From a virus: 64,000 nt of DNA. Position 1 is the stretch's first letter, and the number at the start of each line of letters is the position of its first letter. Below, one piece after another: positions 1 through 64,000 of the stretch. The notes below the pieces were generated by a model. It searched no databases. It saw only the letters and a list, made by a program, of their open reading frames with translations, and was not told the DNA's origin. The DNA lies in the IMG/VR virus record IMGVR_UViG_3300009130_000023, positions 1 through 64,000 of that record; one strand, 5' to 3'. Position numbers and translations under genes: made by a program.

Positions 1-849
1 ACAGTCACTACTGCATCATCAAATCCTGCTTCATTCCATGGCACAGCCGTAATATCATATCTACTACCACCTGCATTAACATTAAAATCAGCAGAAGTAA
101 TTCTTATAGGAATTATTTTTCTTAAACCACTTACATCTCGAGACACATAGCCTCTCCAATCTTCAATATCTACAGGTTCATCTGATTCTTTAAGAACCGA
201 CTCAGGTACAAAATCTATTATAAGAGCATATGGAGAATTATAATGATTTGTATTTTTCTTCCCATCCAAATCATCCGCCGCCATTAATGCGCCTAAATGT
301 AATACTTCTAAAAATTTACCCATACTATAAGGTTCTATTACTTTAAAATTTACACCTGTCGCTTGTGAATGTCTATTTTTAGGACTTGGTGAAACAATTG
401 CATCAACATGAAGTTCATCAATAAAAAGTTCTAAAACAGTTCCATGTTGTTCATGAACTGCATTGGCAACTCTATTTCCACCGCCACCAGATTTTGCAAT
501 TACAAATTTTGGAGAATTTGTTTTTAATGTTTCAGGAAAATTTACTTCAGTAAAATCTAAAGCCGCTAAAGTAAAAATTGTATTAACTGCTCTATATTTG
601 TTAAGAACATTTTCTTCTGGACTAAACTCATCTCTCTGCTCTTTTTCTGATTTTTTTGCAAATCCAGGATTTAAAAATTTAGAATCTTCACCTTTTATAC
701 TTTTTGTTATATTAGGAGATAAATCGATTATCTTGATATCTCCTTGTTTTATATCACCTGTTTTATTTTCAATTTCGTTAATTCTATCTTTTGTTTTTTG
801 CTTAAAGGTTCTTTTATCTATACCTTTTTTGGTTCTTATAGCACTCATT
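1..849 (-). CDS. Virion structural protein, probably baseplate-associated (C-terminus outside window)
   Basis: An open frame starts with ATG at 849 and runs leftward without a stop to the window edge, giving at least 283 residues. The N-terminal 80 residues are charged and probably extended. The rest contains a Gly-rich turn (KSGGGGNR) and the stretch EPYSMGKFLEVLHLGA, followed by SPYALIIDFV. Such segments occur in baseplate-linked structural proteins of marine T4-like phages, but I cannot name a T4 counterpart. It is the third gene of a minus-strand operon after gp48 and gp53, with one base between the gp53 stop and this ATG, so a baseplate role is inferred mainly from context. The protein is incomplete here. 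Confidence 0.75.
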
Positions 850-850
850 T

Positions 851-1156
851 TTATATTCCTAATAGTTCACGTATTTTAGGTCCTTGTGGAATATAAATTT
901 CTACACCAGGTTCTAAATCAAATACAGGATCTTTTAATACGTCCATATTTCTTTGAGCAAATATCCACCATAATTTAGGATCATTATAAAGGTCATAAGC
1001 TAACAAATCTGGTCTATGATTATATTGAGGTTCTACTGTATATAAAAAATCATCACCACTTTCAGGAACAGGTCTTATCTTAAAATAACCAAGACGAGTT
1101 GATCCTATAGTTGTGTTGTGCCAAGGACTAGATTTTGCATAACGTAAAGTTGCCAT
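851..1156 (-). CDS. 53: Baseplate wedge subunit gp53
   Basis: 101 residues, about half the length of T4 gp53. The middle carries the family signature: YNHRPDLLAYDLYNDPKLWW followed by IFAQRNMDVLKDPVFDLEPG and IYIP, a LysM-like fold that joins wedges to the hub in the T4 baseplate. Short gp53 forms are usual in marine T4-like phages. It lies two bases after the gp48 stop and one base before the next ATG, so the three genes are almost certainly cotranscribed and translationally coupled. Assignment rests on remembered family motifs, without a search. Confidence 0.85.
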   Translation of the reverse strand: MATLRYAKSSPWHNTTIGSTRLGYFKIRPVPESGDDFLYTVEPQYNHRPDLLAYDLYNDPKLWWIFAQRNMDVLKDPVFDLEPGVEIYIPQGPKIRELLGI

Positions 1157-1158
1157 AA

Positions 1159-2055
1159 TTAAATAAATCCTGTATCTCCCTTTCCATAATCTCCCTTAAT
1201 AAATTTCTTCATATCAAATGTAGAAACATCTCGTCTGCTGTATTGTGGAACAACTGATACTGTTAATAAACTTGTTGTAGGTGCCCAAGCTGATTCACTT
1301 CCTGGCACTCCATAAGCTTCTGTTTCATAATCAAATCCTCCCGGCACCGCTGTTCCTCCTAATGGAGTAAAACCAGTACTAATATAATCTACATCTTGAG
1401 GCATATCAAATTGAAAACTTGTAACTACAACAGGAACATTTTTAAAAACATAATCGCCATATCCATTAAATTTTACTACTGGAGGCGGTTCACCTGCTCC
1501 TGGTCCTTTTCCATAATTCATTTTTGTTACAGTTCTCAAATAATGAATACAAGCTATCCAATATCTAGCTTCTAAAGAATTTTGTACAGGAAAATTTGCA
1601 GTAATTGTAATTTGTCCAACTTGACTATTTTGATAAGCCCAAAAAGGATAATTTGTATGAACAGGATGTAATGAATTATAATTTGCTTCTTGTGAAACAA
1701 GTACTGTTGGATTTGTAGGAAATACCAAACCGTTTGTATCTATTAAAGGCCCCATAATATCATTTTTATTAAACATAGATTTAATTTGTTCTGGTAAACC
1801 TAATTTTACTCGCCAATCTTGTTCTCCTGCTGGAAAAACAGTTCTGGCAGACGTTACCTTTTTAATATAAGGTATTCCATCAAAGATTTGAGCAATCATT
1901 GAATTGGATGTTCGTTTAATTTTTCCAACGAAATTAGATGCTCCGTCTAGAACGCCATCCGCAAGGGATGACACTGATTTTTTCAAATTAGATCCTTCGT
2001 TAAATCCTTTAACGTAGGCTTCCATATCTTTAAATTTGTCGGGTTTGAATGCCAT
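1159..2055 (-). CDS. 48: Baseplate tail-tube cap protein, gp48-like
   Basis: 298 residues. The C-terminal half has the pattern of the gp48 family: PPPVVKFNGYGDYVFKNVPV, then a PQDVDYIS segment, then LLTVSVVPQYSRRDVSTFDM ending in KKFIKG. In T4, gp48 sits on the baseplate hub and starts tail-tube polymerisation. The ATG at 2055 has a good Shine-Dalgarno sequence (AGGAG) nine bases upstream, and a CTAAATA late-promoter match lies at 2077-2083. T4 gp48 is longer (364 residues). gp54, the other tube-initiator protein, is the main alternative, but the C-terminal motifs fit gp48 better. Confidence 0.68.
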   Translation of the reverse strand: MAFKPDKFKDMEAYVKGFNEGSNLKKSVSSLADGVLDGASNFVGKIKRTSNSMIAQIFDGIPYIKKVTSARTVFPAGEQDWRVKLGLPEQIKSMFNKNDIMGPLIDTNGLVFPTNPTVLVSQEANYNSLHPVHTNYPFWAYQNSQVGQITITANFPVQNSLEARYWIACIHYLRTVTKMNYGKGPGAGEPPPVVKFNGYGDYVFKNVPVVVTSFQFDMPQDVDYISTGFTPLGGTAVPGGFDYETEAYGVPGSESAWAPTTSLLTVSVVPQYSRRDVSTFDMKKFIKGDYGKGDTGFI

Positions 2056-2076
2056 ACCATAATACTCCTATGCAAA

Positions 2077-2083
2077 TATTTAG
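2077..2083 (-). promoter_or_regulatory. Late promoter (CTAAATA) for the gp48-gp53 operon
   Basis: On the minus strand this reads CTAAATA, one base from the T4-type late -10 TATAAATA. The transcript would start near 2071 and give a leader of about 15 bases that holds the AGGAG of gp48. It sits beside the oppositely directed sigma70 promoter at 2084-2112, so early rightward and late leftward transcription diverge from one spot. Confidence 0.5.
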
Positions 2084-2112
2084 TTGACAAAATTAAGTGC
2101 TCTGTTTATAAT
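2084..2112 (+). promoter_or_regulatory. Consensus sigma70 promoter for gp55
   Basis: TTGACA at 2084-2089 and TATAAT at 2107-2112 are separated by exactly 17 bases, a perfect match to the bacterial housekeeping consensus. The expected start near 2119 leaves only about eight bases before the gp55 ATG. Use of a host-type promoter for the late sigma gene fits early or middle expression. Confidence 0.85.
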
Positions 2113-2126
2113 GTAGACTAATTACT

Positions 2127-2987
2127 ATGCCCCCGATGAAAAAAGTAAATTATCTAAATAATAAGGATTTGTTGTTAGAAATACACAGATCCAAGGTCAG
2201 TTATTGCAGTTTTCCTGGTGAAGACGACTCCCAATACGACTTAATAGTACCAAATATAGAGAAAATTAACGTAAGAACTGTAGCTCAAGCTAAACGTAAT
2301 CAAGCTAAAAGAATATGCCAACAAGAGTATGAAAAACAAAAGAAGCTTAATCCTAAAATAAGATATAGTGATTGTGAAATAAGTTATCAAAAAATTCCTA
2401 AAAATGATTTAGTATTCAGAGTTATGACATACGATCATATTCCAGATGAACCCGGACGTAGAAGAAATCCAAGAAGTATTGCTGACCGTAAAATTAAAGT
2501 AAATTTTCCACCATTCCAACATTGGAAATTTAATAAAGCAGGAAATTTAGTATGTGTAGGAAAGAGTCATTGGGAAGGTGGATTGCATAATGGTAAATTT
2601 AATAAAGACAATGGCAAAGTTACTACAAGGTTAGCTCAAATGTGGATGAAACTTTGTGAACGTTATTCTACCAGAAGTAATGTTAGAGGCTACACTTATA
2701 ATGATGAAATGCAAGGACAAGCTATATTACAATTAGCTCAAATTGGTTTACAATTTGATGAATCAAAATCTAATAACCCTTTTGCATACTATACAGCGGC
2801 AGTTACAAATTCATTTGTTCGAATTATTAATATCGAAAAACGAAATCAAAACATTAGAGATGACATATTGGAAATGAATGATATGATGCCTAGTAGTACT
2901 AGACAAGCCCAGGCTTCCAATACAGCACCCGGAACACCACCTCAACCAACTCCTACAAAGAAACCGGTTAAGAAAAAAACACGTTAA
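2127..2987 (+). CDS. 55: Late-transcription sigma factor gp55
   Basis: 286 residues; T4 gp55 has 185. gp55 is a minimal sigma factor that replaces host sigma and recognises the TATAAATA element of late promoters. The signature is YTYNDEMQGQAILQLAQIGL, followed by FDESKSNNPFAYYTAAVTNS and FVRIINIEKRNQNIRDD, as in sigma region 2. The N-terminal extension of about 130 residues is basic. The C-terminus (from about 255) is Pro/Thr/Lys-rich and probably disordered. The first ATG is at 2127; a second in-frame ATG at 2136 is possible, and neither has a Shine-Dalgarno sequence. Many (N)ATAAATA elements in this window are its expected targets. Confidence 0.9.
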   Translation: MPPMKKVNYLNNKDLLLEIHRSKVSYCSFPGEDDSQYDLIVPNIEKINVRTVAQAKRNQAKRICQQEYEKQKKLNPKIRYSDCEISYQKIPKNDLVFRVMTYDHIPDEPGRRRNPRSIADRKIKVNFPPFQHWKFNKAGNLVCVGKSHWEGGLHNGKFNKDNGKVTTRLAQMWMKLCERYSTRSNVRGYTYNDEMQGQAILQLAQIGLQFDESKSNNPFAYYTAAVTNSFVRIINIEKRNQNIRDDILEMNDMMPSSTRQAQASNTAPGTPPQPTPTKKPVKKKTR

Positions 2988-2989
2988 GG

Positions 2990-3018
2990 TTGACATAAAA
3001 ATAAATTTAGTTTAAACT
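2990..3018 (+). promoter_or_regulatory. Sigma70-type promoter for gp47-gp46
   Basis: TTGACA at 2990-2995, a 17-base spacer, and TAAACT at 3013-3018 (four of six -10 consensus bases). It begins three bases after the gp55 stop and would start transcription near 3025, before the gp47 Shine-Dalgarno sequence at 3038. It gives the recombination genes their own early promoter. Confidence 0.65.
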
Positions 3019-3049
3019 AAAGAGCAAACTAAAATACAGGAGATATGAC

Positions 3050-4054
3050 TTGTTTAAAAAATTAGCAGTATTCACGGACATTCATTTTGGACTAAAATCA
3101 AATTCAAAAATTCATAATAACGATTGCGAAGAATTCATAGATTGGTATATAGAACAAGCCAAAGAACGAGGTTGTGAAACAGGAATGTTTTGTGGTGATT
3201 GGCATCATAATAGAAATTCATTAAATTTAACAACTATGGATGCTTCTTTAAGAAGTTTAGAAAAATTAGGTAAGGCATTTGAAAATTTTTATTTTTTCCC
3301 AGGTAATCACGATTTATATTTTAAGGACAAACGAGATATTCATTCTGTAGAATTTGGAAAATTTATTCCGGGTATTACTATTGTTAATGAAGTGACAACT
3401 ATAGGAGAGGTAACTATGGTTCCATGGATGATAGGTGATGAATGGAAAAAAGTAACCAAAATAAAAGCCAAATATATGTTTGGACATTTTGAGTTACCAC
3501 ATTTCTTAATGAACGCTATGATAGAAATGCCAGATACTGGAGAATTAATGCCTGCTAATTTTAAAAATCAAGAGTATGTATTTTCTGGACACTTTCATAA
3601 AAGACAAACAGCTAAAAATATAACTTATATTGGTAATGCTATGCCACACAATTACGCAGATGTTGATGACAATGAAAGAGGAATGATGTTTTTAGAATGG
3701 GGCAAAGAACCTGAATATATTAATTGGTGGAACTGTCCAAAATATAAAAATGTTAAATTAAGTGAATTACTAGATAAAACAAAAGAAATAATGAAACCAA
3801 AAATGCATTTAAGAGTAACTTTGGATGTAGATATTAGTTATGAAGAAGCAAGTTTTATTAAAGAAAATTTCATGAAGGAGTATAATTGTAGAGAAATTGT
3901 ATTAATACCTAGTAAGAAAGATGAAGAAATTCATACAGATTTGGATGTTACAAAATTTGAATCTGTGGATCAAATTGTTTCAAAAGAAATAGAAGCAATT
4001 GATTCTGACAACTACGATAAAAAAGTATTGTTGTCAATTTATAGAGACTTGTAA
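3050..4054 (+). CDS. 47: Recombination endonuclease subunit gp47 (SbcD/Mre11 type)
   Basis: 334 residues, the length of T4 gp47 (339). This is the metallophosphoesterase subunit of the gp46/47 complex that resects DNA ends for recombination-dependent replication and host DNA breakdown. Metal-binding motifs are in order: FTDIHFG (D10, H12), CGDWHH (D50), PGNHD (N86, H87) and SGHFH near residue 180. The start is the TTG at 3050: AGGAG lies at 3038-3042, seven bases upstream, and the protein motifs begin at once. The nearby ATG at 3045 is in another frame and stops after six codons. The stop overlaps the gp46 ATG by one base (TAATG). Confidence 0.92.
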   Translation: MFKKLAVFTDIHFGLKSNSKIHNNDCEEFIDWYIEQAKERGCETGMFCGDWHHNRNSLNLTTMDASLRSLEKLGKAFENFYFFPGNHDLYFKDKRDIHSVEFGKFIPGITIVNEVTTIGEVTMVPWMIGDEWKKVTKIKAKYMFGHFELPHFLMNAMIEMPDTGELMPANFKNQEYVFSGHFHKRQTAKNITYIGNAMPHNYADVDDNERGMMFLEWGKEPEYINWWNCPKYKNVKLSELLDKTKEIMKPKMHLRVTLDVDISYEEASFIKENFMKEYNCREIVLIPSKKDEEIHTDLDVTKFESVDQIVSKEIEAIDSDNYDKKVLLSIYRDL

Positions 4055-5841
4055 TGATTAAAATTAATAACCTGACAGTAAAAAATTTCATGAGCGTGGG
4101 ACAACAAACCCAAGCAATAAATTTCCAACAACAATTACTAACATTAGTATTAGGAGAAAATCTTGATATGGGTGGTGATGACGCTGGAAGTAGAAATGGT
4201 ACAGGTAAAACAACCATTATAAATGCTTTAAGTTATGCATTATTTGGTGAAGCATTAACCAAAATTAAAAGAGATAATTTAGTTAACAAAACCAATAATA
4301 AAAATATGATGGTTACAATAACTTTTGAAAAAGCATCTACAAAATATAGAATAGAACGTGGACGAAAACCAAACATATTGAAGTATTATGTAAATGATAC
4401 AGAACAAGAAATGTCTGAAGATGCACAAGGAGACAGCAGAAAAACACAAGAAGATATAAGTCGTATGTTAGGTATAAGTTCTAGGATGTTTAAACATATT
4501 GTTGCTTTAAACACTTATACACAACCTTTTTTAAGTTTACATCATACAGAACAACAGGATATAATTGAACAATTATTGGGTATAACATTATTATCTGAAA
4601 AGGCGGCAATACTTAAAGAAAAAATTAAAGGAATGAAAGAAGAAATTGCATTAGAAACTGCAAGATTAGAACAAATTAAAATTAGCAATGATAGAATTGA
4701 AGAAACAATCGTATCACTTACAAATAAATCAAAAGCATGGGAAACACAAAAACAAGTAGATTTAAAAGATATGCAAGACACTATTAAAAAATTAGAATCT
4801 GTAAACATTGATAAAGAATTAAAATTACATAAAGAATTAGAATCTTGGAATAAACTTAATGATAAAATAATGCAATTACAAACAGATGTAGAAAATTATG
4901 AATCCACAATTGAACAATCCGACAAAGTTGCAAAGAAAATAGATATAGATTTAGAAGGTTTACATAAAGAAGCTATATGTTATGCTTGTGGTCAAGATTT
5001 ACCAATAGACAAAATAAGAGGTATGCAAAGAACATTAGAAGAAGAATATGGCGAAGCAAATAGTTATGTTATAGATTTAAGTATAAAATTAAGTAAAGTT
5101 GAAAATGAAATAGGAAAATTAGGAAAACTTGGAACTAAACCTGAAACATTTTATGATACAGTTACAGATGCATATGAACATAAAAACCATTTAGATAATT
5201 TAAAATCAAATCTTAAAACAAAATATTTAGATGAAAATCCTTACACTGACCAAGTTGATGAACTTAAAAATCAAGCAGTACAAGAAATTAAATGGGATAA
5301 TGTTAATACAATGCAAACACTAAAAGAACACCAAGAGTTTTTAATGAAGTTATTAACTAACAAAGACAGTTTTATTAGAAAGAAAATTATAGATCAAAAT
5401 TTAGGATTCCTTAATAGTAGATTAATGAAATATTTGGATCAATTAGGTTTACCTCATATTGTTACATTTAAAAATGATTTAACTGTAGAAATAACACAAT
5501 TAGGACAAGATTTAGACTTTGATAATTTAAGTAGAGGTGAAAGAAACAGATTAATACTAGGATTAAGTTTTGCATTTAGAGATGTTTGGGAAAATTTATA
5601 TCAACAAATTAATTTATTGTTTATAGATGAATTAATAGATAGTGGTATGGATGTAGCTGGAGTAGAAAGTTCTTTAGCAATTCTTAAAAAGATGAGTAGA
5701 GAAAGAAGTAAAAACATATTCCTTATAAGTCACAAAGATGAATTAATAGGACGTGTGAATAATGTACTTAAAGTAGTAAAAGAAAATGGATTTACGTCAT
5801 ACGCTAACGATATGGAGGTTTATGAGCCAACTGGAAGATGA
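4054..5841 (+). CDS. 46: Recombination endonuclease subunit gp46 (SbcC/Rad50 type)
   Basis: 595 residues (T4 gp46 has 560). ATPase of the Mre11/Rad50-like complex. Walker A is GSRNGTGKTT (residues 45-54), preceded by an Asp/Gly-rich loop. Two long Lys/Glu-rich coiled-coil arms flank a zinc hook CYAC (C309, C312). The C-terminal half of the nucleotide-binding domain has the ABC signature LSRGERNRL and Walker B NLLFIDE. Translation is coupled to gp47 through TAATG. The last 20 bases overlap the start of the next gene. Lysine and glutamate codons are nearly all AAA/GAA, as in the neighbouring genes. Confidence 0.93.
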   Translation: MIKINNLTVKNFMSVGQQTQAINFQQQLLTLVLGENLDMGGDDAGSRNGTGKTTIINALSYALFGEALTKIKRDNLVNKTNNKNMMVTITFEKASTKYRIERGRKPNILKYYVNDTEQEMSEDAQGDSRKTQEDISRMLGISSRMFKHIVALNTYTQPFLSLHHTEQQDIIEQLLGITLLSEKAAILKEKIKGMKEEIALETARLEQIKISNDRIEETIVSLTNKSKAWETQKQVDLKDMQDTIKKLESVNIDKELKLHKELESWNKLNDKIMQLQTDVENYESTIEQSDKVAKKIDIDLEGLHKEAICYACGQDLPIDKIRGMQRTLEEEYGEANSYVIDLSIKLSKVENEIGKLGKLGTKPETFYDTVTDAYEHKNHLDNLKSNLKTKYLDENPYTDQVDELKNQAVQEIKWDNVNTMQTLKEHQEFLMKLLTNKDSFIRKKIIDQNLGFLNSRLMKYLDQLGLPHIVTFKNDLTVEITQLGQDLDFDNLSRGERNRLILGLSFAFRDVWENLYQQINLLFIDELIDSGMDVAGVESSLAILKKMSRERSKNIFLISHKDELIGRVNNVLKVVKENGFTSYANDMEVYEPTGR

Positions 5842-6061
5842 TACGCACGACAAACTAACTAAAGCATACTTAGATTACTTTAAAGCTAATGAGTTGTTTG
5901 CTAAAAAGAAAAGTAAAATTCCAAAAATAGATGCCAGAAGAGCACTTGGAAAGATACGTATATTAGCAAGGAAACGAAGAAAAGAACTTCATGATGAATA
6001 TATAAAAGCAAAAAAAGATAGGAAGTTATTAAAAACAATTAACAATGGCAAGCAAGAGTAA
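5822..6061 (+). CDS. Small basic protein of unknown function
   Basis: 79 residues from the ATG at 5822, preceded by GGAGG at 5814-5818 inside the end of gp46. An upstream in-frame ATG at 5786 would add 12 residues, but the Shine-Dalgarno position favours 5822. The protein is Lys/Arg-rich, mostly helical, and ends in a strongly basic stretch (ARKRRKELHDEY). It sits between gp46 and a recombination nuclease and overlaps both genes, so a DNA-binding or recombination role is plausible. I do not recognise the family. Confidence 0.7.
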   Translation: MSQLEDDTHDKLTKAYLDYFKANELFAKKKSKIPKIDARRALGKIRILARKRRKELHDEYIKAKKDRKLLKTINNGKQE

Positions 6062-6587
6062 AAATAAAGGAAAAGGATTTGAAAGAGAAATGGCAAATTT
6101 CTTGTCTGATTTATATCAGCTGTCTTTCATCCGGGTACCGGCAAGTGGTGCGTTCGTTGGCGGAGCCAACGCGGTCCGTAAGGACATTTTGTCCGAAGGA
6201 CAAATCCGCGGAGCGAAAAGCGACATAATACCTCCTGACACGTGGAATCATTTCAATATGGAATGTAAAAACTATTCAGAATTTCCTTTTCATCAGCTTG
6301 TATGGAATAAACCTGTTCTTAAACTAGATGAATGGTTAGAACAAACATTAGATTCAGCACAAGATAAAGATTTCAACATCCTAGCAATGAAATTCAACCG
6401 TAAAGGTAGGTATGTGTGCTTCGAAACCAAATTGACGGCACCAGAACGTCAGGTTAGGTTAACTATGGGTAGTCATGTTCTTTATACTCATAATAAATCT
6501 AATACACACTGGGTTTTTACAGAATTTGATTCCTTTTGGCAACTTAATAAATCACAGGTTGCACAATTATCAACTCAAGGCATATAA
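6045..6587 (+). CDS. PD-(D/E)XK nuclease, Holliday-junction-resolvase-like
   Basis: 180 residues. The layout fits the Hjc/RecB nuclease fold: KNKGKGFEREMANFL at the N-terminus (the helix with the first acidic residue), RVPASGAF near residue 30, GAKSDIIPP (D60) and MECKNY (E73, K75), that is E-X20ish-D-X12ish-E-X-K. Such enzymes cut branched or recombination DNA, which suits its place in a run with gp46/47. Residues 28-60 are encoded by an unusually G+C-rich stretch (6131-6220) full of perfect inverted repeats. The start overlaps the preceding gene by 17 bases. Enzyme class is fairly safe; junction specificity is inferred. Confidence 0.7.
   Translation: MASKSKNKGKGFEREMANFLSDLYQLSFIRVPASGAFVGGANAVRKDILSEGQIRGAKSDIIPPDTWNHFNMECKNYSEFPFHQLVWNKPVLKLDEWLEQTLDSAQDKDFNILAMKFNRKGRYVCFETKLTAPERQVRLTMGSHVLYTHNKSNTHWVFTEFDSFWQLNKSQVAQLSTQGI
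6131..6212. repeat. Cluster of short perfect inverted repeats inside the nuclease gene
   Basis: In 82 bases: CCGGGTACCGG (6131-6141); CGTTGGC-GGA-GCCAACG (6155-6171); GTCC-GTAA-GGAC (6174-6185); TTGTCC-GAA-GGACAA (6189-6203); TCCGCGGA (6205-6212). The stretch is much richer in G+C than its surroundings, yet the reading frame stays open. Confidence 0.8.
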
Positions 6588-6976
6588 CCAAAATAACAAT
6601 ATAGCAACTCCGTTTAATCGAGGGAGCTCGATTCATCTTGAAGCCGCCAATTTGTGCGGTTAGATTCTGATGTGTTGCACATTACATAAAGAAGGTGCTC
6701 TGTGAAAAAGATACAACACCAAGATTATTAGTTTGATTTGTGTAGAATTAATAATCTCCCGTAACTATAGAAGTTCTGAGTAGGGGGTTAGCGGGTTACC
6801 GCCTCCGTAAAAAATCTCTTTGCACGAAATGGCAGGCTCATCTCGCATGATGACTGTGCTTCTCCCGTTTTGGGAGAAGTATGGTTGAACTATCTGCATG
6901 ATGCAAGTTACTTCGTAACAAATTAATAGGATAAACAGTGGGTCGAAGACCAACTTGAATGAACGAAGTTCATTCA
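6588..6976. other. 389-base gap between convergent genes, filled with hairpins
   Basis: No convincing gene lies here. Perfect stems: AATCGAG/CTCGATT (6616-6633), CCGC/GCGG (6644-6659), AGATTATTA/TAATAATCT (6722-6757), GCGG/CCGC (6791-6802), CTTCTCCC/GGGAGAAG with loop GTTTT (6859-6879), GTTAC/GTAAC (6907-6919), GGTC/GACC (6941-6951) and GAATGAAC/GTTCATTC (6957-6975). None is followed by a T-run on either strand, so they are not classical terminators, although the position between two converging transcripts suits transcript ends. A 70-codon GTG frame on the minus strand (6977-6765) overlaps the stop of the HemD-like gene as TAGTG, but its translation looks random. A structured RNA or a block of palindromic elements is possible. 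Confidence 0.6.
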
Positions 6977-7549
6977 CTATACATTAGGATCAAATACTTT
7001 TGTTTCTTTCCACAGTGCTCGATCAGGATCACAACTCTGAGTGTGGTTTAAAAGTGTTGTAGGCCAACTTCTTATTTCAAATTCTTTTAATACTGTATTG
7101 CTGTATACGTGCAATATGTCTGGACTCATCTTTAATATTTTTTTAACGTTAGTTTTGTGCGGTTCGCTTTTGTATGTTTGGATTGTTGTAACTTTTTGTA
7201 TATGTGAAAAATCTCGTGCCCATTTGTCTCCCCTTAACCATGTAATATCTCCTGTGTCTCGCGACACGATCCGAATTTCTTCGGCGCGGGGGCGCCAGTC
7301 TATATGTTTGAATCCCATCTCATGAAGTCTATCGTAAGTTTTAGAACCTACGCATATAACCTTTTGATCGAACAACGGCTCAAGAGAATACTTGTAGTGC
7401 TCGATGGCTTTGATGTGAGTTATTAACAAGGCTTGTTTTTTTGCTTCTTTGTGGTCCACTGTCGTGGACTTTAAGCAAGGCAACCAGGAGTCGTCTTGAT
7501 GCACCCAGTCGGGCTTGTTAATTTGTGTGTAAATTTCCATTACAGGCAT
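6977..7549 (-). CDS. HemD-like protein (putative uroporphyrinogen-III synthase fold)
   Basis: 190 residues, against about 245 for cellular HemD. I see the alternating pattern of the two-domain HemD fold: ALLITHIKAIEHY, then ICVGSKTYDRLHEMGFKHID (like the family's conserved V-G-x-x-T-x-x-x-L-x-x-x-G-F), TWLRGDKWARDF (the L-R-G element), a Val-rich strand before IQTYKSEP (the Y-x-x-x-P element), and HVYSNTVLKEF. The final helix-strand unit of HemD appears to be missing. HemD closes hydroxymethylbilane to uroporphyrinogen III. A HemB homologue lies at 18496, which strengthens the call. Residues 80-100 are encoded by hairpin-rich, G+C-rich DNA. The start could instead be the fourth codon. No sequence search was possible. 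Confidence 0.5.
   Translation of the reverse strand: MPVMEIYTQINKPDWVHQDDSWLPCLKSTTVDHKEAKKQALLITHIKAIEHYKYSLEPLFDQKVICVGSKTYDRLHEMGFKHIDWRPRAEEIRIVSRDTGDITWLRGDKWARDFSHIQKVTTIQTYKSEPHKTNVKKILKMSPDILHVYSNTVLKEFEIRSWPTTLLNHTQSCDPDRALWKETKVFDPNV
7254..7296. repeat. Three adjoining perfect hairpins inside the HemD-like gene
   Basis: GTGTC-TCGC-GACAC (7254-7267), CCGAA-TTTC-TTCGG (7271-7284) and GGCGC-GGGG-GCGCC (7283-7296). The third shares two bases with the second. The block is very rich in G+C in an AT-rich genome. A further stem GTCCAC/GTGGAC lies at 7454-7469 in the same gene. Confidence 0.8.
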
Positions 7550-7613
7550 ATTTAGAACGGTATCCTCACAGAATTAAGTATTCATATAATGTTATAGGTA
7601 TCAAAATTGTGGA

Positions 7614-7832
7614 TTAAAAGAATGGTAAACCTGATTTTTTAGTCGTATCAAGGTTTTCTTTCACTATTGTGGACATAATTTCGCGATCTTCGTAGGTTGT
7701 ATTAAATGCTTCATCCAAAGTTAATCCGCCACGCATATACCAAGCTAATCTCATGATATCTGCTTTAAGCTGTTTGCTCTCACTATCTAGGACCTTCACC
7801 TCCTGTAAAATTTCAGGGAGAGTTTTTGTCAA
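7614..7832 (-). CDS. Small -1-frame ORF after gp26, probable tail-assembly-chaperone extension
   Basis: 72 codons from a TTG at 7832; there is no ATG. The frame is open upstream into the end of gp26 and is entered exactly by a -1 slip at 7844-7850, which would give a 363-residue fusion (287 of gp26, four linker residues, then this ORF). The sequence is helical and contains LAWYMRGGLTLDEAF and YEDREIM, reminiscent of the C-terminal T part of lambda-type G-T chaperones. It lies beside the tape-measure gene, as such chaperones do. The AAGG before the TTG is very close, so independent initiation would be weak. Function is inferred from organisation. Confidence 0.6.
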   Translation of the reverse strand: MTKTLPEILQEVKVLDSESKQLKADIMRLAWYMRGGLTLDEAFNTTYEDREIMSTIVKENLDTTKKSGLPFF

Positions 7833-7837
7833 GATCC

Positions 7838-8704
7838 TTATGCGAAAAAATTTGAACTATCAAAAGTTATTGGAACGTCAAATTCTTTAGGTGCACCTTT
7901 AGCCTGTTCTTCTTCAGTTGTTGTAGCTTTTAAAGGTTTAATGGCAAATTCATCACGTTGTTTTGTAATGTGATCTAAAATTACTTGATAGAATTCTTTT
8001 TCTGCTTTATTAATGAATTCATTAATCATTTTAGAATCAGTAACAGTTTCTCCATCAACTTTAATACTAATAATACTACCTGCAACCATATCGACAGTTA
8101 ATTGTGTTAATCTAATAAAACTTTTGCTAAACAGATCCATTTTTTGTTCGTCTGGTATAGTTTTATCATTTACTAAACCATAGATTTTTTGTTCTTCAAA
8201 AGTTTTAAGAGCGTTTTTAGTAAACTCTGAATAAGATAAAGGTTTTACTTTTATTTCCATATTGCCATGGAAAACTGTATCGTTATATTTTGCAACAATA
8301 AGTTTATCAAGTAAAATTCTTAAATCAACTTCCATATCTCTATCAGCTCCTGTTTCAGGAACTTTAACACTAATAGTCATTTGTTCACCATATGTTGCTA
8401 ATCTAATACCTATTAATATTGCATCCATATCAATACTTGGCATTGACCATGGATCTTTAATATTAGGTACACAACTCTTAATAACTTCAACTGTGGCTTG
8501 ACCATTAATTAATGCATCAGGCGTTTTGAATGTGAGCTCATCTTTTGCTGTCATTGGATATACAGGTACTTCACCGTTTTCAGGTAAATCTAACGTGCCT
8601 TCGGGATAAAACGTACCTCCACTAGGTAATTTTAGATAAATTTTAGGTTGTCTAAAATACTTTTCTAAAGGATTAGATTTAGCACTCGTTGTTTTTTTTG
8701 GCAT
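7838..8704 (-). CDS. 26: gp26-like baseplate hub / tail-assembly protein
   Basis: 288 residues. The N-terminal half has the family core: LPSGGTFYPEGTLDLPENGE, VYPMTAKDEL, then PDALINGQATVEVIKSCVPN and MDAILIGIRLATYGE. This is the T4 gp26-type baseplate family as it appears in marine T4-like phages. The C-terminal half is helical and ends in SNFFA. The last codons AAT TTT TTC contain the heptamer T_TTT_TTC seven to one bases before the final Ala codon. A CATAAATA late promoter on this strand lies at 8759-8766. Given the frameshift layout and the adjacent tape-measure gene, the protein may act as a tail chaperone instead of a hub component. Confidence 0.8.
   Translation of the reverse strand: MPKKTTSAKSNPLEKYFRQPKIYLKLPSGGTFYPEGTLDLPENGEVPVYPMTAKDELTFKTPDALINGQATVEVIKSCVPNIKDPWSMPSIDMDAILIGIRLATYGEQMTISVKVPETGADRDMEVDLRILLDKLIVAKYNDTVFHGNMEIKVKPLSYSEFTKNALKTFEEQKIYGLVNDKTIPDEQKMDLFSKSFIRLTQLTVDMVAGSIISIKVDGETVTDSKMINEFINKAEKEFYQVILDHITKQRDEFAIKPLKATTTEEEQAKGAPKEFDVPITFDSSNFFA
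7844..7850 (-). promoter_or_regulatory. Candidate programmed -1 ribosomal frameshift site (T_TTT_TTC)
   Basis: In the gp26 frame the codons are AAT TTT TTC GCA TAA, so the heptamer fits the X_XXY_YYZ rule exactly. A -1 slip continues as Arg-Ile-Arg-Ile-Leu into the downstream ORF with no stop between. A possible downstream stem, CTCCCTG with CAGGAG (7800-7820), lies about 24 bases after the site, farther than usual. Confidence 0.6.
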
Positions 8705-8714
8705 ATTTTCTCCG

Positions 8715-8722
8715 TATAAATA
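8715..8722 (+). promoter_or_regulatory. Late promoter TATAAATA for the tape-measure gene
   Basis: Exact match to the T4 late -10 element, 70 bases before the tape-measure ATG. Transcription would start near 8728 and run through the oppositely oriented late promoter at 8759-8766. Confidence 0.7.
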
Positions 8723-8758
8723 TTACTCTATATATTGATATATGGTAATATACGCATA

Positions 8759-8766
8759 TATTTATG
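8759..8766 (-). promoter_or_regulatory. Late promoter CATAAATA for gp26
   Basis: Minus-strand CATAAATA. The start would be near 8753, giving a leader of about 48 bases before gp26. It faces the plus-strand promoter at 8715-8722, so the two 5' leaders would overlap by roughly 25 bases. Confidence 0.6.
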
Positions 8767-8791
8767 AGAGCAATTAACTAGGGTTTTAATA

Positions 8792-10906
8792 ATGGCAGAA
8801 GGATTTATAATAAAAGGACAGGATCTAGTAGAAGCCGGTATAGCTACCAATAGTAGAGATATCCGGATCGAAACCACATCTCGACTGCCAAAAGGTGGAA
8901 GAGATGCCACATTAGCCAACATACAAAAAGAAAATAAAGCGAGAGAAAAAAGCATTTCGCTAGAAGATAAAAAATTTAAAAAACAACTAAAAACTCTTGA
9001 AGGTACTGAAAAAGTAAATGCTATACTAGAGTTTTATGGGCGTAGACACTCAACTACAATTCAAGTTGTAAAAGCATTTGGTTCAAGCATATTAGATTCA
9101 AGAACCCAAATAGATACTTTTGGAGCAATAGTAGAATCAGCAACAAGTAATTTAGGTGCTTTAGGCAGAACTTTAGGACAAGCATTTAATCAACTAACTA
9201 TAGAAATTCATAAACAAATAGAAACATTCCGTAACCTATCTGAAGCAGGGGTACAATTCTCTGGAGGATTGTTTGAATATAGAAGAATGGCAATAGATGC
9301 CGGTGTAAGTTTAGAGATGTTCCAAAATGCAGTTAGTGGTGCATCAGAATCTATTGCAAATTTTGGTGGATCAGTTTATGTTGGTACAAAAAGATTTTCT
9401 GAAATTAGCGGAATGATTCAAAGAGATTTTGGACCATCAATGGCTAGATTAGGTATTCGGTTTGAGGAACAATTAGAATATTGGGGAGATTATTTAGACA
9501 TTCAAGTAAAATTAGGTAGAGCTCAAACAATGAGTAACCAAGAATTACAATTAGGTACTCAAAATTATATTATGCAATTAGATCAACTAGCCACATTAAC
9601 AGGTAAACAAAGAAAAGAAATTGCTCAAGCTATGCAATCTGCGGCGGCAGATAGATCCATCGCTGGTATATTCCAAGCCTTGGAGGCAGGTGCAAACGAA
9701 AACCTAAGAGGTATAATAGGTGCATTAGAAGGAATCACAGATACTGAAATGAAAGGTGGTTTAAAAGATTTAATTGCTACAGGCGGTATACCAATGACCG
9801 AATTTGGAAAATCTTTAATGCTATTGAATCCTGAATTAGGAGTAATGGCTAAAAGAGCTAGAGATGGAGAAATAGGAGTACATGAATTTTCTGCCGCGAT
9901 AAGACAAACAGCCAATTTAGCAATGGCACGTGGTGATGCTGAATTAAGATTAACACCTATCTTGGCTCAACAAGGTAATACAGTTTTATCTGCTGTAACT
10001 CAAATGCGTAGACATACTAAATTTGGTGAAAAATTAACTGAAGCAGATGCAGAAAGATTAAAAATGGTTCAAGAGAATAATAAAGCTGTACAAGGTTTAC
10101 AAGGTTCTTTCCAAAGATTAGCGAATGCTTTATTGAATTTATTAGAAGGACCGATAAAAGCAGTAACATTTGTCATTGATGCAATGGCGGCTGGTTTAGA
10201 AAAACTTACTAGAGGAGGATCAGGATTAGGAGCATTAGCGGCTGGAGTTATTGGAGTAATTGGTGCGTTTGCGGCATTAAGAGTGGCATCATTTGCATTA
10301 AGAGGTGCATTTGGATTAATGGGTAAAATGCTCCCGATGGCTGGTGGTGCTGGTGGCAAGATGAAGGCGGTGGGCAAAGTCGCTGGAGGTTTAGGTAGTG
10401 TAGCGGCACTTAAAGGTGGAGCTATTGTTGGAGGAATAATGGCATTAGTTGGTGCTGGTGCTGGTCTTGGTTTGTATGCGGCTGGAAAAGGTTTAGGAGT
10501 AGTAGCTGAAAGTTTAGAAAGAGTTGTAACTGTTGATCATAACAAATTTAATTCGCTAGTAGAGAGTATCAAAGTATTATCTAATACAGATTTTAATGCC
10601 AATTTTGGACAATTTTCAAGCAATATGACAACGTTTGCATCTACTATGAGAGAAGTAACAAAAGAACTTGACACAGCTCCACTTATAGAGTATACTAAAA
10701 ACTTAACGGACCTAAATGCCCAAACTTTGGTAGTTAATAAAAATCTTGCAACTACAACAGCAGGCGCCGGGAAGGTTACAGGAGATAAGCTAGATACGTT
10801 AAATAGTACTATGAGCGAGATCTTAATGGTATTGACAACCAATACGAATTATGCTAGAATAATTTCAAAAAAGGATTTTGAAGGCAATTTAATGAAAACG
10901 GTTTAA
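8792..10906 (+). CDS. Tail tape measure protein
   Basis: 704 residues. It is predominantly helical throughout, with a charged N-terminal third and coiled-coil-prone middle. Hydrophobic Gly/Ala-rich segments lie near residues 480-505 and 540-565 (for example LGALAAGVIGVIGAFAALRV), as in tape-measure proteins that pass through the hub and membrane. It plays the role of T4 gp29 (590 residues), which sets tail length. Placement next to gp26 and its -1-frame partner fits a tape measure beside its chaperone. The gene runs to three bases before portal gp20, so the two are cotranscribed. The call rests on architecture and position. Confidence 0.75.
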   Translation: MAEGFIIKGQDLVEAGIATNSRDIRIETTSRLPKGGRDATLANIQKENKAREKSISLEDKKFKKQLKTLEGTEKVNAILEFYGRRHSTTIQVVKAFGSSILDSRTQIDTFGAIVESATSNLGALGRTLGQAFNQLTIEIHKQIETFRNLSEAGVQFSGGLFEYRRMAIDAGVSLEMFQNAVSGASESIANFGGSVYVGTKRFSEISGMIQRDFGPSMARLGIRFEEQLEYWGDYLDIQVKLGRAQTMSNQELQLGTQNYIMQLDQLATLTGKQRKEIAQAMQSAAADRSIAGIFQALEAGANENLRGIIGALEGITDTEMKGGLKDLIATGGIPMTEFGKSLMLLNPELGVMAKRARDGEIGVHEFSAAIRQTANLAMARGDAELRLTPILAQQGNTVLSAVTQMRRHTKFGEKLTEADAERLKMVQENNKAVQGLQGSFQRLANALLNLLEGPIKAVTFVIDAMAAGLEKLTRGGSGLGALAAGVIGVIGAFAALRVASFALRGAFGLMGKMLPMAGGAGGKMKAVGKVAGGLGSVAALKGGAIVGGIMALVGAGAGLGLYAAGKGLGVVAESLERVVTVDHNKFNSLVESIKVLSNTDFNANFGQFSSNMTTFASTMREVTKELDTAPLIEYTKNLTDLNAQTLVVNKNLATTTAGAGKVTGDKLDTLNSTMSEILMVLTTNTNYARIISKKDFEGNLMKTV

Positions 10907-10909
10907 TAT

Positions 10910-12643
10910 ATGAGTTGGAAAAAATATTTTACGCAAGTACCAGTTAGAAATAATCAAACAGGACAGTTAAGCCCAGTTGGTAGTGCAACAGGAATGCCAT
11001 CTGGTCCAGCAAAAACTAACTATTCATCTTTTTTACCTGATGTTTATAGTGGTGCACCTAACAGAATAGAGAGATACGGTCAATACAATGTAATGGATCT
11101 TGACTCTGAAGTTAATGCGGCTTTAGATATTTTAGCAGAATTTTGCTCACAACTAAACAAATCCAATGATGCTCCATTTATATTTCACTTTAAACAAAAA
11201 GCAACTAGCACAGAAATTCAAATTATAAAACAATACCTACAACAATGGTGTAAATTAAACAACTTTAACAAAAGAATGTTTAAAATATTAAGAAATGTAT
11301 TCAAATATGGTGATTCATTTTTTATTAGAGACCCTGAAACTAAAAAATTGTTTCACGTTGACCCAGCAAAGGTTAGTAAAATAATTGTAAATGAAAGTAC
11401 AGGTAAAGAACCAGAACAATATATTGTCAGAGACATTAATTTTAATTTTAAACATTTAGTTGCTACTACACCTTTTCAAACTACAGGTAATATTACTGGA
11501 GGAGGTAGTGGATATTTAACTGGTGGTGTTAGAGGAATGGTTGGAGCAAACTTCCAAGAGTCTTCAGGAACAAGATTTGCCCATGGACAAAGAGAAATTG
11601 CTGTAGATGCCTCACATATTTTACACTTATCATTAAGTGAAGGTTTAGATAATAACTTTCCATTTGGAAATAGCTTACTTGAATCAATATTCAAAGTTTA
11701 CAAACAAAAAGAATTACTAGAAGATGCAATTATAATTTATAGAGTACAGAGAGCACCGGAAAGACGGGTATTCTATATTGACGTAGGTAATATGCCAAGT
11801 CACCTTGCAATGCAATTCGTTGAAAGAGTTAAGACTGAAATTCATCAACGAAGAATTCCATCAGCAACAGGTGGCGGGCAGAACGTCATTGATAGTGCAT
11901 ACAATCCTTTATCAATAAATGAGGATTATTTCTTCCCACAAACAGCTGAAGGAAGAGGATCTAAAGTAGAAACACTACCAGGTGGTACTAATTTAGGTGA
12001 AATAGACGATTTAAAATACTTTACAAACAAACTTGTAAGAGGTTTACGTATTCCTAGTTCATATTTGCCTACAGGTCCTGACGATAGTCAAGCACAACAC
12101 AATGATGGCAGAGTAGGAACAGCATATATTCAAGAATTAAGATTTAACAAGTACTGTGAAAGACTACAAAATTTACTTTCAGATGATTTTAATCAAGAGT
12201 TTAAAAAATATCTATTAGAAAAAGGTGTTAATATAGATATAGCTATGTTTGATCTTAAATTTCAAACACCTATCAATTTTGCAAGTTATAGACAAGCAGA
12301 AGTAGACAATAGCAGAATAGCTACATATTCACAGTTAACAAATATTCCTTTTATATCTAAAAGATATGCATTATCAAGATTTTTAGGTTTAACACCAGAA
12401 GAAATGGCTGAAAATGAAAGATTATGGCGTGAAGAAAACGATGCAGACGCACAAATTAAACCTACAGCTTCTTCAGGAGAGTTAAGAACACAAGGAATTA
12501 GTACAGCAGGTATAGAACAGGATTTAGCTGGAGCAGAAGCAGAGGCTGAACCCGAAGCACCTACAGGAGGAGCATCACCAACACCTCAACAAGGTGGAGC
12601 ACCGGTAACACCACCAGGTGGAACTCCTACGCCAGGAGCATAA
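10910..12643 (+). CDS. 20: Portal vertex protein gp20
   Basis: 577 residues (T4 gp20 has 524). The portal dodecamer forms the DNA entry and exit pore and nucleates the prohead. Typical features: the N-terminal YSGAPNRIERYGQYNVMDLD, EVNAALDILAEFCSQ, KLFHVDPAKVSKI, HILHLSLSEGLDNNFPFGNS with LLESIFKVYKQKELLEDA, RAPERRVFYIDVGNMP, and LRIPSSYLPTGPDDSQAQ. The last 50 residues are Ala/Glu then Pro/Gly/Thr-rich and probably disordered. The start is ATG at 10910, three bases after the tape-measure stop. Confidence 0.94.
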   Translation: MSWKKYFTQVPVRNNQTGQLSPVGSATGMPSGPAKTNYSSFLPDVYSGAPNRIERYGQYNVMDLDSEVNAALDILAEFCSQLNKSNDAPFIFHFKQKATSTEIQIIKQYLQQWCKLNNFNKRMFKILRNVFKYGDSFFIRDPETKKLFHVDPAKVSKIIVNESTGKEPEQYIVRDINFNFKHLVATTPFQTTGNITGGGSGYLTGGVRGMVGANFQESSGTRFAHGQREIAVDASHILHLSLSEGLDNNFPFGNSLLESIFKVYKQKELLEDAIIIYRVQRAPERRVFYIDVGNMPSHLAMQFVERVKTEIHQRRIPSATGGGQNVIDSAYNPLSINEDYFFPQTAEGRGSKVETLPGGTNLGEIDDLKYFTNKLVRGLRIPSSYLPTGPDDSQAQHNDGRVGTAYIQELRFNKYCERLQNLLSDDFNQEFKKYLLEKGVNIDIAMFDLKFQTPINFASYRQAEVDNSRIATYSQLTNIPFISKRYALSRFLGLTPEEMAENERLWREENDADAQIKPTASSGELRTQGISTAGIEQDLAGAEAEAEPEAPTGGASPTPQQGGAPVTPPGGTPTPGA

Positions 12644-12646
12644 ATA
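12639..12646 (+). promoter_or_regulatory. Late promoter CATAAATA at the gp20 stop
   Basis: It overlaps the last codons of gp20. The expected start is only a few bases before the ATG at 12655, so the next gene could be read from a nearly leaderless transcript. Confidence 0.5.
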
Positions 12647-12654
12647 TTGATACA

Positions 12655-12894
12655 ATGATATTACGTGAACTATTTTATTTTGATAAAGACAGTATGCAAC
12701 CAGTAGACATTAAAAACTACGATGCTGGAAGTGACGAATCTGTAATAAACATAGATGATACTAGAAAAACTAGACTATCTTTACGACAAATCAACAGAGC
12801 AAGAAAAGCCGGAGAGTTTCATAAGGAAGAACAATCAAAAGAATTAGAACTTGTGAGAACAATGTACGGTGCCGCTAATCAACCAGAGATGTAA
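12655..12894 (+). CDS. Conserved small protein between portal and prohead genes (gp67 position)
   Basis: 79 residues. It begins MILRELFYFDKDSMQPVD and has a core DDTRKTRLSLRQINRARKAG followed by an acidic/basic helix. I recognise this pattern as a conserved protein next to gp20 in marine T4-like phages. In T4 the prohead core protein gp67 occupies this place, but sequence likeness to gp67 is not evident. A role in the prohead core is inferred from position. The stop is three bases before the next ATG. Confidence 0.7.
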   Translation: MILRELFYFDKDSMQPVDIKNYDAGSDESVINIDDTRKTRLSLRQINRARKAGEFHKEEQSKELELVRTMYGAANQPEM

Positions 12895-12897
12895 TCT

Positions 12898-13494
12898 ATG
12901 TCCGTTGCTTTTGTATTAGGCAATGGTATCAGTAGAAAAGTAATTCCACTAGAACCATTAAAAGAAAAAGGTAAAATTTACGGGTGTAATGCCATATATA
13001 GAGATTACCCTGGCTTATGCAATCATATTGTTGCCGTAGATTCTAAAATGGTCTTTGAATTAGTTGAAAATAACATACCTAATAAAACTCCAGTTTGGAC
13101 AAACCCTAATAGATCATATAAAAAGTTTCAACATTTAAATTTCTTTGAACCTAGTTTAGGTTGGAGCTCAGGTCCAACTGCTTTACACCTGGCTAGTATA
13201 CATAGACACAAACTTATCTATATTTTAGGCTTTGATTTTATGGGTACACCCGAAGGTAAACATAACAACTTATACTCTGATAGTAAAAATTATAAAAAAA
13301 GCTCTGATGTTGCAACGTACCATGGTAATTGGAATAGACAATGTTGCATTATCTTACAAAAAAATCCTTCCAAAACTTATATTCGTGTAATTGCCGACCG
13401 AGCAGATCCTACATTTAAGGCTGTAGATCTTAAGAAATTTACAAATTATCATGAATTAAAAGTTTCTGAGTTCAAACAAAGATACAATCTATAA
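12898..13494 (+). CDS. Conserved protein, Rossmann-like, possible sugar-transferase relative
   Basis: 198 residues. The N-terminus VAFVLGNGISRKVIPLEPL resembles a nucleotide-sugar-binding loop, followed by GKIYGCNAIYRDYP and HIVAVDSKMV, then SSGPTALHLASIHRHKLIYI with LGFDFMG. The layout is reminiscent of the DUF115/CST-I-like sialyltransferase fold, but catalytic residues cannot be assigned. It lies between portal and scaffold genes, where a capsid-assembly function would be expected, so a glycosyl function is uncertain. It is followed by a weak terminator-like hairpin. Confidence 0.65.
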   Translation: MSVAFVLGNGISRKVIPLEPLKEKGKIYGCNAIYRDYPGLCNHIVAVDSKMVFELVENNIPNKTPVWTNPNRSYKKFQHLNFFEPSLGWSSGPTALHLASIHRHKLIYILGFDFMGTPEGKHNNLYSDSKNYKKSSDVATYHGNWNRQCCIILQKNPSKTYIRVIADRADPTFKAVDLKKFTNYHELKVSEFKQRYNL

Positions 13495-13510
13495 AATTTG
13501 TTCAAAAAAG

Positions 13511-13528
13511 GGCCTGTTGGGCCTATTT
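13511..13528 (+). terminator. Weak terminator-like hairpin after 13494
   Basis: GGCC-TGTTG-GGCC at 13511-13523, with an A-run before it and TATTT after it. The stem is only four G-C pairs with a possible G-T extension, so it may only attenuate read-through toward the scaffold genes. Confidence 0.4.
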
Positions 13529-13551
13529 CGACTAAAAAATAACGATTTTGT

Positions 13552-13558
13552 GTAAATA
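13552..13558 (+). promoter_or_regulatory. Late promoter GTAAATA for the prohead operon
   Basis: GTAAATA, 41 bases before the ATG at 13600 and after the weak terminator. It would begin a transcript covering gp68-like, gp21, gp22 and gp23, which ends at the strong terminator at 17661. Confidence 0.5.
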
Positions 13559-13599
13559 AATGGACGGACAGTCTAGAATACACATAACAGGAGATAAAA

Positions 13600-14676
13600 A
13601 TGTCAGATAAAAAAGAAAACACATCTGTAAAAGCTGAATCTGTGGAAGCCCCTAGTAAATTTGAGCAAATGCTTGAAAAACTAGTTGCTGATGACAGAGC
13701 AGGCGCGGATGATCTATTCCACGAAATCGTGGTAGAAAAATCAAGAAGCATTTACGAAGACCTATTGGAAGACGATATTAAAGAAATCGAAACTCCAGAG
13801 GCTAGTAAGGACGAAAAAACAGCTGAAGCTGTAACATCTGAAGATAAAAAAGAAGATGACAAAGCAGATGCTAAAGAAGAAGATACAAAAGAAGCTACAA
13901 AAGAAGACGACAAGGAAGAAAAAGTTGAAGAAGTTGCTAAAGAAGATGATAAAGAAGAAGTAACTAAAGAAACACTTGTTGACATACAGCCAGTTGAACA
14001 ACCGGCTCCAGAAGTAGCATCAACACCAACTGCAGAAATAGGTGCTGACCCAACAGACGACATGGTCGGTGACATTGAAGTAGACGGTGACAAAGATAAT
14101 GGCGACGAAGCGCCTTCAGATGGTGAAGACCTTGAAGATCGTGTAGTTGACTTAGAAGATGCAATCGACGAACTTAAAGCTGAATTTGACGCAATGATGT
14201 CAGATGGTGGCGATGCAGAAGCTCCAGCAGACGACGAAGCTGGTGATGACGCAGAAGGCGACGATGATGCAGAGGGAGAAGCAGAAGCTACTTCCGAACT
14301 TGCTGGCAAAGAGCAAGAAATAGAGCAACCAAAAGTTGAAAGTAAAACAGTTGAAGCAAAAGCTACAGCTACTCAATCACCAAGAGAAGAAATGAGAGAA
14401 TATGTTAATAAAGTAACAGCATCTGATAAAGATGGTACTGATAATAGCAAATCTCCAGTTAACGCTGATGGTGGTAAAGGGCAAAAAGCTTCAGCGGAAG
14501 CTGTAAGTACTTCTACTTCTGAAGAAAAAGGTGGAAAGGCTCCTAAAGCAGGAGACTTATCTGGTGGAAACATCAACACACCTGGCTCTAAAGATGGTTC
14601 TAAATTAAAACCAGCAAAGGCTAATAAAGCTGACGGAACTGATAGTTCTGCTAAGAAATCAGCTATTGGCAGTTAA
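13600..14676 (+). CDS. 68: Acidic prohead core protein, gp68-like N-terminus
   Basis: 358 residues, far longer than T4 gp68 (141). Residues 20-60 (FEQMLEKLVADDRAGADDLF followed by HEIVVEKSRSIYEDLLEDD) look like the gp68/gp22 core motif. From about residue 65 the chain is dominated by Glu, Asp, Lys, Ala and Thr in low-complexity runs, with a short coiled coil near 185-205 (LEDRVVDLEDAIDELKAEFD). Such acidic disordered chains are typical of internal scaffold proteins removed by the gp21 protease. AGGAG precedes the ATG. The biased composition leaves the antisense strand open over long stretches, but those frames are Ser-rich artefacts. Confidence 0.7.
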   Translation: MSDKKENTSVKAESVEAPSKFEQMLEKLVADDRAGADDLFHEIVVEKSRSIYEDLLEDDIKEIETPEASKDEKTAEAVTSEDKKEDDKADAKEEDTKEATKEDDKEEKVEEVAKEDDKEEVTKETLVDIQPVEQPAPEVASTPTAEIGADPTDDMVGDIEVDGDKDNGDEAPSDGEDLEDRVVDLEDAIDELKAEFDAMMSDGGDAEAPADDEAGDDAEGDDDAEGEAEATSELAGKEQEIEQPKVESKTVEAKATATQSPREEMREYVNKVTASDKDGTDNSKSPVNADGGKGQKASAEAVSTSTSEEKGGKAPKAGDLSGGNINTPGSKDGSKLKPAKANKADGTDSSAKKSAIGS

Positions 14677-14704
14677 TAATAAGAAAAAGTAGGACATAGT
14701 ATTG

Positions 14705-15337
14705 ATGATATCTTTACGTGAGACACTGACCTTCGACCAAGCAAAAATGGTTGTTGAGTCCAAAGATGAAAAGAGCGGGAAGTCCTTATATATGAAGGGC
14801 ATTTGTATCCAAGGTGGCGTTAAAAACGCTAACCAACGGGTATATCCTGTTAGTGAAATCCAACGGGCTGTCAGTACACTCAACGATCAAATTGAAGGCG
14901 GATATTCAGTTCTAGGTGAAGTTGATCATCCTGAAGGTCTTACAATAAATTTGGACCGTGTGTCCCATATGTTATCAAGTATGTGGATGGACGGACCTAA
15001 TGGTTATGGAAAACTAAAAGTATTACCAACGCCGATGGGAAAACTAGTAGAAACAATGCTTAACAGCGGAGTTAAATTAGGAGTCTCATCGCGTGGTAGT
15101 GGTAATGTTCAAGAAGACGGCATGGGACCTTATGGTTCAGGTGAAGTTAAAGATTTTGAAATAATTACCGTTGATATCGTAGCTCAACCAAGTGCTCCGG
15201 GAGCCTATCCAACTCCCATTTATGAACACTTGTTAAACCAAAGAGGTGGATATAAGGCTTTAAACATGGCAAGAGAAGGACAGGCAGAAAATTATTTAAA
15301 GGATTCGTTAATTAATATAATTAACAAACTCCAATAA
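14705..15337 (+). CDS. 21: Prohead core protease gp21
   Basis: 210 residues (T4 gp21 has 212). Serine protease of the herpesvirus-assemblin-like S77 family that matures the prohead by cleaving scaffold and capsid proteins. GEVDHPEG holds the likely catalytic His75, and GVSSRGSG holds the nucleophilic Ser (128 or 129). KNANQRVYP and the later VDIVAQPSAPGAYP are also family features. ATG 14705 is preferred, with AGGA ten bases upstream; an in-frame TTG at 14702 would add one residue. It lies between the gp68-like and gp22 genes, the usual order. Confidence 0.93.
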   Translation: MISLRETLTFDQAKMVVESKDEKSGKSLYMKGICIQGGVKNANQRVYPVSEIQRAVSTLNDQIEGGYSVLGEVDHPEGLTINLDRVSHMLSSMWMDGPNGYGKLKVLPTPMGKLVETMLNSGVKLGVSSRGSGNVQEDGMGPYGSGEVKDFEIITVDIVAQPSAPGAYPTPIYEHLLNQRGGYKALNMAREGQAENYLKDSLINIINKLQ

Positions 15338-15353
15338 CATAAGGAGAAACATA

Positions 15354-16445
15354 ATGTTAGATGCACTGAAATCACTTTTTGAGAACGACGCAATTTCAAA
15401 AGAGATCAGAGCGGAAATAGAGTCAGCATGGAACAAAAAGATTGATGAAAATCGTCTTGAAGTTACTGCGGAACTTAGAGAAGAGTTTGCAAAGAAATAT
15501 GAGCACGATAAAGCAACATTAACTGATGCTGTAAATGCCATGGTTCAAGAAAAACTTGAAAAAGAGATCGCAGAGTTCGCCGATGACCGTAAACAACTTG
15601 CAGAGCAAAAAGCCAAGTATGCGGTTCATATGAAAGAACATTCAGATAATTTGAAAAAATTTGTTTTTGAACAACTTAAATCTGAAATTGCTGAATTACA
15701 CGAAGACCAAAAAGTTATGGCAACTAATTTTGCTAAACTTGAGGATTTTGTGGTTGACGCTTTGTCTAAAGAAATCGCGGAATTCCACGAAGATAAGAAA
15801 GACGTTGCTGAAACAAAAGTACGTCTAATTCGTGAAGCAAAGGCACATTTTGAAAAAGTAAGACAAAACTTTATTAAGAAAGGCGCTGAAAAAGTATCGG
15901 AAGTAGTTGGTAAACACTTGAAAAAAGAAATAAGCCAATTAAAAGACGATATTGATGCATCACGTAAAAACGACTTTGGTCGTAGATTGTTTGAGGTTTA
16001 TGCACAAGAATATACTAATTCATTCTTGAATAGCAAATCTGAAACATCTAAACTTTTAAAAGTTGTAGATTTAACTAAACAACAATTAGAAGACGCGAAG
16101 AAAACAGCTGATGAGAAGGAAAAGATAGTCGAGTCTAAACAATCAGAAATCGATGGTCTTAAAGAAAAAGCTGAAAGAGAATCTGTAGTTAATGAGTTAA
16201 TTACTCCATTAAACACAGAACAAAAAGAAATAATGACGAATTTACTGGAGAGCGTAGAAACTGGAAAATTGCGTAAGCAATTTGACAAATATATGCCCGC
16301 TGTAATAAACGGTAGGACTCCAGCGAAAAAGGCAAGTTCAAATACAGGCACAGAAGTAACAGGCGATAAAATTTCAACAAACATTGGAAATGTGAGTCAA
16401 TTCAATAGAAATATTGTAGATATAAAAAGACTCGCAGGAATCTAA
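15354..16445 (+). CDS. 22: Prohead core scaffold protein gp22
   Basis: 363 residues (T4 gp22 has 269). Almost entirely Lys/Glu-rich helix with repeated motifs such as KEIAEFADDRK and KEIAEFHEDKK at about 45-residue spacing (near residues 65, 105 and 140), indicating an extended coiled coil. The C-terminal part (RKQFDKYMPAVINGRTPAKK followed by FNRNIVDIKRLAGI) is the conserved end of gp22. It forms the inner core on which the shell assembles. Strong Shine-Dalgarno sequence (AAGGAG) before the ATG. Confidence 0.9.
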   Translation: MLDALKSLFENDAISKEIRAEIESAWNKKIDENRLEVTAELREEFAKKYEHDKATLTDAVNAMVQEKLEKEIAEFADDRKQLAEQKAKYAVHMKEHSDNLKKFVFEQLKSEIAELHEDQKVMATNFAKLEDFVVDALSKEIAEFHEDKKDVAETKVRLIREAKAHFEKVRQNFIKKGAEKVSEVVGKHLKKEISQLKDDIDASRKNDFGRRLFEVYAQEYTNSFLNSKSETSKLLKVVDLTKQQLEDAKKTADEKEKIVESKQSEIDGLKEKAERESVVNELITPLNTEQKEIMTNLLESVETGKLRKQFDKYMPAVINGRTPAKKASSNTGTEVTGDKISTNIGNVSQFNRNIVDIKRLAGI

Positions 16446-16461
16446 AAAGGAGAAAAACACA

Positions 16462-17634
16462 ATGTCAGAACTAACAGAAACTCGCTGGCAGGATACAAAG
16501 AGTGCGTTACTTGAAGGCCTTTCAGGCAATAAGAAGTCTGTAATGGAAGCAACTCTCGAAAATACTAGAAAGTATTTGGCAGAGGCGGCAACAGCTGGAG
16601 CAACTTCGGCTGGTAACGTGGCTACTTTAAACAGAGTGATCCTACCGGTGATTAGACGGGTTATGCCGACTGTAATAGCTAACGAATTGGTTGGAGTTCA
16701 ACCAATGACTGGCCCAGTTGGTCAAATCCACACACTCAGAGTTAGATATGCTGATGCCAACGACGCAACAGGTAGCGATAATGACGTTACTGCAGGCGAA
16801 GAGGCATTATCACCATTCAAAATAGGTCAAGCCTATTCTGGAGACAAAACTGCTGGAAAAGGTGGCGGAACAGCCGGCTTAGAAGGTACAGGTGGTAACA
16901 GACTATCAATTCAAATCTTGAAACAGGTTGTAGAAGCCAAAACTAGAAAACTATCAGCTAGATGGACTTTTGAATCTGCTCAAGATGCTCAAGCACAGCA
17001 AGGTGTTGATGTAGAAGCAGAAATCATGGCGGCATTAGCTCAAGAGATTACTGCTGAGATAGATCAAGAAGTGATCAACTCTCTAAGATCATTAGCTCCA
17101 ACCGAAGAAGCATATGACCAAGCGGCTGTATCAGGAACTGCTACATTCGTAGGTGATGAACACGCGGCTTTGGCTGTGATGATAAACAGAGTAGCAAACA
17201 AGATAGCTCAACGTACAAGACGTGGTGCTGGTAACTGGACTGTAGTAAGCCCTCACGCTTTAACAGTTCTTCAATCAGCAACAACTTCAGCGTTCGCAAG
17301 AACAACTGAAGGAACTTTCGAAGCACCTACTAACCAAAAAATGGTTGGTACTTTAAATGGTTCAATGAAAGTGTACGCTGACACATACGCGGCTGACGGA
17401 ACGGCTGTATTAGTAGGATATAAAGGCTCGTCTGAAGCAGACGCGGCGGCATTCTACTGCCCATACATACCGTTAATGTCAAGTGGTGTTGTTCTTGATC
17501 CGGCAACTTTCGAACCAGTTGTGAGTTTCATGACTAGATATGGATATGTAGAGTTATCAAACACTGCATCTTCACTAGGTAATGCGGCTGACTACTTAGG
17601 TGAGATCTCTGTAGCGAACGTAACTTTTGCGTAA
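16462..17634 (+). CDS. 23: Major capsid protein gp23
   Basis: 390 residues, shorter than T4 gp23 (521) and closer to the compact gp23 of some marine T4-like phages. HK97-fold shell protein. Family segments: RVILPVIRRVMPTVIANELV followed by GVQPMTGPVGQIHTLRVRY, VVEAKTRKLSARWTFESAQD, EIMAALAQEITAEIDQEVIN, and FYCPYIPLMSSGVVLDPATF with EPVVSFMTRYGYVELSN. The first 50 residues form a probable propeptide removed by gp21. AAAAGGAG precedes the ATG. Ala codons here show the GCG-before-GC rule clearly. The gene ends at a strong terminator. Confidence 0.96.
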   Translation: MSELTETRWQDTKSALLEGLSGNKKSVMEATLENTRKYLAEAATAGATSAGNVATLNRVILPVIRRVMPTVIANELVGVQPMTGPVGQIHTLRVRYADANDATGSDNDVTAGEEALSPFKIGQAYSGDKTAGKGGGTAGLEGTGGNRLSIQILKQVVEAKTRKLSARWTFESAQDAQAQQGVDVEAEIMAALAQEITAEIDQEVINSLRSLAPTEEAYDQAAVSGTATFVGDEHAALAVMINRVANKIAQRTRRGAGNWTVVSPHALTVLQSATTSAFARTTEGTFEAPTNQKMVGTLNGSMKVYADTYAADGTAVLVGYKGSSEADAAAFYCPYIPLMSSGVVLDPATFEPVVSFMTRYGYVELSNTASSLGNAADYLGEISVANVTFA

Positions 17635-17660
17635 GCGAGAGTAAACAGAATACGAAAAGA

Positions 17661-17684
17661 GGCGGTCTTCGGATCGCCTTTTTT
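17661..17684 (+). terminator. Rho-independent terminator after gp23
   Basis: GGCGGTC-TTCG-GATCGCC (one G-T pair) at 17661-17678 followed by six T residues. The UUCG-type loop and T-run make it the strongest terminator in the window. Confidence 0.92.
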
Positions 17685-17793
17685 CACGATTAAACTATCT
17701 TACAACCTTTAATATCTACACACATAATAAATTAAACCATTATTTTTGATGTCTGTCAAAAATATGTAGTTTTATCTTTCAGAATACCTTTAC

Positions 17794-17800
17794 CTAAATA
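17794..17800 (+). promoter_or_regulatory. Late promoter CTAAATA for the membrane protein at 17857
   Basis: CTAAATA, 56 bases before the ATG and about 110 bases after the gp23 terminator. The intergenic stretch 17685-17856 holds nothing else I can support. Confidence 0.5.
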
Positions 17801-17856
17801 AAGTCACGTTCCCAAGTTTAGAGGGAATTAATTTAAATTTGTAAAGGAGGTCCATT

Positions 17857-18090
17857 ATGGATATTTTACAAAAAGTTAAAGGATGGGCAAAAGGAATTGC
17901 TGATGTTGGTGTATCTTTCATCGCATTAGGAATCGTTTTAGAAATCCTTTTCAACGGTCAAGGTATTCCGTTCTGGCCAAATGTTTCTGTGATAGGAAAC
18001 GTACAGGGCGTACTCTCTGGATTTAGTGATCAAGGATTACTAGGTTTAGTTGCGGTTTGGATACTATATCATATCTTCAACAGAAAATAA
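17857..18090 (+). CDS. Small two-span membrane protein (holin-like size)
   Basis: 77 residues with two hydrophobic segments, about 18-33 (VGVSFIALGIVLEILF) and 58-73 (GLLGLVAVWILYHIF), joined by a loop with WPNVSVIGN and ending in NRK. It has an almost perfect Shine-Dalgarno sequence (AAAGGAGGT), one of the best in the window, so strong translation is expected. Size and topology would suit a class II holin, but the location just after the capsid gene is unusual for one, and no lysin is nearby. A virion-associated or host-membrane role is equally possible. Confidence 0.75.
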   Translation: MDILQKVKGWAKGIADVGVSFIALGIVLEILFNGQGIPFWPNVSVIGNVQGVLSGFSDQGLLGLVAVWILYHIFNRK

Positions 18091-18116
18091 TATAGATTTA
18101 GATAACTTAACCTAAA

Positions 18117-18145
18117 CTTGGGTGGTACTTATGGTGCCACCTAAG
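18117..18145. repeat. Long hairpin after the membrane protein gene
   Basis: An 11-pair stem (CTTGGGTGGTA with TGCCACCTAAG, two G-T pairs) around a seven-base loop. It lacks a T-run, so it may protect the 3' end of the strongly translated upstream mRNA or act as a weak terminator. Confidence 0.65.
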
Positions 18146-18153
18146 CAATAACT

Positions 18154-18255
18154 ATGATTACTTTATTCATTTTATCAAAACTCGGAATTCAAATATCAAT
18201 AATCGTACTATTCACCAACATATTATCTAGCATATTAGGGTTTACTTTTTGGTAA
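18154..18255 (+). CDS. Possible 33-residue hydrophobic peptide
   Basis: ATG at 18154 opens a 33-codon frame ending at TAA 18253-18255. The product is nearly all hydrophobic (LGIQISIIVLFTNILSSILG), enough for one membrane span. No clear Shine-Dalgarno sequence is visible. It fills the gap between the two-span membrane protein and the lipoprotein promoter, and its end overlaps an inverted repeat. It may be a real small membrane protein or a chance frame. Confidence 0.35.
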   Translation: MITLFILSKLGIQISIIVLFTNILSSILGFTFW

Positions 18256-18262
18256 ACCAAAA
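18239..18262. promoter_or_regulatory. Overlapping inverted repeats just upstream of a sigma70 promoter
   Basis: GGTTTAC-TTTTTG-GTAAACC (18239-18258) overlaps TTTTGG-TAAA-CCAAAA (18247-18262). They end two bases before the -35 box at 18264, an operator-like place. A related half-site CTACCAAAA lies in the spacer region. No repressor is known here. Confidence 0.45.
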
Positions 18263-18263
18263 C

Positions 18264-18291
18264 TTGACTTTCTACCAAAATACGTTATAAT
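18264..18291 (+). promoter_or_regulatory. Sigma70 promoter for the lipoprotein and HemB
   Basis: TTGACT at 18264-18269 and TATAAT at 18286-18291, spacer 16. The expected start (about 18297-18299) falls on the ATG at 18298, so the mRNA would be leaderless. It is the only clear host-type promoter in the structural half of the window. Confidence 0.75.
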
Positions 18292-18297
18292 GTACGT

Positions 18298-18489
18298 ATG
18301 AAAACAATAGCTATATTTTTTCTTTCGTTGTTTGTATTAACAGCTTGTTCAGTAAAAAATCCTGCATTAGATTTAGGTAAAAGATGTATGCAAAAAGGTG
18401 ATCAAATTGTATATTCTTACCTTTGGGTTTATGACAAAGAAGCTGGAAATAAAGCAACAAAAGAAATGTGCGATCAAATCGCAGAATAA
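18298..18489 (+). CDS. Small phage lipoprotein
   Basis: 63 residues with a lipoprotein signal peptide: MKTIAIFFLSLFVLTACS, lipobox L-T-A-C with C17 as the lipid-modified residue. The mature part is about 47 residues with two further cysteines (C30 and C58) that could form a disulphide. Read from its own sigma70 promoter without a leader, it is probably expressed early, which would suit a superinfection-exclusion or envelope-modifying protein. An Rz1-like spanin is less likely because no Rz partner or lysis genes are near. It is followed by hemB after six bases. Confidence 0.7.
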   Translation: MKTIAIFFLSLFVLTACSVKNPALDLGKRCMQKGDQIVYSYLWVYDKEAGNKATKEMCDQIAE

Positions 18490-18495
18490 ACATAA

Positions 18496-19299
18496 ATGGA
18501 CTTACTCCAGCCGATCTTTGTCAACCAATCTGGTGAAACATATGAAGCTGGATTAGGCCCAGACAATTCAAGTTATAGTCTTAAAGACATTAACAACAGA
18601 ATTCAAACAGACATAGACTCTGGTCTAGAAGATTTCCTATTATTCATAACACCTAATAAAAAAACTTGGACACCTGATTGGAAATTCCAAGCAGAAGTTG
18701 TAAACAAAATTAAAACAAAATTCCCAAAAATACAATTAAGTGTAGATGTATGTTTATGTTCAACACTACCAGATGGTCATTGTTGCGTATTAGATAAACC
18801 AGATACCAGTGAACAATTATTAGTAAATTTAGGAAAACAATTAGAGTCTGCTGGAGCAGATGTTTTAGCACCAAGTGATATGGGAGAAAATACAGTTAAA
18901 AATCTTAAAGCAGAAACATCTAAATTAATAATGGCATATGTAAAATGGAGAAGTGTATTTTATAGTACATTTAGAGATGTATCAGATAGTAAACCTTCTA
19001 GTGAAAGAACTTATCAATTAAATGTTAAAAATGAATGGGGTATGACATCACGATCACATCAATATGTGGCCGATGGTGCAGATGCATTATTATTAAAACC
19101 TGCAAGTCATAGTATGGATGTATTTGGATTAGTTAAAGCAGGAACATATAAACAAGTTGGATTATTCCAAGTATCAGATGAATATGTAGGACTACCAACT
19201 ATTCAACATCAACTAGAAATTGCAACCATATACAAAAGAGCCAATGCGTCCTTTTTAGTGACATATGGCGCTAGAAACCTGGTGAATAAGCTAGAATAA
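18496..19299 (+). CDS. hemB: Porphobilinogen synthase (delta-aminolevulinate dehydratase), HemB-like
   Basis: 267 residues, against about 325 for cellular HemB. It joins two 5-aminolevulinate molecules into porphobilinogen. Zinc ligands C86, C88 and C96 keep the spacing of E. coli C120/C122/C130, with PDGHCCVL in place of the usual G-H-C-G. APSDMGENTV is the family A-P-S-D-M element. The two Schiff-base lysines are K150 (MAYVKWRSVFYSTFRD) and K201 (LLLKPASHSMD), 51 apart as in E. coli. VSDEYVG replaces V-S-G-E-Y. The C-terminus is complete. Missing is the N-terminal arm of about 30 residues that shapes the octamer. No Shine-Dalgarno sequence is seen; it is probably cotranscribed with the lipoprotein. 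Confidence 0.88.
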   Translation: MDLLQPIFVNQSGETYEAGLGPDNSSYSLKDINNRIQTDIDSGLEDFLLFITPNKKTWTPDWKFQAEVVNKIKTKFPKIQLSVDVCLCSTLPDGHCCVLDKPDTSEQLLVNLGKQLESAGADVLAPSDMGENTVKNLKAETSKLIMAYVKWRSVFYSTFRDVSDSKPSSERTYQLNVKNEWGMTSRSHQYVADGADALLLKPASHSMDVFGLVKAGTYKQVGLFQVSDEYVGLPTIQHQLEIATIYKRANASFLVTYGARNLVNKLE

Positions 19300-19310
19300 T
19301 TTTATTACTT

Positions 19311-19317
19311 GTAAATA
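19311..19317 (+). promoter_or_regulatory. Late promoter GTAAATA directly before 19323
   Basis: GTAAATA ends six bases before the ATG, so the usual start distance of T4 late promoters falls on the A of the ATG, implying a leaderless mRNA. No Shine-Dalgarno sequence is present. Confidence 0.45.
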
Positions 19318-19322
19318 TTTGT

Positions 19323-19604
19323 ATGATAGAAATAACTTCAAATGAACTGTATAATGAATATTTAGAATACAGAAGTAGACTAAATGTTTGGAAGAAAAAT
19401 CATGGCATTTTTATCAAAGATATTCAAAAATTAGAACGAACAGTAGATGCATTATTAAATGAAAGATTAGATGAATTAATAATGTTAAGACAAACTAAAA
19501 GACAAATTTACCAAGAACGTGCTAATTTAAAACTACAACAAGCAATCAATTCCTTAAAATATTTCAGTAAAATAGAGCTTTTGGCTTCCCTCTCAAAAGG
19601 ATAA
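19323..19604 (+). CDS. Small coiled-coil protein of unknown function
   Basis: 93 residues, nearly all predicted helix with heptad-like leucine spacing (IKDIQKLERTVDALLNERLD followed by ELIMLRQTKRQIYQERANLK). No known motif. It lies between hemB and the first fibre-locus gene, under its own late-promoter match. An assembly chaperone or small virion component is possible; I cannot choose. Confidence 0.65.
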   Translation: MIEITSNELYNEYLEYRSRLNVWKKNHGIFIKDIQKLERTVDALLNERLDELIMLRQTKRQIYQERANLKLQQAINSLKYFSKIELLASLSKG

Positions 19605-19607
19605 ATA
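19600..19607 (+). promoter_or_regulatory. Late promoter GATAAATA for the 19685 structural gene
   Basis: GATAAATA overlapping the end of the preceding gene. The transcript would start near 19613, right at the hairpin at 19615. Confidence 0.65.
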
Positions 19608-19614
19608 CAATTGA

Positions 19615-19652
19615 ACTAGACATCTTGTCTAGTCTTATGCAGACACAACTGC
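19615..19652 (+). promoter_or_regulatory. Two hairpins at the 5' end of the 19685 mRNA
   Basis: ACTAGACA-TCT-TGTCTAGT (19615-19633, perfect) and GCAG-ACACAA-CTGC (19639-19652). The first would start within about two bases of the predicted 5' end, the geometry of a 5' stem-loop that stabilises mRNA. Confidence 0.65.
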
Positions 19653-19684
19653 GTATAACATAGAACGTTAAAGGGAGAAAAAAA

Positions 19685-20119
19685 ATGGGAAGACCAATCA
19701 AAAGTGCTGAAACAGTTTCAGGCACAACAAAACTAGCAAGTGTTAACACAGCATTGCCAATCGGTTCAAGTGGACTTGCCGGCAATCAAATGATCTTTAA
19801 AGCATTTGTTACAGGCGGTAGTGCAAAAGACACTACTAACATAATCCAAAAAGGTAATAAAAAGTTTCGTGTAACAACTTCAGACGGAACAGAAACGTGT
19901 GTACTTACAGCAGTAGTACATGGTTCACTAGCGGCAAAACAAGTACAAGTAACTGGTACGGACAGTGCAGGTGGAACATACTTTGCAAGTAAACTCACAG
20001 GACGTCACTTCATAGTTGGCGCTCTTGGAACAGGATCACAATTTGCAGTAGGAGACAAACCTCTTCTTGTTGCATCAGGTCCAACTATCAACGTAAGTGT
20101 TTCAATACCTAACGGTTAA
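19685..20119 (+). CDS. Virion structural protein, MGRP family
   Basis: 144 residues, starting MGRPIKSAETVSGTTKLASV. Beta-rich with many Gly, Thr and Val; contains NKKFRVTTSDGTETCVLTAV and GGTYFASKLTGRHFIVGA. The MGRP start and the F-V-V-x-x-D-G pattern recur in the next gene, so the two are paralogues. Such small proteins accompany capsid or fibre genes in marine T4-like phages. The gene has a late promoter, a structured leader, a GGGAG Shine-Dalgarno sequence and its own terminator, so it is a separate, probably abundant transcript. A head-decoration or fibre-tip role is inferred only. Confidence 0.75.
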   Translation: MGRPIKSAETVSGTTKLASVNTALPIGSSGLAGNQMIFKAFVTGGSAKDTTNIIQKGNKKFRVTTSDGTETCVLTAVVHGSLAAKQVQVTGTDSAGGTYFASKLTGRHFIVGALGTGSQFAVGDKPLLVASGPTINVSVSIPNG

Positions 20120-20146
20120 TAATATAAACTAGTAACGCATTAAATT

Positions 20147-20177
20147 AAAAGGGGAAGTTTTCACGCTTCCCCTTTTT
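20147..20177 (+). terminator. Rho-independent terminator after 20119
   Basis: GGGGAAG-TTTTCACG-CTTCCCC at 20151-20172 followed by TTTTT and preceded by AAAA, so the stem can lengthen and could stop transcription both ways. A late promoter follows within two bases. Confidence 0.9.
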
Positions 20178-20178
20178 G

Positions 20179-20186
20179 CATAAATA
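20179..20186 (+). promoter_or_regulatory. Late promoter CATAAATA for 20206
   Basis: CATAAATA immediately after the terminator T-run, with the ATG at 20206. It restarts transcription of the fibre locus. Confidence 0.65.
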
Positions 20187-20205
20187 AGTATAATATAATA
20201 AGAAT

Positions 20206-20583
20206 ATGGGTAGACCAGTTAATAAGAAGCATTTTGGGATCGTTAGTGGTTCAGACAACAATTTTGTTGTTACTGTGAAAGTGGGTACAAACGCAGTTTC
20301 GGCAGTTGGAATCATTAAAAGACAGCGTGGATCTAATAAATTTATGGTAGATGATGCTAATGATGATTCCGGAAATGAAGGAGTATGTAGGTTAGTTGAT
20401 AAAGACATTAATAGTTTAAATGATAATGAAATGTCTTTAACAGGTTACATAGGCGGAGCTGGTGACGGAGTTAGACTTAGAAAAGTGTTTAATAGAACCG
20501 CAATTGACTTTTCTGGAGTCCGTTATAAGTGGTCAGTTACAGATGACTCAACTTCTAGCCAAATGGTTTTAACTGCGGTATAA
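20206..20583 (+). CDS. Virion structural protein, MGRP family paralogue
   Basis: 125 residues, starting MGRPVNKKHFGIVSGSDNNF. This opening is typical of a small structural protein in marine T4-like phages. Later segments RQRGSNKFMVDD and GYIGGAGDGVRLRKVF match the beta-rich plan of the 19685 protein. The end is ten bases before the next ATG. Probably a virion component; the exact site is unknown. Confidence 0.75.
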   Translation: MGRPVNKKHFGIVSGSDNNFVVTVKVGTNAVSAVGIIKRQRGSNKFMVDDANDDSGNEGVCRLVDKDINSLNDNEMSLTGYIGGAGDGVRLRKVFNRTAIDFSGVRYKWSVTDDSTSSQMVLTAV

Positions 20584-20593
20584 GGATTTATAA

Positions 20594-21577
20594 ATGTCAA
20601 GATTTGTTACAGTACCAAGTGGTGATTATAAAGTAAAAGTCCAATCTGGTGGAGAGATAAAACTAGACACTGGAGTTGGTGTAGGTAATACTAGAGTAAC
20701 AGGAAATTTAATCGTTGAAGGAACTCAAACTCAAGTAACATCAAATGAACTAACTGTTAAAGATAATATTATAGAAGTTAATAGTGGTGAAAATGGTGTA
20801 GGTGTAACACTTAATCAAGCTGGAATCAGAGTAGACAGAGGAAGTTTAGTTGACGTTCAAATGTTATTTGACGAACAACTTCAATGGAATGATCCAGATT
20901 CTCAAACAACTAGAAGCGGTGCCTTTACATTTGTAGATGTAAATGGTGCATTATTAGGTTTAAGAACTAATAGTATTAGTACTGGTGGAGCACTTTATTT
21001 CCAACCAGGAGGTTCTGGTTCTTTAAGAATAATAAAATCAACTTATGAAACTTACGTAACAGACGATAATGATATTCCAAATAAAAAATATGTTGATACA
21101 GAGATTGTAAATCAAATTAATTCATTAGCACCTGTGTTTATTGGACATAGTGATACAGAAGTAAGAGTAGCAGATTCTACAGGTGGAGCAAATCCAGTTA
21201 GTCAAATTACAATGTCAGTAGATGGTGTAGTAAAAGCTAAAATGAATGGTAATTCATTTGAAATGTATAATACTACTGTTGATATTGGTCAAATTAGAAT
21301 AGAAGATAATATCATATCAAATACTGTAAGTAATGGTGATTTAAAACTAGAAGCACCTGGTACAGGAGCAGTAAAAGTTACTGATTCCTTTGTAATTAAG
21401 CAAACACCAGGCACTTTAGACCCTGCTACAGACCCAGCAGTTGATACAGACGGCGTTAAACTATATTCAAAAGTTCCAGCAGGAGGCGATACTGGGCTTT
21501 ATTATGTAAATACAAATGATGCTTATGGAGAAATGATCAGTAAAAATAGATCAATGGTCCTAAGTATGGTGTTATAA
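20594..21577 (+). CDS. Tail-fibre/virion protein
   Basis: 327 residues. N-terminal half: GNTRVTGNLIVEGTQTQVTS followed by ELTVKDNIIEVNSGENG, a module common at the N-terminus of fibres in marine myoviruses. It also carries DIPNKKYVDTEIVNQI, similar to collar or chaperone-like fibre ends, and DLKLEAPGTGAVKVTDSF, a repeat unit that recurs in the two large fibres downstream. Rich in Gly, Thr, Asn and Val, as expected for a beta-structured fibre. The start is ATG 20594, ten bases after the preceding stop. Confidence 0.8.
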   Translation: MSRFVTVPSGDYKVKVQSGGEIKLDTGVGVGNTRVTGNLIVEGTQTQVTSNELTVKDNIIEVNSGENGVGVTLNQAGIRVDRGSLVDVQMLFDEQLQWNDPDSQTTRSGAFTFVDVNGALLGLRTNSISTGGALYFQPGGSGSLRIIKSTYETYVTDDNDIPNKKYVDTEIVNQINSLAPVFIGHSDTEVRVADSTGGANPVSQITMSVDGVVKAKMNGNSFEMYNTTVDIGQIRIEDNIISNTVSNGDLKLEAPGTGAVKVTDSFVIKQTPGTLDPATDPAVDTDGVKLYSKVPAGGDTGLYYVNTNDAYGEMISKNRSMVLSMVL

Positions 21578-21586
21578 GGATAAAAA

Positions 21587-21922
21587 ATGGCTATTACAAA
21601 CCACGAAATTACAACAGGACAAACAGTAGATGTGTTACTTACACCAGCAGGTAAAAATTATGCAGTAACAGGTTTATTATTGTGTAATACTGCGGCCCAA
21701 GATCCAACAGGAGCAAATGATAGTACATTTACAATATATGCTGTAGCAAATGGTGAAACACCAGGTAATAAAAATATTATAGTCAACACGGCAACACTTC
21801 CAGGTGCTGAAACCTTCACGTTAGACACTGAAAAATTAATTTTAGCCGCAGGCGATAAAGTTAGAATTTCAATAGGTGGTGCATCTAATGTTGCTTCGGT
21901 TGTAAGCTATCTGGAGGTATAA
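21587..21922 (+). CDS. Small beta-sandwich-like protein between fibres (family A)
   Basis: 111 residues. Ends with LDTEKLILAAGDKVRISIGG and VVSYLEV. The same layout (a late L-x-A-G-[DEQ]-K-[LV]-x-[VI] turn then two strands) is found in the proteins at 29382 and 43520, each of which directly follows a fibre gene. The last base of its stop is the first base of the next ATG (TAATG), so the two are coupled. Likely a small fibre-associated virion protein. Confidence 0.7.
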   Translation: MAITNHEITTGQTVDVLLTPAGKNYAVTGLLLCNTAAQDPTGANDSTFTIYAVANGETPGNKNIIVNTATLPGAETFTLDTEKLILAAGDKVRISIGGASNVASVVSYLEV

Positions 21923-22716
21923 TGAAATTTCTAAAAAGACACTCTTCAAACAAAAGAATGCTTACTGGTAAAGGAGTAATCTACGATCAATATGAAAATA
22001 TTAATATTGAATCTGTAGGTTCTATGCAAGTTCCTAAAGGAACAACTGCACAAAGACCCGGTTTACCTGTAGTTGGTCAACTCAGATATAACACAACAAC
22101 TAAAAACTTTGAAGTTTATGAAGACGTATCCGGTGGTGGTACTATGTGGAAATCATTTAGATTAAGTGAACCATTTGCCGTAACTGTTCAATCATTAGGA
22201 AATGGAAATGATACAGAAATAAACTTTGGTGTATTAGATTCAAATGATGGCGGTATGAAACAAGAACCATCTACACCTCAAGCAGTATTAGTAATGGTTG
22301 AAAACGTTTTACAAATTCCAACAACAAATTATACACTTATACAAAATCCTTGTTCTATTAATAGTACGCAAGTAGCTGTAGTACAAAATTATAATGCTTC
22401 TGGTGTTGGAGCATTTGAAAGTAAAGATTTAGCTTTTGTTGATTGGGTAGATAAAGGCTATCACGTAGGTCAACAATTTGTAGTAACAGGATCAGCTAAT
22501 AACAATGGAACTTATACAGTTACAGCAGTTACACAAACATATCTAAGTGCTAATCAATTACTTGTTAACGAAACTAACGTAGGAAATGCTCAAATTTTTG
22601 TAGATGGAAAAAGTTCAATAACATCTAATTCATATCCTACAGGATATTATCTTGCATTTGGTACGCCTGTACCTACTGGAAAACCAGTAACAGTTATTCA
22701 TAATTTAGACAAATAA
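21922..22716 (+). CDS. Tail-fibre-associated structural protein
   Basis: 264 residues. Contains MQVPKGTTAQRPGLPVVGQL then RYNTTTKNFEVYED, a fibre motif that also occurs near residues 1020-1050 of the 1236-residue fibre (GTTAQRPGSPANGMIRYNTD). The rest is beta-rich with ALVMVENVLQIPTTNYTL, a receptor-fibre-like segment. Translation starts in the stop of the preceding small gene. Confidence 0.72.
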   Translation: MKFLKRHSSNKRMLTGKGVIYDQYENINIESVGSMQVPKGTTAQRPGLPVVGQLRYNTTTKNFEVYEDVSGGGTMWKSFRLSEPFAVTVQSLGNGNDTEINFGVLDSNDGGMKQEPSTPQAVLVMVENVLQIPTTNYTLIQNPCSINSTQVAVVQNYNASGVGAFESKDLAFVDWVDKGYHVGQQFVVTGSANNNGTYTVTAVTQTYLSANQLLVNETNVGNAQIFVDGKSSITSNSYPTGYYLAFGTPVPTGKPVTVIHNLDK

Positions 22717-22733
22717 ATTATTCCCCAAAATAC

Positions 22734-22741
22734 CATAAATA
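22734..22741 (+). promoter_or_regulatory. Late promoter CATAAATA for the 916-residue fibre
   Basis: CATAAATA, 15 bases before the ATG at 22757, leaving a short leader that holds AAAAGGAG. Confidence 0.65.
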
Positions 22742-22756
22742 CGTAAAAGGAGTACT

Positions 22757-25507
22757 ATGCCAACAGGTACAGCAAATTTAGGTAGAATATCAGGACCATT
22801 ACTTAAAGAAAATCTGACAAGAACTAGTGATTTAGCTTTTGAAACAGATTTGCTTTATATTGGGCATACTAATAATAAAATAGGTATTAGAACAGATGCT
22901 CCTTCTAAAGAATTAACTGTAACAGGAACAACAAAAATCCCTTCAGAATTAACTGTAACAACTGGTGCTCATATTGGAAATATGCTATGGGACCAAGATG
23001 GTATTAGATCTTTAGTAGGTCCTATAACAATATCTACTGGAGCAGGCGGAGCCTTAACTTATAAAGAATTAAGAACAGAACATCTTTACTTCACAAATAG
23101 TACTATAGGTGCTTATAATACAAATTCAAACATTGACATTTATCCAGGTCCTGGTACTGGAAAATTTATAATTCCTAGTGATTTAAAATCTTACGGAAAT
23201 ATTCATTCCACAGCAGATATTACATTCGATGGTAGTGTTTTTATAGGTGGAGATTCAGATGAAGACACTATTAAATTTGAAGGTGACATAACTTCAAACT
23301 TAATGCCAGATCAATCAGTAACATACGACGTAGGTGCAAATGCGAAAAGATGGGGATACTTCCACGTAAAAAGTATGCCTGATTTGAATAATATTACTAT
23401 TGATAATTTTATAAGTTTAAATGGAGTTGCTGTTAACTTAGGTATAACAAATAAATGGTATGTAACTACAGATGGTACTAACTCATTATCAGGTACTCAC
23501 CCTAACTTTGCATTTGGAACTATTAAACATACTTTAAGTACTATTGAAGAAAGTACAGCTGGACCACATGAAGTTCACGTTTTTCCAGGAACATATGAAG
23601 AAATTTTTCCATTAGAAATTCCTGAAAATACTACTATCAAAGGTGTAGGTCAAGGAGCTGTTATTATAAAACCAACAGCTGGAACACAAAGTCAATTTGC
23701 ATTTTTATTAAACGATAGTTGTTCTGTACAAAATGTTACTATCACTGGAAGTTTAGGTGGTTTTAAATTTGCCAATAATGCAACTATTGTAAACAAATCG
23801 CCTTATCTAGCAGATATTAAATTAAAATTAGAAGATAGTACTGCTTACGGTTTTTCACTTAACGGAAATGTTACCGATACAAACAGTGAAGATAGTATAA
23901 TACTTAAAAATGTATCTATAAAATTAAATGATTCTAATTCAGTAGGAATTTATACTACTGGTACTGGCGTAAAATTAGAAGCAATAGAATGTATTATAGA
24001 AGGACCAGCTGATAAAGGAGTTTCTAATACAGGTGGAGAAATAAAAATACAAGGATCTATTTTCCGTAATTTAACTACAGCAATTAATGGAAATGGAGTT
24101 TCTGTAACTAATGCAATAGGTTGTGCATTTGATAAAGTAACTCAAAATGTAGTTGAAATTAATAATGCTAAAGTTTATACAAATTCATTTGATGAAAAAA
24201 ATAATTTTGAAGTAGGTGATTTAACAGGAACAAATTATCACTTTGGAATGAGTGATAAACAATTTGATTTTAAATCTAATTCAATAACTTTAACAGATTC
24301 ACAAATTAATTTTATAGGTGGGGAACATACACATATTGACGGTAATGAATTAACTGTAGGAGATTATACTATAACTGATAGTACATTAAAATCTCATACA
24401 GGTGATATTAATGTTAAATCTACTGGAACAATTAATTTTAATACTGATACTAAAATTTTAAATAATAACAGTATAACAATATCAGGTGATGGAACTATAG
24501 CAGGTTCATTAATTAATCTTGGTGATCAACCTACAGACGTTGTAGACTTTAATATGGATATGACACAAGATTTATTACCATCTGACAATACAATACGAAA
24601 TTTAGGTTCCGCAAGTAAGCAATGGTATAAATCTACTTTTTCTACTGTAGATTTTGGTAACCTTGTAGTTCATAATAATACTATGAGAACAACAGAATCT
24701 AATGCTGACTTAGAATTAAAAGGCAGTGGAACTGGTAATGTTGTTGCTGAAGAATTAACATTCGGTACTGGAATTTCTTCTGCAAATGATATAGTTTTTG
24801 ATGCAGGAGCATCTACACTTACAATTAATAGTACAACAGCATTAAACATTCCTGTAGGAACAACTGCACAAAGTCCTACACAAGATAGAGGAATAAGATT
24901 TGACACTACTAGTACATTATTTGAAGGATTTCATAGTGGAGCAATTCCTTTAGGTGGTGTAATAGATGCTGATTTAGATACTAAAATAGATTTAACAAGT
25001 AATCAATTTACATTTAATATTGCTGGTTCTAGTGTGGGTACTTTAAATGCAACAGCACTAACACTTGATAGATTTGGAAGTCAAGATCAGGTTAATATAG
25101 ACGGTAATACTATAACTGTACCAGACGATGCCACAAATGCTCAAGCAGGTTTAGAAGCTAATGGTACTGGTAAAGTAATATTAGACACATCTAATTTTAC
25201 TATATCTGGGGGTGAACTTCTTAATAGTGAAAGTGAAAGCGACACAGTTTTTACAGGTACAGGTTTAAAAGTAGATAGATTTATTAAAATAGATGCTCCT
25301 GCTATAAAACTTCCATCAGGTTCTTCAGCAGATCAACAAACAAAAGCCAACTTAAAACAGGGCGAATTGTTCTGGAATACCGATGTTGCTATACTTCAAG
25401 TATGGACTGGAACTGAATGGAAATCTGCTACAGGACAAGCAGAAACAAGTATAACTATTGAAGATTTGGAAGCCATTAACTTAACATATAACTTAATAAT
25501 TAATTAA
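22757..25507 (+). CDS. Tail fibre with beta-helix domain
   Basis: 916 residues. The N-terminal GRISGPLLKENLTRTSDLAF with ETDLLYIGHTNNKIGIRTD is shared with the next large fibre and probably attaches to the same partner. Residues about 232-430 begin KWYVTTDGTNSLSGTHPNFA and continue with VHVFPGTYEEIFPLEIPENT, the start of a pectate-lyase-like right-handed beta helix, without recognisable lyase residues. Then come repeated GNLVVHNNTM and DADLELKGSGTGNV type units. The last segment, SITIEDLEAINLTYNLIIN, parallels the ends of other fibres here. Likely a structural or receptor-binding fibre. Confidence 0.85.
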   Translation: MPTGTANLGRISGPLLKENLTRTSDLAFETDLLYIGHTNNKIGIRTDAPSKELTVTGTTKIPSELTVTTGAHIGNMLWDQDGIRSLVGPITISTGAGGALTYKELRTEHLYFTNSTIGAYNTNSNIDIYPGPGTGKFIIPSDLKSYGNIHSTADITFDGSVFIGGDSDEDTIKFEGDITSNLMPDQSVTYDVGANAKRWGYFHVKSMPDLNNITIDNFISLNGVAVNLGITNKWYVTTDGTNSLSGTHPNFAFGTIKHTLSTIEESTAGPHEVHVFPGTYEEIFPLEIPENTTIKGVGQGAVIIKPTAGTQSQFAFLLNDSCSVQNVTITGSLGGFKFANNATIVNKSPYLADIKLKLEDSTAYGFSLNGNVTDTNSEDSIILKNVSIKLNDSNSVGIYTTGTGVKLEAIECIIEGPADKGVSNTGGEIKIQGSIFRNLTTAINGNGVSVTNAIGCAFDKVTQNVVEINNAKVYTNSFDEKNNFEVGDLTGTNYHFGMSDKQFDFKSNSITLTDSQINFIGGEHTHIDGNELTVGDYTITDSTLKSHTGDINVKSTGTINFNTDTKILNNNSITISGDGTIAGSLINLGDQPTDVVDFNMDMTQDLLPSDNTIRNLGSASKQWYKSTFSTVDFGNLVVHNNTMRTTESNADLELKGSGTGNVVAEELTFGTGISSANDIVFDAGASTLTINSTTALNIPVGTTAQSPTQDRGIRFDTTSTLFEGFHSGAIPLGGVIDADLDTKIDLTSNQFTFNIAGSSVGTLNATALTLDRFGSQDQVNIDGNTITVPDDATNAQAGLEANGTGKVILDTSNFTISGGELLNSESESDTVFTGTGLKVDRFIKIDAPAIKLPSGSSADQQTKANLKQGELFWNTDVAILQVWTGTEWKSATGQAETSITIEDLEAINLTYNLIIN

Positions 25508-25547
25508 GCTATTATTCTAGCATACTACAACATAAATCCAAAACCAG

Positions 25548-25555
25548 TATAAATA
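25548..25555 (+). promoter_or_regulatory. Perfect late promoter TATAAATA for the 1236-residue fibre
   Basis: Exact T4 late consensus. The transcript would start at about 25561 and carry a leader of about 100 bases with likely structure. Confidence 0.8.
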
Positions 25556-25561
25556 CTAATA

Positions 25562-25662
25562 ATGTTTAAATCAGACCTTGTTTTAGACAGGACAAACTGT
25601 GGTTCAACCCGCAAGGTAATGTGGTTGGTGGGACAAGATCCCCGTGCTAAAGGAGATAGAGA
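25562..25662 (+). promoter_or_regulatory. Structured leader RNA of the 1236-residue fibre
   Basis: Richer in G+C than its surroundings and able to fold: ACCTT (25575-25579) with AAGGT (25613-25617) encloses a TGTGG/CCGCA stem (25598-25613, one shared base and one G-T pair); GGGA/TCCC lies near 25630-25643. A 36-codon frame from ATG 25562 ends inside the fibre start (TAG at 25670-25672), but its codon use differs from the genes. AAAGGAG precedes the fibre ATG. Confidence 0.5.
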
Positions 25663-28600
25663 ATGGCCGTAGGTCGAATTTCAGGACAGCTCTTAAAGTC
25701 CAACTTACTTCGTAATGGAGTAAACCTGGCCTTCGAGACTGATCTTTTATACATTGATGTTAATAATTCTCGAATAGGAGTTAACACTGCTAGTCCCCAA
25801 TATCCATTAGACATTAATGGAACAGCACGTACAACAAATTTAGAAGTCACAACTCAAGCAGTTATAAACAATATTACAATTGGTGCTAATTCAATTAGTA
25901 CAACTGCATCTTCTCTTAATATTACTTCACCTGATGGAATTTTATACAATAATAAACTATTAATTGATGATATGGAAATTAGTGGAAACACTATTAAAGC
26001 CATGGATTCTAATCAAAATTTTGAAATTATAACTAGTGGTACAGGTATTGTAGAAGTATTTGGAGACACTAGAGTTAATGGTAATATTCATGCTACAGGT
26101 AATATCAGAGCAGACGGAAATATTCAGATAGGTGACGCTGATACAGATTCAATTTCAATTGCGGCAGATTTTACAAGTAATATTACTCCAGATGTAACTG
26201 ACACATATAATATGGGTTCCGCGGCAAAAAGATGGAATGACGTATATGCAAATAATTTAATTGTAGACAACCTTACATTGAATGGTAACATTACTGTACA
26301 AGGTCTTGACTTAACAGCTAGACCAGGAAAAATTTATTATGTTGCAACAAATGGTGATGATGCTAAAACAGGAACCCACCAAAATGATCCTTTTGCAACA
26401 GTTTCAAAAGCATTAACAACTGCAACAGATGGAGATTTAGTTTACATATATCCAGGAACATATAATGAAGTTTTACCTTTAACTATTCCTGCTGGAGTTT
26501 CAGTAAGAGGTGACGGTATTAGAGCAGTTGTTATTAAACCTCATGGAAGTACACCAAATAAAGATGTATTCATTCTTAATGGTGAAACTACTGTTGAAGA
26601 TTTAACTATTGCAGATTTTTATTATAATTCTGGTGCAACAGAAGGACACGCATTTAGATTAGCCACTGGCGCAGATAGTACATATTTCCAACTTACAAGT
26701 GATATACCTTTAATTAAAAATGTTGCTGTAATTACAAAAGGTTCAGTAACTTCTGGTGCAGACCCAAGAGGTTTTGACCAAGGAGATGCAGGTAAAGGAG
26801 CATTTCTTGATGGACAAGTAGTTGGAGGAATTACTCCAGAAGTTAGAGTTAGATTTCAAAATTGTACATTTATTACACCTGGTATGGATGCAATAACAGT
26901 AACAAATGGTGTAAGAGTAGATTTTATTAATTCATTTACATATTTTGCAAACAAAGGTATTAATGTTACAGATGGATCATATGGTCAAGGTGGTGACGGA
27001 AAAACAAGAGTAAACATAACAGGATTATCAGGATCTTTTCCAGCACCTAGTGAAACTGTAACTTATTATGATAAAGATGGAGCAACAAAATTAGCTGAAG
27101 GAACAATTGAAACTGTAGATGCTGGTAATAATTTAATTGTATTAGATGGCAAAATAGGTGCGTTTTGTTTACCAACAACAAGACCTACTAAAAAAGTTAC
27201 AGCAACAGGAACTACAATAGATGGAACAACTAAAAAATATGGAAGTGGAAGTTTCAAACAAACAGCTTCTAGTCATAATTTAAAAGTTGCAGGACATACT
27301 GACTTTGGATTTGGAACTGGAAATTTCCAAATAGAAGGTTGGTTATATCCAACATCAGTACAAAGTAAAACTTTATTTAAAATAGGAAGTTTAGAAATTG
27401 ATATTCTTAATAATGTTCCTAGAGTTAAATTAGATGGAAATGTAATTGCAACGGAAGCCACAGGTTTTAATATTAGTGTTTGGACTCACTTTGCTGTAGG
27501 AAGACAAAACAATACGTTAAAAATGTTTATTGGTGGAGTTAACAATAATGCTGTAGATGTTTCAGGTTGGACTGCAGATTTAAAAGATTCAAATGATGTT
27601 TATATAGGAAATAGTAATTCACTTAATAATGCCTTTGAAGGTTTTATGGATGATGTTAGAATAATCAAAGGTGATATGACATATTCAGCAAACTTTACAC
27701 CTGCTTCAGCAGAAATAACAAATACAAATAATAATAATGGTATTACAGCATTAATGTTAAATGCTAATGACTTTTTAGATAATCCTAAATTAGGTCAAGA
27801 TATTAGATTCTCAGGTGGTTCAACAGCTAATGAAATTACTTTAGCTGATTATTCAGACTTTGGATCAGATTTTAGAAGTGTATCAAGTGCAAACGTTTAT
27901 GGAACTTACGGTGTTGTTGCAGATGGTATTGGTGCAAATGTAAATTTAGTTAATCATAATTTTAATTACGTAGGTTCAGGAAAAAGTTTTGCAAATGATG
28001 TAAATGAAGTTGTTCAAGCAAATGAAGTTGTTGCTTCAACTAATGCAAAAATAAATTATAATTCAGTTGATCAAAGTGGTGGATTTAGACTTGGTGATCA
28101 ATTTGCAGTAAATCAAAATACTGGATTAATAGAATTTAAATCTTCTGAATTAAGAATAGACACAACTTCTCAAATGTCAATTACTAATGGATCTAATACT
28201 ACTGTTTTAGATGGTACAAAAGTAGAAACACCTAAATTAAGAATGAGTGGAACTACTATAGAAAGTTTATCAGGAAATCTTGATTTTAATTCAAGTACAA
28301 ATGTAATTAATTTATTAAACAATGTTAATGTTACAGGAAATTTAGATGTAACAGGAAATATAACAATTGGTGGTAACATAACAATTGGTGATGAAGCTAC
28401 TGATACAGTTACTATTACAGCTGGAATAGGAAGTGATTTAATTCCTGCAACAGATAATACTTACAATCTAGGTAATGATACTAGTAGATGGAATACATTA
28501 TTTGCAAATGAAATACAAGTAGATAGTATTAATCTTACAAATAATGTAATTAAAACAACTGACAGTAATGCTGATTTAGAATTAATGGCAAATGGGACTG

Positions 28601-29373
28601 GCGGGATTAGATTAGAATCATTTAGATTTAATCAAAATACTATTACTAATGATTCAGGAGATATGACAATTACTCCTGCGACAGGTGTAGCAAGAGTTGA
28701 CGGTACAGGAAGTATTAGAATACCAACAGGAACAACTGCTCAAAGACCTGGAAGTCCTGCAAATGGTATGATTCGTTATAATACAGATACAAGTTTATTT
28801 GAAGGATATGAAGGATCAAATTGGGTAGCATTAACAGGTGTATATGATTTAGATAGAGACACTTATATTACAGCAGAAGCTTCTCCAGGAACAGATGATG
28901 ATACTATTAGATTTTATGCTGGTGGAGTTTTGGTAGCAAATGTTAATTCTACTAGATTTGATATAACAAAATTAATAGTAGATGACATAGAAATTAGTGG
29001 AAATACCATAAAAACTACGGGTGTAAACCAGGATTTAATATTAAATGCTAATGGTAATGGTAGCATTAGAATTGAAGACTTTAAATTCGAAGGAAATACG
29101 ATAACTAATACTATATCGGCTCCAATCGTACTAAAAACGAGCGGAAACGGTTATGTTGATGTTTCAGATGCTGGTGGATTTGTACTTCCTTCCGGTACTG
29201 CAATAGATAGACCTGCTGTAGGTCAATTGGGTATGACAAGATATAATACTCAAGACAGCAGGGTAGAACTTTATGATGGAAGTAATTGGGGTTCAATTGC
29301 AGGTTCATCAGGAGCGATAAGCGTACTTGATGCAACTGAAATTTCAATAACATACGCAATTGCGTTAGGATAA
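25663..29373 (+). CDS. Large tail fibre with beta-helix and LamG-like lectin domain
   Basis: 1236 residues. The N-terminal attachment segment matches the 916-residue fibre (VGRISGQLLKSNLLRNGVNL, then AFETDLLYID). Residues about 223-480: IYYVATNGDDAKTGTHQNDP and VYIYPGTYNEVLPLTIPAGV, a beta-helix start. Residues about 524-690: KYGSGSFKQTASSHNLKV, GTGNFQIEGWLYP and FEGFMDDVRIIKG, a concanavalin/LamG-type lectin fold apparently inserted into the helix. Later repeats include GTTAQRPGSPANGMIRYNTD and FVLPSGTAIDRPAVGQLGMT. It ends DATEISITYAIALG. Probably a host-binding fibre, with the lectin domain a candidate glycan binder. Confidence 0.85.
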   Translation: MAVGRISGQLLKSNLLRNGVNLAFETDLLYIDVNNSRIGVNTASPQYPLDINGTARTTNLEVTTQAVINNITIGANSISTTASSLNITSPDGILYNNKLLIDDMEISGNTIKAMDSNQNFEIITSGTGIVEVFGDTRVNGNIHATGNIRADGNIQIGDADTDSISIAADFTSNITPDVTDTYNMGSAAKRWNDVYANNLIVDNLTLNGNITVQGLDLTARPGKIYYVATNGDDAKTGTHQNDPFATVSKALTTATDGDLVYIYPGTYNEVLPLTIPAGVSVRGDGIRAVVIKPHGSTPNKDVFILNGETTVEDLTIADFYYNSGATEGHAFRLATGADSTYFQLTSDIPLIKNVAVITKGSVTSGADPRGFDQGDAGKGAFLDGQVVGGITPEVRVRFQNCTFITPGMDAITVTNGVRVDFINSFTYFANKGINVTDGSYGQGGDGKTRVNITGLSGSFPAPSETVTYYDKDGATKLAEGTIETVDAGNNLIVLDGKIGAFCLPTTRPTKKVTATGTTIDGTTKKYGSGSFKQTASSHNLKVAGHTDFGFGTGNFQIEGWLYPTSVQSKTLFKIGSLEIDILNNVPRVKLDGNVIATEATGFNISVWTHFAVGRQNNTLKMFIGGVNNNAVDVSGWTADLKDSNDVYIGNSNSLNNAFEGFMDDVRIIKGDMTYSANFTPASAEITNTNNNNGITALMLNANDFLDNPKLGQDIRFSGGSTANEITLADYSDFGSDFRSVSSANVYGTYGVVADGIGANVNLVNHNFNYVGSGKSFANDVNEVVQANEVVASTNAKINYNSVDQSGGFRLGDQFAVNQNTGLIEFKSSELRIDTTSQMSITNGSNTTVLDGTKVETPKLRMSGTTIESLSGNLDFNSSTNVINLLNNVNVTGNLDVTGNITIGGNITIGDEATDTVTITAGIGSDLIPATDNTYNLGNDTSRWNTLFANEIQVDSINLTNNVIKTTDSNADLELMANGTGGIRLESFRFNQNTITNDSGDMTITPATGVARVDGTGSIRIPTGTTAQRPGSPANGMIRYNTDTSLFEGYEGSNWVALTGVYDLDRDTYITAEASPGTDDDTIRFYAGGVLVANVNSTRFDITKLIVDDIEISGNTIKTTGVNQDLILNANGNGSIRIEDFKFEGNTITNTISAPIVLKTSGNGYVDVSDAGGFVLPSGTAIDRPAVGQLGMTRYNTQDSRVELYDGSNWGSIAGSSGAISVLDATEISITYAIALG

Positions 29374-29381
29374 AAATTTAA

Positions 29382-29711
29382 ATGGCAACATATTTTAAAA
29401 ATGCAATAATAAAAGACGTTGGAACAGTTCCAATAACGGTATATTCACCGCCAATAGGAACGAATACAATTGTTTTAGGACTTAATCTTGCAAACTTAAT
29501 TGATAGTGTTGTAAAAGTTACTGTAACGTTACAAGATACAACTAGTGTTTCAGGTTATATTGTTAAAGATGTAATGATTGCGCCAAATTCTAGTTTAAGA
29601 ATTTTAAGTGCAGGTGAAAAATTAATTGTTGCCTCACAAAGTACACTACAAGTGAATGCAGATATTGCCGATTCAATAGATGTTGTAATGAGTTACGTGG
29701 AGTTAACATAA
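29382..29711 (+). CDS. Small beta-sandwich-like protein between fibres (family A)
   Basis: 109 residues. MATYFKNAIIKDVGTVPITV, then SLRILSAGEKLIVASQSTLQ and VVMSYVELT at the end. Same plan as the proteins at 21587 and 43520. It starts eight bases after the 1236-residue fibre, and its stop is one base before the next ATG. Probably a fibre partner or cap. Confidence 0.72.
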   Translation: MATYFKNAIIKDVGTVPITVYSPPIGTNTIVLGLNLANLIDSVVKVTVTLQDTTSVSGYIVKDVMIAPNSSLRILSAGEKLIVASQSTLQVNADIADSIDVVMSYVELT

Positions 29712-29712
29712 G

Positions 29713-30171
29713 ATGAGTAATATTGGTCAAAATTTAACGACATATTTGTCAGCAGGAATTAAAGATAGATATTTCTATGGTTTAAGAAGAACTGTTGAAG
29801 GTGAATTGTATATGCACAAAATTGACCAAATGAAAGCCGGTGAATCAGTTTCAATAAATGTTCCAGGTAATCCTGAGAAAAATTTTACTGATTTTGATCA
29901 AGGCGTAGATTTTTATGAAGGTAGAGGACCTAATCATTCTTTAGTTTATGAAAATTTAAAATACGAACAATTTAGATGGGACGATGTTAATCTAAATTAT
30001 TATGTAAATGATGCTGGAGAGTTAGTAGTAAGAATTAATGCTACAAAAGATCAGGGCACTGTCACTTATCCAGAAACTTTAGAAACAGCTGGTGTCCAAC
30101 CTAAAGAATTTACATTTGATAGAGATGTATATTCATTTGATAGTAATGAATCAACTTGGGATAGAACTTAA
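29713..30171 (+). CDS. Small virion protein between fibres (family B)
   Basis: 152 residues. The core is DRYFYGLRRTVEGELYMHKI, FDQGVDFYEGR, YENLKYEQFRWDD and LNYYVNDAGELVVRI. The 118-residue protein at 32128 has the same elements in the same order (RYFYGLRRTSTGEVYLSKVD, YENLVYEQYKWDG, INYYINNEGELVLRV), so the two are clear paralogues. This copy has a 25-residue acidic C-terminal extension. Both sit before large fibre genes, which suggests adaptor or baseplate-to-fibre proteins. Confidence 0.75.
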   Translation: MSNIGQNLTTYLSAGIKDRYFYGLRRTVEGELYMHKIDQMKAGESVSINVPGNPEKNFTDFDQGVDFYEGRGPNHSLVYENLKYEQFRWDDVNLNYYVNDAGELVVRINATKDQGTVTYPETLETAGVQPKEFTFDRDVYSFDSNESTWDRT

Positions 30172-30192
30172 AAATACGTGGGAGTATAAAAA

Positions 30193-32121
30193 ATGGCAAA
30201 AGAAATAATAAATGATGGTGTTATACCTAATGATGGTCAAGGTGACAATCTTAGGTTAGGTGCACAAAAAATAAATTCAAATTTTGATGAATTATATAAC
30301 GCATTAGGAAATGGAGAAACTTTATCTACTATTTCTTCTAATACAGTTACGGCAACAGGAGGTAATAAAATTACTTTCTATTTTCCAACTGAAGGAGATT
30401 TACCTAACGCAACAACTTATGACGGAATGTTCGCCCACGTACACGCCGACAATACAAGTAGAGTTGCTCATTCAGGAACTTGGATTAAATTAATTCAAGA
30501 AACTTCTTCTATCGATATGTTATCAGATGTTGAGACTTCAAGTCCAGCACCAACTGAAGGACAAGCATTGGTTTGGAGTACTTCAAACAGCAGATGGCAG
30601 GCAGGAACAATTGATTCAGGCGCAGGATCTTTTGTATCTTTAGCTGACACTCCAGGTAGTTTTGCTTCACATAATAATAAATTTGTATCCGTAAATTCCA
30701 CTGCAAATGCTATAGAATTTAGTACACCTAGCGTTGATAGACTATCAGATGTTGATGTAACTACTACACCTCCAACAGCAGGACAAGTATTAAAATGGAA
30801 TGGTACAAATTGGATTCCAGGTGTTGATGCAACATCAGGTGGAGCAGGATCAGATGCAGATACATTAGATGGTTTAGATAGTACATATTTTTTAAATTAC
30901 AATAATCTTACTAACAAACCAACTGTAGCAACTACTTTAGTAGGATTAACTGATACTCCTGCAAATTATACAGGAGCGGCAAATAGATTTGTTAAAGTTA
31001 ATAACGCAGGAGATGGAATAGTATTTTCCGTTGCAAGTACTGACGAAGGTAATTTATCAGAACTTTCTGATGTAACAACAATAGGAGATTATTACAATGT
31101 ATCAAATGCAGTATACACACCTGCATCAGGAGTACTTGTATTAACTATTGGATTACATAATTTACAAGTTGGTCACAATATAAAAATTGCTTCAAACAGC
31201 ATAGTCTTTACTTGTGCTCAAGACAGTCATGCAACAGAACATAGTTATCCAAGAGGAAGTGGATCAAATTACGCAGGTGGAAAAGATCCTGCATATACTT
31301 CTACATCCGCAATTACGGCAGTAGGTACAGATTCGATTACTGTAAATGTTGGTATATCAAGTAATACAACAGCACACACTTTTATAAGAGCTACTGATAA
31401 TTGTATATCAGTTACTGAAAAATCTTATAGTACATCAGCGGCATCATATACACCAGCAACTGGAGTACTTGTATTAACTATTGGAGCACATAGTATTAAA
31501 ACAGGTCATTCTGTTTCGATTGTTACAAATAGTTTGACGTTTACGTGTGCTATGGATAGTCATGCAACAAACCATACATATCCAAGAGCATCTGGTTCGA
31601 ACGCACCAGGTGGAGCTGATTATGTATACAATAAACCTGCTTTAGTTACAGAAACATCATCTACAACAATTACTGTAAATGTTGGTATATCTAGTAACCA
31701 AACAGCACATATTTTTGTAAGTGCTACTGCAAATAATATAAGAGTTGCACCATCACATGGTGATTCATTATATTTCAATGGAGTATCTTGGGTAAAACAA
31801 AACGGACCAATATCAAGATATGAAATTACAAATGATGGAAATAACAATTATGTTTGGGAAGGTCCTGGTTTCTTAACTGCAACTAATGATCCAGTAATGT
31901 ATATGAACAGAGGCCATACATATGTTTTAAACAATAGTTCAGGTGGTAGTCATCCATTTGAAATAAGAGTTAGTAATGGTGGATCAGCATATACAAGTGG
32001 AGTAACAGGTGATCAAAAAAATACACAGGTATTTAAAGTACCTATGGATGCACCTAGTACATTGTATTATCAATGTACATCTCATACAGCAATGGGTAAC
32101 ACAATTAACATAGTGAGTTAA
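30193..32121 (+). CDS. Tail fibre with C-terminal cupredoxin-like domain
   Basis: 642 residues. N-terminus: INDGVIPNDGQGDNLRLGAQ and KINSNFDELYNALG, a common fibre start. Residues 110-300 have repeated short LSDV...PTEGQALVWS and AGQVLKWNGTNW units. Two copies of a 95-residue module begin near residues 305 and 418 (YTPASGVLVLTIGLHNLQVG and YTPATGVLVLTIGAHSIKTG). Residues about 545-642 form a cupredoxin-like domain with SHPFEIR (H587) and YYQCTSHTAM (C628, H631, M634), the spacing of the amicyanin copper loop. It probably forms the fibre tip. Copper binding is inferred. Confidence 0.85.
   Translation: MAKEIINDGVIPNDGQGDNLRLGAQKINSNFDELYNALGNGETLSTISSNTVTATGGNKITFYFPTEGDLPNATTYDGMFAHVHADNTSRVAHSGTWIKLIQETSSIDMLSDVETSSPAPTEGQALVWSTSNSRWQAGTIDSGAGSFVSLADTPGSFASHNNKFVSVNSTANAIEFSTPSVDRLSDVDVTTTPPTAGQVLKWNGTNWIPGVDATSGGAGSDADTLDGLDSTYFLNYNNLTNKPTVATTLVGLTDTPANYTGAANRFVKVNNAGDGIVFSVASTDEGNLSELSDVTTIGDYYNVSNAVYTPASGVLVLTIGLHNLQVGHNIKIASNSIVFTCAQDSHATEHSYPRGSGSNYAGGKDPAYTSTSAITAVGTDSITVNVGISSNTTAHTFIRATDNCISVTEKSYSTSAASYTPATGVLVLTIGAHSIKTGHSVSIVTNSLTFTCAMDSHATNHTYPRASGSNAPGGADYVYNKPALVTETSSTTITVNVGISSNQTAHIFVSATANNIRVAPSHGDSLYFNGVSWVKQNGPISRYEITNDGNNNYVWEGPGFLTATNDPVMYMNRGHTYVLNNSSGGSHPFEIRVSNGGSAYTSGVTGDQKNTQVFKVPMDAPSTLYYQCTSHTAMGNTINIVS
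31524..31558. repeat. 35-base segment identical to 55593-55627
   Basis: Lies in the second 95-residue module of the 642-residue fibre. The same 35 bases occur in the 2572-residue fibre, including third codon positions that could vary, which points to recent exchange between fibre genes. Confidence 0.85.
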
Positions 32122-32127
32122 TAAATT

Positions 32128-32484
32128 ATGAGTCAAAACGAACTTGGAATAGGTATAGAAGAATTAACAAAAACACTTGGAGACTCTAGGTATTTTTATG
32201 GACTTAGAAGAACTAGTACAGGTGAAGTATATCTTTCTAAAGTAGATTTATTAGAATTAAATGACGGTGTTCAAGTTAATAGACCCGGTGCTATGGCAGG
32301 AAATTATAAAGACTTTACAAGAGGTGAAGACTTTTATGATGGTAGAGACATACAACATAAAAAAACTTATGAAAATTTAGTATACGAACAATATAAATGG
32401 GATGGAAGAAATATTAATTATTATATTAACAATGAAGGTGAATTAGTATTAAGAGTTAATGAACAATATACATACGATGTATAA
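32128..32484 (+). CDS. Small virion protein between fibres (family B)
   Basis: 118 residues, paralogue of the 29713 protein: RYFYGLRRTSTGEVYLSKVD, FTRGEDFYDGRDIQH, YENLVYEQYKWDG and INYYINNEGELVLRV. Placed directly before the first giant fibre, with a late promoter at its end. Probably an adaptor for the following fibre. Confidence 0.75.
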   Translation: MSQNELGIGIEELTKTLGDSRYFYGLRRTSTGEVYLSKVDLLELNDGVQVNRPGAMAGNYKDFTRGEDFYDGRDIQHKKTYENLVYEQYKWDGRNINYYINNEGELVLRVNEQYTYDV

Positions 32485-32492
32485 AATAAATA
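32485..32492 (+). promoter_or_regulatory. Late promoter AATAAATA for the 1717-residue fibre
   Basis: AATAAATA one base after the preceding stop and 17 bases before the ATG at 32509. The leader is short. Confidence 0.55.
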
Positions 32493-32508
32493 CTAGTAAT
32501 TAGGACTT

Positions 32509-35500
32509 ATGGCAGATTTTAAAATAGATAGAATACGTTTTAAATGGAAAGGTGACTGGTTAGCAGGAACTCAGTACGTTAAAGATGATATTGTAAGATA
32601 TGGTGCAAAAGTTTATACTTGTATCGAAGTTCACATTGCTGATTCCAATTTTTATAACGACTTAGATAATGCTACACCAAAATGGTCTCTGACTATGTCA
32701 GGTCAGTCTTGGACAGGAAACTGGCAACCTAATAAATTTTATAAAATAGGTGAAGTAGCAAAAGTTGGAGCAACACTTTACCAAGTTACTCAAGGTCACT
32801 TATCAAATGCAGATGCAAATAATGGAATATTAGGTGATGAAAGTAAATGGGAATACTTTGCAAGAGGAGAAAAATGGACATCTACATGGTTACCTAATAC
32901 ACTTTATAGTGTAGGTGAAACAGTTGTTTATGGTGGATCAGTTTGGAAGTGTGTAACAGCACATACATCATCTACAGCGGTAGCTGGATTAGAATCTCAT
33001 CAAGCTAAATGGACACAATATCATAGATCAGACAATTACAGAGGTTATTGGACACCTAACACAAGATATTATCCAGATGATATTACAAGATATGGTGGAA
33101 CAGTTTATAGAGCTGTAGCAGGACACACTTCTGCTCCTACAGATTATTGGAATGGATTTACATCAGCAGATTATTCAACAAATTCTTCAAACGGTGTAGG
33201 TGCAATTTTCAATATTTTTAAAATTGGTACAAGTTTTTATGCAAAATTTACAAACACAGGAACAAACTTTGCGGCGGCAAATACAATTACTGTAGTAGGT
33301 AGTAAAGTAGGTGGAGCCGACGGTGTAAATGATGTAGTAATAACAATTAGTTCAGTAGATGGCGGTGGAGCAATTTCTACTTTTACTGTAAATGGTACAG
33401 CGGTTTCTGGAAATAATGGTTTAGAAGCCAATCAAGCGGCATGGGAAATAGTTATTGAAGGTATAGATTATATAGGTCATTGGGCAGAAGGAACAAAATA
33501 TAATAAAGGTTCATTAGTATCTTGGAGTCCGGGAATTTGGAAAGTAACAACTGATCACTGGTCAATAACACCACACATGAATGAAACTAATTTTTCATTG
33601 TGGGTACCAGGTGCAGAATATGAAGGTTCTTGGGACGCAAACAAATATTATCAAAAAGGTGATGTTGTACAATTTGGTGGATACAGTTATTCTGCTTTAG
33701 TAAGCAATACAAATATTGCACCAGGTGTAACAGATAGTACAAATACTTGGGAATTATTACAAACAGGTTATAACCATCGAGGTGAATGGGATAGTACAAC
33801 TGCATACAGAACAGGAGATGTAGTTAGAGCAGGTGGTAATTTATTCATAGCAGTACAAGCCAACACAAATGATGATCCAGTTACAACTTTTGTTTATGAT
33901 CCAGGTAGTGATGCTCCTGATCCTTGGCAATTATTAGTAACAGGTGTAGCATTTAAAGGTCCTTGGAAAGAAAGCGATGCCAATGGAGCAATTACTTACT
34001 ATGTAGGTGATGTAGTTACAGAAAAAGCAGATTTATATCGTTGTATAACAACTCACGTTGCAACTTCTTCAGATGCTAAACCAACTTTAGATGAAGAAAG
34101 TGAAAATGTTGGACCACTTTGGGTTAGATTGGCACAAGGGGCTACAGGTAACATATTAGAAATAGATGGAGATTTAAAATCTCATTCAGGGTCTGAAGAT
34201 ACTAGAATTGCAATTGGATCCTTTGGACAATTATTCAAAGTTAATGACGCTAATGATTATGGAGTTTGGGGAGACCATGATGTAGTAGCTAAAGTATTTT
34301 ATGTTTCACCTTATGGAGAAGATAAATTAACAAGTGGTAAAAGTGTTGCAGGTCCATTTAAAACAATCAAATATGCTTGTGACTTTGTTGCACAAGACTT
34401 GGCAAGTAGAACTCCAGCAACTATAATTGTTAAAACAGGAGTTTACGAAGAAATTTTACCTATAAAAGTTCCAGCGAAAGTTCATATTTGGGGAGACTTT
34501 ACAAGACGTGGTGCAAACGTTAGACCTAAATCAGGTTACGAAGGAACAGATATGTGGTATCTACATGATGCAACAGGAATTGCAAATGTAACAATGCAAG
34601 GATTAACTGGTGGATTAGGTTCTGCAAATGAATATGGAACTAAACGTCCATCTGGTGCGGCTTATGTTTCTTTAGATCCAGGAAGTGGACCTAGTGATGG
34701 AACAGTTCATATTACAACAAAATCACCTTATATTAAAAATTGTTCAATATTTGGAACAGGGTGTACTGGATTAAAAGTAGATGGTGACTTACACAATGGC
34801 GGATTTAAATCATTTGTTGCAAATGATTGTACACACTTTATTGAAAATGGTGTTGCTTGTTGGGTTAATGGAGATGCTAGAGTAGAATTTGTATCAGTAT
34901 TTTCTTATTATTCACACATAGGATATTTGGCAACAAACGGTGGAAAATTTAGAGCAACAAACGGTAACTGTTCATATGGAGATTTTGGTGCTGTTGCAGA
35001 AGGACTTTTAGCAAGTGAAACACCTATATCAGGAAAAATTAATAACCAATCACAAGAAGCACATATAGACAAAGTATATAATGATGAAAATGAAATTTTT
35101 GCTTTTGCTTATGATCACGCTGGACAAGATTATACTTCAGCAAGTATAACAATTCAAGGATCAGGAGAAGGTGCGGCAGGAGCCATACGTTGGCCACAAA
35201 TAAGACATGGTGCAGTAAACAAAATTAGAGTTTTAGGATTAGATGATTCTTCAAATCCAGGTGGTACAGGATATACAAGTGAATTAGGAAATGCTCAATC
35301 TGGTACAAATAAAGAAATTAAATTAAGACCTCAATATGAAGGAACAGTAAATGAAACTGTTGGACAAAGAATTTATATTTGGGAAGGTGCAGGAAGAGGA
35401 CAATACGGATATATTTCTGGTTATAATGCAACAACAAAAGTTGCAACTGTTAAAAAAGAATTTGATGATACAGATGGTTGGCAACACTTCATGGGTGGTT

Positions 35501-37662
35501 ACCCAATTGAACCATTACTAGATGCATCTACAAAATATTCAATAGAACCTAGAATAACTTTTACTCCTAACGCTGGAAGTAGAAGTAATATTAGTTACGG
35601 TTCAACAGGAGAAATGTTATTAGGCGCTTCAGGAAAAATTGGAGCATCAGATATTACAGCTCTAATAGGAAATGGTGTAGGTAATAGAACTTCTGATGGT
35701 ACAAATTGGCTTGCGGCTGGTGGAATTCCTGCAAAAGATTGGAATAGTATTACTAAAACAACAAATTATTTTGTAGCAACCGCGGCTGATGGAACATTAA
35801 TTAGATCGGCTGATGGAACAAGTTGGACAGATATAAGTGCAAATATTCCTTCAGATGTATTAAGAGCATCTGCTTATGACGTTACTGAAAACGTTTTAAT
35901 AATTGCTTCAGAAACAGGAATGATATACAGATCAACAGATGAAGGTGCTACATTTAGTTCAATTCAAGTTGAACTATATGATGGATCAACACCAGTGTTT
36001 ACACAAATGGCTTGTGGTAATGGATTATTCATAGGTGCAAACACTACTGGACAAACTTGGGAAAGTATGGGCGGTGGTACAACTTGGACTAAAGCCGCTA
36101 ATATGGGTGACTTTTTAATGGACACTAATTCAGGATTACAAGTTGTTCATAGATATAATTTGAAAAAATTAACATTTGGTGGTGGTAAATTTGTTGCATC
36201 AGTACAAGATGCACCTGGTGATGAAAGTACAGTTGCTAATAAATTTTTAATATCAAATGCTAACGCGGCACAATCACAAACATCATCTTCTTACAGTTGG
36301 ACAGAAAGTGATACGCCTCCACACGCAGGACCATATACAGATGTTGCATATTCTCAAGGAGTTTATATTGCAATTACTGACGGTGGGGATCATGCATATA
36401 GTTTTGATGCATATTCTTGGAAACAATTAGATTCAGCATTGGCAGGAACTTACAATGGTATAGTAGGTGGAAGAAATACTGCAGGTGGATACTTTATTCC
36501 ATTACGAACTGGTTCTCAATCTGGGGCAGAAAAAATTCTAAAAGGTGCAACACCTTTAGCTAGAGCAATTACAAGTTCTTCAGCAATTACAAATATACAA
36601 ATTTTAGATCCAGGTAGTGGATATTCAACAGAACCTACAGTTACTATCACTGATAACAAAAATACTGCAGAAGCATCATTAAAATCATTTGTACAAAATG
36701 GAGTACTTTCACAACCAGAATTTACAAACAGAGGTACAGGATTTATAAATGTAACTGCAACTTTAAGTGGAGATGGTTTTGCAGATGAATATCAAGTTGG
36801 ACCTTATATTGAAGTTAAAGATTTATCTAGAAAACCTGGACCAGGTGCAATTTTATATGTAACTGGAATTGATGATCAAGTTTATAGAATTACTCAAATT
36901 AATAAAGTTGTTGGTGCAGAACCTAGCATTTCTGCTCAATTCAGAATAACACCAACAATGAAAGCAAATGAATCACCTGCTCATGATGTTGCATTAACAA
37001 TAAGAGAAAAATATTCTCAAGTTAGATTAACAGGTCACGATTTCTTAGACATTGGAACAGGTAATAAATCTACAACTAATTATCCAGGTTTATATACTAC
37101 TGGTTATACAGAAGGTTATGAACTTAAACAACAAAATGAAACTGTATCAAATGGAGGAGGTAGAGTATTTTATACTTCTACTGACCAAGATGGAAATTAC
37201 AGAGTTGGTGAATTATTTGAAGTAGAACAGGCAACAGGAATAGTAACTCTAAATGCTGATTTATTTGACTTGTCAGGTTTAACTGAATTAAGTTTAGGTG
37301 GTATTGTAATAGGTGGAACTGAAGTTAAAATTGAAGAATTTAGTACTGATGGTACAATGGCGGCTAATAGTGATAACGTTATACCAACACAAAGAGCAAT
37401 TGCATCATATATAGGTTCAAAAGTTTCTGGTGGTGGAGCAAATCTTACAACAAATGAAGTAAGAGCAGGACAAATTAAATTAAGAAATAATGAAATGTTT
37501 AATGAAGCATTTCCCACAAATGGTCAAATTGAATTCTCTGGAGCAGTATCAATAGCGGCTGTAAGTGGTAGTATTATAGCAACTTCATACTTTTTAGGGG
37601 CAGGACCGGCTGAATTTTTAAATGAGGGTGGCCCTGAAAGAGACGCATTATATGGTGAATAA
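32509..37662 (+). CDS. Giant tail fibre with eight carbohydrate-binding-like repeats
   Basis: 1717 residues. Residues about 10-530 hold eight repeats of the form W-x-G-x-W-x(5)-Y-x(2)-G-D-x-V-x-Y-G-G-x-x-Y-x-x-x-x-x-H, as in CBM5/12-type binding modules. Between repeats 4 and 5 a Gly-rich beta module is inserted. Residues about 594-860 (VFYVSPYGEDKLTSGKSVAG onward) form a beta-helix domain. Residues about 1055-1275 have BNR-like blades (RSADGTSWTDIS, YRSTDEGATF). The C-terminal part contains YSQVRLTGHDFLDIGTGN and FYTSTDQDGNYRVGELFEVE, shared with the next fibre. Probably binds surface polysaccharide. Confidence 0.88.
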   Translation: MADFKIDRIRFKWKGDWLAGTQYVKDDIVRYGAKVYTCIEVHIADSNFYNDLDNATPKWSLTMSGQSWTGNWQPNKFYKIGEVAKVGATLYQVTQGHLSNADANNGILGDESKWEYFARGEKWTSTWLPNTLYSVGETVVYGGSVWKCVTAHTSSTAVAGLESHQAKWTQYHRSDNYRGYWTPNTRYYPDDITRYGGTVYRAVAGHTSAPTDYWNGFTSADYSTNSSNGVGAIFNIFKIGTSFYAKFTNTGTNFAAANTITVVGSKVGGADGVNDVVITISSVDGGGAISTFTVNGTAVSGNNGLEANQAAWEIVIEGIDYIGHWAEGTKYNKGSLVSWSPGIWKVTTDHWSITPHMNETNFSLWVPGAEYEGSWDANKYYQKGDVVQFGGYSYSALVSNTNIAPGVTDSTNTWELLQTGYNHRGEWDSTTAYRTGDVVRAGGNLFIAVQANTNDDPVTTFVYDPGSDAPDPWQLLVTGVAFKGPWKESDANGAITYYVGDVVTEKADLYRCITTHVATSSDAKPTLDEESENVGPLWVRLAQGATGNILEIDGDLKSHSGSEDTRIAIGSFGQLFKVNDANDYGVWGDHDVVAKVFYVSPYGEDKLTSGKSVAGPFKTIKYACDFVAQDLASRTPATIIVKTGVYEEILPIKVPAKVHIWGDFTRRGANVRPKSGYEGTDMWYLHDATGIANVTMQGLTGGLGSANEYGTKRPSGAAYVSLDPGSGPSDGTVHITTKSPYIKNCSIFGTGCTGLKVDGDLHNGGFKSFVANDCTHFIENGVACWVNGDARVEFVSVFSYYSHIGYLATNGGKFRATNGNCSYGDFGAVAEGLLASETPISGKINNQSQEAHIDKVYNDENEIFAFAYDHAGQDYTSASITIQGSGEGAAGAIRWPQIRHGAVNKIRVLGLDDSSNPGGTGYTSELGNAQSGTNKEIKLRPQYEGTVNETVGQRIYIWEGAGRGQYGYISGYNATTKVATVKKEFDDTDGWQHFMGGYPIEPLLDASTKYSIEPRITFTPNAGSRSNISYGSTGEMLLGASGKIGASDITALIGNGVGNRTSDGTNWLAAGGIPAKDWNSITKTTNYFVATAADGTLIRSADGTSWTDISANIPSDVLRASAYDVTENVLIIASETGMIYRSTDEGATFSSIQVELYDGSTPVFTQMACGNGLFIGANTTGQTWESMGGGTTWTKAANMGDFLMDTNSGLQVVHRYNLKKLTFGGGKFVASVQDAPGDESTVANKFLISNANAAQSQTSSSYSWTESDTPPHAGPYTDVAYSQGVYIAITDGGDHAYSFDAYSWKQLDSALAGTYNGIVGGRNTAGGYFIPLRTGSQSGAEKILKGATPLARAITSSSAITNIQILDPGSGYSTEPTVTITDNKNTAEASLKSFVQNGVLSQPEFTNRGTGFINVTATLSGDGFADEYQVGPYIEVKDLSRKPGPGAILYVTGIDDQVYRITQINKVVGAEPSISAQFRITPTMKANESPAHDVALTIREKYSQVRLTGHDFLDIGTGNKSTTNYPGLYTTGYTEGYELKQQNETVSNGGGRVFYTSTDQDGNYRVGELFEVEQATGIVTLNADLFDLSGLTELSLGGIVIGGTEVKIEEFSTDGTMAANSDNVIPTQRAIASYIGSKVSGGGANLTTNEVRAGQIKLRNNEMFNEAFPTNGQIEFSGAVSIAAVSGSIIATSYFLGAGPAEFLNEGGPERDALYGE
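32539..34130. repeat. Tandem carbohydrate-binding-like repeats (8) in the 1717-residue fibre
   Basis: Repeat unit of 50-60 residues. Conserved core: two Trp near the start, Tyr-x-x-Gly-Asp, Tyr-Gly-Gly and a closing His. Repeats 5-8 are more diverged than 1-4. The protein repeat is clear; the DNA repeats are not identical. Confidence 0.85.
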
Positions 37663-37677
37663 GGATTTAACAGTAAT

Positions 37678-37685
37678 GATAAATA
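37678..37685 (+). promoter_or_regulatory. Late promoter GATAAATA for the 1923-residue fibre
   Basis: GATAAATA, 25 bases before the ATG at 37711; AAAGGA lies in between. Confidence 0.65.
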
Positions 37686-37710
37686 AAAGATATAAAAGGA
37701 TTTAACGAAA

Positions 37711-40700
37711 ATGGCTGAGTTTAAACTAGGTAGAATTAAGTTTGTTTGGAAAGGTTCTTGGGCAACTACTACAACTTATTATGTTGATGACGTAATAAGA
37801 TATGGTGGAAGAACTTACAATTGCGTAACTAATCACACATCTGGTACATTTCAAACTGATTTAGGTGCTGTAAAATGGCAACTAATGTCAGATGGTATAG
37901 AGTGGAAAAGTGATTGGGTTGCAAATACAACTTATAAACCAAATGATGTAGTAAAATACGGTGGTTACATTTATCTTGCTAACACTGGTCATACCTCAGC
38001 GGCAACAGTTGCTTTAGGATTAGAAGCCGATCAAGCTAAATGGGATTTATTCATAGAAGGTTTTGATTGGAAATCTGATTGGACAATTTCTACAAGATAT
38101 AAGAAAAACGATTTAGTAAAATATGGTGGTTCAGTTTATCTTTGTATAACAGAACACGAATCAGATAACACAACAGCAGTTGGTCTAGAAGGTCAACAAG
38201 CTAAATGGGAAATTTTTGGAAAAGGTTTTGTTTGGTCAGGTGACTGGGCAATCAATACTAGATATAAAGTTAATGACACCGTTAGATATGGTGGACAAAT
38301 TTACGTTGCTATAACTGGACATACTTCAGCGGCAACTGAAGCAGATGGTTTAGAAGCCAACCAAGGACAATGGCAAGCCTTACACAAAGGAATTGAATTC
38401 AAAGGTGACCACGCAACAGCAACAAGATATAAAGTAAATGATGTTGTAAAATATGGTGCAAACATTTGGATTTGTACAACACAACATACATCAACAGGAA
38501 TTTTATCTGCCGATGAAGCTAATTGGTCAATTTTAATTCCAGGTATTGAATTTGAAGATACTTGGAGCAACTCTACAAATTATCAACCAGGTGACTTTGT
38601 TACTTACGGTGGATATAGTTATGTTGCAGATAGAAATAATATTAATAAACTTCCACCTGATAACTCAAGTGATTGGACTTTATTCGTAACAGGATTTAAT
38701 TTAAGAGGTGACTATAATGCCGCAACTGCATACAAACAAGGTGACGTTGTTAGAGTAGGCGGTTTCACTTATCTTGCAATTGCAGATGGAACAGGTAATA
38801 GACCACCAAATGTAACTAAATGGGATAAACTTAACGAAGGATTATATTGGAAAGGTGCTTGGACAAATGCAACTTACTATGACAAAGGAGATATAGTAAG
38901 AGGTACAACAAACACTACTACAAGTTATCTTTGTATAACAGAACACACATCAAATAACGTTGGTCCATCAACAATTAATCAACCAGACTATCCACCAGGA
39001 GCAGGTGTTGATACTAGTGCATGGCAATTATTGGCGGGTGGTGCAGAATCTTCTGTATTAACAACGAAAGGTGATCTTTTAATTTATGGTCAATCAGGAC
39101 CAGCAAGATTACCAATTGGTAAAGCAGGACAAACTTTAGTTGTAAATAATGCAGGTGACTTACCTGAATGGGGATACTTTGGTGCAATAGATCAAGTTTA
39201 TTACACAGGTCCAGCAGGACAAGACAAACCTTCTCCAGATGCAGGAACAACACTTGACAAACCTTGGAAATCTTTAAGATATGCTTTATGGCAAATTGAA
39301 CAAGGACCAAGAAATCCTCAAGGAACTTATTTGTTAGAAAGAAACAAAGCATTCATTCAAGAAGAAACTTTAGCTTGGATTAATGCACAAATTTCAGGAA
39401 ACACTGCACCATTTACAAATGCTTACACATACGACGCTGTTAAATGTAGAAGAGATGCAGGATTTATGATAGATGCACTTTTATATGATTTAAGACATGG
39501 CGGAAATGAAAAATCAAGATATGCAACACTTAGAATTTCAACACAAACAGAATTTGTAAATCATAAAGATGAATTAACAGCTTATCTTAATAGATTAGTT
39601 TATATTTCTCAACAATGTGTAGCCAATAATGCAGGTTATTCTGCTTTACAAGGTACAGTTAATCAACTTATTGATAATAATTACGTAACTGAATCTGCAG
39701 TATCAGGAGAAATTGCAAGTTATATAAAAATTGCAACAGATTGTCTTGCGGCAGGAAATACAACTGGAATTCCAGCAGAAGAAGTTCCACAAACTACATT
39801 ATTTGCTAAGAGCGGAACATATGAAGAAGTGTTACCTCTTTCAGTTAAAAAAGGATTAGCAATAGTAGGAGATGAATTAAGATCAACAATTGTTAAACCA
39901 GCAGGTCAAATTGTTGGTACAAGTGACACACAATATACATTACAAGGTCTTGGTAGACTACAGGCAATTATATCTGATATAGTTACAAATAGTGCTGTAA
40001 CACCAACACCAGTAGGCGGAGTTATAACTTTTACAACACCAGGTGCAGACTTAGGTTTTGTTAATGGAACTTATAATAACGTTGCAGTAACAGGTGGTTC
40101 TGGATCAGGATGTACAATGGATGTAACTGTATTATCATACACAATTACTAGTCTTACTGTAAATCAACCAGGACAAAATTATGCAATTTCTGATTCATTA
40201 ACAATTCCAGGAGCAACAATTGGATCTGATGGAGTATTCACAGTTAATAGTGTTACAACAGGAAATAATTTAACACAAAATACAGATGCACCAGCAGGTT
40301 CAGGAGCGGCAGGAACAGCGGCGGCGGCAATTGCACAAAATATTTACGACCATATAGATTTCAAAGTTAATGCTAATGGATCTGATCCAGCATTGACAGG
40401 AACAAATACTGCTCAAGCAGATGCAGGTTATTCAGATGCAAGATTAAGATTGTTAGCAAATATGGATTTTGTTGCTTTAGAAGTTGCAGAATTTGTACAA
40501 AGAGCAAATCCATCTCATAGTAATTTTAAAGATAAATGTTTAGCAGATGTCAAATATTATCTACGAGCAATAATGGATGATATGCAATATACTGGAAATT
40601 ACAAATCATTAAAAGCATCTGATTCATATATTAATTCTAGACTTACTACAGGTTCAGCTACAAGCGATATGTTCTATGTAAGAAATGCAACAGGAATTAG

Positions 40701-43482
40701 AAATATGACAGTTCAAGGATTAAATGGAACATTAGGTTCTGCAAACGCTTATGGAACAAAACGTCCAACAGCAGGAGCATATGTATCATTAGATCCAGGC
40801 TGGGGAACAACACACGAAGAAGTATGGATTACTTCTAAATCACCTTATATACAAAACGTAACAACATTTGGAACAGGATGTACTGGATTAAAAGTAGATG
40901 GTGCATTACACGATGGCGGTTTTGATTCTGTTGTTGCAAATGACTTTACGCAATTATGTGATGATGGTATAGGTGCATGGATTACAAATTTAGGTAGAGT
41001 AGAACTTGTATCAGTATTTTCTTATTACGCACACATCGGTTATCTATCAGAAAATGGTGGAAAACTTCGTGCTACAAACGGTAACTCATCTTATGGTGAC
41101 TATGGTTGCGTTGCAGAAGGAGTTGATTCTTCTGAAACTGCTATAACAGGAACAGTTGATAATCATAGTGAAGACGCAGATGTTGCCAATGTAATGACAG
41201 ATGGTAATAAAATTTTAGCATTCGAATATAATAATGCTGGAAGACAATATTCTGGTGCTACACTTACAATATCAGGAGATGGTTATGGAATTACAGGTGA
41301 AACTGCAACTTATAATACTGGTGGTGTTTACAAAATTAGATTATTAGAAACTAATACAGTAACAAGTAACCTTGGTGGTGCGACATATATGTCTGCTACT
41401 AACAATGCACAAACAGGTACAGCTACACAAATTACAATAGCTAACGCAGATAGTAACGCCAGTGGTGCATACACAGGTATGGCAATATGGATTACAAAAG
41501 GTAAAGGTGTAGGTCAATATGCATACATCGACGCTTACAATTCTGCAAGTAAAGTTGCAACTGTTAAAAAATATTCAGACGACGCGGCAGGATGGGAAAG
41601 ATATGGCGGAGACGCAGTTGAAACTCTTTTAGATGCTACAACAGAATATACAATAGAACCTAGAGTAGTTATTGGTGCTCCAAATAATGATGGTAGTACA
41701 GCAGTTAGACAAGCAGTTGCAAGAGCAATTGTAACTTCTGAAAAGATTTCTTCAGTAAGAATTATAGATTGTGGTGCAAGTTATACTTCAGCACCAGCAG
41801 TAACATTTACTGATCCTAATAATACTACAGATGCTCCAGTACAATCATACATAGATGATGGTGTACTAGGTCAACCAACTTTCACTGCAGGTGGAACAGC
41901 TTATAATACTGCAAGTGTAACAATTACAGAAGAACCTACAGCTAAAAACATAACAGCTATTTCACAAGCCACTGTAGCTGTTGTTACATCAGCAGGACAT
42001 AATCTAGTTGACGGAACTAAAGTAACATTTGCAAGTGTTGGTGGAATGTCAGAATTAAACACAGGTGTATGGTATTACATTAAAACATTAACAGTAGATA
42101 CATTTGGATTATATACTAACGATGATTTAACTGCTGGATTAGATTCTACAAACTTTACAACATACACTTCAGGTGGAACTGCAACACCATTTGGTGGACA
42201 CAGAGATGAATTCCAAAACGGAAGATATATTCAAGTAGAAGGTTTATCAAAAGTTCCACAAACAGGATCAAATCTAGAATTTGATGGAATTTCAACTGAA
42301 ACATTTCCTTATGCATATACTCTTATAACTGCAAACAAGGCTTATATAGAAGATGAAGTAATAGCATGGTTTAATACAACTTATCCAGGAATACACAATG
42401 CTGGACAAAATACAAAATGCGAAAGAGATGTTGGATATGAAATTGATGCAATGGCATATGATATAAAATACGGTGGTAATACAGAAACTATTAGAGTTGC
42501 TAAAGCATACTGGCAAGGTGTTACTTCTCAATTAGCGGCAGGTGAACAAGCATACGCAGTTGCAGTTAATAACAAAGTAAAAGAAATGCTTAACGATTAT
42601 ATTTTAGATAACGTAGCTTGGACAACAACACAAAGTCCAGTTGTTACATCACAAACAACTAATTCTAATAATGGTGAGTTAGGTGTAAAAGACAAAGTTA
42701 CAAGTTTAATTAAAACTTTAAATGATGTAATTGAAAATGGTTTAACTTCTGTACCAACTACACAAGGATTAAACAATCCATACTTTAAATTAGTAAGTGT
42801 ACAAAAATTACGTGGTACTCAAGCTCCATATTCAGCATTATTACAAATTAGTCCACAAATGACAGCCGCTCAAGCTCCAGCACATGGAACTGGTTTATCT
42901 GTTAGACTTAGATATTCACAAGTTAGATTAACTGGTCACGATTTCCTAGGAGTAGGAACTGGTAACCAAGCATCTACAAATTATCCTGGAACGCCAAATA
43001 GAACTAACGACCAAGAAAGAGAAACTGTTGAAAGAGGTGGTGGTAGAGTATTCTTTACTGCAACTGACCAAGACGGTAACTTTAGAGTTGGTGACTTGTT
43101 CTCAGTACAACAGGCGACTGGTATTGCATCATTAAATGCAGATGCATTTAACATTTCAGGATTACAAGAACTTCAGTTAGGAGATTTAACACTAGGCGGA
43201 ACATCTGCTTCTGTTAATGAATTCTCTACTGACGGTACATTTGCGGCAAATAGCGACAAAATTGTACCAACACAAAGAGCGATAAGAACATATGTTTCAT
43301 CACAAATTGGTGGTGGTGCAAGTGCTATTAACGTAAATACTATTACTGCTGGTCAAATTGTGATCACTAGTAATACAATAAGTACAACAACAGGAGCAAG
43401 TATCCAAATTAACGCTGGTGTTAACTTCAAAAAAGGAGTTGCAGGAGCGCCATTGGCAATGAATTACTTGATCCATAGTTAA
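37711..43482 (+). CDS. Giant tail fibre with eight carbohydrate-binding-like repeats, paralogue of 32509
   Basis: 1923 residues. Eight CBM5/12-like repeats at about 1-450 (for example YKPNDVVKYGGYIYLANTGH, YKKNDLVKYGGSVYLCITEH). Two copies of a helical module ending in RDAGFMIDALLYDLRHGGN (near 590) and RDVGYEIDAMAYDIKYGGN (near 1580), also present in the 2572-residue fibre. A beta-helix region near 990-1200 shares GTGCTGLKVDGALHDGGFDS with the 1717-residue fibre. The C-terminal part YSQVRLTGHDFLGVGTGN and FFTATDQDGNFRVGDLFSVQ is the shared fibre end. The two giant fibres arose by duplication followed by module exchange. Confidence 0.88.
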   Translation: MAEFKLGRIKFVWKGSWATTTTYYVDDVIRYGGRTYNCVTNHTSGTFQTDLGAVKWQLMSDGIEWKSDWVANTTYKPNDVVKYGGYIYLANTGHTSAATVALGLEADQAKWDLFIEGFDWKSDWTISTRYKKNDLVKYGGSVYLCITEHESDNTTAVGLEGQQAKWEIFGKGFVWSGDWAINTRYKVNDTVRYGGQIYVAITGHTSAATEADGLEANQGQWQALHKGIEFKGDHATATRYKVNDVVKYGANIWICTTQHTSTGILSADEANWSILIPGIEFEDTWSNSTNYQPGDFVTYGGYSYVADRNNINKLPPDNSSDWTLFVTGFNLRGDYNAATAYKQGDVVRVGGFTYLAIADGTGNRPPNVTKWDKLNEGLYWKGAWTNATYYDKGDIVRGTTNTTTSYLCITEHTSNNVGPSTINQPDYPPGAGVDTSAWQLLAGGAESSVLTTKGDLLIYGQSGPARLPIGKAGQTLVVNNAGDLPEWGYFGAIDQVYYTGPAGQDKPSPDAGTTLDKPWKSLRYALWQIEQGPRNPQGTYLLERNKAFIQEETLAWINAQISGNTAPFTNAYTYDAVKCRRDAGFMIDALLYDLRHGGNEKSRYATLRISTQTEFVNHKDELTAYLNRLVYISQQCVANNAGYSALQGTVNQLIDNNYVTESAVSGEIASYIKIATDCLAAGNTTGIPAEEVPQTTLFAKSGTYEEVLPLSVKKGLAIVGDELRSTIVKPAGQIVGTSDTQYTLQGLGRLQAIISDIVTNSAVTPTPVGGVITFTTPGADLGFVNGTYNNVAVTGGSGSGCTMDVTVLSYTITSLTVNQPGQNYAISDSLTIPGATIGSDGVFTVNSVTTGNNLTQNTDAPAGSGAAGTAAAAIAQNIYDHIDFKVNANGSDPALTGTNTAQADAGYSDARLRLLANMDFVALEVAEFVQRANPSHSNFKDKCLADVKYYLRAIMDDMQYTGNYKSLKASDSYINSRLTTGSATSDMFYVRNATGIRNMTVQGLNGTLGSANAYGTKRPTAGAYVSLDPGWGTTHEEVWITSKSPYIQNVTTFGTGCTGLKVDGALHDGGFDSVVANDFTQLCDDGIGAWITNLGRVELVSVFSYYAHIGYLSENGGKLRATNGNSSYGDYGCVAEGVDSSETAITGTVDNHSEDADVANVMTDGNKILAFEYNNAGRQYSGATLTISGDGYGITGETATYNTGGVYKIRLLETNTVTSNLGGATYMSATNNAQTGTATQITIANADSNASGAYTGMAIWITKGKGVGQYAYIDAYNSASKVATVKKYSDDAAGWERYGGDAVETLLDATTEYTIEPRVVIGAPNNDGSTAVRQAVARAIVTSEKISSVRIIDCGASYTSAPAVTFTDPNNTTDAPVQSYIDDGVLGQPTFTAGGTAYNTASVTITEEPTAKNITAISQATVAVVTSAGHNLVDGTKVTFASVGGMSELNTGVWYYIKTLTVDTFGLYTNDDLTAGLDSTNFTTYTSGGTATPFGGHRDEFQNGRYIQVEGLSKVPQTGSNLEFDGISTETFPYAYTLITANKAYIEDEVIAWFNTTYPGIHNAGQNTKCERDVGYEIDAMAYDIKYGGNTETIRVAKAYWQGVTSQLAAGEQAYAVAVNNKVKEMLNDYILDNVAWTTTQSPVVTSQTTNSNNGELGVKDKVTSLIKTLNDVIENGLTSVPTTQGLNNPYFKLVSVQKLRGTQAPYSALLQISPQMTAAQAPAHGTGLSVRLRYSQVRLTGHDFLGVGTGNQASTNYPGTPNRTNDQERETVERGGGRVFFTATDQDGNFRVGDLFSVQQATGIASLNADAFNISGLQELQLGDLTLGGTSASVNEFSTDGTFAANSDKIVPTQRAIRTYVSSQIGGGASAINVNTITAGQIVITSNTISTTTGASIQINAGVNFKKGVAGAPLAMNYLIHS
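37720..39030. repeat. Tandem carbohydrate-binding-like repeats (8) in the 1923-residue fibre
   Basis: Same 50-60 residue unit as at 32539-34130, with better conservation here, especially repeats 2-4, which share W-K/S-x-D-W and Y-K-x-N-D. Confidence 0.85.
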
Positions 43483-43488
43483 TAAATA
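43481..43488 (+). promoter_or_regulatory. Late promoter AATAAATA overlapping the fibre stop
   Basis: Shares two bases with the stop of the 1923-residue fibre; the next ATG is at 43520 with AAGGAG upstream. Confidence 0.55.
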
Positions 43489-43519
43489 GTTAAAACATTT
43501 AAACAAGGAGATAAAACAC

Positions 43520-43837
43520 ATGGCTTCAGGAAGATTAGGCAAAGCAGACTTGGTGGCCAGTACCGATACCGTAGTTTACACGGTACCTGCGGATACTTTT
43601 ACCGTAGCTACTGTGTCTATCTGTAATAGAGGTAACCAAGTTGTCACTATCAAAATGGCAGTGGCAGATGCGGCAACCCCAGACGCTTCAGAATACGTTG
43701 AACACAACGTTGAAATTCTGTCAGCAGGGGTTTTAGAACGTTCAGGTTTAGTGATGTCAGCTGGTCAAAAGCTAGTTGTATGGTCATCAGGCGCTAACGT
43801 AGCCGCAGTAGCAATGGGCATTGAAACTGGATTATAA
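43520..43837 (+). CDS. Small beta-sandwich-like protein between fibres (family A)
   Basis: 105 residues: MASGRLGKADLVASTDTVVY, VATVSICNRGNQVVTIKMAV, GLVMSAGQKLVVWSSGANVA. It resembles small virion proteins of marine T4-like phages and has the same plan as 21587 and 29382. The G+C content is a little higher than the neighbours. It has its own promoter and good Shine-Dalgarno sequence, suggesting good expression. Confidence 0.75.
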   Translation: MASGRLGKADLVASTDTVVYTVPADTFTVATVSICNRGNQVVTIKMAVADAATPDASEYVEHNVEILSAGVLERSGLVMSAGQKLVVWSSGANVAAVAMGIETGL

Positions 43838-43875
43838 TATTATACTATGTATAATACTTAAATCAGTCTAAAATG

Positions 43876-43883
43876 CATAAATA
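43876..43883 (+). promoter_or_regulatory. Late promoter CATAAATA for 43912 and the Cys-rich genes
   Basis: CATAAATA, 28 bases before the ATG; AAGGA lies between. Confidence 0.65.
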
Positions 43884-43911
43884 ATTAAAATAAGGAAAAA
43901 AGGACGCAAAA

Positions 43912-44244
43912 ATGGGAAGATATATTTCAACAACTGGAACTGCTGGAGTAGTAACCAAAGAGGTTAATACTACTTACAGTGCCTCTGTTAATGATAGAAT
44001 TCTTGCTGATTCAACAGGTGGAGCATTTACAATTACTCTACCAGTTAGTACAGGTTTGTTAGTTAATGATACAATACAAATTATTGACGCAACAGCTCAA
44101 GCAGGAACTAATAACATAACAGTTGGAAGAAATGGTGCTCTTATCCAAGGTTCAGCAGAAGATTTAACAGTCGATTTAGCAGGTGCTATTATGACTTTAA
44201 TCTATACTGGTGCAACTTATGGATGGATAGTAGGTGCTGTATAA
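43912..44244 (+). CDS. Small beta-structured virion protein
   Basis: 110 residues. DRILADSTGGAFTITLPVST, NDTIQIIDATAQAGTNNITV and LIYTGATYGWIVGAV form a pattern common in phage tail-fibre and head-fibre domains (beta prism or jelly-roll-like). It precedes the three cysteine-rich proteins and is probably part of the same assembly. Confidence 0.7.
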   Translation: MGRYISTTGTAGVVTKEVNTTYSASVNDRILADSTGGAFTITLPVSTGLLVNDTIQIIDATAQAGTNNITVGRNGALIQGSAEDLTVDLAGAIMTLIYTGATYGWIVGAV

Positions 44245-44304
44245 TATTTTTATTATATAACATTAACCATTAAAATATTGTAAGGAGTTTTAAAAAAGGT
44301 AGAT

Positions 44305-45285
44305 ATGCCAGCAACAAGTCTTAGAGGATTATTAGGAACTAAACAAGATACTTTCGTAGCATTTGGCGAAGAAAATCTTGAGAAGGGTAGAATATATGTC
44401 TACACTCAAGGTGCCAACTATTCGAGATTATGGTGCGGATTTTGTTTTCACCCAGGTGAAGCAGGAACGGCTACAATAGAAGTTTGGGGAGCTGGTGGTA
44501 GTGGTGCAGAAATGTGCTGTTGCGGATTTGGCTTACCTGGTAATTCAGCGGCATACGTAAAAAGAACTATCTCATTAGCGGCTAATGGTTATATTTGCGG
44601 ATGTACTGGTCAATCCTGTGGTAATGGAGATACATTATGTCACAGAGGTTGCTCTGAACCAACTTTCATGAATATTTCCAAAGATGGCACAGCAGGTGGA
44701 TGTACTTGTATTTGTGCTCAAGGTGGAGCAGGTGGCGTTTCTTACTGTTCTTCAAACGAATCATTTTATTGTTGTTATAAAGCAAACGGTTTTTGTGTTA
44801 CAAAAACTGAAAACGATCACTGCGGTATTGTATGTAATATGTGCGATGGAAAACATATCGCTCAAGGATATTGCGGAAATATAATGTGTCCAGGAAGAAC
44901 TTCTTGTGTATCAGCATTTGGCTGTCACCCAAGTTGTCCTTGTCAATTCCACTGGCACAATCCGACACCGGCAGGAATGTTCAGTGAAAACGGAGCATAT
45001 ATCACTTACAATACAGAAAATAATAATGGATTTTCACAATGGTCAGGTCACGGAGGTCACCAATTGGAAGCATCACTAGGTGCTGGAAGATTCCCAACTG
45101 GTGGAATACCTTGGGCAACTTGCTGGGGAGCAAGTAAGGCTTGTAACTGTTATGAAGCAGATCCATGTATACCACACGTTCCAGTAGGAATGGGAGGTCA
45201 CGGACCAATGCCTTGCGATGGAGTAAGAGATCACGCAAACAGAGGTGGCCATGGTGGAGTTAGAATTAAATGGATTACAGGATAG
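44305..45285 (+). CDS. Cysteine-rich Gly-rich adhesin-like protein, copy 1
   Basis: 326 residues with 31 cysteines by my count (about 9.5%). The frame is that of a Gly-rich phage adhesin domain: a first strand ATIEVWGAGGSGAEMCCC, many short Gly loops, and a last strand GGHGGVRIKWITG. The spacing of many Cys is kept in the two following paralogues (the CCC after M, FYCCY, CGI/M-x-CN, CNCYE/CGCY). Cysteines as single, CxC and CCC groups suggest metal sites or many disulphides. The N-terminal EENLEKGRIYVYTQG is also shared. There is no signal peptide, so it is a cytoplasmically assembled virion or fibre-tip protein. Confidence 0.75.
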   Translation: MPATSLRGLLGTKQDTFVAFGEENLEKGRIYVYTQGANYSRLWCGFCFHPGEAGTATIEVWGAGGSGAEMCCCGFGLPGNSAAYVKRTISLAANGYICGCTGQSCGNGDTLCHRGCSEPTFMNISKDGTAGGCTCICAQGGAGGVSYCSSNESFYCCYKANGFCVTKTENDHCGIVCNMCDGKHIAQGYCGNIMCPGRTSCVSAFGCHPSCPCQFHWHNPTPAGMFSENGAYITYNTENNNGFSQWSGHGGHQLEASLGAGRFPTGGIPWATCWGASKACNCYEADPCIPHVPVGMGGHGPMPCDGVRDHANRGGHGGVRIKWITG

Positions 45286-45294
45286 GATAAAATT

Positions 45295-46302
45295 ATGGCA
45301 TCATTAACGACATTATTGCAAACAAAATATGATGGGATAGCGGCTGGAGAAACTAACCTGGAAAAAGGTACAATTTATACTTTTTATCCTTCCAACGATT
45401 ATAACACAAACTTCCAATGTCACGTATGTTGGAAACCACCTGCAAACGGTACAGCACTTTTAGAAGTTTGGGGAGCGGCTGGATCAGGTGCAGAAATGTG
45501 TTGTTGCGGTGGAGGAATACCAGGTAACCCAGGTGGTTATGCTAAAAAACAACTAGCGGCTTTTGGTGCAAGTTGGTCAGATTGTTTTGTTTGTTCAGTT
45601 ATTGGTTTATCATGCGGTAACTCAGATACTTTAAGTCACAGAGGACGTTCAGAACCAACTCAAGTTTGTTGGTTTGCCGGCGGAGCAGATGGATGTATTT
45701 GTTCTGAAGGTGGTCAAGGAGGATGTTCTATTTGTTCTACTGGTAATGCATTATATTGTTGTTTTGTAGCACAAAATTATTGTCATACACAAGGTGGAAG
45801 CACTTATTGTGGAATAATTTGTAATTATAGAGATGATGGTGGAAACAGTTATGACGGTGCAGATTATTGTGCATTTGCTTATGGCGGAGATGTAAACTGT
45901 TATGGTGGATTTAGTTGTTATTACTTTAGAGGATGTCAACCAAACTGTAACTGTAGATATATTGCAGTAATTAAAGTTCCACCTGGAATGGTTTCAGAGT
46001 GCGGTGGAGAAGTTCAATACGCACACGATGAAGATAGTGAAAAAGTTTATCACTCAGGTTCAGGCGGAATTATGGGAGTTATGGAACCTCTTAATTTAAT
46101 GACAAGAAGTCCTACACAAGGTTCACCTTACAACGCTTGTTGGACAGGTAATGACTCTTGCGGTTGTTATCAAGATCAAGGATGTATTCACTTCTTTCCA
46201 GGAGGAATACCAGGACAAGGACCAACACCGTGCGATGGATATAGAGATCACGCATGGAGAGGTGGAAACGGAATATTAAGAATTAAGTTTATAGCTTCGT
46301 AA
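45295..46302 (+). CDS. Cysteine-rich Gly-rich adhesin-like protein, copy 2
   Basis: 335 residues with 30 cysteines. Shares ETNLEKGTIYTFYPSNDY, LLEVWGAAGSGAEMCCCGGG and the closing GNGILRIKFIAS with copies 1 and 3. The central part is Tyr/Gly-rich (YGGDVNCYGGFSCYYFRG) and differs most between copies, as expected of a binding surface. It starts nine bases after copy 1. Confidence 0.75.
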   Translation: MASLTTLLQTKYDGIAAGETNLEKGTIYTFYPSNDYNTNFQCHVCWKPPANGTALLEVWGAAGSGAEMCCCGGGIPGNPGGYAKKQLAAFGASWSDCFVCSVIGLSCGNSDTLSHRGRSEPTQVCWFAGGADGCICSEGGQGGCSICSTGNALYCCFVAQNYCHTQGGSTYCGIICNYRDDGGNSYDGADYCAFAYGGDVNCYGGFSCYYFRGCQPNCNCRYIAVIKVPPGMVSECGGEVQYAHDEDSEKVYHSGSGGIMGVMEPLNLMTRSPTQGSPYNACWTGNDSCGCYQDQGCIHFFPGGIPGQGPTPCDGYRDHAWRGGNGILRIKFIAS

Positions 46303-46307
46303 AAAGG

Positions 46308-46315
46308 AATAAATA
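46308..46315 (+). promoter_or_regulatory. Late promoter AATAAATA directly before 46321
   Basis: Ends six bases before the ATG of copy 3, so the expected start is the A of the ATG and the transcript would be leaderless. Transcript arriving from upstream would use AAGGA, which overlaps the promoter. Confidence 0.5.
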
Positions 46316-46320
46316 TTATT

Positions 46321-47292
46321 ATGGCAACATTAAAAAACATATTAACAACAAGACAACCGGCAAGTATGTCAGAAAATAACCTAGAAAAAGGTTACATTTA
46401 TGCATATTCTCCGGGTACTCAATTTGCTAATTTTTGTAATGGTGTTTGTTGGACAGCTATAGCAGATGGAAAAGCTATTGTAGAAATTTGGGGAGCTGGT
46501 GGATCTGGTTCTCGTATGTGTTGTTGCGGAGATGGATTACCAGGTAATGCAGGAGCATATTCTAAAAAAACAATTCAAGTAAATCAAGGTGATACAATTA
46601 CAGCTACTTTAGGAATGGCTTGTAGAGCTCACCCACTTTGTCACTCAGGATGTAGTGATTCAACTCAATTATGTTACATAACAACTACTGGAAGTGCAGA
46701 TGGTTGTATGTGTGCAAGAGGTGGATATGGTGGAAAATCTATGTGTACAACTGGTACATCTTTCTATTGTTGTTACAGTGCAGAAGGTTTCTGTACTAAT
46801 AGATGTAACAATGACAATTGTGGAATGACTTGTAACTGGTGTAATGGTGCATGGGAAGCCTTAGCATATGGTGGAGATATAAATTGTTGTGGACAAATAG
46901 GCTGTACTAGTTGGTTCGGCTGTTGCCCTCACTGTAAATGTTTCTTCCAAAGACACGCTCCTATACCTTCAGGACTTTTTGCGGAAAATGGAGCATTAAT
47001 TACGTTCCAAACAGAATCAGATGGAACACCTATGTCTAACTGGTCAGGTAACCAATTATTCCAATATTATGCGGCTCTTAATTTGGCTACTAAATCACCA
47101 AGACAAGGAAATCCAAGAGCTTATTGTTGGAGATCAGACAGATCTTGCGGTTGTTATGAATCACAAGGATGTGCTAATTTCTTACCAACAGGAGCAGGTG
47201 GACTACCGCCAATGGCTTGTCCAGACGTTAGAGACCACGGAATACGTGGAGGACACGGAGGAGTTAGAATCAAGTTTATAGCTTCGGCATAA
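46321..47292 (+). CDS. Cysteine-rich Gly-rich adhesin-like protein, copy 3
   Basis: 323 residues with 31 cysteines. ENNLEKGYIYAYSPGTQF, IVEIWGAGGSGSRMCCCGDG, the more canonical YSKKTIQVNQGDTITATLGM, and GGHGGVRIKFIASA at the end. The segment after CCC is the closest of the three to ordinary Gly-rich tail adhesins, so the Cys-rich family probably arose from such a domain. A recent triplication is unlikely because the copies are well diverged. Confidence 0.75.
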   Translation: MATLKNILTTRQPASMSENNLEKGYIYAYSPGTQFANFCNGVCWTAIADGKAIVEIWGAGGSGSRMCCCGDGLPGNAGAYSKKTIQVNQGDTITATLGMACRAHPLCHSGCSDSTQLCYITTTGSADGCMCARGGYGGKSMCTTGTSFYCCYSAEGFCTNRCNNDNCGMTCNWCNGAWEALAYGGDINCCGQIGCTSWFGCCPHCKCFFQRHAPIPSGLFAENGALITFQTESDGTPMSNWSGNQLFQYYAALNLATKSPRQGNPRAYCWRSDRSCGCYESQGCANFLPTGAGGLPPMACPDVRDHGIRGGHGGVRIKFIASA

Positions 47293-47307
47293 TAATTGCA
47301 GGAGTAG

Positions 47308-47315
47308 GATAAATA
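47308..47315 (+). promoter_or_regulatory. Late promoter GATAAATA for 47339
   Basis: GATAAATA, 23 bases before the ATG; AAAGGA in between. Confidence 0.6.
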
Positions 47316-47338
47316 GTTAAAACAAAGGAACAAAAATT

Positions 47339-47992
47339 ATGATAACAAAAGCGTTTAACATTGAGATGCCAAATAAACCATACGTGGACAACTTTTCAGA
47401 TAATACTGTCCATGCTTCAGAATATGTTGGATTTAAATACGTTAAAGTAATAGTAGATGCAAATGATTGGGTAGTAAATGTAACTTCTGAAGCTGATTCA
47501 ATGGCCGAATTAAACGAACAAGCATCTCCAGTTCCAGCAGGTTGCAGTGCAGTTGTAATTGACGCTACAGCAAATCCTTTTGAAGCGGCTTTTATTACAG
47601 GAGATTATACAACTGGTGCAGTTGCGGCTTATGAAGAATCATTAGGAACAAATGATGATGACGGAAATCCAGAAACTTGGTCATATACTTGGCAAGAAAA
47701 TAGCCTTTTAGCTCAAATTTACTTACACGGTACAATGAAATATACAGCTGGTTCTTTTGTTAAACCTCAAATGAGAACACACGCATTAACTAGACAAATG
47801 TTCTTAGATTCTTTAGGACCATTAGCTGATGGTTTACAAGCTAATCTTGATGCAGATACGGCAGATCCTAAATATACAGCGGCACAAAGACAAGCAGTTG
47901 TAGATCACAAAGCATACGTAGATAATATTCCTACAAAATACGCGGCAGTTGACCATTGGAAGATTCCTTTCAAACCAATGCCTCAAGTGTAA
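47339..47992 (+). CDS. Fibre-locus protein of unknown function
   Basis: 217 residues. An acidic N-terminal half with beta character (FKYVKVIVDANDWVVNVTSE) and a helical C-terminal half (RQMFLDSLGPLADGLQANLD) ending in WKIPFKPMPQV. No motif I recognise. It is read from its own late promoter after the cysteine-rich trio and before the glycosyl cassette. Could be a fibre chaperone or a virion component. Confidence 0.6.
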   Translation: MITKAFNIEMPNKPYVDNFSDNTVHASEYVGFKYVKVIVDANDWVVNVTSEADSMAELNEQASPVPAGCSAVVIDATANPFEAAFITGDYTTGAVAAYEESLGTNDDDGNPETWSYTWQENSLLAQIYLHGTMKYTAGSFVKPQMRTHALTRQMFLDSLGPLADGLQANLDADTADPKYTAAQRQAVVDHKAYVDNIPTKYAAVDHWKIPFKPMPQV

Positions 47993-48026
47993 TAATTTAA
48001 TACTTCTAATCACATTTCAAGAATTT

Positions 48027-48069
48027 TAGGTTACACTATTCGTACCTAATAAGTAATAGTGTTAATCTA
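48027..48069 (+). promoter_or_regulatory. Long hairpin immediately before the glycosyltransferase gene
   Basis: A stem of about 14 pairs with one bulge and one G-T, including perfect ACACTATT (48033-48040) with AATAGTGT (48055-48062), loop 14 bases. It ends three bases before the ATG at 48073. No Shine-Dalgarno sequence is visible, so the stem may control translation of the cassette. Confidence 0.6.
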
Positions 48070-48072
48070 ATT

Positions 48073-49050
48073 ATGACTGAAAATAATCCAATATCTAGAC
48101 CAAAAGCATTTTTTTTAAATGGGGGAATGGGCAGAATAATTTGTGCCATCCCTGCCCTTGAAAAATACTATAATGAATCTAACGATAAAGATTTTATTAT
48201 AGTAATAGAAGGTATCCAAAATATCTTAGATGGTCATCCAACATTAGATTCTAAAACATTTGACTATGGTCATAAAAATTTATTCCACACTAAACTTGTA
48301 AAAATGGATGTGATAAGTTTAGAGCCATATAGAGTATGGGAATACTATAATCAAAAATGTAATATAACTCAAGCATTTGATATTTTAATTAATAACAAAG
48401 GCGTTAGAGAATTATCAGCACCTACAATTAATCTAAGTCAAGAAGAATTACTTGCAGGGAAAAAAGCAGTTAAAGAAATTAAAGATAAACTTAAAAAAGA
48501 AAAAGTAATTGTTTTACAACCTTTTGGACGAGGCATTCAACAAATAGATAATAGTTTTGTAGATAAAACTTGTCGAAGTATGGAATTTAAAAATCTAAAA
48601 AGTATAATAAGAAAATTACAAGCACAAGATTATGCAATTATATTAATGGCAGAATTTGGAATTGAATTAAAAGGTGAGAAATATCCAGATGAAGTAGCAA
48701 TGCCTGAAGGAATTGATTTAAGAAAATGGTTAGCAATTATAAAAAATTGTGATCATTTTTTAGGTTGTGATAGTGTAGGTCAACATTTAGCCTATATAGG
48801 TGGAACAGAAGCAACAGTAATAATTGGTGCAACGTTCCCAGTTAATACATCATATCCTAAAACAAAAGGAATTAATATTATAGATATGGGACAAATAGAT
48901 AGAGAATATGATCCAATAAGAATAACAAACGATGAACAAGTTAGTAGACATAATGAAAAATTAATGTGGATGTCTGATGAAGTAGAAGATTATGTTGTAA
49001 ATGTAATATTAGGAAAACAAAAAACTGACGAGGAAGAACTAAATGAATAA
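48073..49050 (+). CDS. GT9-like (heptosyltransferase-type) glycosyltransferase 1
   Basis: 325 residues. N-terminal FFLNGGMGRIICAIPALEKY is the G-G-x-G-D/R-x-x-x-x-x-P-A-L element of family 9 glycosyltransferases. The C-terminal half has IVLQPFGRGI and CDHFLGCDSVGQHLAYIGGT followed by IGATFP, the family's donor-binding D-S-x-x-x-H-x-A motif. GT9 enzymes transfer heptose or related sugars to lipopolysaccharide. A paralogue follows at 50841, with the carbamoyltransferase between. The end overlaps the next gene by eight bases. Target (host surface glycan or virion protein) is unknown. Confidence 0.78.
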   Translation: MTENNPISRPKAFFLNGGMGRIICAIPALEKYYNESNDKDFIIVIEGIQNILDGHPTLDSKTFDYGHKNLFHTKLVKMDVISLEPYRVWEYYNQKCNITQAFDILINNKGVRELSAPTINLSQEELLAGKKAVKEIKDKLKKEKVIVLQPFGRGIQQIDNSFVDKTCRSMEFKNLKSIIRKLQAQDYAIILMAEFGIELKGEKYPDEVAMPEGIDLRKWLAIIKNCDHFLGCDSVGQHLAYIGGTEATVIIGATFPVNTSYPKTKGINIIDMGQIDREYDPIRITNDEQVSRHNEKLMWMSDEVEDYVVNVILGKQKTDEEELNE

Positions 49051-50854
49051 ATCAGGTTATATTGCGGCAATAGCCAGAGGACATAATGCAGGAATATGTT
49101 TATTAAAAGATGGAGAAATTGTTTTTGCAATAGAAGAAGAAAGATTATCTAGACACAAATACGATGGTGGTCCTTATCGTTCAATGATGGAAGTATTAAA
49201 ATATACTGACAAAATAGATTATTTAATTGTAGCTCATACACAACCATTAGATGATCCTACTACTGGTAAAGTAGATTATACTCATGATGATGTATATACA
49301 GGAATAGCAAGAAAATTAGGTTTAATAGATAGAAAAGCAAATTTAAAACAACACCCACAAGTAATTGACCTAAGTCATATTCATCATAAGTTACACGCCG
49401 GTTGTGCTTTTTATAGATCAGGATTTGATAAAGCCTGTTCGGTTATTGTTGATGGAGCAGGAACTTTTATGCCTGTTAATAATCAACTTACAGGAGATTT
49501 ATGGATGTTTGAAATAGAATCTATTTTTGATTGTTCATATCCTAATAATATAACAACTGTATGGAAACACTACGGTACTGGTTCTGCGTCTCCTGGAGCA
49601 CATATGACAAAAATGGATTCATCTAAAATGGGAGAACCTGGTAAAACTCATGAATGTTTATTTTCAGATGTAGCAGGAATTGTTAAAGTTTATGAAGCAG
49701 TTACTCAATACTGTGGATTCTCAGCCATTGAAGCAGGAAAAACAATGGGATTATTTCCTTATGGAAAACCTAATGATAGAATTCCTCCATTATTTCATAA
49801 TGAAATAAAATATATGTCTTTATCTAATAGACATTTAATAATTCCTACATATCCTAATGCGGCAATAGTAAATGAAGGCATTTATGATTATTTAGATGAA
49901 ACACCTACAGACAATCCTGATGTTACTAAACTACCTAATAGAAGAGATTTAGCCTATGCTTGTCAAACAGAAACTCAAGCAGAAGTTTTAAAATTAATTT
50001 ATAAAGCTGTAGAAATGACAGGTCAAAAAAATGTTGTATTATCTGGTGGATATGGATTAAATTGTGTAGCAAATTATTGGTATCTTGAGTCTTTAAGAAA
50101 AGATGGAATTAATTTATTTGTTGAACCAGTATCAAATGACGCCGGAACAGCCATTGGAGCGGCTCTTTTATTTTATTATGGTATGTCAGAAGATATGACA
50201 AAAAGACCACTTACTACATTATGTCAAGGTCCAGAAAGAAAATATACATTAGAAGAAATAGAAAAATTAGCAAATAAACCTGGTGTTGAATTGATGGACG
50301 CAAACGATAAAGATGTAGTTAAATTAATGATAGAAAAAAATATTGTTTCAATGTTTCAAGGAAAATCAGAAAGTGGTCCAAGAGCATTAGGTAACAGAAG
50401 TATTTTATTTGATCCTTCATTTAAAGATGGTAAAGATTTTGTTAATATAGTTAAACGAAGAGAATATTTTAGACCATTTGCAGGATCTATATTACATGAA
50501 CACGTACACGAATGGTTTGATTTAAGAGGAATGGAAGAAAGTCCTTATATGATGTATGCTGTAAATTGTCAAGAAGGAATAGCAGAAAAAATTCCTAGTA
50601 TTATACACGTAGATGGTACTTGTAGAATACAAACAGTTAAAGAAGAACAAAATCCATTGTATTATAAATTAATTAAAGAGTTTTATAATCAAACAAAAAT
50701 ACCAATTGTGTTTAATACGTCATTTAATTTAGCTGGAGAACCACTTGTAGAAACATTAGAAGACGCTATATGGACTCTTGAACAATCTCTTTTAGAATAT
50801 TTGTATCTTCCAGAATATGGAAAAATGATAAAGGTAAAAAATGTTAAGAAATAG
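49043..50854 (+). CDS. NodU/CmcH-family carbamoyltransferase
   Basis: 603 residues, the full family length. The N-terminal Kae1/YgjD-like domain has GHNAGICLLKDGEIVFAIEE and ERLSRHKYDGG, then HIHHKLHAGCAFYRSGF and IVDGAGTF. The C-terminal domain has SGPRALGNRSILFDP, RREYFRPFAGSIL, HVDGTCRIQTV and IVFNTSFNLAGEPLVETLED. These enzymes carbamoylate sugar or antibiotic hydroxyl groups using carbamoyl phosphate and ATP. Overlaps at both ends with the two GT9 genes indicate one coupled operon, so the carbamoyl group probably goes on the sugar that the GT9 enzymes transfer. Confidence 0.92.
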   Translation: MNKSGYIAAIARGHNAGICLLKDGEIVFAIEEERLSRHKYDGGPYRSMMEVLKYTDKIDYLIVAHTQPLDDPTTGKVDYTHDDVYTGIARKLGLIDRKANLKQHPQVIDLSHIHHKLHAGCAFYRSGFDKACSVIVDGAGTFMPVNNQLTGDLWMFEIESIFDCSYPNNITTVWKHYGTGSASPGAHMTKMDSSKMGEPGKTHECLFSDVAGIVKVYEAVTQYCGFSAIEAGKTMGLFPYGKPNDRIPPLFHNEIKYMSLSNRHLIIPTYPNAAIVNEGIYDYLDETPTDNPDVTKLPNRRDLAYACQTETQAEVLKLIYKAVEMTGQKNVVLSGGYGLNCVANYWYLESLRKDGINLFVEPVSNDAGTAIGAALLFYYGMSEDMTKRPLTTLCQGPERKYTLEEIEKLANKPGVELMDANDKDVVKLMIEKNIVSMFQGKSESGPRALGNRSILFDPSFKDGKDFVNIVKRREYFRPFAGSILHEHVHEWFDLRGMEESPYMMYAVNCQEGIAEKIPSIIHVDGTCRIQTVKEEQNPLYYKLIKEFYNQTKIPIVFNTSFNLAGEPLVETLEDAIWTLEQSLLEYLYLPEYGKMIKVKNVKK

Positions 50855-51788
50855 TGCTATCTTTTTAAATGGCGGTGCTGGAAGAATGATTAGTTCCATA
50901 CCTGCATTAGAAAATTTTGAAAAAGAAAATCCTAATGATGATTTTGTAATAATTTGTGAAGGTGGAACTGATGTTTTAAAAGGTCATCCAACATTATATT
51001 ATAAAACATATGACAATTGGCATAAAGGACTTTTTAAAGAATTAATAAAAGATAGAAATTGTATTAATCCTGAACCATATAGAGTATGGGAATACTATAC
51101 TCAAAAATGTAGTCTTGCTCAAGCATATGATATTGCAATTAATAATAAAGGTATAAGAGAATTACAAAAACCTACAATAAGATTAAGCAAAGATGAACTA
51201 TTATATGCTCGAAAAATGTTAACTGAAGTAAAAGAAAAATGCAAAAAAGATAAAATAATTGTTATTCAACCCTTTGGAAGAGGTGTTAGAAAAGAAGATA
51301 AAGATGTAGTTGACATTACCGGCAGAAGTATGGAAACTAAAAATCTTTATAATATAGTAAGAAAGTTATCTAAAAAATATGCTGTAATGATTATGACAGA
51401 AACACCATTAGAATTTAATAAGCATATGTCATCACCTGTAGCTACACCACAAAACGTACATATTAGAATATGGATGGCTGTAATTAGACAATGTGATCAC
51501 TTTGTAGGATGTGACAGTGTAGGTGCACATATGGCTTATACTTTTGACACAACTACAACATCTATTATAGGATCTACATTTCCTATTAATACATCATTTC
51601 CAGATTATGAAAAATTTGATGTCATTGATTTGGGCAAAGAAGACCGTGTTTATAGCCCTATAAGAATTACTGTAGATGAATTTTCAGACCGTATAAACGA
51701 GGGTATTATGGAGATGAATGACCAACAAGAGCAACAAGTTATTGCATCTGTCAATAGAATGATAAAACACGGTAAAAATACCCGTTAA
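50841..51788 (+). CDS. GT9-like glycosyltransferase 2, paralogue of 48073
   Basis: 315 residues. IFLNGGAGRMISSIPALENF, EPYRVWEYYTQKCSLAQAYD, IVIQPFGRGVRKED and CDHFVGCDSVGAHMAYTFDT match copy 1 position by position, so the two arose by duplication and then diverged. In the C-terminal motif Gln is replaced by Ala before the conserved His. It starts 14 bases inside the end of the carbamoyltransferase gene. Confidence 0.78.
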   Translation: MLRNSAIFLNGGAGRMISSIPALENFEKENPNDDFVIICEGGTDVLKGHPTLYYKTYDNWHKGLFKELIKDRNCINPEPYRVWEYYTQKCSLAQAYDIAINNKGIRELQKPTIRLSKDELLYARKMLTEVKEKCKKDKIIVIQPFGRGVRKEDKDVVDITGRSMETKNLYNIVRKLSKKYAVMIMTETPLEFNKHMSSPVATPQNVHIRIWMAVIRQCDHFVGCDSVGAHMAYTFDTTTTSIIGSTFPINTSFPDYEKFDVIDLGKEDRVYSPIRITVDEFSDRINEGIMEMNDQQEQQVIASVNRMIKHGKNTR

Positions 51789-51824
51789 GCCCAATATCTA
51801 CTTAAACTTTATCCTAATAAAATT

Positions 51825-51832
51825 GGTAAATA
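51825..51832 (+). promoter_or_regulatory. Late promoter GGTAAATA for 51855
   Basis: GGTAAATA, 22 bases before the ATG with AAGAAGGA between; it returns to structural genes after the glycosyl cassette. Confidence 0.45.
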
Positions 51833-51854
51833 CACTTAAAGAAGGAATCTTCAT

Positions 51855-52277
51855 ATGTTTGATGTGTCAAAACTATTTGGAAAAGGCGATAAAAATACGC
51901 TATTAATGAAAAATGGGTTAAATTTTTCATATAATGGTCCGTATGCTACAGTTGTAGAAGGATTAATTTTAGACAGATTTCATGTTGGAACTTTTTGTTC
52001 TGCAGAATATACAATATCTATAGACTATGATACTAATAATAAAGAAATTATTAGAGCACTAGTAGTAGGTAGCCCATCAAATAGTTCTGTAACAATTTAC
52101 GGAAGATCAAATTTAGGAAATGATTTAGTAAAATTAACTAGTACAGTTACTAATTCTTATGTAGAATTAAAACTAGATCCTGAACAAAAAACATCAACAA
52201 CAAAATATGACGGTTCAAAAGCTATTTTCAAAGCAACATATTATCAAACAATGAATGCTTTGGTAGGTGGTGCATAA
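51855..52277 (+). CDS. Virion structural protein (fibre locus)
   Basis: 140 residues. MFDVSKLFGKGDKNTLLMKN, VVEGLILDRFHVGTFCSAEY, IIRALVVGSPSNSSVTIYGR and KAIFKATYYQTMNALVGGA. Beta-rich, of a type I associate with small fibre or baseplate proteins of marine T4-like phages. It may fix the following fibre. Specific role unknown. Confidence 0.65.
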   Translation: MFDVSKLFGKGDKNTLLMKNGLNFSYNGPYATVVEGLILDRFHVGTFCSAEYTISIDYDTNNKEIIRALVVGSPSNSSVTIYGRSNLGNDLVKLTSTVTNSYVELKLDPEQKTSTTKYDGSKAIFKATYYQTMNALVGGA

Positions 52278-52295
52278 TATATGAAGTTATATTTT

Positions 52296-52303
52296 GATAA
52301 ATA
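52296..52303 (+). promoter_or_regulatory. Late promoter GATAAATA for the 618-residue fibre
   Basis: GATAAATA with the ATG at 52319, giving a leader of about ten bases without a Shine-Dalgarno sequence. Confidence 0.55.
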
Positions 52304-52318
52304 TAGAGTATAAAGACT

Positions 52319-54175
52319 ATGGCAGTAAATTATAAACAGTTTGAAGCAAACTATGGATTTAAGAGTCCAGGATTTACGGTTGACAATCTTGGTAATGTAA
52401 TAGTAAGAACAATTACTAATACATATACTCCAACTGCGACTGACTCTATAGATTATACAGTTACAGAATCTACAAATAATTTTAGTATTACAGATAAAGA
52501 AAGCAATAATTTAGGATCAAATCCTGTTCTTGATTTAAAAAGAGGTACAACTTACGTTTTTAGCCTTGATACTACATCTGTTACATTTAATATTTTTGCA
52601 CCTGATACAAATAATAATTCAGTACCTGGTGAGCTTTATAATACTGGGTTATCACATACTACAAGTATTAATGGACAAAATCTTTCAACTGATACATGGA
52701 CAGTTCAACAAACTTGGCAACAAGAAACAACAGCATATAGTAGACCTGTAACTGTTGTTGTACCTAATACTGTTGGAACATCCTTAGAAGGTAAACAAAT
52801 TCCTGTAATTATATCTTTACACAATGCAAATCAATCATCCGGAAATGCTATTACACATTTAAATTATCTAACAGATAAAATTATAGTTGCTCCTCAAGGT
52901 TATAGTAAAGAATGGAATGTTGGATATTCATCTAGTAAAGCAGATGATATAGCATATCTTGATGCAATAATAGATAAGTTAGCAACTTTTGATAACGTAG
53001 ATATAAGAGAAATTTCAATTCATGGACAAGGACTTGGTGGTCAAATGGCACACCAATATGCTTTACAAACAACAAAAACAAATATTAAAAATGTAATTAT
53101 TGAATCAGCATTATTTAATGAAGATCAATATAGAGAAAATACAAACATTTTCTACAAAATGGCTTTATCTAATCTAGGAGATTCAACAGCAGTTTCTTGG
53201 ACACCTGTAACACCTTTAACTAAATCAAAAGTTGTAATGTTTCATGGTGAAGAAGATTTAGCGTATCCATTTAATGGAGGAGTTGTAGCAGGCGAAACTA
53301 TTTTAACAGCGGCAACTACAATATATGGATGGGCAAAAGCCGTTGGTACTAGTCAAAGTAAATTAACATCTGGAACACTACAAAGTGATGGAGCAAGTTT
53401 ATATTCTTATAATTCAGGTGCAGTAGCATTATATGGCTATCCTAATGTAGCACAATCTTGGGAAGGAGCTGTAAAAACAAGCATTCAAACAAAAGTAAAT
53501 GAAACAGCAACACCTAGTTCATTTTTAGATATTCCTACAGCTTCAACTGTATCAGGAGCAAGTGCTCAAGCAAAAACTAAAGGACTTTTAAGTTTTATAG
53601 TACCAATTGATGCCCCAGATAAAATATTTTATGGTGATGGAGACAAAATACCTAATGCGGCAATGAATATAACTAATCCTACGGTAACAGGAATTGGATC
53701 ATTTAGTTCTATTCTTAATACAGGAAATTTAATAAGTTCAGGTGTAGATGCAACTATAACAATTAGTCCTACAGGTACTGGTACAGTAGATATTAATCCA
53801 GCTGGCGGTGGTACTATAAACAATGTAAATGTTAATGCATCAAATTTAACAACATCTGGTGAAGTATCAATAACACCTAATTCAGACGTAACTATAAGCC
53901 CGCAAATAAGTGGAACACTAACAATTAATCCTACAGCAACAGGAGTTTTAAATAATGTAACTGTAGGGCAATCTGTTCCTAAAGCTGGGTCTTTTACTAC
54001 TCTCGTTTCGACGTCAGGAACGTTAAATAGTACTACAATTGGTACAACAACACCTGCTAATGCTGGATTTTTACAGGCATCGGGCGAAAATGCGCCTTCA
54101 ACAGGTAAACACTTGACCAATAAAACTTATGTGGACGCAACTAGTATGGTTTATTCTATTGCGTTAGGAGTATAA
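52319..54175 (+). CDS. Fibre with a degenerate cupredoxin domain split by a dead hydrolase domain
   Basis: 618 residues. Residues about 60-115 (NPVLDLKRGTTYVFSLDTTS) start a cupredoxin-like fold; its end comes only at about 420-445 (LLSFIVPIDAPDKIFYGDGD). Between them (about 137-410) lies an alpha/beta hydrolase of the PHB-depolymerase/feruloyl-esterase type: PVIISLHNANQSSGNAI, IIVAPQGYSKEWNVG, ISIHGQGLGGQMAHQY, VVMFHGEEDLAYPFNGG, QSWEGAV. The nucleophile position in G-x-S-x-G-G is Gly238, and the usual G-H-T-W is A-Q-S-W, so Ser and His are both lost while Asp remains. Copper ligands of the cupredoxin are also absent. The C-terminal 170 residues are fibre repeats ending MVYSIALGV. Confidence 0.8.
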   Translation: MAVNYKQFEANYGFKSPGFTVDNLGNVIVRTITNTYTPTATDSIDYTVTESTNNFSITDKESNNLGSNPVLDLKRGTTYVFSLDTTSVTFNIFAPDTNNNSVPGELYNTGLSHTTSINGQNLSTDTWTVQQTWQQETTAYSRPVTVVVPNTVGTSLEGKQIPVIISLHNANQSSGNAITHLNYLTDKIIVAPQGYSKEWNVGYSSSKADDIAYLDAIIDKLATFDNVDIREISIHGQGLGGQMAHQYALQTTKTNIKNVIIESALFNEDQYRENTNIFYKMALSNLGDSTAVSWTPVTPLTKSKVVMFHGEEDLAYPFNGGVVAGETILTAATTIYGWAKAVGTSQSKLTSGTLQSDGASLYSYNSGAVALYGYPNVAQSWEGAVKTSIQTKVNETATPSSFLDIPTASTVSGASAQAKTKGLLSFIVPIDAPDKIFYGDGDKIPNAAMNITNPTVTGIGSFSSILNTGNLISSGVDATITISPTGTGTVDINPAGGGTINNVNVNASNLTTSGEVSITPNSDVTISPQISGTLTINPTATGVLNNVTVGQSVPKAGSFTTLVSTSGTLNSTTIGTTTPANAGFLQASGENAPSTGKHLTNKTYVDATSMVYSIALGV

Positions 54176-54178
54176 AAA

Positions 54179-54274
54179 ATGGCTTGCGAAAACGAAAAAT
54201 GTAAATGCGAAAATTGTACTTGTGATCCTTGTTTATGTACGGAAGACAAACAGTGTGAGTGTGCAAAGGAATAA
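54179..54274 (+). CDS. Metallothionein-like peptide (31 residues, 9 Cys)
   Basis: ATG at 54179, four bases after the fibre stop, to TAA at 54272-54274. The product has Cys at 3, 8, 10, 13, 15, 18, 20, 26 and 28, mostly as C-x-C and C-x-x-C (core KCKCENCTCDPCLCTEDK), with acidic and lysine residues between and no hydrophobic core. That is the composition of a metallothionein that binds zinc, cadmium or copper thiolates. It is set tightly between two fibre genes and six bases before the next ATG. The Cys pattern makes a chance frame unlikely. Metal and role are unknown. Confidence 0.75.
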   Translation: MACENEKCKCENCTCDPCLCTEDKQCECAKE

Positions 54275-54279
54275 TTTAA

Positions 54280-57200
54280 ATGGCTAAGAAAAAATTAAAA
54301 AATTATATATTTCAAACAGGAATTCCTAAAAGCGGGAATAATTATCCTATTGCTCACAATCTTATCTCTAAAAACGTAGACTGGATTAAAGATGAGATGA
54401 TGGGGTACATCTTAGAAAAAACAAATTTACATACAAAAGCAGATATATATCCTAATACATCTAACAGAATTACAAACAATAGAACTTTTATTAAAGATGA
54501 AGTATGGGCTTGGGTGGCGGCACAAGTTGCAGGTAACGTTGCACCATTTGCCGGTTTCACTAAAACTGAAGACACTATAGAAGCAGATGTAGAAAAAGTA
54601 GTAGATGCTATTGCACGTGACGTTAGATATGGTGGTAATGAAAATTTAAGAACTCAAACAGGAACATATTTTATAGATGGTGTACTTCAATTAGCTAATA
54701 GTGGAGATCCTGAAATCGCATATTGGACTTATATGCGAACACTTATAAAAGATTATATTTTACCTGGAAGTGCATTTAGTTCTTTACAAACTAGTACATC
54801 TTACACTCCTACAGGAGCAACATATACGCCAGCAACTGGTGATATGATTTTAACTATTGGTGCTCACACTTTAACAGTTGGACAATCTGTTAGAATTAGT
54901 ACACTTGGTTTAACTTTTACGTGTGCAAAGGACAACAATGCAACAAATCACAGTTATCCAAGAGCGTCTGGTTCAAACGCACCCGGTGGTGCTGATTATT
55001 TTTATAATAAACCAGTTAAAATTACAGCTAAAGATTCAATGTCAATTACTATAAATGTAGGAGTATCTAGTAATACATCAGCACATACTTTTGTAAGTGC
55101 TTCTTCTGGATCTGTACAAAGTGGAACAATACAAGATTTAACAGGAACAAATGCTGAAAGTGCCGGTGTTACAGATTATGATACAAAATTAGGTCAATTA
55201 ATTAATACAGTTGACAATGGATATCTTCAATTACCAGCTTTAATAAGTAGCTCTTATAAATTTGAAAATTTTACTTATAATACAGACAAGTGTAATAGAG
55301 ATTATCAATTTATTCTTGATGCATATCTTAATGATTTACGTTACAATGGTAACAAACAAACAAGATTTATTGCTTCTAAATTCTGGGTTGGAACAACTCC
55401 TCAGATAGATGGTGATAGACAACCAGAAATTGCCGCAACAAATTGGGTTAGAGATTTAATAACTAATTACGTTTTAGCAAATAGATCAGTAAACTTCACT
55501 CCAACAAATGCAGTATACACACCTACAACTGGAGTAATGACATTAACTATTGGAACACACCCAATAACAGTTGGTCAATATATTAGAATTAATACAAATA
55601 GTTTGACGTTTACGTGTGCTATGGATAACCATGGATCAAATCATACATATCCAAGAGCAACAGGCTCGAATGCACCAGGTGGGGCTGACTATGCCTATAA
55701 TGAACCAGTTTTAGTTACAGGAATAAGTGCAGATTCAATTACTGTAAACGTAGGAATATCAAGTAATACAACAGCACATACTTTTGTAAGTGCTACTACA
55801 GGTGCAGTTACAAGATCAAAACAAAGCCCAGTTGTTACTACACAATTTACAGATGGAACTCTTTCTGAATCAAATGCGGCAAGTAGAATAGTAACATTGT
55901 CAAATATTATTGCTGATGTAAAAGAATTTGGTTTAGATAATTTACCAACATTAGAAAAAAATGAAGTATCTAGTTTAAAAGTTGTTAATCCAGGTGGACA
56001 AGTTAATCATGAAGATATTTTATTAATTACAAACACTACAAGAAATACTGTATTATATAATTTTGCAGATGCAAGTCTTGGTTGTACAGTAGAATATGAA
56101 AAAGAAGAAGATGATGATTTTAAAGCATTCTTACAAGGTAGTGATACTGTAACTACAATATTTTTAAATGCTGATACTAGTACACACTCATTAACTGATG
56201 CAGTATCTATTTTTATAGAAGGCGGAGAACTTAAAACAAGACCATTTGATTTTGGTACTGACGCAATTGAAAGATTTAGAATTGCAAAACCACAATCAAT
56301 GATAGATGCTGACTTTGAGTATGGACTACAGCCAACCAAGTGGCAAGCGATTGCAACACAAAGAGGTTATCCATCAATTTACGAAGTACCGGGAACAGAT
56401 GTAGATATTGCATCAGTAACAACTGACGCATCAACTGGTACAGCAGGAATAGGTGCATCATTAATAACTGTAACAACAGTTGGTCCTCACTCCATGTTAG
56501 CAGGAGATCCATTAACTATTATAGGTTTTGCAGGATCAGGAGTAGAAGGGGCAGGTAGAGCCCAAGGGTCATTTGTTGTAAATGCTATAACATCTAATAA
56601 AATTTTTAATTACTATGCAAAAGCAAAAGTAGGAACATCAAACGCACAGGTCATATCAACTAAATTTACTCAAATGCGTAAAGGTGCATTTTATACTGGA
56701 GCAGATTTAGGAGAACCGACTTTCTCTGTTGTAACTCAAGGATCAAGTGGATCAGTTGCAACTTCATTAAAAGTATTATCAGGACAAACAATTGTTCCAT
56801 TTACTGGAACAGCTCCTCCAACAGGAGCACCAGTGGCAGGAACAGGTATTGCAACTGGTACACAAATTACAGCAATTACAGGTTCAGGTGGAGCAATAGT
56901 TAGTCCAAAAATTAAAGGAGATTATGCTTCAGGTGTAACTCAAGTTGAAGTCGTAGATGCGGCTGGTATTTTACAAAATTCTGTAATGGATAGAGGTGAT
57001 GGGTTTGGTACAAATATTATAAACGTTAATGGAATGGTTTTAACTTTATCAAGTCCCTTACAATCAAGTTTAATAGGTGATCAAACAGTTTATCAAAATG
57101 TTGCTGGATTAAACAGATCACCAAATGGTTCAGGTGCAACTTGGAATGTAAGTTGGACTGGTGGAACTTATACTGTTGCAATATCTGTAACTGGTCTAAA

Positions 57201-60200
57201 TTATCAAGTAGGTGATGCAATAACAATTCTTGGAACGGCTTTAAGTGCATCAACACCAGCAAACGATTTAACAATTAATGTAGATAGTGTAGATACTGCA
57301 GGAGAAATTCTTTCTTTCAGTTATTCAGGAACTGCATTTGACGGAACAGGATCAGTATCAAACGCAACTGGTAGTGTACCAGGTGGCGTAGGAACAGGCG
57401 GCACATTTAATATTACTAAAACAGCTGGAACATATTCAGTAGCATTGGCAAGTAAAACATATACAGCTATAACTCCTGCATACGCAGGCGGTAATGGTGC
57501 TGGATCTATTTGGGACATAACAATATTGAATAATACTTTTAGTGCCGTTACAATGTCAAATGGTGGAACTGGTTTCATTGTTAATGATTCATTAAGATTT
57601 GCAGGAACAGAATTTGGTGGAGTTGGAGATACTAATGAATTATTAATTAGAGTTACTGGTGAAAGTTCAGGAGTAATAACAGGTCATTCATCTGCAGGTA
57701 CGGCTCCTGATGCAGTAGTAACATACTCAAACCCAGCATTTACTACAAGTGGTTCAGGAACATTAGCACAATTTAACGTAACAAGAACAGGTACAACTTA
57801 TTCAGCAGTTATAACAGGATTAGGAACAAATTACGCACAAAATGATACTATAACAATTGATGGTGGTAATTTAGGTGGTGCATCAACAACAAATGATTGT
57901 ACATTAACAGTTGCAACTGTAGACGGTTCAGGTGGAATAACAAGTGTTACACCTACAGGTACAGCCGTAAACACACAATCCTGGACTGGATTAACATCAG
58001 CTAACAACTATGTAGGTTCAGGAGCTCAATTTAGTGTTACTAACGCAGGCGGTGGTGGTAGCTATAGTAATGTTACAGTAACGTCAGTTGGAGAACATTA
58101 TACATTAGGTCAAGAATTAAAAATATCAGGAACAACATTAGGAGGCTTATCTCCTACACACGATTTAACAATTACATTGGATACAGCATTAGGAGCCAAT
58201 GACGCAATTGTACAAGGTAATTGGACAGATAGTGGTAATGCTTTACCAGGACCTGAATCAATGGCTTATGTAGTAAATGATATATTAGAAGTTTCTGGTT
58301 CGGCTTTGGGCGGAGTTAATACGACCAATGATGCATACGTTAGAGTGTCTAGCGTAGACGCAGACGGGTCTATTACAGGATTAGCTGTTAGTGGAACAGG
58401 AACTGATGGAGACGTAACATATACGGAAATACCAGAATGGGATGGTTCAACGATACCAGGATGGACTACAAACCAATCAGGTACAGGTGCAACATTTACA
58501 ATTCAAAGAGTAGGAACAGCTTATACAGCCACAGTAGTAGCGATAGGATCAGGATTTGTAGGAACAGAACAAATAACAATTTTAGGAACACACTTAGGTG
58601 GTGCAACACCTGGCAATGACGCTTCATTTACTATTTCAACAGTTGACGGATCAGGTGGTATTACAGCCATTAGTGCAGTAACAGGAACCGCGGCTAATAC
58701 TCAAACATATACAAATGCACCTACATCAAAAAGAATAGGTCAAGGTGAAGCATTTGATATTAGTATTTCAGGTGGAAATTATACTGTAGATGCAATTGCA
58801 CAGGCAGGTACAAATTTCTGGGTAGGACAAATAGTTAAAATTTCTGGATCAACATTATATGGTGCTTCACCAGGAAATGATTTATCATTAGAAATTACAT
58901 CAATAGATGCAGTATCAACAGGCGGAATAACAGGCGTAACTGCTACTGGAAGTGCTAACACAGGTACTGGTGCTGTAGGAACATTAATAGGTGGAAGTAA
59001 TAGACCACAGGCTGGTGTTGGAGCAGTATTCTACATAACTAGATCATATACAAATGATTCATCAACTACATATACAGAAGCAACAGTTTCATCTTTAGGA
59101 ACAGGTTATAATGTAGGAGATCAAATTGTAGTTTCCGGTTCAAGTTTAGGTGGAGGAACACCTACGCATGATTGCAGTATTACTGTTCAAGCTGTAAATT
59201 CATTTGGTGGTATAACACAATGTACTCATTCAGGTAGTGCAGTAACAGGAACAGGTGTATCAGTTTATTCATCTATTACTTTATCAGATGCAACTACACA
59301 AGTTTTACCTTCTTCATCTACAATAACTTATAGTGCGATAGCAACAATACAAGTACAATTTTTAACACCACACGGTTTAGTTCCAGGAGATGGTTTCTTA
59401 GTAACTATTGGATCTGATAATGGAAGTAATAATCATTTATTAGCATCAGGACCATTCCTTGTTACAGAACTTCCAGCAACTAATCAATTAAGATTCCAAG
59501 CTAGAGCTCCAGGACAAATTACGGATCAGGATTGGTCTGGATTCGTATATGTTAGACCAGATTCATTCTTCGTACATAGACCATTTGATGGAGGTGTACA
59601 ATTAGGAACAGGTGGACCACAACATGGTGCACAGGCGATAAGACAATCTAAAAAATATATTAGATATCAATCAGGTAAAGGTATAATGTATACAACGGGT
59701 GCCTTGTTTGCTCCTTCTTATGATATTTTAAATATTGTAGCAGAAGGTAAAACACTTGGTTCAGTTATATCAGTTACTACAGATGAAGTTGATCACGGTT
59801 TACAAGTTGGTGCAATTATAACATTAATTGGAATAGCACAACAAGAATTTAATGATGATTATACAGTAACTCAAATAGTAAATGAAAGAACATTTAAAGT
59901 TACTGCTCAAAGTACTTTAAGTATGTTAACTCCAGAATTTAAAGATCAACCACAAGTATCATTAAAAAATTGGAATGGTGCAACTGTAAGATCAGGTATA
60001 TTTGATGATCAAAATGGAATTTTCTGGGAATATGATGGTGTAAACTTAAATCTTGTACAAAGAACAGCTACAAGACAATTAGCAGGAACAATTTCAGTAA
60101 ATCCTGATTCTAATACAATTGCAGGAACAGGAACAAGATTTAGAGAACAATTAAAAGCAGGTGATAGAATAGTAATAAGAGGTATGACTCACGTTGTATC

Positions 60201-61998
60201 TAGTGTTACGGATAATGTAACAATGAATGTTACTCCAGACTATAGAGGAGTTAATGCTTCATCTGGTGTTAAAAGTTGTTTAGTATTTGATAAAAAAGTT
60301 AAACAAGCTAACTGGAATTTAGATAGAGTAGACGGAACAGGAGCTAGTGGATATGATTTAAATGTATCTAAGATGCAGATGATCGGTTTACAAATGTCCT
60401 GGTATGGAGCAGGATTTATTGACTATATGACTAGAGGTGGTGATGGTAACTTTATTTTCTGTCACAGAATGAGAAATTCTAACATCAATACAGAAGCATA
60501 TATGAGAACAGGTAACCAACCTGTACGTTATGAAGTTACAAATGAAGGTCCTAATGGTAAACTTTCAGATAATTTAACTGCAGGAGATACAACAATAAGA
60601 TTAATAGATGCTTCTTTCTTCCCACCAGGTGGCGGAACACTTTATATAGATAATGAAATTATAACATACACAACTGTTACTGGTAATAAATTAACAGGTG
60701 TTACTAGAGCAACTCAATTAACTAACTTTTCTGCAGGAGCTACTAGATCATATACAGCAGGTCCGGCGGCTGAACACTTTAGAAATACAGGAGTTGTATT
60801 AATTAGTAACTCAGCAAGTCCAATTATATCACACTGGGGATCATCTTACATAACAGATGGTGACTTTGATGAAGAACGTGGATATCTGTTTAGTTACTCA
60901 GCAACGAATTTAGAATTATCAACTACGAAAAAAACTGTGTTCCTAATAAGATTAGCACCATCAGTTGCTAACGCTTTAACAGGAGACCTTGGAGACAGAG
61001 ACTTGCTTAACAGAGCCCAGTTGCTACTTGAAGGTATAGAAATTACAACAGAACCTATGTCTTCTAATCCAGGTTCACTTGTTGTACAAGGAGTGATTAA
61101 TCCTCAAAACTATCCAATTGATCCAAGTGATATAGGTTGGACGGGACTGTCAGGAACTGCACAAGGTGGTCAACCATCATTTGCTCAAATAGCGGCAGGT
61201 GGTTCGGTTAACTGGAACGGTGGTGCAACTCAGGTTACAGCAACAGCAGACACATCGGCGGCAATTTCAACTCAAGTTACAAACAACTGGTGGAACATGG
61301 GTACTTGGTATAACAATTATTCATACTGGTTAAAAGAAGATGGTCCAGGAAACAACAATGGTTTTGATGACAGAAATATTAAAGTAGGAGATTCAGTAAG
61401 TGGTGGTAGTTTCCCTGCAAATACAATTATTACAGAGCTTTATGAATATTCTTATTACTACCTAGCATACTACAGTAATAATCACGGTGGTATTCCAATG
61501 GGAACACCTATTACGTTTTCTATGGGAGGTACATTAACTAATACAAACTACTTGTACATGGATCCAACTTCATGGGAAGCTTCAAATGCCACACAAGGTA
61601 CAGAATTAGAAGACGCTAATTTTCCAGCTGGTACATCAGTTATTAGTGTGGATCCAATAGCAAGATATGGTCCAGTTAGTGGTGGTACAAATTATTACAA
61701 AGTAACGTTTTCACAAACGTCTACCGGGGCTATTGCCGCAGGTGCAAGTGTTACGTTCTTATTTGGTAATCCACCATATGCACAACCAGGTGAAACGATC
61801 TTTTCATTCGTTGCACAGCCAGGTGAAAGAGCAACATTATCTCTTCATCCGATCAAGGAATTGACTAATACTACATTAGGTGGAAGAGGAACATTTCCTA
61901 ATGGTCCAGATGCGTTAGCAATTAACGTATACAGAACATCAGGTGCTGGAGCAGTTAACGGTACAGTTACACTGCGTTGGTCAGAAGCTCAAGCGTAA
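54280..61998 (+). CDS. Giant tail fibre (2572 residues) with mosaic repeats
   Basis: Largest gene in the window. Residues 60-120 and about 330-370 hold helical modules ending in RDVRYGGN and LNDLRYNGN, as in the 1923-residue fibre. Two 95-residue modules (near 180 and 410) match those in the 642-residue fibre, one with 35 identical bases. Residues about 950-1660 hold about eight Gly-rich beta repeats of 75-85 residues (GDAITILGTALS, NDTITIDGGNLGGASTTNDC, EQITILGTHLGGATPGNDA). The C-terminal third has MSWYGAGFIDYMTRGGDGNF and FCHRMRNSNINTEAYMRTGN, typical of marine myovirus fibres, and the last 450 residues are Trp/Tyr/Asn-rich. No enzymatic motif seen. It ends exactly where the convergent minus-strand gene ends. 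Confidence 0.88.
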   Translation: MAKKKLKNYIFQTGIPKSGNNYPIAHNLISKNVDWIKDEMMGYILEKTNLHTKADIYPNTSNRITNNRTFIKDEVWAWVAAQVAGNVAPFAGFTKTEDTIEADVEKVVDAIARDVRYGGNENLRTQTGTYFIDGVLQLANSGDPEIAYWTYMRTLIKDYILPGSAFSSLQTSTSYTPTGATYTPATGDMILTIGAHTLTVGQSVRISTLGLTFTCAKDNNATNHSYPRASGSNAPGGADYFYNKPVKITAKDSMSITINVGVSSNTSAHTFVSASSGSVQSGTIQDLTGTNAESAGVTDYDTKLGQLINTVDNGYLQLPALISSSYKFENFTYNTDKCNRDYQFILDAYLNDLRYNGNKQTRFIASKFWVGTTPQIDGDRQPEIAATNWVRDLITNYVLANRSVNFTPTNAVYTPTTGVMTLTIGTHPITVGQYIRINTNSLTFTCAMDNHGSNHTYPRATGSNAPGGADYAYNEPVLVTGISADSITVNVGISSNTTAHTFVSATTGAVTRSKQSPVVTTQFTDGTLSESNAASRIVTLSNIIADVKEFGLDNLPTLEKNEVSSLKVVNPGGQVNHEDILLITNTTRNTVLYNFADASLGCTVEYEKEEDDDFKAFLQGSDTVTTIFLNADTSTHSLTDAVSIFIEGGELKTRPFDFGTDAIERFRIAKPQSMIDADFEYGLQPTKWQAIATQRGYPSIYEVPGTDVDIASVTTDASTGTAGIGASLITVTTVGPHSMLAGDPLTIIGFAGSGVEGAGRAQGSFVVNAITSNKIFNYYAKAKVGTSNAQVISTKFTQMRKGAFYTGADLGEPTFSVVTQGSSGSVATSLKVLSGQTIVPFTGTAPPTGAPVAGTGIATGTQITAITGSGGAIVSPKIKGDYASGVTQVEVVDAAGILQNSVMDRGDGFGTNIINVNGMVLTLSSPLQSSLIGDQTVYQNVAGLNRSPNGSGATWNVSWTGGTYTVAISVTGLNYQVGDAITILGTALSASTPANDLTINVDSVDTAGEILSFSYSGTAFDGTGSVSNATGSVPGGVGTGGTFNITKTAGTYSVALASKTYTAITPAYAGGNGAGSIWDITILNNTFSAVTMSNGGTGFIVNDSLRFAGTEFGGVGDTNELLIRVTGESSGVITGHSSAGTAPDAVVTYSNPAFTTSGSGTLAQFNVTRTGTTYSAVITGLGTNYAQNDTITIDGGNLGGASTTNDCTLTVATVDGSGGITSVTPTGTAVNTQSWTGLTSANNYVGSGAQFSVTNAGGGGSYSNVTVTSVGEHYTLGQELKISGTTLGGLSPTHDLTITLDTALGANDAIVQGNWTDSGNALPGPESMAYVVNDILEVSGSALGGVNTTNDAYVRVSSVDADGSITGLAVSGTGTDGDVTYTEIPEWDGSTIPGWTTNQSGTGATFTIQRVGTAYTATVVAIGSGFVGTEQITILGTHLGGATPGNDASFTISTVDGSGGITAISAVTGTAANTQTYTNAPTSKRIGQGEAFDISISGGNYTVDAIAQAGTNFWVGQIVKISGSTLYGASPGNDLSLEITSIDAVSTGGITGVTATGSANTGTGAVGTLIGGSNRPQAGVGAVFYITRSYTNDSSTTYTEATVSSLGTGYNVGDQIVVSGSSLGGGTPTHDCSITVQAVNSFGGITQCTHSGSAVTGTGVSVYSSITLSDATTQVLPSSSTITYSAIATIQVQFLTPHGLVPGDGFLVTIGSDNGSNNHLLASGPFLVTELPATNQLRFQARAPGQITDQDWSGFVYVRPDSFFVHRPFDGGVQLGTGGPQHGAQAIRQSKKYIRYQSGKGIMYTTGALFAPSYDILNIVAEGKTLGSVISVTTDEVDHGLQVGAIITLIGIAQQEFNDDYTVTQIVNERTFKVTAQSTLSMLTPEFKDQPQVSLKNWNGATVRSGIFDDQNGIFWEYDGVNLNLVQRTATRQLAGTISVNPDSNTIAGTGTRFREQLKAGDRIVIRGMTHVVSSVTDNVTMNVTPDYRGVNASSGVKSCLVFDKKVKQANWNLDRVDGTGASGYDLNVSKMQMIGLQMSWYGAGFIDYMTRGGDGNFIFCHRMRNSNINTEAYMRTGNQPVRYEVTNEGPNGKLSDNLTAGDTTIRLIDASFFPPGGGTLYIDNEIITYTTVTGNKLTGVTRATQLTNFSAGATRSYTAGPAAEHFRNTGVVLISNSASPIISHWGSSYITDGDFDEERGYLFSYSATNLELSTTKKTVFLIRLAPSVANALTGDLGDRDLLNRAQLLLEGIEITTEPMSSNPGSLVVQGVINPQNYPIDPSDIGWTGLSGTAQGGQPSFAQIAAGGSVNWNGGATQVTATADTSAAISTQVTNNWWNMGTWYNNYSYWLKEDGPGNNNGFDDRNIKVGDSVSGGSFPANTIITELYEYSYYYLAYYSNNHGGIPMGTPITFSMGGTLTNTNYLYMDPTSWEASNATQGTELEDANFPAGTSVISVDPIARYGPVSGGTNYYKVTFSQTSTGAIAAGASVTFLFGNPPYAQPGETIFSFVAQPGERATLSLHPIKELTNTTLGGRGTFPNGPDALAINVYRTSGAGAVNGTVTLRWSEAQA
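57121..59260. repeat. About eight tandem 75-85-residue Gly-rich beta repeats in the giant fibre
   Basis: Each unit reads roughly G-x-x-F-x-I-x-x-x-G-x-x-Y-x-x-x-V-x-x-x-G-x-x-Y-x-x-G-D-x-I-x-I-x-G-x-x-L-G-G-x-x-P-x-N-D then a VDGSGGIT-like turn. A single copy is inserted between CBM repeats 4 and 5 of the 1717-residue fibre, and a partial one in the 1923-residue fibre. Confidence 0.8.
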
Positions 61999-62388
61999 TT
62001 ATTTCTTTTCAGGATTGTCTTTTTTGGATTGGCTATCGCCTTTTATAACTCTATAATTATCTTCAGAATGATCAGGTGTACTAACTTCGGATACGCTACC
62101 ATGATCAGATACTAATTCTAATTGATGAGGCATTAATGGTGGATTGTACCAAGTTTCACCTTCTTTAAATTCTTTAGTATATAAGGTTGCATCTTTAGTA
62201 TCAATCCAATGTAATTTGAATACTCCACTATTACAAAACCAAGTTTCATCTTTGTCTTTATGAAAATGCATACTAAATTTTGCACCTTTTTTAGTAAAGA
62301 CCATAATTTTTCCACAGTATTTGTCGCTGGATGCCCATATTAATTCATAGCCCCAACCCATTTCTCTTTTACCTAGTTTATTGATCAT
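61999..62388 (-). CDS. Cupin-type sugar isomerase (mannose-6-phosphate isomerase type II-like)
   Basis: 129 residues forming one cupin barrel. GWGYELIWASSDKYCGKIMV, then KFSMHFHKDKDETWFCNSG (metal ligands H and H plus E), and WYNPPLMPHQLELVSDHG with EVSTPDHSEDNYR. This matches the C-terminal cupin of mannose-6-phosphate isomerase/GDP-mannose enzymes as a stand-alone protein. It starts 11 bases inside the end of the epimerase gene and is the last gene of the sugar operon. Its stop abuts the stop of the giant fibre with no spacer. Confidence 0.82.
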   Translation of the reverse strand: MINKLGKREMGWGYELIWASSDKYCGKIMVFTKKGAKFSMHFHKDKDETWFCNSGVFKLHWIDTKDATLYTKEFKEGETWYNPPLMPHQLELVSDHGSVSEVSTPDHSEDNYRVIKGDSQSKKDNPEKK

Positions 62389-63199
62389 CGATAAATTCCT
62401 TAACTGTTTTCCAATTAATGTCTATATGTTTATTTAATTTTGTTAAATCGGCGCAAGTATAAGTTTGATATTGTTTGCTTAAATTTGTTGGCATAGGTAT
62501 TGTTTCTAATTTGGCATTGTATTTTTCAGCAATAATTTTAGCTATTCTTAAAAAACTAGTAGACTTACCAGTACCTACATTAAAAATACCACTTGTATCT
62601 GTTGTTAACATTTGTTCATGTACTTTACATATATCACTTACACAAACAAAATCTCTCATATAATTTTCACTATTTTCAAAAACTTTAATTACTTTATTTT
62701 CTTTAGCTTGTTTTGTAAATTTAGTTATAGGTGACGCTTGATCTTTTTTATCTTCTTCATGAGGACCATACACATTAAAATATCTAAATCCTTGAACAAG
62801 AATTTGAAATCCATCTTTATCTACAGATTCTACAAAACGATCAAAGAAATATTTGCTCCATGCATAAGCATTCATAGGATAAACAGAACCTTCTTCATTA
62901 AAATTTCCTGTAGTTCCATATACACTAGCAGAGCTGGCGTATTGAAAATTTGTTCCCATAGTATCACATAATTGTAACAACCTCATACTAAAGTCATAAT
63001 TTTGTTTCATTATTTTGTTTACATTTGTTTCAGTAGTTTTAGAAATTGCTCCTAAATGAATTATCCAATCATATTTTGATGGATCTGGGAAAGAATTTTC
63101 TATATAATCATAACCTTCTACAGTATGTCCTTTAGTTTGTAAATATGCAAACAAATTACGTCCTATAAATCCTTTATATCCTGTTATTAAAATATTCAT
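62378..63199 (-). CDS. hldD: NAD-dependent sugar epimerase, HldD (ADP-heptose 6-epimerase)-like
   Basis: 273 residues from the ATG at 63199, which overlaps the preceding stop as TAATG; an upstream in-frame ATG at 63220 is less likely. The extended SDR fold shows NILITGYKGFIGRNL (NAD loop), HLGAISKTTETN, YASSASVYG and YAWSKYFFD (catalytic Y-x-x-x-K), then GFRYFNVYGPHEEDK and MRDFVCVSDICKV, and FNVGTGKSTSF. GAIS-x-T-T-E and the F-R-Y-F-N-V-Y-G-P string are characteristic of HldD. It would convert ADP-D-glycero-heptose to the L-glycero form. The HldE-like gene two places upstream supports this over other SDR epimerases. Confidence 0.85.
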   Translation of the reverse strand: MNILITGYKGFIGRNLFAYLQTKGHTVEGYDYIENSFPDPSKYDWIIHLGAISKTTETNVNKIMKQNYDFSMRLLQLCDTMGTNFQYASSASVYGTTGNFNEEGSVYPMNAYAWSKYFFDRFVESVDKDGFQILVQGFRYFNVYGPHEEDKKDQASPITKFTKQAKENKVIKVFENSENYMRDFVCVSDICKVHEQMLTTDTSGIFNVGTGKSTSFLRIAKIIAEKYNAKLETIPMPTNLSKQYQTYTCADLTKLNKHIDINWKTVKEFIDDQ

Positions 63200-63798
63200 T
63201 AGTATCCGTCTGTTTGCCAATCTCTAGTTAATTTACATATTTCTTCTGGTATAGACAAATAAGAATATTTGCTATCTGGAATTGGCACAAAATTAATATT
63301 AATTGCTATTCTAACTTTTTCATCTGTACAAGTAGAACCTGAATGATTTAGATAGCTAGGAAAAATAACCATTGAATTTGCAACACTAGGTATTTGTACA
63401 CCATTTTTAAATTCAGTATATCCATTATTAGTATTAACATAAAATATTGCTGTAAGTGAGCAAGGATGAATAGTATCTATATGGTATCCGTGAACAACTA
63501 CTTTATCGGCTTTTGGAATAAGATTAGCTTTAATTCTAACAAAGTTTATTGGATCTAAAACTGCAAAAATTGGCATTAAAATTTCCCAATTTTCTCCTTG
63601 TGTAACAATTTTACTAAATTCTTGAAATTGATGTACAAATTGTTGTTGATATTCTGATGTACCTGGTTTTGCCATAGCATCTCCTACAACATAATCATAA
63701 TAGTACCAAGGAAAACTTTTATCCATTATTCTATTTCTTAATTTTTCAAAATCTTCAGTACTTAATACATCATTAACAGTTATAATTTTATCTTTCAT
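63199..63798 (-). CDS. 2-oxoglutarate/Fe(II)-dependent oxygenase
   Basis: 199 residues. Fe ligands are in HGYHIDT (H106, D108) and NHSG (H152); R163 (EKVRIAININF) would bind 2-oxoglutarate. The spacing is that of the prolyl-4-hydroxylase-like H-x-D...H...R family common in marine T4-like phages. Substrate is unknown: protein or sugar hydroxylation are both possible. It lies inside the heptose operon, overlapping the upstream gene by 11 bases and the epimerase by one, so action on a surface sugar or on a virion protein is a reasonable inference. Confidence 0.85.
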   Translation of the reverse strand: MKDKIITVNDVLSTEDFEKLRNRIMDKSFPWYYYDYVVGDAMAKPGTSEYQQQFVHQFQEFSKIVTQGENWEILMPIFAVLDPINFVRIKANLIPKADKVVVHGYHIDTIHPCSLTAIFYVNTNNGYTEFKNGVQIPSVANSMVIFPSYLNHSGSTCTDEKVRIAININFVPIPDSKYSYLSIPEEICKLTRDWQTDGY

Positions 63799-64000
63799 TT
63801 TTAATTTTCTCTATTATATCACTTGTAGAATGTCCTTCTATTCTTGAAAAAATTTTGACGTCTGCAAGTTCATTTCCTATTACTGTTTCTACAGTCCAAT
63901 CACCGCCTTTTACTATAATATCTGGCATAATTTCTTTCATAAGATTGTGTGGATTATCTTCTTCAAAAACTTTAACTTCATCTACCCACGGTAACATCAT
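63788..64000 (-). CDS. hldE: Heptose-1-phosphate nucleotidyltransferase, HldE C-domain-like (N-terminus outside window)
   Basis: Only the last 70 residues are in the window. WVDEVKVFEEDNPHNLMKEI, PDIIVKGGDW, and SRIEGHSTSDIIEKI are the final elements of the RfaE/HldE adenylyltransferase domain (typical forms E-D-T-P...I-x-P-D-x-L-V-K-G-G-D and G-x-S-T-T-x-I-I). It would activate heptose 1-phosphate with ATP for the HldD-like enzyme. Whether a kinase domain is fused cannot be seen. Confidence 0.85.
   Translation of the reverse strand: MMLPWVDEVKVFEEDNPHNLMKEIMPDIIVKGGDWTVETVIGNELADVKIFSRIEGHSTSDIIEKIKNER

Follow-up and report, generated by a model that had tools for sequence, protein, structure and literature searches.

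Probable −1 frameshifting at a conserved heptamer joins a gp26-like tail-assembly chaperone to a C-terminal domain in T4-like phages

A gp26-like gene in the genome fragment of a T4-like phage very probably encodes a tail-assembly chaperone made in a short and a long form by −1 frameshifting, in the manner of lambda G/GT. We find a conserved slippery heptamer at the end of the gene, a −1 reading frame that varies as coding sequence does, a predicted RNA stem a few nucleotides downstream and, in cyanophage-type phages, a −1 tail that shares homology with the C-terminal end of T4 gp51. These comparative findings strongly support the original prediction, made from the DNA alone, of a −1 frameshift joining gp26 to the next open reading frame.

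The gp26-like gene and its −1 extension

The DNA analysed, a stretch of 64,000 nucleotides referred to below as the window, comes from a 68.6-kb IMG/VR fragment of a T4-like phage; the isolates closest to this phage are jumbo phages. The features on which the argument draws are as follows, each with its basis in brackets.

7838..8704, minus strand: gp26-like gene, the putative short chaperone (TAC-N), 288 amino acids (PF12322, PHROG 150, AF2 model)
7844..7850, minus strand: slippery heptamer T_TTT_TTC, 0-frame codons AAT TTT TTC (sequence and conservation)
7838..7840, minus strand: 0-frame TAA ending the short product, two codons past the heptamer (sequence)
7617..7844, minus strand: −1 frame C-terminal domain, 76 amino acids after the putative slip, with its stop at 7614-7616 (conserved length and sequence, codon periodicity, AF2 model)
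7789..7838, minus strand: predicted stem-loop GGAUCUU...AAGGUCC, about 5 nt past the heptamer, a likely stimulator (−14.9 kcal/mol and z −1.8 for the stem of the window; group-wide peak)
7830..7832, minus strand: TTG, the sole start candidate near the junction for a separate small ORF (not conserved in relatives)
8792..10906, plus strand: divergent gene for a 704-amino-acid virion protein, candidate tape measure (PHROG 14121; equivalent of CBB_251)

The gp26-like protein matches the T4_baseplate family PF12322 with an E value of 2e-14, which exceeds the curated cut-off and indicates homology of the N-domain, and PHROG 150 (baseplate hub) with an E value of 1e-17. PF12322 takes in both T4 gp26 and T4 gp51. 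An AF2 model of the protein (pLDDT 85.6) resembles T4-like 'baseplate hub assembly' models, and the −1 tail, modelled separately from the gp26 part, gives a helical model with a pLDDT of 90. Foldseek searches of the PDB with the gp26 part and with the −1 tail matched no solved chaperone structure.

The 3' end of the gene reads GAT AGT TCA AAT TTT TTC GCA TAA. As predicted, the T_TTT_TTC at this end stands in the 0-frame phase X_XXY_YYZ, the phase needed for a tandem −1 slip. No stop interrupts the −1 frame between 19 nt before the gp26 end and 221 nt past it, and entry into this frame gives the expected fusion of 363 residues (287 + 76), the putative long form (TAC-NC). The description of the small ORF as having a weak TTG start only was likewise accurate, the TTG at 7832..7830 being the lone candidate nearby.

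Conservation of the slippery site

The same in-phase heptamer, together with a −1 ORF, is present in the isolates Phosso, Atu_ph07, 121Q, Paride, CBB, GAP32, BF and XbC2. In-phase T_TTT_TTC was found in all 96 usable IMG/VR loci and in 84/84 distinct jumbo/marine gp26 proteins, whose identity to the window protein goes down to about 30%, and the heptamer recurs in 64/64 distinct cyanophage-type proteins (IMG/VR). P-SSM2, S-PM2, PhiW-14, KVP40 and phiAS5 carry T_TTT_TTC and a −1 tail, and Cr30, phiM12 and HTVC008M carry T_TTT_TTT and a −1 tail. The slippery site and the −1 ORF, whose retention at gp26 3' ends had been proposed as a check, are thus kept in about 150 distinct sequences from several phage families.

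Heptamer and −1 stop are 234 nt apart in 75 of the 82 untruncated jumbo/marine cases, while the 0-frame stop in the jumbo/marine set follows the heptamer start at 13, 19, 22, 28 or 43 nt. Because the first distance hardly varies while the 0-frame stop moves, we take the heptamer, and not the stop codon, to be the anchor. When the 84 proteins are aligned by codon, the heptamer codons (the NNT before, TTT and TTC) rank as the top three of 115 testable columns for synonymous constraint. The TTC is invariant, yet TTC makes up 24% of the Phe codons in these genes, where other Phe-Phe pairs are written TTT TTC in only 5/43 cases; these ranks and counts are taken over related, non-independent sequences and carry no probability.

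A heptamer followed by an open −1 frame could arise by chance in an AT-rich genome, and the string TTTTTTC does occur 27 times in the window, not above the 34.6 copies expected. Since the string is this common, the case rests on the phase, position and conservation of the heptamer. Its invariance in about 150 distinct proteins of several families, with the synonymous constraint and the coding signal in the −1 frame described below, makes the probability of a chance origin negligible, and we consider that explanation refuted by conservation.

Coding signal and start codons in the −1 frame

Variation in the −1 ORF tracks the codon positions of the −1 frame, giving a coding periodicity. Among 38 sequences that have no start before +42, the region 9-42 nt past the heptamer start has an entropy of 1.17/0.75/1.39 by −1 codon position; for 11 sequences without a start before +96 the values are 0.84/0.48/1.09. 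By these patterns, the −1 extension is under protein-coding selection that is independent of any start of its own.

A start preceded by an SD-like motif lies near the junction in 7/82 genomes, while gp26 itself has one in 67/81. No start codon at all occurs from 40 nt before to 36 nt after the stop in 34/82, and the −1 ORFs of Paride and of locus L074 contain no ATG, GTG or TTG anywhere; the −1 tail of Paride is wholly unannotated. An ATG overlaps the gp26 stop (ATGA or TAATG) in Phosso, Atu_ph07, 121Q, BF and XbC2, and most cyanophages have an ATG at +2, just past the gp26 stop. Relatives lacking a slippery site, or placing the small ORF in a different frame behind a strong start, had been named in advance as evidence against the frameshift. 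Such evidence is marginal: some ATGs do overlap the gp26 stop, but 75/82 relatives have no start preceded by a ribosome-binding site, and the slip site is kept regardless.

These observations bear on the alternative that the small ORF stands as a gene of its own, its translation depending on coupling to gp26 or on re-initiation at the gp26 stop, and its frame relation simply reflecting 1- or 4-nt overlaps. GenBank annotates the small ORF in this way in most isolates, and the ATGs overlapping the stop in the five isolates above, or standing at +2 in cyanophages, would serve such a gene. We nevertheless hold it to be highly improbable, given the 75/82 relatives without an SD-preceded start, the 34/82 without any start around the stop and the coding signal upstream of any start. 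Moreover, the heptamer is retained with the 0-frame stop up to 43 nt away, coupling leaves both the invariant heptamer and the stem unexplained, the cyanophage ATG is buried in that stem, and T4 gp51 carries the cyanophage-type domain covalently fused. As the main route, an independent small gene is ruled out by the missing starts and by the −1 coding upstream of starts.

Both routes could also operate side by side, frameshifting producing the long chaperone and re-initiation at an overlapping or adjacent ATG producing a free C-domain too. The heptamer and an ATG do occur together in Phosso, Atu_ph07, 121Q and most cyanophages, but the ATG is not conserved among jumbo phages, and we regard such a double arrangement as rather improbable.

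Predicted RNA structure and the proposed slip

In a z-score scan of the 3' region, fold stability is highest 0-6 nt past the heptamer and drops off by +8. The mean z at this peak is −1.2 for 82 jumbo/marine sequences and −3.6 for 61 cyanophage-type sequences; it is the single peak of the jumbo/marine set and the strongest of the cyanophage set, which has a weaker dip at +60 as well. In 30/82 jumbo/marine and 51/61 cyanophage-type sequences, nt 6 past the heptamer is where the longest helix begins. Group-wide, these predictions place a putative stimulatory RNA structure 5-9 nt downstream of the heptamer. Strong stems are predicted for S-PM2 (13 bp, z −5.8) and for loci L059 (z −4.8) and L074 (z −3.1); that of the window is moderate (z −1.8), and that of locus L034 is weak (z −0.45). 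RNAalifold returned no single conserved stem for the jumbo group because the 3' arm shifts between genomes.

The annotated ATG of the cyanophage 'gp51' sits within the post-slip stem (locus L141, 4215-4391, which is P-SSM2; loci L143-L222). Buried in this way, it should be hindered as a site of independent initiation.

We infer the slip, its rate and the chaperone role of the products as follows. Most ribosomes would end at the gp26 stop and release the short form of 288 amino acids. A fraction would be held by the stem-loop some 5 nt downstream of the heptamer and would slip back one base on T_TTT_TTC, the UUU-UUC pairing being replaced by UUU-UUU. The slipped ribosomes would then enter the −1 frame and complete the form of 363 amino acids, with its helical C-terminal domain. 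By analogy with lambda G/GT, both forms may cover the tape-measure protein and bring in tail-tube subunits, in a ratio set by the rate of slipping. In T4 and its near relatives the same pair would come from two genes, 26 (the short form) and 51 (the short part plus the C-terminal domain).

Homology of cyanophage-type −1 tails with T4 gp51

Residues 200-249 of T4 gp51 match the cyanophage-type −1 tails (hhalign 97%, E 4.5e-11), and these tails have further matches at the C-terminal ends of both PHROG 150 and PHROG 634 'hub assembly catalyst'; the P-SSM2 record names its −1 tail 'gp51 baseplate hub assembly catalyst'. The −1 tail of the group to which the window belongs matches the cyanophage tails moderately (hhalign 59%, E 9e-5), and its direct comparison with T4 gp51 is insignificant (hhalign 3%). 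The link between the window tail and gp51-type tails rests on their common position, frame and heptamer. Neither Pfam nor NCBIfam holds a family for the −1 tail.

T4 and the window thus share the N-domain family (PF12322), and the cyanophage-type C-domain matches the gp51 C-terminus, but T4 has two genes, with no heptamer in gene 26, whereas the window has one gene and a −1 tail that is only distantly similar. A short gene and a long gene are both present in T4, phiAS4 and Klebsiella phage CP-p-KP-21068. With both genes in these T4-type phages, and the C-terminus of gp51 homologous to the cyanophage-type tails, the same pair would come from a slip in most lineages but from two separate genes in the T4-type ones. 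In CP-p-KP-21068 (locus L244, 2501-4185) a full-length gp51 is followed by gp26 and gp25 in tandem (51-26-25), an arrangement consistent with an origin of the T4 26/51 pair by duplication.

A homologous −1 tail persists in Ackermannviridae of the Vi01 type (14 distinct) and in Cygsa01. Their junction reads GAA/GAG ATT TTC ATT TAA (loci L223-L240, Vi01-like; locus L242, 2309-2482) and, because ATT TTC replaces TTT TTC, they are without a canonical X_XXY_YYZ heptamer. A few of them have TAATG.

A 2010 comparison described the 'gp51' of cyanophages and marine vibriophage as about 20% of the length of T4 gp51, with the first ~200 amino acids missing, and took it for a gene of its own that had been truncated (Sullivan et al. 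2010, PMC3037559). This short 'gp51' is the −1 tail found here. T4 gp26 and gp51 have been listed as hub-assembly chaperones, gp51 being absent from the particle (PMC3004832).

With somewhat better than even confidence, we extend the frameshifted-chaperone reading to the whole T4 superfamily (jumbo T4-like phages, cyanophages, pelagiphages, and KVP40- and Aeh1-type phages), in which frameshifting would be ancestral. The T4 26/51 pair would then have arisen by duplication and by a fusion that made the slip dispensable, the short cyanophage 'gp51' and many unannotated jumbo tails would be mis-annotated halves of one protein, and the Ackermannviridae would use a further, undescribed route. T4 gp51 has long been listed as essential and of unknown function. 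Once gp26 and the small ORF are treated as a single frameshifted gene, the short marine gp51 versions, which the 2010 comparison found inexplicable, are accounted for. T4 also gains a testable assembly role, in which the ratio of 26 to 51 should count as that of G to GT does, and gene calls are corrected across many genomes of jumbo and marine phages.

The divergent neighbour

The next gene, read divergently, had been taken for the tape measure. That a divergent virion gene stands there is borne out: the 704-amino-acid product has as its only match the 'virion structural protein' PHROG 14121 (121Q structural protein family, E 8e-5), and its equivalent in phage CBB, CBB_251, yielded 29 virion peptides (PMC5259590). 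No homology to T4 gp29 was detectable, and the protein is a candidate tape measure, plausible from size and position. The product of the putative CBB chaperone gene, CBB_250, is missing from the virion mass-spectrometry rows neighbouring CBB_251 (PMC5259590). GenBank labels CBB_250 'structural protein', so that its absence from those rows is no more than suggestive of a non-virion chaperone. The short/long layout, the T4 family and the absence of CBB_250 from those rows fit, suggestively, a chaperone that is no part of the virion.

Relation to known chaperone systems

Frameshifts in the TAC genes of lambda (G/GT) and of other long-tailed phages (P2 E/E', Mu 41/42) were reportedly described by Xu, Hendrix and Duda in 2004. 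The lambda slip occurs on GGGAAAG. The window has a different heptamer and its candidate tape measure is divergent; the two systems are likened by layout.

The T4-like chaperones were identified by Vladimirov, Gautam and Davidson (2022, Virology 566:9-15), as cited in PMC10885494 and PMC12846349, and this identification supersedes the claim of the original prediction that gp26 of T4-like phages had no such description. By our reading of the citing papers, these chaperones are gp26 (TAC-N) and gp51 (TAC-NC). The same papers state that some T4-like phages have a short gene and a fused long gene in place of frameshifting (PMC10885494), and that the TAC-N genes of T4-like phages are known to contain poly-T slippery sequences (PMC12846349). 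The TAC of Pseudomonas phage Adele (Vandenendeviridae/Andersonviridae), as presented in PMC12846349, also has a poly-T slip (GTTTTT), and its −1 C-domain was mis-annotated as a hypothetical gene, likewise the −1 tail here; Adele belongs to a different phage family. Measured against these accounts, the locus is a well-supported case of an already recognised T4-like chaperone type, to which the mis-annotation, the downstream stem and the Ackermannviridae exception are possibly fresh additions.

Other genes in the window

Three consecutive paralogues of about 325 amino acids, unusually rich in cysteine (CCCG and CCY repeats), lie at 44305-47292 amid tail-fibre-like genes. A carbamoyltransferase-like ORF of 603 amino acids stands between two similar glycosyltransferase-like ORFs at 48073-51788, and a nucleotide-sugar epimerase-like ORF lies near a cupin at 61999-63798, these names being given from reading the sequence. 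Both groups of sugar-modification-type genes sit in the structural-gene region of the window.
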